Source: a virus. Taken from it: DNA of 26,507 nt. The translations under genes and the position numbers were made by a program. The DNA lies in the IMG/VR virus record IMGVR_UViG_3300024343_000098, positions 1 through 26,507 of that record. One strand, written 5' to 3'. The notes beneath the pieces are model-generated. The model searched no databases. It had not been told where the DNA came from and worked only from the letters and a program-made list of their open reading frames with translations. Of the stretch, positions 1-26,507 are shown one piece after another; the stretch's first letter is position 1; each line of letters opens with the position of its first letter.

Positions 1-1
1 T

Positions 2-466
2 GTGTTAAAAGTTGATCAGTTGAGTGTGTATCAAGATGATGTTGGTACTGGTGCTACTAACTTCACTTCGTATTATACGACTCCTTGGCAGGATGCTTCT
101 AATGTGTCTTCTCGTAAGATGTGGCGACGACCTGACTTTGTTGTGAAGCAAACCTCTGTTGCCACTAATTTAACTTTGCGTGTTTATCACGATTGGGAAG
201 AATCTGTCGTTGCTAAGACTTATATTCTTGCTTTGGATGCTTCGGGTTCTTCTCTTATTTGGAATGCTACTGCTACAGAACCTGATGCTAACGCTGGTTG
301 GAATGAAGCCAACTGGGGTGCTAGTGCTAGTGGTTCTGCTTTTGCTGTCGGCAAGTCTTTAGGACTTGCTCGCAGCGTTCAGTTGCAAATTCAAGGTGAG
401 GGTGGAAAACCTTGGGGTGTCAACTCTATTACTTATAAATATAATCCACGAAAGGTGCGTGCCTGA
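2..466 (+). CDS. Phage tail protein, C-terminal part (cut by left edge)
   Basis: The frame is open to the left edge and its first codon in the window is GTG, so this is the C-terminal end (about 154 residues) of a longer protein whose true start is not visible. The last 40 residues contain LGLARSVQLQ and GKPWGVNSI, a closing signature I associate with phage tail or tail-tube proteins that sit just before the fibre genes. The segment looks beta-rich, with many aromatic residues and no coiled coil. Its stop overlaps the next start by one base (TGATG), so it shares an mRNA with the fibres. The order tail protein, collar fibre, chaperoned fibre supports a virion role. The family assignment comes from memory of the C-terminal motif and is moderate; the fact of a real coding region is strong. 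Confidence 0.72.
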   Translation: MLKVDQLSVYQDDVGTGATNFTSYYTTPWQDASNVSSRKMWRRPDFVVKQTSVATNLTLRVYHDWEESVVAKTYILALDASGSSLIWNATATEPDANAGWNEANWGASASGSAFAVGKSLGLARSVQLQIQGEGGKPWGVNSITYKYNPRKVRA

Positions 467-1500
467 TGGCTACTGCTGCTGTTACTTATACGTTCGCTAA
501 TGGTACTAATGCTGATGGTACTCAAGTTAACTCCAACTTTTCAAGTGTCGTTAACTTTCTGAATACTGAAACTATTCAACGTGACGCAAGTATTGCGTTC
601 ACGGCTATTCCTAGTTTGCCTGCTGTTGATCCTACGACTGATAATCAGGCTGTACGTAAAGCATATGTAGATAACTTTTTACCTGCTGGTGTGATCACTC
701 AGTATGGTGCTTCTACTGCGCCGACAGGATGGGTGTTATGTCAGGGTCAGGCTCTTAGTCGTACTAATCCTTTGTATAGTCGTTTGTTCACTGCTATCAG
801 TACGACTTATGGTGCTGGTGATGGTACGACTACTTATAATGTTCCTAACTTGCAGGGTCGTATTCCTGTGGGTAGGGATTCCACTCAGACTGAGTTTGAT
901 GCTTTGGCTGAAACTGGTGGGTCTAAGACCAGTACGTTGACTACGGCTAATATGCCTTCTCACCAACATGGTGTTGGAACTATTGCCCCTAACACGATTG
1001 CTGATCACGTTCATGGTTTTGGTACGTTGGCTATTGCTAATACCAATCTTGGTTCTCATACACACATTCAAGATGCGCATGCGCATACTGCTAGTAGTAC
1101 GGCAGATGGAAACCATAGACATGGAATTATTTCAGGTTTGGGTTCTTTCGCTATACGCAATAGTGGTTATATTGCTGGTGGATATATTGCTGGATACGAT
1201 AGCAATGCCGATGGTCTTATTGATGGAACTTCCTCAACCTTGGGAGGTATGGCTGTTGCTAATGGTGGTCCTTACACGGACTACAGTTCAACTCACACTC
1301 ATCCTATTACTGTTGATGCTCAAACTCCCACGAACCAATCGACAGCACTGGGGTCTCACTTACACGCCATATCAGGATCTGTCGCTACTGGTGGTGGACA
1401 CACGCACACTATGAGTGGTTCTACTGCTTTTGAAGGTAGTGGCACAGCGTTCAGTAATCTTGCTCCTTACATTGTGGTGAACTACATCATCAAACTATGA
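466..1500 (+). CDS. Tail fibre with phage tail collar domain and HxH-rich tip
   Basis: This 344-aa protein is predicted to sit at the tail tip and contact the cell surface. Residues about 75-145 match the phage tail collar domain: AGVITQYGAS, PTGWVLCQGQ, a YGAGDGTTTYNVPNLQGR-type stretch and then a GGSKTSTLT segment leading to MPSHQHG. The C-terminus closes with NLAPYIVVNYIIKL, the usual end of collar-domain fibres. Between them lie eight HxH motifs (HQH, HVH, HTH, HAH, HRH, HTH, HLH, HTH) in Gly/Ser/Thr-rich sequence. In the T4 long fibre, HxH motifs bind iron along a needle, so metal binding here is a reasonable inference. The start is set by the TGATG junction with the upstream stop. The stop overlaps the next start by four bases (ATGA). 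Confidence 0.9.
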   Translation: MATAAVTYTFANGTNADGTQVNSNFSSVVNFLNTETIQRDASIAFTAIPSLPAVDPTTDNQAVRKAYVDNFLPAGVITQYGASTAPTGWVLCQGQALSRTNPLYSRLFTAISTTYGAGDGTTTYNVPNLQGRIPVGRDSTQTEFDALAETGGSKTSTLTTANMPSHQHGVGTIAPNTIADHVHGFGTLAIANTNLGSHTHIQDAHAHTASSTADGNHRHGIISGLGSFAIRNSGYIAGGYIAGYDSNADGLIDGTSSTLGGMAVANGGPYTDYSSTHTHPITVDAQTPTNQSTALGSHLHAISGSVATGGGHTHTMSGSTAFEGSGTAFSNLAPYIVVNYIIKL

Positions 1501-3263
1501 CAACTTGGACCGCACCCGATGTTGCGTCCCTGCGTGGTGACAACAGCAGACCTCTGCAAAAGATCTTTGGATCTTTAACAGAGTATCTTAAGCATTTTGA
1601 AACCACGATTATTGATGAAGTCATTTCTCAATCTTCTGAAACATTTGTGCGTAATGGTGAATCAACGACATTGACCATTGGTACTGTCGTGTATTTGGAT
1701 GCTCAACAGGGTGATCGTGCAACTGTTAAACGTGCGTTTAATACGAGTGATGCTACGAGTGCTAAGACTCTTGGTGTCGTCGCTGAGAGTATTGCTCCTA
1801 ATGCTGATGGTCTTGTGACTACGTTGGGTTATGTTTATAAATGTAATACTGGTGGTTATACTGCTGGGCAGACTTTGTATTTGGGTTCTACTGCTGGGAC
1901 GTTTACTGCTACTAAACCTGTTGCGCCTAATCATATGGTTTATGTTGGTGTTGTTGTTCGTGCTAATGCTGGCAACGGCATTATTTATGTTCGTTGTCAG
2001 AATGGTTATGAGTTAGATGAGATTCATGATGTTCTGATTACGTCGCCTACTACGGGCGACATTTTGATGCGTAATGGTTCTAGTTTGTGGATTAATACTC
2101 CACAAACTTCTATTACGAGTGTGGGTACTTTGACTGCTGGAACTGTTCCTGCAACATTGTTGTCAGGCACAGTTGCTTCTGCACGTATTAGTGGATCTTA
2201 TACGGGTATTACGGGTTTGGGTACTGTCACTGTTGGTGATATTTCTTCAACGCTTTTAAGTGGGACTATTGCTTCTGCAAGGTTGAGTGGTTCTTATACG
2301 GGTATTACTGGTGTAGGAACTTTGACTGCTGGTACGTGGAATGGTTCTCTTGTTGCAGGTCAGTATGGTGGCACTGGTGTTGCTAACACTGGTAAAACTA
2401 TAACGATTGGTGGCAACTTTACTACATCAGGTGCTTTTACTACTACGCTGACTGTCACTGCCAATACGAGTGTGACGTTGCCAACGTCGGGTACGTTGGC
2501 AACTACTGATGCTTCTAGTTTAACAAGTGGACTTCTTGCTTCTGCTCGTCTTAGTGGGTCGTATACGGGTATTACTTCTATAGGTACTTTGTCTACTTTG
2601 ACTGTTGATGGCGCTTCTTCTGCTGCTTTCACTCTTGGTGACTGGGGGCCGAATGGCAACTATGGTGGCGTTATAGGCAACAAGGGTTATTTGCTTATTG
2701 GCAATAACTCTAGTGATGCCATCATGTATTTACGTACCTCAAGTGCTGGCACTGTCAATATTGGTGCTAATGGTGCTAACACCCTTATTGTTGGCGATGG
2801 TAGTTCTACTGCTACTAACATTGCTGGTTTGTTAACTACAGGAAATATTTGGAATACATCTACCGCAACGACAACATTGACTGGTTTTCAGTATGTCGTC
2901 AGGTCAACAAGTATTTATCCTGCGTATTATCATTTTACTTCTATGCGTGAAGGTAAACGCAATATTCAGACTTTCACTGATAGTGGTGTATTGATTGATC
3001 AGTTGAATCCTGTGACTTATCAAGCAAAGATAGATGAGACTGATGACGAGGTTACTTCTGCTTGGAAAGACGCTGACCTTGAGTATGGGTTTATTGCTGA
3101 AGAAGTTGCTGAGGTTGGTACAGGGTTTTTGGCTCAGTATGAGGATGATGGCGAAGGAAACTTGAAGCCTGCTGGCTGGAAGTTTCATGGTGTTGTATCT
3201 GTTCTTGTGGCAGAGGTTAAGGATTTGCGTAGTCGTTTGAAAGCATTGGAAGGTGCAAAATGA
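1497..3263 (+). CDS. Tail fibre/spike with C-terminal S74-type intramolecular chaperone
   Basis: This 588-aa trimeric-fibre candidate has three visible parts. Residues 1-200 form an attachment and shaft region. Residues about 220-365 carry three copies of a Gly/Ser/Thr repeat (SGTxASARxSGSYTGIT) and an intervening segment of the type LPTSGTLAT that recurs in many phage fibres. Residues about 480-588 match the peptidase S74 / intramolecular chaperone domain: S482 and K487 fit the Ser-Lys dyad in the SxxxxKxNI motif, followed by LNPVTYQAK, GFIAEEVAEVG, and a C-terminal helix ending VAEVKDLRSRLKALEG. In this family the chaperone helps the trimer fold and cuts itself off. The position of the usual Arg in the motif is Glu here, so self-cleavage is likely but not certain. 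The start overlaps the upstream stop (ATGA). Confidence 0.88.
   Translation: MTTWTAPDVASLRGDNSRPLQKIFGSLTEYLKHFETTIIDEVISQSSETFVRNGESTTLTIGTVVYLDAQQGDRATVKRAFNTSDATSAKTLGVVAESIAPNADGLVTTLGYVYKCNTGGYTAGQTLYLGSTAGTFTATKPVAPNHMVYVGVVVRANAGNGIIYVRCQNGYELDEIHDVLITSPTTGDILMRNGSSLWINTPQTSITSVGTLTAGTVPATLLSGTVASARISGSYTGITGLGTVTVGDISSTLLSGTIASARLSGSYTGITGVGTLTAGTWNGSLVAGQYGGTGVANTGKTITIGGNFTTSGAFTTTLTVTANTSVTLPTSGTLATTDASSLTSGLLASARLSGSYTGITSIGTLSTLTVDGASSAAFTLGDWGPNGNYGGVIGNKGYLLIGNNSSDAIMYLRTSSAGTVNIGANGANTLIVGDGSSTATNIAGLLTTGNIWNTSTATTTLTGFQYVVRSTSIYPAYYHFTSMREGKRNIQTFTDSGVLIDQLNPVTYQAKIDETDDEVTSAWKDADLEYGFIAEEVAEVGTGFLAQYEDDGEGNLKPAGWKFHGVVSVLVAEVKDLRSRLKALEGAK
2163..2588 (+). repeat. Three in-frame fibre repeats of 21 residues
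   Basis: Copies begin at 2163, 2259 and 2526, each coding for a version of SGTxASARxSGSYTGITxxGT. The first two are 96 bases apart, and the third lies 267 bases after the second, beyond an inserted segment. DNA identity is lower than protein identity, so selection on the shaft structure is more likely than recent duplication. The pattern fits repeated beta-structured units of a fibre shaft. Confidence 0.8.
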
Positions 3264-3403
3264 GTGAACAATCACAGGTAGATGCAGGCAAAGTTATTGA
3301 ATCTTTGCTACGACAAGTAACTGAATATGCTCAGAAGGTTGCCTTGTTGGAGGCTTTTGTGGCTTCTGTGGATAAGGGTGAGGGTAACGAAAAGGGTGAT
3401 TAG
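3260..3403 (+). CDS. Small 47-aa protein between fibre and virion genes
   Basis: The ATG overlaps the stop of the fibre gene (ATGA), the frame runs 47 codons, and its TAG is followed after two bases by the next ATG, so it sits tightly inside the operon. The protein is mostly one predicted amphipathic helix (roughly residues 8-38, with SLLRQVTEYAQKVALLEAFV) and a charged Gly/Lys tail. There is no signal peptide, membrane segment or cysteine. The helix could form a coiled coil with the fibre or act as a fibre-assembly helper. I do not recognise the family, and that role is only a guess from position. The junctions make it a likely real gene despite its size. Confidence 0.72.
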   Translation: MSEQSQVDAGKVIESLLRQVTEYAQKVALLEAFVASVDKGEGNEKGD

Positions 3404-3405
3404 TG

Positions 3406-3837
3406 ATGGCTTACACTGATATAGGTTTAAACTACGAACCTCAAAAGCGTAACGCTGCTATGCAGCGTGACGCTTCTTTAGCCATGAACGCATTTAGCCG
3501 CATGTTGTCGCAGCAACGTGGCGCTCGTGATGTTATGGCTACTGACAAGGCTGCTTCTAAAGGTCTTGAGGGTTTCGGGGCTGGGTATGGCAAGCGTGGT
3601 TTGCGTAATAGTGGCATTTTTAAAGGTGCTACTTCTGATTATTCGCAGAACTGGATGAACCAACGTAACGATCAGTTGGATGCTTTGCGTCAGCAGTTAG
3701 CACAGTACGACTTGCAGGATGCCCAGTCGCAGGCTGGATATACGAATACTTTGGCTGATATTGAATTAGCGAAGCAGCGTGACATTTTGTCTACGGCTGC
3801 TTCTTTAGCGGGCTTACGCCCATTTTTAGGAGCGTGA
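3406..3837 (+). CDS. Predicted internal virion protein, 143 aa, Gln/Arg/Ala-rich
   Basis: I start this gene at ATG 3406 rather than the in-frame GTG at 3403, because AAAGGG lies about 8 bases upstream and the GTG overlaps the previous stop. The protein is helical and polar, rich in Gln, Arg and Ala (QRGARDVM, LDALRQQLAQYDLQDAQSQAGYTN), with a short glycine-rich hinge (GFGAGYGKRG). It has no cysteine or membrane segment. It is the first of four consecutive cysteine-free proteins ending with a giant one. By position, and by analogy with the ejection-protein sets of podoviruses, it is a candidate internal core protein. No family is recognised, so the function is inferred only. Confidence 0.72.
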   Translation: MAYTDIGLNYEPQKRNAAMQRDASLAMNAFSRMLSQQRGARDVMATDKAASKGLEGFGAGYGKRGLRNSGIFKGATSDYSQNWMNQRNDQLDALRQQLAQYDLQDAQSQAGYTNTLADIELAKQRDILSTAASLAGLRPFLGA

Positions 3838-3840
3838 GTT

Positions 3841-4998
3841 ATGGCTAGTGCTGATCAGATACAACGGCAAGCAGACCGTAAAAAGAATGTTGGTAAACGT
3901 CTTACTCCTATGCAGGATATGTATGACACTGGCGTTCCTGTTTGGAAACAGATGGGTAATCCCATTGTTGCTGCTGCAGCAGATCTTGGTAGTCAAGGTC
4001 AGTTGAATGCAAGTGGTTTAGGTAAATGGTATGACGTGAGCACTGCTGTGCGTGGTGCTAATGCTGCTAATTCAAGCAATAAACCAAAACCACCTGTAAG
4101 TAGCAACACTGGAAAGACTCAAAATACTAATGCTCCTTTACTCGCAGCGTTAACAAAGTATGCGACTGGTATGAATAATTCTGCTGTTAATCCTATGATC
4201 GATAGTGGGTATGGTCAGTTGTCTGCTGATGCTCAGGCTCGTGCTAAAGCACAGCAGGATATGATTGATCAGTTTTATGGTGGTGCTGAAGCACAACTTG
4301 GTAGTTTAAACACAGATGCGTTAGCAATGTTGGAAAGAATGTATAACCAAACTGCTGGCGAAATTAACACTCAGTCTGATGCTGGTCGTGCAACTATTGA
4401 CGAGACCACTCAAAGAGCCTTAGAGGCTCTTGGTGGTCAAGGTAATCCTTATGCTGGACTGCAGATGGTTAATGCTCCTGCTGTGAGCGATCCTATGGCT
4501 GCTTATAGTCAGGCTGCAGGTGCTCCTCAGGGTGGCATCCAAGCGTTGCAAGATATGTTGCAATCACAAAATGCGACGACAGGTGGGGGATTCAATAACC
4601 TTGCTCAGTTGTTGGGTGCTTCTCAGCAGGCTTCTCAGCAGTCTCGTATTGGCGATGTGAATGTGGCTCGTGCTGGCGCTCAGCAAGATTTGTCTGCTAA
4701 TCAGCGTGCTGCAGCGTTGCAGGCGTTGCAGCAGTCTACGCAGGCTCGTCAGGCTCAGCAGGGTACGTATATGCAACAGTTGCTTGGTTTGGGTCAGGGT
4801 CGTTTGCAGGCTGGTTTGCAGAATCAGACTGGCTTGGGTGATCTCTTGAATCAGTTGGGTGCTGGTCAGTTGCAGGCGAACTTGAGTCAACAGCAGAATA
4901 CTCAGGGTCGTCAGGATACTTTGATGCAACAGTTGTTGGGTCTTGCTGGTCAGGGTATTGATGTGTCGCAGATTATGGCTCTTCTTGGAGGACAATAA
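3841..4998 (+). CDS. Predicted internal virion protein, 385 aa, Gln-rich coiled coil
   Basis: A good ribosome site (TTAGGAG at about 3826-3832) precedes the ATG by 8 bases. The first 130 residues are basic and of mixed composition. From about residue 210 to the end the protein becomes extremely rich in Gln, Ala, Leu and Gly, with loosely repeated units such as QQLLGLGQGRLQAGLQNQTG and LMQQLLGLAGQG, typical of long helical or coiled-coil structural proteins. It has no cysteine or transmembrane segment. The stop overlaps the next start by one base (TAATG). Together with its cysteine-free neighbours it probably forms part of an internal head or ejection assembly. This is an inference from composition and order; a scaffold-like or tail-sheath role is not excluded. 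Confidence 0.78.
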   Translation: MASADQIQRQADRKKNVGKRLTPMQDMYDTGVPVWKQMGNPIVAAAADLGSQGQLNASGLGKWYDVSTAVRGANAANSSNKPKPPVSSNTGKTQNTNAPLLAALTKYATGMNNSAVNPMIDSGYGQLSADAQARAKAQQDMIDQFYGGAEAQLGSLNTDALAMLERMYNQTAGEINTQSDAGRATIDETTQRALEALGGQGNPYAGLQMVNAPAVSDPMAAYSQAAGAPQGGIQALQDMLQSQNATTGGGFNNLAQLLGASQQASQQSRIGDVNVARAGAQQDLSANQRAAALQALQQSTQARQAQQGTYMQQLLGLGQGRLQAGLQNQTGLGDLLNQLGAGQLQANLSQQQNTQGRQDTLMQQLLGLAGQGIDVSQIMALLGGQ

Positions 4999-6224
4999 TG
5001 GCCCCGAAAATTAATGATCCTTTGGCTTTGATTCAATATTTGCAGAATGGTTCAGGTGGGAAGTCACCTTCACCTTCGTCGCAGTTGAACTATCAGCAGG
5101 ATCTTTTGTCGACGCTATTTAATCCTCAGTTTGCTGCTGCTAATGACATGTATGATCCTTTGTCTTTAACTTCTACACCTTTTCAGTTTGCGACACCAGT
5201 TTTAACTGGTGCGCTAAATAGTGCTACTCCTATTTGGCAAGAGGTTGCTCAAGCAATTATGAGTGGAACTATTGATCGTCAGAACGCTATTAGTGCTGTT
5301 GCTGAGGCTTTGGGTGTTGACGAGTATTCGACTGGTGCTGGTCTTACTATTGCTGATGTTAAATCTCAGATTGACTCAATGTTTAAAGAGGCTGGAGATA
5401 AACAAAACGCAGAGTTTAAGTATCAAGAAGATCTACGCAATTCTGAACAAAGCAATGTTTATGGTAAGGCTGGCTTGCCTCAACCTACTGAACAGTACAC
5501 GCTTGATACGATGCCTATAAGTTCTGATTTGCAAAATATGTTTGCTCGTTTGCAATCTCAAAATACTGCTTTAAGTTCTAAGGCTTCCGAGGCAAAGGGT
5601 GCTACTAAATTGGCTAAGGCTCGTATGCTTGCTTACGCCAAAGATAATCCTACGACAGTTGACGAGTCAGCCCCTGTTGTTAACCCGATTCCTAATTCTG
5701 AATCTGACGTTAAAGCCTTGGCTAAAAAGTTAAATATTTCTGAGCAGTGGCTTCTTGATCGTTGGCGTGAAGATGATGATACATGGATTCCAGTTTATGA
5801 AGGCAACGACATTGTTAGTTATCGTCATCCAACTGCGATAGAGAAACGTGATAGTTGGCTTCCTAAAATGCAAAGCATTTTGGAAACCACTGGCAACCCT
5901 CTCATGGATAAGCCTGACCAAATTAATCGTGATCGCGCACAAGCAGTTCTTGGCTATAAGTCTGCTGGTGGCTTGATTACTGGGCTGCCTGTTTCTGCTG
6001 CTGATAAGCGTGAAACACAGTTAATGACTAATCGCGCTGCAAGCAATTCTGCTAATACTTTGAATGCCGAAAAAGAATATAGGCAAATGAAGGACATGTT
6101 GGCTCGTGCCTCTGCAACTGCGGGGAATAAGCAGATTGGTGAGTTGTTGGCTCTTAAACTTGCTGATAGAACACCTCTTTCTGATGCTTTAAATCAACGT
6201 GCTATGGGGCTTACAGGAAGGTAA
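4998..6224 (+). CDS. Predicted internal virion protein, 408 aa
   Basis: GGAGGA at 4987-4992 lies just upstream of the ATG, which shares one base with the previous stop. The protein is soluble-looking and mainly helical. Its N-terminus is Pro/Ser/Gln-rich and its mid-part has long helices. A segment near residues 240-262 (KALAKKLNISEQWLLDRWRE) resembles a small helical or helix-turn-helix unit. The C-terminal third, with EYRQMKDMLARASATAGNKQ, is another helix. It contains no cysteine. It lies directly before the giant virion gene with only 18 bases between them, suggesting that the two products work together, for example as core or ejection proteins. I do not recognise a named family, so the role is inferred from context. 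Confidence 0.76.
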   Translation: MAPKINDPLALIQYLQNGSGGKSPSPSSQLNYQQDLLSTLFNPQFAAANDMYDPLSLTSTPFQFATPVLTGALNSATPIWQEVAQAIMSGTIDRQNAISAVAEALGVDEYSTGAGLTIADVKSQIDSMFKEAGDKQNAEFKYQEDLRNSEQSNVYGKAGLPQPTEQYTLDTMPISSDLQNMFARLQSQNTALSSKASEAKGATKLAKARMLAYAKDNPTTVDESAPVVNPIPNSESDVKALAKKLNISEQWLLDRWREDDDTWIPVYEGNDIVSYRHPTAIEKRDSWLPKMQSILETTGNPLMDKPDQINRDRAQAVLGYKSAGGLITGLPVSAADKRETQLMTNRAASNSANTLNAEKEYRQMKDMLARASATAGNKQIGELLALKLADRTPLSDALNQRAMGLTGR

Positions 6225-6235
6225 CAACCTTACCT
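6216..6235 (+). promoter_or_regulatory. Shine-Dalgarno-like site with small hairpin before the giant gene
   Basis: AGGAAGG ends at 6221, about 21 bases before the ATG at 6243, which is too far for normal spacing. Between them AGGTAA (6219-6224) can pair with TTACCT (6230-6235) around CAACC, and the stem includes the stop of the upstream gene. Folding would shorten the distance but would also hide part of the site. It may couple translation of the giant gene to that of its neighbour. This is weak, being a 6-bp stem. Confidence 0.35.
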
Positions 6236-6242
6236 ATTAGTG

Positions 6243-9200
6243 ATGGCTGTTTATAATCCTCGTCTTGATCTTGCTCGTGCTGCCAAGCAGCAGGCTACAT
6301 CTGCTTCGGTTCAGACACTCAAAAGTGTTCTGAACCAGCAGACAATTGGTAGCACTCTCCGTAAGGACTACACCAATGGTGGTGCTGGTGCTCAAGGTCC
6401 ACCTGATGTTGGTGGCTGGAAGGGTTTCCTCACTGACGTATTGGAGTCGCCTGTTGGGCAAGTCGTTGCTAAGGCTGGAGAAGTTATCTCTATCCCTCAA
6501 CGTCTTTTGATTTCTCCTATTAAAGAAATCAAAGACTATCTAGATAACGATCCGAATACTAAGGCTTCGTGGGACGATCTTGGCAAGCAGGTTTTTGATC
6601 CTACTTTTGGTTTCGGTAAAGTCATTGGTGACTTGACAGATAGTGCTTGGGTTAATCGTGGTTTAGGATTTGTTGGTGACGTTCTTCTTGACCCATTGAC
6701 GTATGTGACGTTGGGTGGTGGCAAGATCGCTGCTGGTATGAAGCAGTTGGACGAGTTCGGTAATGTCATGAAGGGTGCTAAGGGCATCTCAATGGCTGGC
6801 AAAGAAGGACGTTTGGCTCTTGCTACACGTTACTTAGATAAGGGTGGCGACGCTTCTAAGGCTGCAGCAATTGCACGTTATGGTCGTTCTGCTCTTGACG
6901 CTAAAGACTTCACTGATCTTGCTTTGGGTGTTGATCGTGCAGGCTTGTACTTCATGGGTAAGCGCATTAAAGGTACGACACGTTTGGGTGAGGGTTTTGA
7001 AAAGGGCTTTTCGTCGATGCGTACGTGGAGTGGTGACCATGTGTTTAAGCGTGCTGCAGAGTTGTTTACCCCTGAGGATGCTGCTGCTGCTCGTAAGGCT
7101 TTGGCTCGTGGTACTGCACCGCCTGAGCGTGCAGAAAAGTATTTGCGTACTGTTATCTCTTTGAATAACCATCGTGCTGAGTCTGCTAAAGAGTTGCGTT
7201 ATGCTCAAGGCGAGATCTATAAGATGGTTGAAGAAATTGGTACGGGTGAATGGAAACTTCACTCTAAGAATGTTTATAAGATTCTTGAGGGTCAAGCGAG
7301 CACCTCTACGGGTGCTGCGCTTGATGCAGAGATGCGTATTGCTGAACGTGTCAAACAAATGTTTGGTGATCTTTGGAGTCGTGTAGATAACTCTGCTCTT
7401 GCTACTGACCCTGCTGCACCTATTGGGAAGATTGAAAACTATTTTCCTCACACGATGACTGATGATGCTTATCGTTTTATCGCTGATAAGAGCAACGACA
7501 ATGCGAATAACCTTCGTGATTTGTTGTTTAACCCTCTTGATAATGCTGGTGCGTTTAAGCATCGTATGCAGTTGGGTGACGAGTTCTTCGGTACTGTTTT
7601 GGAAAAGCCTGAGCAGTTGACTATTGATGGTTTGAATACGATTGCTCGTGATGGTGGTTTCAAGGGTGACTTCTTTGAGAGCGATATTAATCGTGTGCTC
7701 GATAAGTATTCTGCTCAGTATGGTGATCAGATGGGCATTATTGCTCGACGCAAGTATCTTGTAGATACTGGCGTGTTGCAAGAGGCTAATGCAAAACTTG
7801 TTTTTGATAAAGGTATTTTGCGACGACAGCAACGTCTTGTTAATCGTACTGTTGCTCAGCGTGAAAAGAATCTTGGTGAGGCAACCAAGATCTTTGATGA
7901 TCTTGGCGACACTTTGTTGAAGCATCTGAATATGCAGGCTGACAGTTTTGAATGGGTTACCAATGAGGCTGGCGATTTTATTTTAGATGCTGCTGGCAAA
8001 CGCATCAAAGCGCCTTTGCAGCGTATGCGTGATGAGGCTAGAAATATTATTTTGACTGGCGCTAAGGCTAAGCAGTTTGAGTGGTCTGCTCGTCAAGGCT
8101 TGGACGCTGCTCTTACTGTGTTGCGTCAAAGCCAAGACAGTTTGCGTAGTTTATATGACGACATACCTGAGGTTGTTCGTGTCGCTGAAAGTCGTTTGAC
8201 TGCAACAACTGAACGTATCAGAGTTCTTGATGAGAAGATTGCTGCTGGTCAAGTTGAGGTAGCAGACATTATTGAGGAAAGTTCTAGAATCAAAACTGAG
8301 TTGCAGGGCATTCAGCAGAGTGAACAGTTGTTGCAACTTCATGGCAATGTTCTTAACAATCATTTAGATCGCATTGCCAATATGGACAATGTCGATGATC
8401 TTGCTGAGTATGCAGATCTTATTAATGCTGCTCGCACTCCTTTCATTGTTAACGACGATGTTCAAGGTACGTTGACTGCTCGTGTTCAAGGAAGACTTAC
8501 TCCTACTAAAGAGGAACAAGTTAACCCAATGGGCATGTATAACACGATGCGTCGTAACATCAAGAATGAAGCAATCACTCTTGATGATGGCACTGTTCTT
8601 CCTGCTGGGCAGATGAGTGCTCAGAAAGAACGTATTCTTTCTAAGCGTTACCGTGATGCTGGTGGACAGTTTGAAGATGATATTCCTGCTTTGGTTGATA
8701 CAGACTTGTGGCGTGCTGCCAACCCTGAGGGGTTGACACCTGCTAGTCGTATTGATCCAAGTCGTGTTACTCAGATGAATGCCGAAAAGTTACGCACTGT
8801 TGTTAACAGTGCGTTGCGTGGTGAAGCAAGCATTCGTGACATGCGTACTGCTGTTTTACGTATTGCTGCTGAGGGAAATATTTCTTATGACGAGTTAATT
8901 GAGGTTGCTGAGCAGTCTGCTCGTATTGACGATTTCTTTACTCGTCTTTTGAACGCACGAAAAAATTCTAAGAATTTTGTTGTGCTTCAATCTGCCAAGG
9001 ATGATCTTGGTAAATTCAGTGGAGATATTAAGGGCGCTGCGCATCAATATATTGCTTCAGCAAAACTTGTTGGACAGTTGGAGCAGGCTGGTGCTGATCC
9101 AACTGCGCTTGTCCCTGTTGCGATGTTGCAGGAGTTTCTTGATCGTCCTGAGTATGAGTCTTTACGTGCGTTGTTTGATCCTTACTTGCAGGAGGAAGTG

Positions 9201-12200
9201 GATTACGCTGCTCTTGCTGGCATGACTCAAGTTGCTGATGCTGGTGAAATTGCTGGTGTTAACGCATTTGATCAACCTGCTTCTGTCGTCCGTATGAGAC
9301 AGGGTGATGTTGTTGCACCTTTCGCAAAAGAGGCTGATCAGGTTGAACCTCTTACGTTTGGTCAGATGACAGACATTCTTCGTAGGTCTGTTGATAGTTC
9401 TATGGCGCAAGAATTCACCATCACTGTTGGTGGTGGTGGTCAGATGGCTGGTCTTATTAACCAGCAGGGCAGAACACTTAATGTTCGCATTAATGATTAT
9501 CTAGATATGTTTGATGAGCATGTTGATAATTTTGATTCATTTGACACTATCGATCAATCTTTGGATGAATGGATTAATGCTGATCCTCGTAGTTTGATTA
9601 CTGGTCGTGGAACTGTGCGTGGTGGTGGTGAGGAAATTGGTTTCCCCACTATGGTTGATCGTCCTGACATGTTTGGTGATGGTATTAAACGTGATGCTGC
9701 TGATGGCATGATGTCGTTGCGTCAAGAGATACGCAACATTCAAGATGAACTAGATAGTTTTAACGTCACTTACTTTGACTCTAAGACTGGTAAGCCTTTG
9801 GATTTACAAGGCAACAAACTTGACGTTAATACGTCAAGTCTTGCTCAGAAGGCTGCAGACGAAGCCAAGAAAGATTTGCAACGACTCCTTGTTGAGATCT
9901 ACTTTAAGGCTGAGGTGACTAAGCGTCAGAAACTTTTAGTTAACTCGCTTGCTCCTTTCGGTCTTGTTCCGACGCAAGATTATATGCGTCGTGTTGTTAA
10001 CTCTGTTGCTAAGCATTTTGGTAATAGTGCGAACGCTGAGGCTCGCACTGTTAACAGGGGTCTTATTGCTTTGCGTGATGTGTTGCAGGAAGTTGAACGT
10101 CAGGATTGGACTGGTCGTGAGGCCGAGTTGTTTGACGTTATTAATAAGGCGATTAATGGTAGTGGTGCTGGTGCTGTTGTCAGTAAGTTTGGTAATCGTA
10201 GTGATGCTAAGCGTTTGTTGAGAGAGTGGCGTATTCGTGGTGGTGTTGGTAAGGACACTGGTCGGGCTGGACAGTTACTTAAGGAACGTCGTGCTTTAAT
10301 TGAGGGTACTCCTAGGTACGAGCAAGTGCAAAAAGAAATTTTTGAACTTAGTCAAGAACGTGTTCGTTTTACTACTGAGCAACTTGTTCCTTGGTATTAC
10401 GCTGCTTATGGCGACAATGGTCTTGTTCCCACTAACCCTGAGATTATGGAAGCGTTGAAAACGCTTGCTGAAGTTAAAACTAATTATGGCAATCTTGCTG
10501 CTGATGCTACTGCTAGAGATCAGATCAAGTGGGTTCGTACTGTTATTAAGACGATGGAAGATCATCAACTTGATTTTAATAGGAATAGTCGTTGGCTTTC
10601 TGATGCTGCTGATCCTTTTATTAATCTTGACAATTTAGTTATTGGTGGTGTTAAGCGTAGTCGTCGTGGTACGACTGACAGGTTGCCAAGTTTGTATGCG
10701 TATAACTTGACTGAGATTGCTGATGATTGGGAGAAGGGTGCTGCTCGTTTGGCTAGTGCAGAATCTGCTTCTGCACAAGCCATTAAAGCACAGGCAGATT
10801 TTGCTGCGCAACGACAGACAGCGGAGCAGATCCTTGCTGCTAACGTTGATCCTTCTAAGTCTTTGCCTCAGTCTTTTGATGGTGCTAATCAACTTCAACT
10901 TGAACGTGCGTTGAGAGCACATCAAGATTTGGTGACGTTGCAGTCAGGTATTATGCATTCGTCTGCTAAGGATCGTGAAGAGTTGCATTCTATTTTGAGT
11001 GATCTTGCTCGTTATAACATTGCAGAGGACACACCTTTTACTCGTATTGAATCTCCTACTGCTGTTGCTAAGAAATTACTTCAGCAAGGTACACCCATCT
11101 ATGTTAAGAAAGGTGAGGTTTGGAAAGAAGTTAAGTCTATCGACGACATTGTTGAAGGTACTAACTATGCTGTCCATAATCAGGGTGCTGGGCTTAAAGA
11201 TGTCAATGCTGTCAATAAGGCTCATGCTGGTTATTTGAAGTTTCAGAAAGAACATGAAGTAACTGTTAATCTTGTTGCAACTGCTGAAAAAAAAGTTAAA
11301 GATATTGACGCTCGTCTTGTCGCTGCACGCACCAAGCCTAAGAATGTTAAAGATCTTTATGAGGTTGCAGATATTGAGAATGAGTTACTTGCTGCCAAGA
11401 AAGAATTAGAAGCGGCTCGTCGTACAAATTCTGAGGATTACAAACGCATGATGACTGCTAAGTCATCATTTGATTCTTCAATGAATATTATTGGCAATGG
11501 TGGCACTCGTCCTGTCATGGTTAATGGTGAGCAACTGACTTTGAGTCAAGTTGAATTTGAATCACTGTTTATCTCAGGCGGTGACAAGAAGGCTGTTGAT
11601 GCTCTTCTTGCTAAGCGTGAGGCTGTGCGTACCCGTCAGGTTCAGGTTGCTAAAAAAGAATGGGCTGTTAATGTCCAAAACTATTTGAAGTCTTTGGATG
11701 AGATTGGTGTTGCTCGTGGTGCTAAGCGAGTTGCAAATAGATCCTATGCTGGTGTCGACACGGGTCGACAGGTGTTGAAAACTCGTGCTGCTAACGAGTT
11801 GAAGGCAAAGATTGCTGCTGTTGAAGAGAACTTGCGTTTGATGTTCGAGAAAGAAGACATTGGCGATATTCTTTTCTATCAGAAGAGTATTCAAAAACAA
11901 ATTAGAAATTTGAAAGAATCTCAAGATGCGATCTTGGGAGATCTTGTTAATCAGTCACGCATCAAGGCTGGTTATAGAGTGGAACGTGAAGCACTCACTG
12001 GCAACAATGCTATTACACGAGGCATTGATGATTTCATTGACAAGGCTAATAAGAGAATGAATGCTCTTGTTGCCAGCACTGAAGAGTCGGGTGAAAAACT
12101 TGTTGAACTTCAGAAGTGGGCCGATCATTACGACATTCTTGTTTCGGCATCTAGACCTGAACAGCAGTCTGCTGCTTTGGCTAAGTTGCATCAAGTTGTT

Positions 12201-14789
12201 CGTGCTATTAACAATGGCGAGATGACTCGTGAAGAGTTCATGTATGGCTTTGAAAAAGTTAACAAAAACGTTAAGCAGATTGATGTAAGCGACAAGATTA
12301 GTAATGAGATTCTTGAGAAGAGAGTTAAGTTCTTGAATGATTCATGGCTTCCTTCTGTTGAGAAGAAGCACATGGATGCTGAACATCTTTTAGAGAACTC
12401 TGTTCAGAAAGAACTTTGGGATAAATCTGTTTCTACAGCGACAGACATGACTGATCATGCTAACAAATTACGTTTGGAAGCAGAGAAGGCTTCAGGTCGT
12501 TTCAGCGACCCTGAAGCCCCATACGGTTACGATTACAGCCTTGCTACTGGTACGTACACTAAGCGTGAAGCACCAGTAGTTGGTGTCGCTGGTGCGCAGA
12601 AGAACATTGATGATCTTTCTGTTCAGTCAAGGAGAACGCTTCAGAACATTACTAGTTCTACTGATGGTGTTGTCGACGCAGAGAAGATGTACTCTGATCT
12701 TCTTGCTGCTGGAAAGAGCGAAGCAGATGCGATGCGTGCAGTCGCTGCTGCAGCATCTGAAGCAGTGCCTGCTAGTGGTGCGAACAAACTGCTTCCTGCT
12801 GGAACGCAAGAAGCAGTTGATACGGCGCTGAAGTATCCTAAGGGACGTAGGGCTGCTGTTGAGCGTATGACAGATGAGTTGAAGGTTCAGGCTCAGATTC
12901 AGGATATGGCTGATGAGTTGCAGATTTTTAATGCTCTTGAACGTGCAGCGTTTACTGAATTGGCTGAAAACAGAGTGTCACGTAACTTCTTGATTCAAGT
13001 CGCTGATGGCTTGAAGCAGCAAATAGAAGACATTGTGCCTTGGGAACGTGAACTAATTGCTGGAGAACGGAAAGTTGTTTTTGATGAGTATCAGAACTTC
13101 ATGTCTGCTTGGGTTACTCACCAACGTGCTGCTATTGCTTTGGATCAGTCTCGTGTTGCTCGTGAAGAGTTGCCTACTTGGTGGAAGACTTATGCTGAAC
13201 CAATCCGTAAAGAACGTGATCGTGTTCTAGCGAACATTGCTGACATTGAGAAGAACATTCCTCGTGACGCTAATGGTCGTTTGCAGATGGCTGAACTTCT
13301 TGATTGGTTGGATAACAACGACACCATCTTTGATGGTTTGTTGTCTTATGATCAGATGAATGTGATTGACAAACTTCGCATTCAAGCACAGGGCGCTCAT
13401 ATGGCTTTGATTAATTCGCAGGATCAGGCTCGTGATGCTATTGATGCGATGCGTGCTTTGCGTAATGGCGAGTGGGGCGCAAGTGTTGTACGTCAGGCTA
13501 AGCAAGGTTTTGTGACGCTTGAGAAGATTGGTATGCCTTCGTATCAAGCAGAGAAGTGGCTTGCTGAGATGTTGACTAACTTCTCTCGTTTTGAACAACC
13601 CGAATTTGTTCGTGGTATCAACAAGTTCCTTGGTCGATACACATCGTTCTTCAAGGCTGGTGCTGTAGGAACTCCAGGATTTGTTGTTCGTAACGCTTTG
13701 GGTAACACGTTTATGATTGTTGCTGCAGGTGCTGACCTGCGCAACATGAATAAGGGTATTGAGTTGTATCGTTTGTGGAACGCTGCTGTTAAACGTGGTG
13801 GCGAAGAGGCATGGCTTTCCACACTTGAGAAGAGTGAGCAGGCACTTGTACGCAATGCTGTTAGGGCTATGGACGCTTCGGGTTATGGTCGTGCAGCAGA
13901 TGCGCTTAAAGGTTTCCGTCCTAAGCGTAAGTGGTTAACAGACAACCGTATGTATACGGCGTTGCGTAAGGCTAACGAGTACGCTGAAGGTTCTGCACGT
14001 TTCATGTTGGCTTACGACTCTGTCGTTAAGGGTGCTGACTTTAACATGGCTACTGCTCGTGTGAAGCGTTACTTGTTTGACTATGCGACTAAGTCTCCTG
14101 CTGATCAGGTGATGGGTTCTATTGTGCCATTTTGGTTTTGGATGTCTCGCAACCTGCCGTTGCAGATTGCGAATCAGTATCAGAATCCTCGTGCATACTT
14201 GATGTACCAAAAGGGTATGAGGGCTATTGGTCAGGACGATTCGGAAGATGTTGTTCCTTCTTGGATGAAGGAACAAGGCGCTGTGAAGTTGACTTCCAAT
14301 TGGTTCTTGTCACCTGATCTTGGGTTCAACCGTGTTAATGAGCAGTTGCAACAGTTCGCTGAGCCTAAGCGTTTGTTGTCGTATGTGAACCCTGCGTTGC
14401 GTGTCCCGTTTGAAACTTTGTTGAGTGAGAAGCGTTTGTACAACGACGTTCCTTTCACTGATCGTCCTCAGCAGGCTATTGGTGGGCCGTTGTCGCCTGC
14501 CGTACAGGCTTTAGCGAGTGTGCTTGGTCAGTCACGTCAGTTGCCTGATGGGCAACAGGGTGTGACTGACAAGTTGAACTATGGGTTGATGGGTTTGATT
14601 CCACAAATCGCTCAGGGTGAAAGACTTTTGCCTGCCACTGATTTGTATCAAGGTCGTCAGGCTGGTTCTATCTTGTCGTTCTTGGGTGTTCCTGTTCGTC
14701 AGGTCACTCCTGAGATGAGGGATCGTGAGAAGCGACGACAGGTCATGGAGAGCGAGGCTCTTCGTAATATTGCTATTGGAGGTCAGTAA
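6243..14789 (+). CDS. Giant virion protein (2,848 aa), internal/ejection protein candidate
   Basis: This single uninterrupted frame fills a third of the window. I start it at ATG 6243; the GTG at 6240 is an in-frame alternative. Residues about 140-165 (GDVLLDPLTYVTLGGG) and about 397-405 (ENYFPHTMT) resemble segments of large actinophage internal or 'polyvalent' proteins. The middle 1,800 residues are mostly long helices with heptad-like stretches. Near residues 2465-2490 comes FFKAGAVGTPGFVVRNALGN, and near 2615-2640 VPFWFWMSRNLPLQIANQ, both like conserved C-terminal motifs of the same proteins. I saw no transglycosylase, protease or nucleotide-binding motif. There is no cysteine at all. A role in the internal core or DNA-ejection channel is inferred from size, helicity and its place after other virion genes. 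A tape-measure role is an alternative but less likely, because the flanking genes are podovirus-like. Confidence 0.85.
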   Translation: MAVYNPRLDLARAAKQQATSASVQTLKSVLNQQTIGSTLRKDYTNGGAGAQGPPDVGGWKGFLTDVLESPVGQVVAKAGEVISIPQRLLISPIKEIKDYLDNDPNTKASWDDLGKQVFDPTFGFGKVIGDLTDSAWVNRGLGFVGDVLLDPLTYVTLGGGKIAAGMKQLDEFGNVMKGAKGISMAGKEGRLALATRYLDKGGDASKAAAIARYGRSALDAKDFTDLALGVDRAGLYFMGKRIKGTTRLGEGFEKGFSSMRTWSGDHVFKRAAELFTPEDAAAARKALARGTAPPERAEKYLRTVISLNNHRAESAKELRYAQGEIYKMVEEIGTGEWKLHSKNVYKILEGQASTSTGAALDAEMRIAERVKQMFGDLWSRVDNSALATDPAAPIGKIENYFPHTMTDDAYRFIADKSNDNANNLRDLLFNPLDNAGAFKHRMQLGDEFFGTVLEKPEQLTIDGLNTIARDGGFKGDFFESDINRVLDKYSAQYGDQMGIIARRKYLVDTGVLQEANAKLVFDKGILRRQQRLVNRTVAQREKNLGEATKIFDDLGDTLLKHLNMQADSFEWVTNEAGDFILDAAGKRIKAPLQRMRDEARNIILTGAKAKQFEWSARQGLDAALTVLRQSQDSLRSLYDDIPEVVRVAESRLTATTERIRVLDEKIAAGQVEVADIIEESSRIKTELQGIQQSEQLLQLHGNVLNNHLDRIANMDNVDDLAEYADLINAARTPFIVNDDVQGTLTARVQGRLTPTKEEQVNPMGMYNTMRRNIKNEAITLDDGTVLPAGQMSAQKERILSKRYRDAGGQFEDDIPALVDTDLWRAANPEGLTPASRIDPSRVTQMNAEKLRTVVNSALRGEASIRDMRTAVLRIAAEGNISYDELIEVAEQSARIDDFFTRLLNARKNSKNFVVLQSAKDDLGKFSGDIKGAAHQYIASAKLVGQLEQAGADPTALVPVAMLQEFLDRPEYESLRALFDPYLQEEVDYAALAGMTQVADAGEIAGVNAFDQPASVVRMRQGDVVAPFAKEADQVEPLTFGQMTDILRRSVDSSMAQEFTITVGGGGQMAGLINQQGRTLNVRINDYLDMFDEHVDNFDSFDTIDQSLDEWINADPRSLITGRGTVRGGGEEIGFPTMVDRPDMFGDGIKRDAADGMMSLRQEIRNIQDELDSFNVTYFDSKTGKPLDLQGNKLDVNTSSLAQKAADEAKKDLQRLLVEIYFKAEVTKRQKLLVNSLAPFGLVPTQDYMRRVVNSVAKHFGNSANAEARTVNRGLIALRDVLQEVERQDWTGREAELFDVINKAINGSGAGAVVSKFGNRSDAKRLLREWRIRGGVGKDTGRAGQLLKERRALIEGTPRYEQVQKEIFELSQERVRFTTEQLVPWYYAAYGDNGLVPTNPEIMEALKTLAEVKTNYGNLAADATARDQIKWVRTVIKTMEDHQLDFNRNSRWLSDAADPFINLDNLVIGGVKRSRRGTTDRLPSLYAYNLTEIADDWEKGAARLASAESASAQAIKAQADFAAQRQTAEQILAANVDPSKSLPQSFDGANQLQLERALRAHQDLVTLQSGIMHSSAKDREELHSILSDLARYNIAEDTPFTRIESPTAVAKKLLQQGTPIYVKKGEVWKEVKSIDDIVEGTNYAVHNQGAGLKDVNAVNKAHAGYLKFQKEHEVTVNLVATAEKKVKDIDARLVAARTKPKNVKDLYEVADIENELLAAKKELEAARRTNSEDYKRMMTAKSSFDSSMNIIGNGGTRPVMVNGEQLTLSQVEFESLFISGGDKKAVDALLAKREAVRTRQVQVAKKEWAVNVQNYLKSLDEIGVARGAKRVANRSYAGVDTGRQVLKTRAANELKAKIAAVEENLRLMFEKEDIGDILFYQKSIQKQIRNLKESQDAILGDLVNQSRIKAGYRVEREALTGNNAITRGIDDFIDKANKRMNALVASTEESGEKLVELQKWADHYDILVSASRPEQQSAALAKLHQVVRAINNGEMTREEFMYGFEKVNKNVKQIDVSDKISNEILEKRVKFLNDSWLPSVEKKHMDAEHLLENSVQKELWDKSVSTATDMTDHANKLRLEAEKASGRFSDPEAPYGYDYSLATGTYTKREAPVVGVAGAQKNIDDLSVQSRRTLQNITSSTDGVVDAEKMYSDLLAAGKSEADAMRAVAAAASEAVPASGANKLLPAGTQEAVDTALKYPKGRRAAVERMTDELKVQAQIQDMADELQIFNALERAAFTELAENRVSRNFLIQVADGLKQQIEDIVPWERELIAGERKVVFDEYQNFMSAWVTHQRAAIALDQSRVAREELPTWWKTYAEPIRKERDRVLANIADIEKNIPRDANGRLQMAELLDWLDNNDTIFDGLLSYDQMNVIDKLRIQAQGAHMALINSQDQARDAIDAMRALRNGEWGASVVRQAKQGFVTLEKIGMPSYQAEKWLAEMLTNFSRFEQPEFVRGINKFLGRYTSFFKAGAVGTPGFVVRNALGNTFMIVAAGADLRNMNKGIELYRLWNAAVKRGGEEAWLSTLEKSEQALVRNAVRAMDASGYGRAADALKGFRPKRKWLTDNRMYTALRKANEYAEGSARFMLAYDSVVKGADFNMATARVKRYLFDYATKSPADQVMGSIVPFWFWMSRNLPLQIANQYQNPRAYLMYQKGMRAIGQDDSEDVVPSWMKEQGAVKLTSNWFLSPDLGFNRVNEQLQQFAEPKRLLSYVNPALRVPFETLLSEKRLYNDVPFTDRPQQAIGGPLSPAVQALASVLGQSRQLPDGQQGVTDKLNYGLMGLIPQIAQGERLLPATDLYQGRQAGSILSFLGVPVRQVTPEMRDREKRRQVMESEALRNIAIGGQ

Positions 14790-15262
14790 TGGGTTTGTTT
14801 ACTAAGAAGCGTCCTTATACGGGTTGGGATGGCAACAGTAAAGGGAAGTTAAAAGGCACAGAAAAGTTCAAGGACTGGGTTGTGTTCTTGAATGGTGGCA
14901 AGATTAAAAGTCTTGGTACGTGGAATGTTCGTTTGCAACGTGAGCATGACAAGCCGAGTATTCATGGCACTGGTCGTGCTATTGATTTGCGTTACGCCAA
15001 CCGTGAAGACGGTTTGGCGTTGATGGATTTCTTGGTGCGTCATGCTGAGGCTTTTGGTTTGGAATACATTGGTGATTATCTTGGTGGACCTTTTGGTCGT
15101 GGCTGGCGCTGTGATCGTGATGGGTGGCAGGTATACAAAAAACCCACCATTGGTAGTGGTGGGTCGTGGATTCATGTTGAACTCAGCCCCAGCGTAGCCA
15201 GCGATGCTGGCTACGTGGATGCTGTGTTTGCTTGTTTGTTGAAGCCTGTTAAGACATCTTAG
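14789..15262 (+). CDS. M15-like zinc peptidase, endolysin candidate
   Basis: This 157-aa protein is predicted to cut peptide cross-links in cell-wall peptidoglycan. Residues 57-66 read PSIHGTGRAID and residues 127-131 WIHVE. Together these give the H59, D66 and H129 arrangement of the M15 / D-Ala-D-Ala carboxypeptidase-type zinc site (SxHxxGxAxD ... WxH). The Glu that usually sits three residues before the second His is not present (the sequence there is GGSWIH), so catalysis may use another acidic residue. It has no signal peptide or membrane segment, so release would need a holin or it may be carried in the virion. GGAGGT (14778-14783) sets the start, which overlaps the giant gene's stop. 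Its last 14 bases overlap the opposing gene, and two terminator-like hairpins lie within its coding sequence. Confidence 0.8.
   Translation: MGLFTKKRPYTGWDGNSKGKLKGTEKFKDWVVFLNGGKIKSLGTWNVRLQREHDKPSIHGTGRAIDLRYANREDGLALMDFLVRHAEAFGLEYIGDYLGGPFGRGWRCDRDGWQVYKKPTIGSGGSWIHVELSPSVASDAGYVDAVFACLLKPVKTS
15137..15164 (-). terminator. Leftward intrinsic terminator inside the endolysin gene
   Basis: Read on the - strand, ACCCACCA (15164-15157), a 7-base loop and TGGTGGGT (15149-15142) form a perfect 8-bp GC-rich stem that runs directly into six T residues (15142-15137). This is a textbook rho-independent terminator for the leftward operon, placed about 85 bases past that operon's last stop codon. It is the only hairpin in the window with a clear U-tract. 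Confidence 0.8.
15193..15215 (+). terminator. Rightward terminator-like hairpin near end of endolysin gene
   Basis: CGTAGCCAGC (15193-15202) and GCTGGCTACG (15206-15215) form a perfect 10-bp stem with a GAT loop. Downstream on the + strand is a T-rich but interrupted stretch (15219-15240). It is likely to stop rightward late transcription near the convergence point, although the weak U-tract makes this less certain than the leftward terminator beside it. Confidence 0.5.
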
Positions 15263-15491
15263 ATTCGAGTGCTTCTACTACTTGGGTGATGAACGACATC
15301 AGTTCCATCACTGCCATTATGTTTCCTTCTACTGCAGATAAGTAGGCGTTAATAAATCCGACTGCTCCTTCGTGGGGGATTCTTAATACCAGTTCGTAGT
15401 AAGTGTTTGCGTCTGACTCAATTCTTTCTGCTCGTGCTTGTAGGTCTTCAATGTCTTTGGGATCAAATGAGTTTAAGAATTCGTCGCTCAT
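15249..15491 (-). CDS. Small helical protein, 80 aa, last gene of leftward block
   Basis: The start is ATG 15491, which overlaps the upstream gene's TGA (ATGA); an in-frame GTG at 15500 is less likely. The protein is acidic at the N-terminus (SDEFLNSFDPKDIEDLQARAERIE) and ends in a hydrophobic helical stretch (about residues 45-72, AYLSAVEGNIMAVMELMSFITQVVEAL) that could be a buried helix or a weak membrane segment. It has no cysteine. It is the final gene before the leftward terminator and overlaps the convergent endolysin gene by 14 bases. No family is recognised. A holin-like role next to the endolysin can be imagined, but the segment contains acidic residues and I would not assert it. Confidence 0.65.
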   Translation of the reverse strand: MSDEFLNSFDPKDIEDLQARAERIESDANTYYELVLRIPHEGAVGFINAYLSAVEGNIMAVMELMSFITQVVEALESKMS

Positions 15492-15679
15492 GGTAAGCAC
15501 TCATCTTGGTTGAACCTGTAGATGGGGATACATGGGTCGTCGTATTCTTCAAATAGTTCTTCTTCTTCGGGGGTGTAGTAGCCATCGTGCATTGCGCAAT
15601 GGAACGTCATCCATCCTTTACGTACGCCGTGTTGCAGCCATGCGAACTTGTCGTTGTAAACATTTGTCATGTCATCCAC
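15488..15679 (-). CDS. Conserved small actinophage-type protein, 63 aa
   Basis: GTG 15679 is the likely start, because AAGGAGGAC lies 6 bases before it; the next in-frame ATG is three codons on and has poorer spacing. The sequence HGVRKGWMTFHCAMHDGYYT, then a run of Glu, then DPCIPIYRF is of a type I remember from many small proteins in actinobacteriophages (a ...CxxHDG...T..E..E...DPC.H.. pattern). One Cys/His pair (FHCAMHDG) and a second Cys (DPC) could bind a metal. The function of that family is not known to me. It overlaps the 27-aa peptide gene upstream by 8 bases and the next gene by four. Confidence 0.75.
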   Translation of the reverse strand: MDDMTNVYNDKFAWLQHGVRKGWMTFHCAMHDGYYTPEEEELFEEYDDPCIPIYRFNQDECLP

Positions 15680-15755
15680 GTTTGTCCTCCTTGATCATTG
15701 ATGCGATGAGAACAAAGTTGATGATGAGACTTGCGATTACCATCAGGTCATACAT
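15672..15755 (-). CDS. 27-aa membrane peptide
   Basis: This short frame starts at ATG 15755 with AGAGGT about 8 bases upstream and ends in TGA at 15674-15672, inside the start region of the next gene. The peptide is MYDLMVIASLIINFVLIASM followed by a charged tail (IKEDKRG). That is one clear transmembrane helix of about 17 residues with basic residues on the C-terminal side, predicting a single-pass inner-membrane peptide. It overlaps both neighbours by 8 bases (15748-15755 and 15672-15679), filling what would otherwise be a gap. Function is unknown; a small holin/antiholin or membrane regulator is possible. The gene call rests on the ribosome site, fit and hydrophobicity. Confidence 0.6.
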   Translation of the reverse strand: MYDLMVIASLIINFVLIASMIKEDKRG

Positions 15756-15909
15756 GTTTCTTACCTCTTTCTTTTTCTACTGCTGGCATTGTTTTGTTTT
15801 TAACATCGTAGATAGACGTAAGGTATGCCTTCGGCACACCTCGTTGTACTGCTTCTCTGATCAGTTCGTCTAACAGTTCGTCAAGCAGTTTCAGGTTCGT
15901 TAGTCTCAT
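15748..15909 (-). CDS. Small helical protein, 53 aa
   Basis: I start this gene at ATG 15909, where AAGGAG lies about 12 bases upstream; the frame is open further up to 15972, but that would deepen the overlap with the neighbouring gene. The protein begins with an acidic-leucine helix (NLKLLDELLDELIREAVQRG), followed by a short hydrophobic segment and a strongly basic C-terminus (EKERGKKHV). It has no cysteine or membrane segment. It overlaps the upstream gene by 29 bases and the 27-aa membrane peptide by 8. No family is recognised and no function is suggested beyond membership of the leftward operon. Confidence 0.6.
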   Translation of the reverse strand: MRLTNLKLLDELLDELIREAVQRGVPKAYLTSIYDVKNKTMPAVEKERGKKHV

Positions 15910-16063
15910 CAACGAAGTTCTCCTTGATTCGTTCTGCTGTCGCACCAATTGTGTCGATGATCGTCGGATCATCTTTTGCCATGTACAACACTGTCGCTAT
16001 TGTGAGCGCAGCGATGTCTTCAAACGACAGTGGTTTGTTAATTGGTTCATGTTCTTCGGTCAT
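15881..16063 (-). CDS. Small acidic protein, 60 aa
   Basis: The ATG at 16063 overlaps the stop of the sigma4-Nmad1 gene by four bases (ATGA) and has GAGGAG immediately upstream. The protein is acidic (EEHEP, DDPTIID, ENFVDETNEPE) with one hydrophobic helix in the middle (about residues 16-28, DIAALTIATVLYM) that is probably part of a small helical bundle rather than a membrane anchor. It has no cysteine. I do not recognise it. Junctions and ribosome site support a real gene translated together with its neighbours. Confidence 0.65.
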   Translation of the reverse strand: MTEEHEPINKPLSFEDIAALTIATVLYMAKDDPTIIDTIGATAERIKENFVDETNEPETA

Positions 16064-16836
16064 GACTCCTCTTTCAAGTTAAGTTTGAATGTTCCATTGC
16101 TAAGCATTCTTGCGATAGCGGAGTAGCCAACGATGTCCATCCACGTATCAATAACAGATTCGTTTTGTGGTTTGCTTCCACGCTTCTCAAGAGTTTTTAG
16201 TCTTGCGATCTTATCGCAAAGACGTACTGCCAATCCGATGAGACCAAAACCTAAAATGTTTTGGTGACCATAATCTTTTTGTTTTCTTACAAGAAGGTTG
16301 GTCATGTCTTCAGTGTTCCATACACCAACAGATTTAAGATGTGATGCAGCGAGTAAACCGAGATCGCCCATGTCCATCTCTGCTGCTTCTTCATAAATGG
16401 TGTCGTACACGAAGCCTGTGAGGTTCAATACGAACTTGTCCAGTTCGTTGGTTTCTACTTTGCGTTTAGTAGAGAACGTGTCCATGCTCTTCAGTGTCGC
16501 TTCTGCTGCCTCGTCCCATGTGTCAAACATGTCGTACCTTTCGTTGAGTGTTTTGTTTGTTGTGAGTAGTTGTCGTAGTTCTTCAATTGCTTTGTTAGCC
16601 AAACGCCATGCGTGAGGTTTGCTCACGCCAAGGCGTTCACCAAGTTTGCTGTACGGGATTCCTTCATAGAAGATTGCCTCGACACAGAACTTTGATTGCG
16701 GTGACAGCAACTCAATCGCATCCTGCACTGCCTCAATGTGGGAAGTGTTATCGGATTCGATAATGTCGCCATGTTGTAGCAGCCAATCCATTTCTGTTAC
16801 TGGTTTTGCTGCGAGCAGATCAGGGTTGAATGTCAT
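16060..16836 (-). CDS. Fusion: sigma-region-4-like HTH plus Nmad1-like domain, 258 aa
   Basis: The start is ATG 16836, just before the end of the upstream gene (17-base overlap); the frame stays open beyond it but would bury the neighbour. Residues about 44-91 (LSPQSKFCVEAIFYEGIPYS, then KLGERLGVSKPHAWRL) match the helix-turn-helix of sigma factor region 4, except that no region 2 or 3 is present. Residues about 176-248 contain QKDYGHQNI, VRLCDKIARL and NESVIDTWMDIVGYSAI, the pattern I know from the nucleotide-modification-associated domain Nmad1 (DUF1599): KxDYG, R..DK..R and NES..D...D...Y. That domain is associated with hypermodified-base pathways, and its acidic residues suggest a metal-bound phosphate chemistry. 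The combination could tie DNA recognition to nucleotide metabolism. The domain calls are by eye. Confidence 0.75.
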   Translation of the reverse strand: MTFNPDLLAAKPVTEMDWLLQHGDIIESDNTSHIEAVQDAIELLSPQSKFCVEAIFYEGIPYSKLGERLGVSKPHAWRLANKAIEELRQLLTTNKTLNERYDMFDTWDEAAEATLKSMDTFSTKRKVETNELDKFVLNLTGFVYDTIYEEAAEMDMGDLGLLAASHLKSVGVWNTEDMTNLLVRKQKDYGHQNILGFGLIGLAVRLCDKIARLKTLEKRGSKPQNESVIDTWMDIVGYSAIARMLSNGTFKLNLKEES

Positions 16837-17284
16837 GGCGAATCGGTTCTGTTGGGAAGTAGTCAATGTGTAGAGCAAAGTATGGTTTGTTGTTGTCAGG
16901 GAATCTGTCAACCTCACCGAATTTGTGGAATGCTTTGACCCAGTCTGCTAGTGGTGCGACCCAGTAGCGTTTCTTGCTTGAGTCCCAAATCCAAAGGTTG
17001 ACTGGTCCTACTGCTTGCCATACTGACATTGATGTCAGTTTGTCAAAGCGTGTCTTCAGTAGGCTGTCTCCTCTAGAAGCGCATCCCATGACTTCGTATA
17101 AGCCATCGGGGAGCATGTAGTCGGGTGCGTACCGCATGGTGTCACGCATGTTGCGTGTATCAAATGCTGGTCGCAACATCCCAAGCCTGTGGGCTGTGGG
17201 ATGGACAGATTCAAATGCTGTCTCTGCTGTGTCACCCATCTGTTTGATGCGTGATGACCAAGGCTGGTTCTTGTAGTTGCTCAT
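16820..17284 (-). CDS. Possible PD-(D/E)XK-type nuclease, 154 aa
   Basis: ATG 17284 overlaps the RusA-like gene's stop (ATGA), so it is preferred over the longer in-frame start. The order of motifs resembles the restriction-endonuclease fold seen in small phage nucleases: GDTAETAF (E21) on a first helix, RYAPDYML (D55), then GLYEVMG (E64), and LKTRFDKL (K77) with a tryptophan-rich strand LWIWDSS after it. The canonical ExK is not intact, since the residue two past E64 is Met; K77 may have migrated to replace the missing lysine, as happens in some members of the fold. It lies between the resolvase and a DNA-binding fusion, which suits a DNA-processing role. A catalytically dead DNA-binding relative is the main alternative. 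Confidence 0.6.
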   Translation of the reverse strand: MSNYKNQPWSSRIKQMGDTAETAFESVHPTAHRLGMLRPAFDTRNMRDTMRYAPDYMLPDGLYEVMGCASRGDSLLKTRFDKLTSMSVWQAVGPVNLWIWDSSKKRYWVAPLADWVKAFHKFGEVDRFPDNNKPYFALHIDYFPTEPIRHDIQP

Positions 17285-17697
17285 GCTTTCACCGCCGTGA
17301 TCTTGACGACTTGTGAGTCGTCCTTCCATGCGACACCGTTCAAACCATCAAGGATGGTTTTAACGTAGTTGTCTATGTCGCCACGTAACGTTGTTTTGGA
17401 ATCAAGGTCAACTCGTTCAACGATGACTGCAGCACCATCTTTGTCAACGACAATGTGTACTGCTACTTCACCTTCAAACACTGGCCCATCCCATGCAGCA
17501 GCAATATCTTTTTCTGCTTTAACAGTTTTTGCTGCCGTGTACATGAACACTTTGCCAGCCTTTGTGACTGCTGCTCGTGGTCTGTCTTTCGGGTGTGGTC
17601 GTCCCTCTATGAAGATTGAATGTGACCGTATGCTCGAACCAGTAACTTCTCCAGTTCCAGTCGTCCCACTTCGCCTCGTATCAGATATTTTCCCCAT
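17281..17697 (-). CDS. rusA: RusA-like Holliday-junction resolvase
   Basis: This 138-aa protein is predicted to cut four-way DNA junctions formed in replication and recombination. After a 26-residue N-terminal extension, residues 31-40 (EGRPHPKDRP) begin the RusA fold. RGDIDNYVKTILDGLNGVAW at 106-125 gives the acidic pair D107/D109 with N110, and WKDDSQVVKI provides D126/D127, matching the three catalytic Asp positions of RusA. The extension and first part of the gene overlap the primase 3' end by 91 bases. I found no in-frame ATG/GTG/TTG that would remove it, and GGAGG lies 12 bases before the ATG. The usual RusA starts only a few residues before the GRP motif, so the extra segment is unusual. 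Confidence 0.85.
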   Translation of the reverse strand: MGKISDTRRSGTTGTGEVTGSSIRSHSIFIEGRPHPKDRPRAAVTKAGKVFMYTAAKTVKAEKDIAAAWDGPVFEGEVAVHIVVDKDGAAVIVERVDLDSKTTLRGDIDNYVKTILDGLNGVAWKDDSQVVKITAVKA

Positions 17698-18503
17698 CTT
17701 AAATCAGCATCCTCCAAGATACTCATGGCATCCTCAGGATTGAGAGATGCTTTACGACATTCGTGTGCTAAATGCGTCAGCGTTGTTGATCTGTCACGTC
17801 CCTCAATAGGTCCATCTCTGAAGATGGCTCTACCTAGTGGTGTCAGTCGTCGTGCCGACTCTGCCATGTCATGTGAAGGTGCGCTGACAGTGTAGGTAAC
17901 TGTCGGCTCTTTGTACATTGCAGCGATTCGTGCAATGACATCTTGTGGTGTTCGTTGTTCAAGTGCTTGAGGTACGAACACTTCAATCGGGATCGGTTGT
18001 AGATCACGTGTGACCATGACACGTTCGTTCAAGCCACCTGAGTTCGGGTAGGGCAAACGTACGTAGTTACCGACTTGTCCAGTAGCAAGTTTCTCTTGCT
18101 TCGGGTTGACTTCTTTCGCTGGGAGTTCAATGACTTTGTGTGCAGCGAGGAACATGCGTCGCATCTGCGACGCTGGAATCAGGTTGTGAGTGAACACCCA
18201 AATGTGGTAGCCACGACGAGTCTTCTCTACCCACGACACAACACCTGCAGCCTCGAATGCGTCATGCAGAAGCCATGCTTCATCAGGATTGTCGTAGTCA
18301 ATGTCAGTGCATCCCCACACGCAGTGGATCTCTCCACCAACAGGGACTGATGGGTACACGCCAATGAATGGTCCTGAATCTAGATGGTTAGCAAAGTGTG
18401 ATGGTGTCAACGTGGACTTTACGCATCCACCATCCCATGAACCATAGGCATCGCCACGTCCACGAAACAGTGCGATAAAACCACCGCAGATTGCTTCATC
18501 CAT
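17607..18503 (-). CDS. Archaeo-eukaryotic-type DNA primase (prim-pol-like)
   Basis: This 298-aa protein is predicted to lay down primers for phage DNA replication. Residues 67-69 (DID) supply the paired metal-binding Asp of the archaeo-eukaryotic primase fold, and RRGYHIWVF (96-104) gives the conserved basic/His element that follows it. GNYVRLPYP (145-153) is the third hallmark segment. The last 90 residues, with GRDRSTTLTHLAHECRKASL, then an acidic helix and a final LLVRAYG, look like the helical primase C-terminal module. There is no fused helicase; the RecA-like helicase is the separate upstream gene, which it overlaps by 8 bases. Its 3' end overlaps the resolvase gene by 91 bases. The primase class is confident; whether it also polymerises long DNA is not shown by the sequence. 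Confidence 0.82.
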   Translation of the reverse strand: MDEAICGGFIALFRGRGDAYGSWDGGCVKSTLTPSHFANHLDSGPFIGVYPSVPVGGEIHCVWGCTDIDYDNPDEAWLLHDAFEAAGVVSWVEKTRRGYHIWVFTHNLIPASQMRRMFLAAHKVIELPAKEVNPKQEKLATGQVGNYVRLPYPNSGGLNERVMVTRDLQPIPIEVFVPQALEQRTPQDVIARIAAMYKEPTVTYTVSAPSHDMAESARRLTPLGRAIFRDGPIEGRDRSTTLTHLAHECRKASLNPEDAMSILEDADLRWGKYLIRGEVGRLELEKLLVRAYGHIQSS

Positions 18504-19539
18504 TTGCTGACTCTCTCAAGAACTGTGAAGGCAACTCGCCTTCACGCAGACGAGACAGACGACCCGAACCTTGTTCTATTTCAAAGTCAATGTCATCAAT
18601 GAGACTTCCCGATGGACGCTTGTTCTTCACAAGGTTCAACGTGAGGGTGTGAGCGTGAATGCGTCCTTCGTAACGGAGGAAATCAAGTTGTTCCATCTGA
18701 CGTTCCGACGCAGAAGACTTGTCCAGTTTGGCTTCAAGTTCACGGATCTGTGCATCAATTTCAAAACGCTTACGACGCACACCAATGATGTGTGTCGCTT
18801 GCTGTTCACCACCAAACGATCCTGATGAGATCGTCATCTTCTTACCTTCAGAACCTGACGTACGAGAAGTCTGATGAAGTACGAGAAGAGGAACATCGTG
18901 TCGTCGCCCCCATGCTTTAAGAGTGTTTGCTTTTGATGGCACATCTTCGCCACCACCTTGCAACAATTCGAGATAGTCAAATACGACAAGGTCAGGTTTC
19001 TGATTCCACATGTCGGACACTTCGGACATTGCTCGTTCCATATCGGACAGAGCCATTGGTTGATCTAAAACTGCAAGCGTTGGGAAGTGTTCGTTGGCTG
19101 TTTCTTTAAGTAAGTTGATTGCTGTTGGGTCATCTGCTGCGATCATTCGTTCCAAATCAATTGCGTTCACACCATGTGTGACGCAAGCAAGTTTGATAAG
19201 CACGAGTGTGCGAGGTTCATCAGGAACAAAGTAGATGATGTTTTTGTTGCGATTCGCTTTAAGCATCTCAAGCAACGTCAACGTCTTACCGCTGTGGCTG
19301 TATCCAATGATCAATGCCATCTCGCCAGCAGCGATGCCACGCATCTCACGATCCAAGTCGTTGAATCCAGTGTAGATACGTTCATGTGGAGACTGCGCCC
19401 AGCGAACGAATTCGTCTGCTGCGTCTTCCAATGGTTTGTAGTACGTATGTGGCTTCTGTTCCACTGGTGTTGTGGGGAGAGGCGATTCCTCGCCTCTCCC
19501 CAACGCTTCCCAGCGTGCAGCCAAATCAATGGCTGACAT
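18496..19539 (-). CDS. RecA/DnaB-like replicative helicase
   Basis: This 347-aa protein is predicted to unwind DNA at the phage fork as a hexamer. GYSHSGKT at residues 79-86 is the Walker A loop; LVVFDYLELL at 184-193 is Walker B, with D188; LLVLHQTSR (218-226) is the sensor/switch region, with H222 and Q223. The N-terminal DnaB domain is absent, and the first 55 residues are only a linker (TGFNDLDREMRGIAAGE leads into the fold), so this is a short single-domain type like many phage helicases. It sits between the SSB-zone gene and the primase, its natural partner. The start shares one base with the upstream stop (TGATG). Codons about 13-22 form a 13-bp perfect hairpin. Confidence 0.88.
   Translation of the reverse strand: MSAIDLAARWEALGRGEESPLPTTPVEQKPHTYYKPLEDAADEFVRWAQSPHERIYTGFNDLDREMRGIAAGEMALIIGYSHSGKTLTLLEMLKANRNKNIIYFVPDEPRTLVLIKLACVTHGVNAIDLERMIAADDPTAINLLKETANEHFPTLAVLDQPMALSDMERAMSEVSDMWNQKPDLVVFDYLELLQGGGEDVPSKANTLKAWGRRHDVPLLVLHQTSRTSGSEGKKMTISSGSFGGEQQATHIIGVRRKRFEIDAQIRELEAKLDKSSASERQMEQLDFLRYEGRIHAHTLTLNLVKNKRPSGSLIDDIDFEIEQGSGRLSRLREGELPSQFLRESANG
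19473..19502 (-). promoter_or_regulatory. 13-bp perfect hairpin inside the start of the helicase gene
   Basis: TGGGGAGAGGCGA (19473-19485) pairs perfectly with TCGCCTCTCCCCA (19490-19502) around a four-base loop. It lies 37 to 67 bases downstream of the helicase start codon. It has no U-tract on either side, so it is not a standard terminator. An mRNA structure that slows translation or protects the downstream transcript is possible. Confidence 0.6.
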
Positions 19540-20009
19540 CAGTTAGCACCTCGTGGTGGCCAAAATGCTGCAGGCTCTTGACCTTCAACTGCGTCTGCCT
19601 GCTTGAACCAAGGACGCTTCGTGCCAACTGCTTGGTCACGATTGTCCCACACACGAGCCACGCCTGCCTTCTTGCATGCGGTGATCAACCAGTTAGGAAG
19701 ATCGCCATGCTGCTTGCCTGCGACGACAATCGAGCCACCAGTTTGTGGTTGTGGTGATGCAGCCTTGGTGAACGTGGGCTTAGGTGCTTCAACTGTTTCT
19801 TCAACAGTTGAGTTAGGGAATGTCTGCTGAAGCATTTCAACACCGTGATCGGTAGTGAAACCATGTGCATTGTTAAGGGCTTCGCTCACTGCGTCAAAAG
19901 CGATAAGCCACTCTGCAATGTTGCTCATGGTGTTCGTGTCCTTCACGATCAGATCTGCAGCGATCTTTGCTGCAACCTGCGTGACGATGGATTGGTCTTT
20001 GCTGATCAT
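19539..20009 (-). CDS. Conserved phage protein of replication module, 156 aa
   Basis: The start overlaps the upstream nuclease stop by four bases (ATGA) and follows AGGAAGG. The N-terminal 60 residues are helical (VTQVAAKIAADLIV, AEWLIAFDAVSEALNNA). A Pro/Thr-rich linker (about residues 72-92) leads to a C-terminal domain with LPNWLITACKKAGVARVWDN, then KRPWFKQAD and AFWPPRG. I recognise that C-terminal pattern (LPxWL...A...GV..V.DNR...KRPWFK...AFWPP) from small proteins encoded beside Cas4-like nucleases in actinobacteriophages, but no function is known to me. Linker and aromatic residues would suit single-stranded DNA binding; this is only a suggestion from its place between a nuclease and a helicase. 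Confidence 0.78.
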   Translation of the reverse strand: MISKDQSIVTQVAAKIAADLIVKDTNTMSNIAEWLIAFDAVSEALNNAHGFTTDHGVEMLQQTFPNSTVEETVEAPKPTFTKAASPQPQTGGSIVVAGKQHGDLPNWLITACKKAGVARVWDNRDQAVGTKRPWFKQADAVEGQEPAAFWPPRGAN

Positions 20010-20833
20010 TTTTGTGATCCTTCCTGTGGTTGTATGTCTGATGAAGTTAACTTGCTTCCTTTACAGATTGACCAGTACGAGCACCAAGTCTGACTACACA
20101 AGTAGTGTGTGTCATTCTTAGTCCACGAGTCATCTGTTCCGATTAAGAGTGCCTGCCTAATGAAAGGTCGGACCATCTCTTTAAGCCAATCGGCATGGCT
20201 TTCGTTACGGTGAACAGACAGTATTTGTGCCGATCCACCACGAACTAAAACCCCATACTTGAATGTTGCTGGGTATTCCAACCATCCATTAGCGACTGCT
20301 GCTGCAGCGTACATGGTTGGTTGAACTGCTTGCGACTGCTTGTCACGTTGGTTGTATTTACGTGCTGCAGTTTTCCAGTCCCACACACCTGTGGTGGTGA
20401 GACAGTCCATTGTTCCTTTGCCGTAGACAGTGATCTGCTCGTCACCGAGCATGAACTTGTCCAGTTCAAAATGGAATTCTTTTTCAACACCAACTACTTC
20501 GCCAACGTGGGGAAGAATGTTCTTGTCGAATTCTGTTACGAGTTCGTGTACGTAATCGTACAGTTGCTCGTTCGTGTACTTGACACGGTTGAAAGGTTCA
20601 TCAAGGAGTCTGTTTAACTCTGCGAGTCCAACCTTGATGCCTTCACCCTTGCCTTCAAGGATGCTGGCGATGCCAGCATGGACTGCTGTGCCGAGGATGG
20701 TTGCATCGTTCGGCATGTTCCATTCTTCCCTGATCATTCCTTGACGACCACGTTCGTTGCACATGAGTGCGTCACCAATCCATGATTGGCGAACGTACAC
20801 ATCTGTACCGTGTTCACGCTTTTCAATTCTCAT
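20006..20833 (-). CDS. Cas4/RecB-like PD-(D/E)XK nuclease with four-cysteine cluster
   Basis: This 275-aa protein is predicted to be a DNA exonuclease with an iron-sulfur cluster. H52 lies in GTAVHAGI; D143 in GKGTMDCLTT; D152 and K154 in WDWKTAARK; and Q-containing helix SQAVQPTMYAAAA follows, matching the RecB/Cas4 nuclease order. C25 near the N-terminus and C246, C251 and C257 in the C-terminus (CSQTWCSYWSIC) match the split 4Fe-4S ligands of the Cas4/AddB type. No cas1, cas2 or repeat array is nearby, so a phage recombination or host-DNA degradation role is more likely than CRISPR adaptation. A strong ribosome site (AAGGAGAA) sits 7 bases before the ATG, which overlaps the upstream stop by four bases. 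Confidence 0.87.
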   Translation of the reverse strand: MRIEKREHGTDVYVRQSWIGDALMCNERGRQGMIREEWNMPNDATILGTAVHAGIASILEGKGEGIKVGLAELNRLLDEPFNRVKYTNEQLYDYVHELVTEFDKNILPHVGEVVGVEKEFHFELDKFMLGDEQITVYGKGTMDCLTTTGVWDWKTAARKYNQRDKQSQAVQPTMYAAAAVANGWLEYPATFKYGVLVRGGSAQILSVHRNESHADWLKEMVRPFIRQALLIGTDDSWTKNDTHYLCSQTWCSYWSICKGSKLTSSDIQPQEGSQK

Positions 20834-21276
20834 TGCTGTTCTCCTTTATATTTTTGTACGAATAGGTTTGCTTGATACGGCGACATCGTCACCCCGAACT
20901 TGCATTTTGCATACACACGGATCGCAACACTGGGGAAGCCCAATTGTACACGACCAACTATCTCATTGTGTTGTTCGTCAGTCATCTCGAATGGTGTCAA
21001 CTTGCGACGTTGATTACGATCTGATTCTGTTAAACACGCTGTCTTCTTGATGATTGCGAACTCATCGTGGAACATGAGTTGCGCTGTCAAGAACTTGAAT
21101 ATCTTTGCGTCCGTCCAAGGGACGCAGAGATCTAGAAATTCTGCAATGTGTTCTCCTTGCCAACCGTTGACTGGGTCAACGAGAATCGGCGTTGGGGTCT
21201 TGACGACGACATCACAGAGACAGTCAATGTCGTGTGCGTCGACACCGCAGGTGTACGTGGGTAATTGTCTTGGCAT
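20830..21276 (-). CDS. Unknown first gene of replication operon, 148 aa, possible DNA-binding
   Basis: This is the first gene after the 157-base regulatory gap. AAGGAG lies 7 bases before ATG 21276. The N-terminal 25 residues contain a cysteine set (TCGVDAHDIDCLCDVVV) that I have seen at the start of uncharacterised phage proteins, and the C-terminal 45 residues (TDEQHNEIVGRVQLGFPSVA and a following helix pair) could form a helix-turn-helix. Total cysteines are six, so metal binding is possible. I do not recognise a named family. Because it heads the operon next to a dyad-containing promoter it could be an autoregulator, but an enzyme or host-takeover protein fits equally. Confidence 0.7.
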   Translation of the reverse strand: MPRQLPTYTCGVDAHDIDCLCDVVVKTPTPILVDPVNGWQGEHIAEFLDLCVPWTDAKIFKFLTAQLMFHDEFAIIKKTACLTESDRNQRRKLTPFEMTDEQHNEIVGRVQLGFPSVAIRVYAKCKFGVTMSPYQANLFVQKYKGEQQ

Positions 21277-21305
21277 TTTTTCTCCTTGTTTGTTTTGTTT
21301 ACTGT

Positions 21306-21335
21306 ATCAACCGAAGCCTTAGGGCTTCGGTTGAT
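21306..21335 (-). promoter_or_regulatory. 13-bp hairpin in leader of replication operon
   Basis: ATCAACCGAAGCC (21306-21318) pairs perfectly with GGCTTCGGTTGAT (21323-21335) around TTAG. It lies between the predicted leftward promoter and the first gene, so it would be in the 5' leader, about 30 bases before the start codon. There is no U-tract after it on either strand. Confidence 0.65.
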
Positions 21336-21362
21336 CTAGGACTAGTGGCTCGCTCTGCTCGC

Positions 21363-21392
21363 AGTATAACGACGACGTGTCGTCGTGCGGTG
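21363..21392 (-). promoter_or_regulatory. Predicted leftward promoter of the replication operon
   Basis: On the - strand, CACCGCA (21392-21386) is followed after exactly 17 bases by TATACT (21368-21363). The same layout appears at 23204-23175. Transcription would begin near 21356, giving a leader of about 80 bases before the first gene. Strength and start are inferred. Confidence 0.65.
21369..21386. promoter_or_regulatory. Operator-like dyad in promoter spacer
   Basis: ACGACGAC and GTCGTCGT (read on the - strand) form an 8-2-8 dyad that fills the spacer between the predicted -35 and -10 boxes, a classical place for a repressor site. The second promoter with the same boxes lacks it. Confidence 0.5.
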
Positions 21393-21400
21393 GAAACAAG

Positions 21401-21431
21401 TGTAGCCACACACTTTTGGTGTGTGGCTACA
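21401..21431 (-). terminator. 13-bp hairpin just past the zinc-ribbon gene, probable leftward terminator
   Basis: TGTAGCCACACAC (21401-21413) pairs perfectly with GTGTGTGGCTACA (21419-21431), with a five-base loop. It begins 2 bases after the stop codon of the leftward zinc-ribbon gene. The stretch after it (CTTGTTTCC) is only partly U-rich. Actinobacterial terminators without U-tracts have been proposed, which would fit. Confidence 0.55.
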
Positions 21432-21433
21432 TC

Positions 21434-21580
21434 TCACTTCTTATCTGTCTCTGTCATTGCTGGGTGACCAGTGTGTTTGCTGCATGTCGGCGCAGCCTTC
21501 AAAGGTAGATGTGTTGTTATCTTGCCTCCGCATTTGAGACACACCCAGCGTTTCAGATTGTCTGAATTAGAACGGCTCAT
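21434..21580 (-). CDS. Small zinc-ribbon protein, 48 aa
   Basis: The start is ATG 21580, with AAGGAG 8 bases upstream; the frame is open further upstream but would overlap the neighbour deeply. WVCLKCGGKI, then a spacer of about 15 residues and PTCSKHTGH give a CxxC...CxxH metal-binding pattern. Basic Ser/Arg residues precede it and a charged tail follows. I know similar 'VxCxxCG...V.L..APTC..H' proteins from actinobacteriophages; their role is unknown to me, and nucleic-acid or protein binding is the usual inference. Its end abuts a 13-bp hairpin that probably terminates the small three-gene group. Confidence 0.75.
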   Translation of the reverse strand: MSRSNSDNLKRWVCLKCGGKITTHLPLKAAPTCSKHTGHPAMTETDKK

Positions 21581-21848
21581 TTCCGAACTCCTTGAAGTGG
21601 ATGAATCGCTGTTCAAGGCTCAGTGACCAACATGCATCGTCGGCTAAGCCGACGATGCGATTGATCTCTGGAATGTCTTCAACAACTTCAGCGTCGTCAT
21701 CATCAAACAATCTGTCGTAGCGAAGAATGTCGCCAGTCCATGAAGAACCAAAGTCAATTGATTTCTCCATGAGAAGACCGTCCTCGTCAATCGTTATGTG
21801 AACGATTGGTGTGAATGTGACTGTGTACCATTTCTTATTTGTTTCCAT
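21567..21848 (-). CDS. Small acidic protein, 93 aa
   Basis: ATG 21848 shares one base with the upstream stop (TAATG) and has GGAGGTT 6 bases before it. The protein starts with a beta-rich segment (KWYTVTFTPIVHITIDEDG), then has a strongly acidic stretch (DRLFDDDDAEVVEDIPE) and ends with two helices (GLADDACWSLSLEQRFIHF). It has one cysteine and no membrane segment. I do not recognise a family. Acidity raises the possibility of a DNA-mimic inhibitor, but with no known relative this is only a note. A perfect 11-bp hairpin lies in its coding sequence at 21634-21658. Confidence 0.68.
   Translation of the reverse strand: METNKKWYTVTFTPIVHITIDEDGLLMEKSIDFGSSWTGDILRYDRLFDDDDAEVVEDIPEINRIVGLADDACWSLSLEQRFIHFKEFGNEPF
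21634..21658 (-). promoter_or_regulatory. 11-bp perfect hairpin inside an acidic small gene
   Basis: GCATCGTCGGC (21634-21644) and GCCGACGATGC (21648-21658) pair perfectly around TAA. It lies inside coding sequence about 190 bases after that gene's start, upstream of the zinc-ribbon gene. There is no U-tract. Confidence 0.45.
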
Positions 21849-22048
21849 TATTCAACCTCCGTGATGATGTCTAGGACTTGTTGCTGGATTGCTACAAGAA
21901 GTTGCATGTCAACCTGCGATGCTTTCAACAGGTTCTTGTTGTCGATGTGCTTGAACATTTTGTTTGACAGGTTGTCAATCGCAATGCCGAGCGTTTTATG
22001 AAGAGCCATTACTTCTTCTAGGGATAGGTTTAATGTTAATTCTTGCAT
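21848..22048 (-). CDS. Small helical protein, 66 aa
   Basis: I start at ATG 22048, with AGAAGGAAA 7 bases upstream; the open frame extends further up but into a hairpin-containing gap. The protein begins with QELTLNLSLEEVMALHKTLG and continues as two predicted helices with heptad-like hydrophobics (LLVAIQQQVLDIITEVE at the end). It has no cysteine or membrane segment. It resembles many short helical phage proteins that start with a '...L.LS.EEV..L...L' strand-helix unit, but I cannot name a family. It is translated together with the acidic and zinc-ribbon genes that follow. Confidence 0.7.
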   Translation of the reverse strand: MQELTLNLSLEEVMALHKTLGIAIDNLSNKMFKHIDNKNLLKASQVDMQLLVAIQQQVLDIITEVE

Positions 22049-22081
22049 GTTGTTTCCTTCTGTTAGTTGGTGGATTGGTTT

Positions 22082-22107
22082 GGTGGGTGGCGCAAGCGCC
22101 ACCCACC
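22082..22107 (-). terminator. 12-bp GC-rich hairpin between two leftward genes
   Basis: GGTGGGTGGCGC (22082-22093) and GCGCCACCCACC (22096-22107) are perfect complements with two bases between, so the loop is effectively four bases. It starts 9 bases after the stop of the DUF932 gene. No U-tract follows on either strand. It is either a U-less terminator or an mRNA processing or stabilising element. Confidence 0.55.
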
Positions 22108-22116
22108 GATATTACA

Positions 22117-23127
22117 TCAGGCGAAGGCTGAGACAGCCTTAGCAGTGAGTGGGAAGTCGTCACGTAGCAGACGACGAATCGACGCAACGTCACGTGAATT
22201 ATTACGGATCACCGAACGATGCTGTTCGTAACCCTGCACAGCCATGACAGCATCAAACGCAGTCTCGCCACGAGTCTTCTCATTCCACTCTGCAACGATT
22301 GCATCCCATGCAGTGTCATACATGGACTGACTACGACCACTGTCCGTAGGACGTGAACCGATAACAGCAGGGATGACCTGCTGAGTCAGCGTGCGCTTAG
22401 TTGCATCAATATCTAGAAGACGATTGATCTCAAGATCGAACTGATCAAACGATGTCATCATCTCTTCAAGAGACTTGATAGCAGACACAGCGATGTCGTT
22501 TGCATTGCGTGTGTGACGAATCATGAACCCAGTCTGAGCATTCCAAGGAGTGAACGTGTTCTGACACACCCACAAGTTGTTCATGTACTTCACAGCAAGA
22601 GGGTACGAACCATCATGCGATGTATACACACCCATGTAGCGACTCATCGTGTCGCCATCCTTGCCAGTGTCGCCATCCTTACGAACAACCTTGACCATGT
22701 CACGGAACTCGATCACAAGGAACACAACCTTGCCACCCCACAGTTCTACAGCAGAGACAGGGAACGCATCACCACGTGCCTTCATGATCACGTCCGTGTA
22801 CTGACCGAGCAACTCGTTCTGTACCTCGCCGTACTTCTCTGAATGCATACCAAGGATGCGCTGCTTGTCGGTTCGGATGATTGCAGCGTACTGATCTGCG
22901 TCTTCCTGAAGGAGTCCTAACTCCTGAAGGGTGCGCTTCTCAACAGTCCAGTCAAGCCCTGCAGTAACAAGCAGGTCACGTCCTGTGCGAATGTCATCAG
23001 TGATTGGTGTCTTGATACCGACGACTTCACCTTTGTTGTTGCGTGACTCTCCGAGTCCATGCCAAGGCACTTCACGGAACGCTCCGCTTGTGACTCCACC
23101 GATAACACCGTTCTTGTCGTAACCCAT
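22117..23127 (-). CDS. DUF932 / phage-plasmid-like protein, 336 aa
   Basis: The N-terminal FREVPWHGLGES is the start signature of DUF932 (TIGR03299) proteins, and FPVSAVELWGGKVVFLVIEF, DGSYPLAVKYMNNLWVCQNT and the RHTRNAND segment follow in the order expected. These are common on phages and plasmids; their function is not established, though their frequent place beside replication genes suggests a role there. Start ATG 23127 has AAGGAG about 8 bases before it, preceded by an AC-rich leader and the second predicted promoter (CACCGCA-N17-TATAGT, 23175-23204). The length is normal for the family. Confidence in the family is high; in the function, low. Confidence 0.88.
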   Translation of the reverse strand: MGYDKNGVIGGVTSGAFREVPWHGLGESRNNKGEVVGIKTPITDDIRTGRDLLVTAGLDWTVEKRTLQELGLLQEDADQYAAIIRTDKQRILGMHSEKYGEVQNELLGQYTDVIMKARGDAFPVSAVELWGGKVVFLVIEFRDMVKVVRKDGDTGKDGDTMSRYMGVYTSHDGSYPLAVKYMNNLWVCQNTFTPWNAQTGFMIRHTRNANDIAVSAIKSLEEMMTSFDQFDLEINRLLDIDATKRTLTQQVIPAVIGSRPTDSGRSQSMYDTAWDAIVAEWNEKTRGETAFDAVMAVQGYEQHRSVIRNNSRDVASIRRLLRDDFPLTAKAVSAFA

Positions 23128-23174
23128 GATAATTTCTCCTTTGTTTGTTGTTGGTTGATTTGACTTACTTTAAA

Positions 23175-23204
23175 ACTATACACGTTAGAACTGAACATGC
23201 GGTG
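23175..23204 (-). promoter_or_regulatory. Predicted leftward promoter of the DUF932 gene
   Basis: CACCGCA (23204-23198) and TATAGT (23180-23175) are separated by exactly 17 bases, as in the replication-operon promoter. It lies just past the stop of the upstream 48-aa gene. The predicted leader is about 40 bases. Confidence 0.62.
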
Positions 23205-23351
23205 TTATATCACCCCCCTACTTCTGTTGAACTTGCGCATTGCTTGCAGTGTTTCATGAGCGCCGACACTCTTGCCGATCTCATAAGCACACCAAATAGC
23301 GCCGACAACAAGCAAGCAGGCGCATAACAGGATGATGTAAACGATAATCAT
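23205..23351 (-). CDS. 48-aa single-pass membrane protein
   Basis: ATG 23351 overlaps the stop of the preceding 225-aa gene by four bases (ATGA), and the frame ends with TAA at 23207-23205, directly before the CACCGCA box of the next promoter. The peptide starts MIIVYIILLCACLLVVGAIW, a clear transmembrane helix of about 20 residues, and then has a small soluble tail with GKSVGAHETLQAMRKFNRSR, basic at the end. Such 'membrane helix plus short basic tail' proteins are frequent in phages. Function is unknown; membrane stress, superinfection exclusion or lysis timing are open options. The coupled start is the main support. Confidence 0.68.
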   Translation of the reverse strand: MIIVYIILLCACLLVVGAIWCAYEIGKSVGAHETLQAMRKFNRSRGVI

Positions 23352-24025
23352 GATGACACCTTCGCAAACGCATCAGTAGCAGGGAACAACTCACGTTGCT
23401 TCATCAGATGTTTCAACCAAGACGCACGAGTCTTGGTTGTGACGTTGGTGCGCATACCAATGCACTCATGGACGATGTCACGAGTCAGGATGGAGTCACC
23501 AGTACGATGGATGTAATCCATGCGGTACACCGTGTACTGATCCAATAGGAAGTTGCGCTTACCAATAATGGTTTCTACTTCACTGAGTGATTCAAAGTAG
23601 TAGGACACTTCTTGTTCGTCCATCTTCTCTAACTCAGGTAAGCGTCCCTCAAACACATCATCGACAGGGAATGGGAAGAGACCACACTTGAATGTGCGAC
23701 TATTACCTTCTGCATCTCTGCCATCAAGCATGATGAACTCACGCTCAACACCATCAAGCGTGTGCTTGACAGTCTCTGCAACGTCTTGCGAGTATGTCAT
23801 GAGAGGTGAGAACATCTTCTCGTAGAAGCGGATGCGATGCCACATCTCTTCTGCTTCTTTCTCGTTGCGAATGTAACCAATAGCGACAGCCATAGTCACA
23901 AACACCATTGCTTTGTACTGTGGCTTGAGGTCAGAGTATTGCTCACCCCCCCAATGACTGTTGTACATCTGATTTAGATTCTCTGATGGGATATTTGTTT
24001 TGCTGAAGTCATAATCTAATGACAT
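23348..24025 (-). CDS. Conserved actinophage-type protein of unknown function, 225 aa
   Basis: ATG 24025 follows an AC-rich leader and AAAGGAGAA. The protein begins MSLDYDFSKT, then has a segment TMAVAIGYIRNEKEAEEMWH, then RIRFYEKMF, and ends with TRDIVHECIGMRTNVTTKTR and ASWLKHLM. I recall this arrangement (an N-terminal 'LDY', a mid 'ATMAVGIG.I...NA.EF..R' helix and a C-terminal 'IGLRTNV...TR..' helix) from actinobacteriophage proteins near DUF932 genes, but no function is attached to it. It has two cysteines and no membrane segment. The stop overlaps the 48-aa membrane gene by four bases, so the two are translated together. Confidence 0.78.
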   Translation of the reverse strand: MSLDYDFSKTNIPSENLNQMYNSHWGGEQYSDLKPQYKAMVFVTMAVAIGYIRNEKEAEEMWHRIRFYEKMFSPLMTYSQDVAETVKHTLDGVEREFIMLDGRDAEGNSRTFKCGLFPFPVDDVFEGRLPELEKMDEQEVSYYFESLSEVETIIGKRNFLLDQYTVYRMDYIHRTGDSILTRDIVHECIGMRTNVTTKTRASWLKHLMKQRELFPATDAFAKVSS

Positions 24026-24050
24026 GATTTTCTCCTTTTGTTTGTTGTTG

Positions 24051-24290
24051 TTAGTTTAAATTTGTAAGACGTTCGTAAACACTTGACTCTGTATAACCAT
24101 CTTTAACTGAGTATGCAGTCGCTACGTAACACTTGTCTTCGTAGTCATACCAAATGTTGATGTCATAACCCATGTGGGCAGTCCACCAATCATCACCTAA
24201 CTCATTGCCATCAACAGTGTTGAATTGTTCTATAGCAAATTCAGTTAATAGATGACGCTCCTTTACGGTGAGCATTCTTCTTCCACTCAT
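24051..24290 (-). CDS. Small acidic protein, 79 aa
   Basis: ATG 24290 overlaps the stop of the upstream gene (ATGA) and has GGAGAG 5 bases upstream. The protein starts with a basic helix (SGRRMLTVKERHLLTEFAIE) and then an acidic, aromatic-rich part (GDDWWTAHMGYDINIWYDYE). A single cysteine lies near residue 57. I do not recognise it. The aromatic/acidic middle could form a small beta sheet. No function is proposed beyond its membership of the leftward accessory group. Confidence 0.68.
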   Translation of the reverse strand: MSGRRMLTVKERHLLTEFAIEQFNTVDGNELGDDWWTAHMGYDINIWYDYEDKCYVATAYSVKDGYTESSVYERLTNLN

Positions 24291-24529
24291 ATTGCTCTCC
24301 AGTTTAGATCTTCCCAAATACGGGTTTTAACTACACGAATGGTTTGTTCAATGCCAAAGATCTCCCAACGTAAAGTCTTAGGGATATCGTTGTTGCCATC
24401 GACACGAGAGATGGCAATGATCTGATTCCATAGATCACCTTCACGCTCCCAAGGGTTGAGTGCCTCAAGGCGCTTCAACTCTTTGTGCCTCTCTTTCAGG
24501 CTTGCTAATACTTCTTTTGGATCTACCAT
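24287..24529 (-). CDS. Small helical protein, 80 aa
   Basis: I start at ATG 24529, because AAAGGA lies about 8 bases upstream, rather than at the in-frame ATG 24544, which has only an ACACAACACAACA leader and no ribosome site. The protein is mostly two amphipathic helices (DPKEVLASLKERHKELKRLE and a later FGIEQTIRVVKTRIWEDLNW), a coiled-coil-like hairpin, with no cysteine. The pattern suggests a small dimer or a partner of another phage protein. I cannot name a family. Confidence 0.68.
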   Translation of the reverse strand: MVDPKEVLASLKERHKELKRLEALNPWEREGDLWNQIIAISRVDGNNDIPKTLRWEIFGIEQTIRVVKTRIWEDLNWRAI

Positions 24530-24569
24530 GTCTGTTCCTTTCATGTTGTGTTGTGTTGGGTGAGTGTAA

Positions 24570-24595
24570 GGTGAGCGCACATGAGTGCGCCCACC
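24570..24595 (-). terminator. Hairpin in gap after the acidic-tail gene
   Basis: GCGCAC (24575-24580) pairs with GTGCGC (24585-24590), and after one mismatch GGTG pairs with CACC, giving an interrupted stem at 24570-24580/24585-24595. It lies 31 bases after the leftward stop at 24626. No U-tract follows. Confidence 0.4.
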
Positions 24596-24604
24596 CGACA
24601 CGAA

Positions 24605-24622
24605 TTAATACAGGTGTATTAA
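24605..24622. repeat. 8-2-8 AT-rich palindrome TTAATACA-GG-TGTATTAA
   Basis: The arms at 24605-24612 and 24615-24622 pair perfectly. The 11 bases AGGTGTATTAA (24612-24622) recur at 26258-26268, each time just downstream of a leftward stop codon. It could be a protein-binding site; by chance a palindrome of this size is not surprising, so the repeat is the stronger observation. Confidence 0.4.
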
Positions 24623-24625
24623 ATC

Positions 24626-25246
24626 TCAGGAGACAGTCTCAACGTCCCAATCGGGATCATCAATGCTCACGTCAATATTGGTGACATCATCAGTGTCATC
24701 AGTGTCAATGTAATCAAGATCACCGTTGTCAGCAGCGTCACTGATGCGTGAATTGAACAGATCGTACAACTCGTCCTCATCGTACGACTTAGGAACACGA
24801 GCCGTGATAGTTACACGCTGAGTAGTGACGACATCAAACTTGAGTGTGCGCTCTTCGTAGAACGGACGCTGAAGAGTGTTGTCGTTGAACAACTGTTCAA
24901 GCATTCGCCACATGTCTGAATCTTCGGTCAGATAATCACGATCAACTAACTTGTCAATGAACATCTGAAACGAATCAACGAGTTCTGAGTGTTGACGATA
25001 CGCCTCAGACAAACGCTCACGCTGGAAAGTGTTGGCTTGACTCAAACGAACATTGTCGGCAAGACGTTCGTTGTATTCATCAGTCTTGTTCATGATGTCA
25101 GTCAGACCGATTGGTTCGGCTTGCACTTCACTGAACTGATCATCGTAACGTGCTGACTTGTAGCCATTGACGACATAAGCCGCTAACTGATAATCATGAA
25201 TGCGTGAGTCATGAATGATCTCGATAAGTGTCGTGGTCTTTTCCAT
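24626..25246 (-). CDS. Unknown protein with very acidic C-terminus, 206 aa
   Basis: I start at ATG 25246, where AAGGAGAAA is 8 bases upstream and the AC-rich leader matches other genes. An in-frame ATG at 25312, with AAAGGAAAG before it and one base after the previous stop, is a real alternative and adds 22 residues. Residues about 1-120 are helical. The middle part (KFDVVTTQRVTITARVPKSY) is beta-like. The last 45 residues are dominated by Asp (DYIDTDDTDDVTNIDVSIDD). Such a tail could mimic DNA or bind basic proteins or metal. I recognise no family, and no cysteine is present. Confidence 0.72.
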   Translation of the reverse strand: MEKTTTLIEIIHDSRIHDYQLAAYVVNGYKSARYDDQFSEVQAEPIGLTDIMNKTDEYNERLADNVRLSQANTFQRERLSEAYRQHSELVDSFQMFIDKLVDRDYLTEDSDMWRMLEQLFNDNTLQRPFYEERTLKFDVVTTQRVTITARVPKSYDEDELYDLFNSRISDAADNGDLDYIDTDDTDDVTNIDVSIDDPDWDVETVS

Positions 25247-25313
25247 TTTGGTTTCTCCTTGTGTTGTTGGTTGATTGAAAACTGTTACCTCATTGCTGTG
25301 TTCTAAATTCATT

Positions 25314-26228
25314 TCACTTTCCTTTCTTGTTTGTGGATGGATATACATTCTGCACTAGCAGATTCTTACGAGAGAGCGCATAGCCCTTCGCATACAGATC
25401 AACGAAGACCGAACGAGGATCGTTAAAGCGATCATCAGTGAGGTCACCGTCAATTACACGGTAGGCATCAACACCTAACGTGAGTTCTTTCATAACAGGT
25501 TCACCTTTCTTGCGATTGGTGACGACAGCAACACTGCCACCTGCACACAAGAACGCATCCATCAGATCAAGATGCTTACTCGTCTTCTCATTGAACGAAT
25601 AGATAAGACGATAATTCTTTTGTATCTGATGACCATTCTCAACGAAGCGTTGCATCATCATTGGATCTTTCGTGTAGTCATAAGCCTGCACAGTGAGATC
25701 ACCGAACAATTTCTGTGACACTGCCCACCAAGGCAGATCGCTATTGACATTCAAGCGCATCGACATGAGTCCGTATTTCTCTGTCGCTTGCATGATCTCG
25801 TGACGTAACACAAGCATGAATGCAGTAGGCATTGCAGCAAAGCAGTACGTACGCCAGTTACGTGCTGCTTGCACTTTATTGAACGAACCCTTGCCATGCT
25901 TAAGAACACACACCTTGATGCATGAACCTGCATTCTCACAAGTGTCGTACGTGACACCCTCAACGACAGTGCTACGAGCGCTGTTCATTGTGAGTGTGAT
26001 CGTAGGCAAAGCATTCTTGGCGATCTTGAGATTGCCTTTGTCAGTTGACGTGAGTTTGCTAGGCGTGTTCTGCAGACCGAACATTGGTTTGAACTTTGCG
26101 AACTCTGCATACACATCTTTTGCATACTCCTTCCACTCTTGATCAGTCCACCGTTTAGAGTGACCCATATACAAATGGAATTCGTCGGCACGCTGTAAAA
26201 GCGTGTCGCTTAAGTTGATGATTTTCAT
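25314..26228 (-). CDS. GP88-like protein, 304 aa
   Basis: Two features fit the GP88 family, named for a mycobacteriophage gene product of unknown function: an N-terminal NTPSKLT-type segment and a cysteine cluster in CENAGSCIKVCVLKHG (C97, C103, C107) followed by ARNWRTYCF (C129). Next come a segment MSMRLNVNSDLPWWAVS and a C-terminal AYRVIDGDLTDDRFND with the YAKGYALSRK end. The CX5CX3C spacing may hold a metal or iron-sulfur cluster. ATG 26228 has AAAGGAAAC about 8 bases upstream. It is probably the first gene of a small transcript starting near 26250. The family identity is good from memory; function is unknown. Confidence 0.75.
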   Translation of the reverse strand: MKIINLSDTLLQRADEFHLYMGHSKRWTDQEWKEYAKDVYAEFAKFKPMFGLQNTPSKLTSTDKGNLKIAKNALPTITLTMNSARSTVVEGVTYDTCENAGSCIKVCVLKHGKGSFNKVQAARNWRTYCFAAMPTAFMLVLRHEIMQATEKYGLMSMRLNVNSDLPWWAVSQKLFGDLTVQAYDYTKDPMMMQRFVENGHQIQKNYRLIYSFNEKTSKHLDLMDAFLCAGGSVAVVTNRKKGEPVMKELTLGVDAYRVIDGDLTDDRFNDPRSVFVDLYAKGYALSRKNLLVQNVYPSTNKKGK

Positions 26229-26268
26229 TTCGTTTCCTTTCGGGTTGGTTTTTATATAGGTGTATTAA

Positions 26269-26507
26269 TTAAGCAAGAAGAAAAACTTCCTGCCCATTCT
26301 CTTCAGTGATCGTGAACTGTGCGCCGACAGTCAAACTGTTCAGACGCTCAACAATATCTTGCGCAACATCCCACGCAATCTGCATCGCAATACCAAAGTC
26401 GTCAGACGCTTTGTCAAACTTGTTCGCCATCGCACGAAACACCGATGGACGCTGATCAATGTCGATGCCGAAATAATCTGCACATTCTTCAATGAACAGA
26501 TCAAGAT
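26269..26507 (-). CDS. Partial unknown protein, C-terminal 78 residues (cut by right edge)
   Basis: The leftward frame is open from the right edge to TAA at 26271-26269. The visible part starts at LDLFIEECADYFGIDIDQRP and continues with an acidic/hydrophobic helix and a beta end (VGAQFTITEENGQEVFLLA). It has no membrane segment, and its one cysteine is near the edge. I recognise nothing, and the true start lies outside the window. The codon pattern matches the other leftward genes, so it is likely real. Confidence 0.6.
   Translation of the reverse strand, partial: LDLFIEECADYFGIDIDQRPSVFRAMANKFDKASDDFGIAMQIAWDVAQDIVERLNSLTVGAQFTITEENGQEVFLLA

Follow-up and report, generated by a model that had tools for sequence, protein, structure and literature searches.

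Two leftward genes in an uncultivated phage fragment, the 26,507-nt IMG/VR stretch referred to here as the window, are each preceded by the heptamer CACCGCA, 17 further bases and a TATA(C/G)T hexamer, raising the question of whether these are promoters of one type and what reads a box that stands where a -35 element would be expected. Gene control in phages of uncultivated bacteria is little known. Two promoters forming a regulon around a non-canonical box, together with a candidate reader that has no recognized family and a WhiB gene in the same slot of a relative, would allow precise predictions about how an actinobacterial polymerase is redirected. In the window, structural genes (tail and fibre proteins) form a rightward block, and the genes of the leftward block include, by Pfam and PHROG scans, DUF932, a PD-(D/E)XK exonuclease, a DnaB-like helicase, a primase-like protein and RusA. 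The host is probably actinobacterial, since distant DUF932 relatives occur in Arthrobacter and Streptomyces phages and one relative of the window (G008) encodes a WhiB protein, a family described as confined to actinobacteria (PMC6282962). A search of the annotated phage collection returned no DNA match or near relative of the window and no relative of the 148-aa product (g148) encoded behind one of the two sites. Our answer, partly supported by comparison of related sequences, is a lineage-specific pair of putative promoters that combine a host-type -10 with a non-canonical box in the -35 position.

Two box and -10 sites in the window

The first-pass annotation placed CACCGCA-N17-TATA(C/G)T at 21392-21363 and 23204-23175 of the minus strand, and we found exact matches at both, with no further copy on either strand of the window. 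The site at 21392-21363 (locus B) reads CACCGCA CGACGACACGTCGTCGT TATACT and precedes g148; the one at 23204-23175 (locus A) reads CACCGCA TGTTCAGTTCTAACGTG TATAGT, precedes the DUF932 gene, and has a box that starts 3 bases past the stop codon of the small gene before it (Table 1). AAGGAG-ATG starts lie downstream of both, as had been described, and the leader is short at locus A (about 50 nt from the -10 to the ATG) but not at locus B, where a structured leader of about 85 nt replaces the short one originally reported. Dinucleotide shuffling of the window (2000 replicates) produced two TATANT sites with an identical upstream 7-mer at gap 17 in 3.7% of the shuffles and, when any gap from 15 to 19 was allowed, in 13%; the pair within this single window is thus only weakly beyond chance and, taken alone, suggestive only.

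Table 1. Positions in the window of the putative promoter elements, leader structures and genes discussed in the text
Feature	Position	Strand	Remarks
Locus A upstream box CACCGCA (-35 position)	23198..23204	-	CACCGCA in G002, CACCACA in G011-G014, AACCGCA in G015, all N17
Locus A -10 hexamer TATAGT	23175..23180	-	TATAGT or TATAAT in 7/7 clade genomes
DUF932 gene behind putative promoter A	22117..23127	-	PF06067
Hairpin, 13 bp, then ACTTGTTT, just upstream of putative promoter B	21401..21431	-	Replaced in G011-G015 by an unambiguous intrinsic terminator with a T-run
Locus B upstream box CACCGCA (-35 position)	21386..21392	-	TACCGCA in G002, CACCGCT at N18 in G011-G015
Locus B -10 hexamer TATACT	21363..21368	-	Same in all relatives examined there, box or no box
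Leader hairpin 1, GCGAGC AGA GCGAGC, tandem G.A, directly after the -10	21348..21362	-	Perfect hairpin here in 5/7 versions
Leader hairpin 2, 13-bp stem ATCAACC...GGTTGAT	21306..21335	-	Flanked by CACTAGTCCTAG and ACAGTA
g148, 148-aa gene behind putative promoter B, candidate autoregulator	20830..21276	-	WhiB in its place in G008
258-aa protein, sigma-70 region 4 domain fused to DUF1599, alternative candidate reader	16060..16836	-	PF04545, PF07659

The -10 hexamers found at these loci (TATACT, TATAGT and, in relatives, TATAAT) match the TATAAT-like sigma-70/sigma-A consensus at five or six of six positions. Together with the 17-bp spacing, this is what the sites share with ordinary promoters of that class; the difference lies in the box, whose ACCGCA matches TTGACA at only two of six positions, in agreement with the original statement that it is not a standard -35. 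No TTGACA-like hexamer better than 2/6 was found 16-19 bp away near either site.

For a weaker third candidate proposed at 24546-24575 (CGCA-N17-TACACT), the letters are present but fall within a perfect 12-bp intercistronic hairpin, and the corresponding gap in G003 holds an unrelated hairpin-like sequence without them; we therefore rejected it as a promoter of the CACCGCA kind. Strong intercistronic hairpins lacking a T-run occur at about 24562-24605 of the minus strand (GGTGGGCGCAC..GTGCGCTCACC), after a 240-aa ORF (24626-25348), and at about 22085-22125 (-), after the DUF932 gene (GGGTGGCGC..GCGCCACCC).

Conservation of the paired motif among relatives

The IMG/VR relatives used for comparison were G002 (about 88-90% nucleotide identity to the window), G011-G015 (80-84% protein identity in g148), and the further relatives G003-G006 and G007-G010; G001 is 99.9% identical to the window and was not treated as an independent sample. 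Locus A was defined as the region before DUF932 (in genomes that lack DUF932, before the gene that follows, g84), and locus B as that before the 148-aa gene. When 15 related contigs were scanned on the leftward coding strand for the box, with up to one mismatch allowed and gaps of 5-60 before TATANT, gaps 17 and 18 formed the peak, with 11 distinct sequences as against 0-2 at any other gap, and every match at these two gaps mapped to locus A or locus B. Within a clade of seven genomes, CACCGCA-like boxes 15-19 bases before TATANT were confined to the two loci, always at gap 17 or 18, and both loci carried box and -10 in all seven. Locus A reads CACCGCA-N17-TATAGT in the window and G002, CACCACA-N17-TATAAT in G011-G014 and AACCGCA-N17-TATAAT in G015; locus B reads CACCGCA-N17-TATACT in the window, TACCGCA-N17-TATACT in G002 and CACCGCT-N18-TATACT in G011-G015, the gap in this last group being 18, not 17. 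The same two sites are present in an eighth contig (L084/L158).

Changes are distributed unevenly around these elements. With the sequences anchored on the -10, the window and G011 differ at locus A in one of seven box positions, one of six -10 positions and 10 of 17 spacer positions, with 26 of 36 upstream and 18 of 24 downstream flanking positions changed. At locus B, the window and G002 differ at 1/7 positions in the box, 0/6 in the -10, 5/17 in the spacer, 5/36 upstream and 1/24 downstream; among G011-G014 the locus B box is unchanged and the upstream flank differs at 12-16 of 36 positions. G015 keeps ACCGCA-N17-TATAAT at locus A without DUF932 and in a different sequence context. Such low change in the boxes against a free spacer is the pattern expected of two functional boxes, and its recurrence at the same loci in relatives makes the paired motif convincing beyond its chance level in the window. 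The view that these are two promoters of one type draws support from a box, spacing and -10 that persist in seven genomes amid changing spacers and flanks. The locus A boxes of G011-G014 fall within a frame that can be read ahead of the next gene, so the match there could be partly coding.

Absence of the box from related phages that keep the genes had been named as grounds for refuting the promoter claim, and the comparison gave a divided result: the box is kept throughout the seven-genome clade but is gone from G003-G010 though the genes remain. In these relatives locus B retains TATACT and the leader, so the box is lineage-specific and dispensable for some versions of promoter B. G003-G006 and G007 carry a GTTGA-N5/6-TCAAC dyad in the region where the box would be.

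An IMG/VR-wide scan with a spacing control led us to reject CACCGCA as a general phage promoter class: CACCGCA-N17-TATANT followed by a ribosome-binding site and ATG returned three families, and the N22 control two matches. L168 is unrelated, and in L164-L167 CACCGCA lies within the stem of a terminator hairpin, whose 3' arm CACCGCACTT(T)n is followed by TATAAT 17 bp past CACCGCA; this is a terminator fused to a -10, resembling the motif by chance.

Candidate readers of the CACCGCA box

An ordinary -10 points to the host sigma-A polymerase and a replaced -35 to a helper protein. We accordingly regard loci A and B as putative promoters at which sigma-A would read the -10 and a phage regulator probably assists in reading the box. 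This favors one of the two explanations originally offered, a phage-altered polymerase or phage regulator; the other, a host sigma factor of a different group, fits poorly with an ordinary TATANT -10, and no known sigma factor with a CACCGCA -35 was identified. At locus B, the promoter claim gains further support from a terminator-type hairpin just upstream, and the resulting order of hairpin, box, -10, leader and gene suggests that transcription stops there and then restarts.

The mechanism that we propose, with middling confidence, consists of two coordinated promoters with a primary-sigma -10 and a regulator-dependent box in place of the -35, g148 being the most likely reader. A and B would be coordinated leftward promoters of the early/replication gene block, their TATANT elements melted by the host's RNA polymerase carrying a primary sigma factor of the sigma-A type. 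The 7-bp CACCGCA would replace the TTGACA contact 17 bp upstream (18 in one subclade), where sigma region 4 would sit; with that contact replaced, the promoters would be weak alone and would depend on a phage protein that occupies the box next to sigma region 4 and switches them on or tunes them. Encoded behind promoter B, g148 would control both that promoter and promoter A.

In g148, C10, H15, C19 and C21 are invariant and followed by a C-terminal three-helix segment in a predicted structure of moderate quality (pLDDT 72). Against a role as the reader, a fold search of the PDB and a viral library gave no match, and profile searches found no recognized family and no match to WhiB (PF02467). 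Several observations are consistent with g148 as the protein that reads the box. The g148 protein of G001 is 80-83% identical to those of G011-G015, which have the box, and 45-48% to those of G003-G006, which do not, whereas for most neighboring early genes present in both groups G001 is closer to G003-G006. Box type thus appears to follow the g148 allele, a linkage that fits a cassette of a regulator and its own promoter. A mosaic boundary sets 21396-20830 of the window off from its neighbors: promoter B and g148 are G011-like and most flanking early genes are nearer G003-G006, which we take as a sign of regulatory cassette recombination. In G008 only, a TATACT-hairpin leader of the same kind precedes a WhiB gene instead of g148 (L149 11718-12023, minus strand; PF02467 E-value 1.6e-17), with the exonuclease gene next. 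Those WhiB proteins that have been examined bind region 4 of SigA, and WhiB7 is an activator of its own promoter (PMC3905903, PMC6282962). A more far-reaching version, which we consider rather unlikely, is that g148 founds an uncharacterized family of small actinophage regulators that substitutes its own CACCGCA contact for the -35 contact of host sigma region 4, regulates itself and coordinates two replication promoters, and is exchanged between phages together with its box as a cassette in the WhiB slot.

The layout resembles that of T4 middle promoters (MotA/AsiA) in its host-type -10, a phage box instead of a -35, and replication-type genes (PMC6755090), a likeness that we do not extend to class membership: the MotA box is centered near -30, nearer the -10, whereas the box here lies 17-18 bp upstream at the -35 position, its sequence differs, and only two sites are known here. 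Among the window proteins scanned against PHROG and Pfam, a part of those encoded by the genome, no MotA or AsiA homolog was named, and a protein with sigma region 4 is present instead. With WhiB/Wbl proteins at SigA promoters, which bind SigA region 4 beside the -35, the system shares a promoter followed by the gene of a small protein with cysteines, as well as the WhiB gene at the G008 locus; it differs in that g148 is no WhiB by profile search and in that the -35, which WhiB7 promoters retain and supplement with an AT-rich patch, here gives way to a G+C-rich box.

Reliance on the -10 with a degenerate -35 is common among sigma-A promoters in actinobacteria, and the two sites could be plain host promoters of this kind, with an inherited, modestly functional box and no phage regulator. 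The near-consensus TATANT and the persistence of TATACT at locus B under several unrelated upstream sequences agree with this explanation, which we nevertheless judge unlikely, given that a useless -35 should drift, yet the box occurs at two separate loci and at locus A is conserved far better than spacer and flanks across subclades. It is more doubtful still that the reader is the 258-aa protein, replacing host sigma region 4 on the polymerase and conferring CACCGCA specificity. Its region 4 domain is genuine (PF04545 E-value 4e-6, above the gathering cut-off; PHROG sigma factor, 3e-8; similarity to solved sigma factors, 1.5e-5), and the gene in G001 is nearer those of box-bearing G012 and G013 (66-67%) than those of G003-G006 (50-51%). 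The recognition helix SKPHAWRL, however, is identical in G003-G007, phages without the box; no match to sigma region 2, which binds core and melts the -10, was found in the protein, and its C-terminal part is DUF1599, suggestive of a role in nucleotide metabolism. The fusion of sigma region 4 to DUF1599, a nucleotide modification associated domain, occurs in every relative with a contig that extends over this region, and a literature search found no paper on such a phage fusion.

We place similarly little weight on CACCGCA being the operator of a repressor or another DNA-binding protein, with the spacing reflecting steric blocking, in place of a -35 substitute. The dyad that box-less relatives carry in the same region would suit an operator, as would the locus B spacer of the window, itself a dyad (ACGACGAC-AC-GTCGTCGT); against this, the box is not palindromic, the gap of 17 or 18 is sigma spacing, and the spacer dyad is lost in G002 where the box is kept, for which reason we rejected it as an operator.

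The structured leader at locus B

In the window, the locus B leader runs from 21368 to 21300 on the minus strand in the order TATACT, hairpin 1, CACNAGNMCTAGAT, hairpin 2, ATACAGTA. Hairpin 1 has a perfect stem of at least 5 pairs at the exact offset after TATACT in five of seven sequence-unrelated versions (random expectation 1.1% each; binomial tail 3.5e-9), its sequence differing in every group; in the window and G007 it is imperfect, with stems containing tandem G.A pairs. A conserved hairpin directly after TATACT means that a transcript starting 6-7 nt further on would begin within the hairpin and cut it, so hairpin 1 may work at the DNA level, as an operator covering the start site, or within read-through RNA. 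TATACT at locus B could likewise belong to a larger structured RNA or DNA element and be no -10 at all, its match with locus A coincidental. That a hairpin directly follows TATACT in seven unrelated versions, including L072, favors such an element; we nonetheless consider it highly improbable, as all seven clade genomes preserve box and spacing at each locus and locus A lacks a hairpin of this sort.

Hairpin 2 has folding z-scores of -4.3 to -5.9 in three groups, with stems that vary on both sides between groups, including a C-G pair in G003 against G-C in G004. A search of the leaders against Rfam gave nothing above threshold, and a scan of a host genome for the leader module, with 47 scattered, chance-like matches, was set aside. 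On contig L072 (about 1022-982, minus strand), TATACT-hairpin-CACAAGCACTAGATC, corresponding to the first half of the leader element, stands before a DUF7455 gene; tblastx found no similarity between this contig and the clade.

The leader of the first leftward genes has TATAAC 18 bp past a hairpin but lacks a TATANT box, and it was not counted as a third promoter. This hairpin, which lies outside the window (L133, about 11540-11720; G001, 5900-6018), has the apical loop TACCGCAGG, invariant across the window and G011 groups and G003/G006, on a stem that differs between subclades. Its form is ATC-stem-GATCTA, and the 3' flank GATCTA resembles the flank of the locus B hairpin, reversed.
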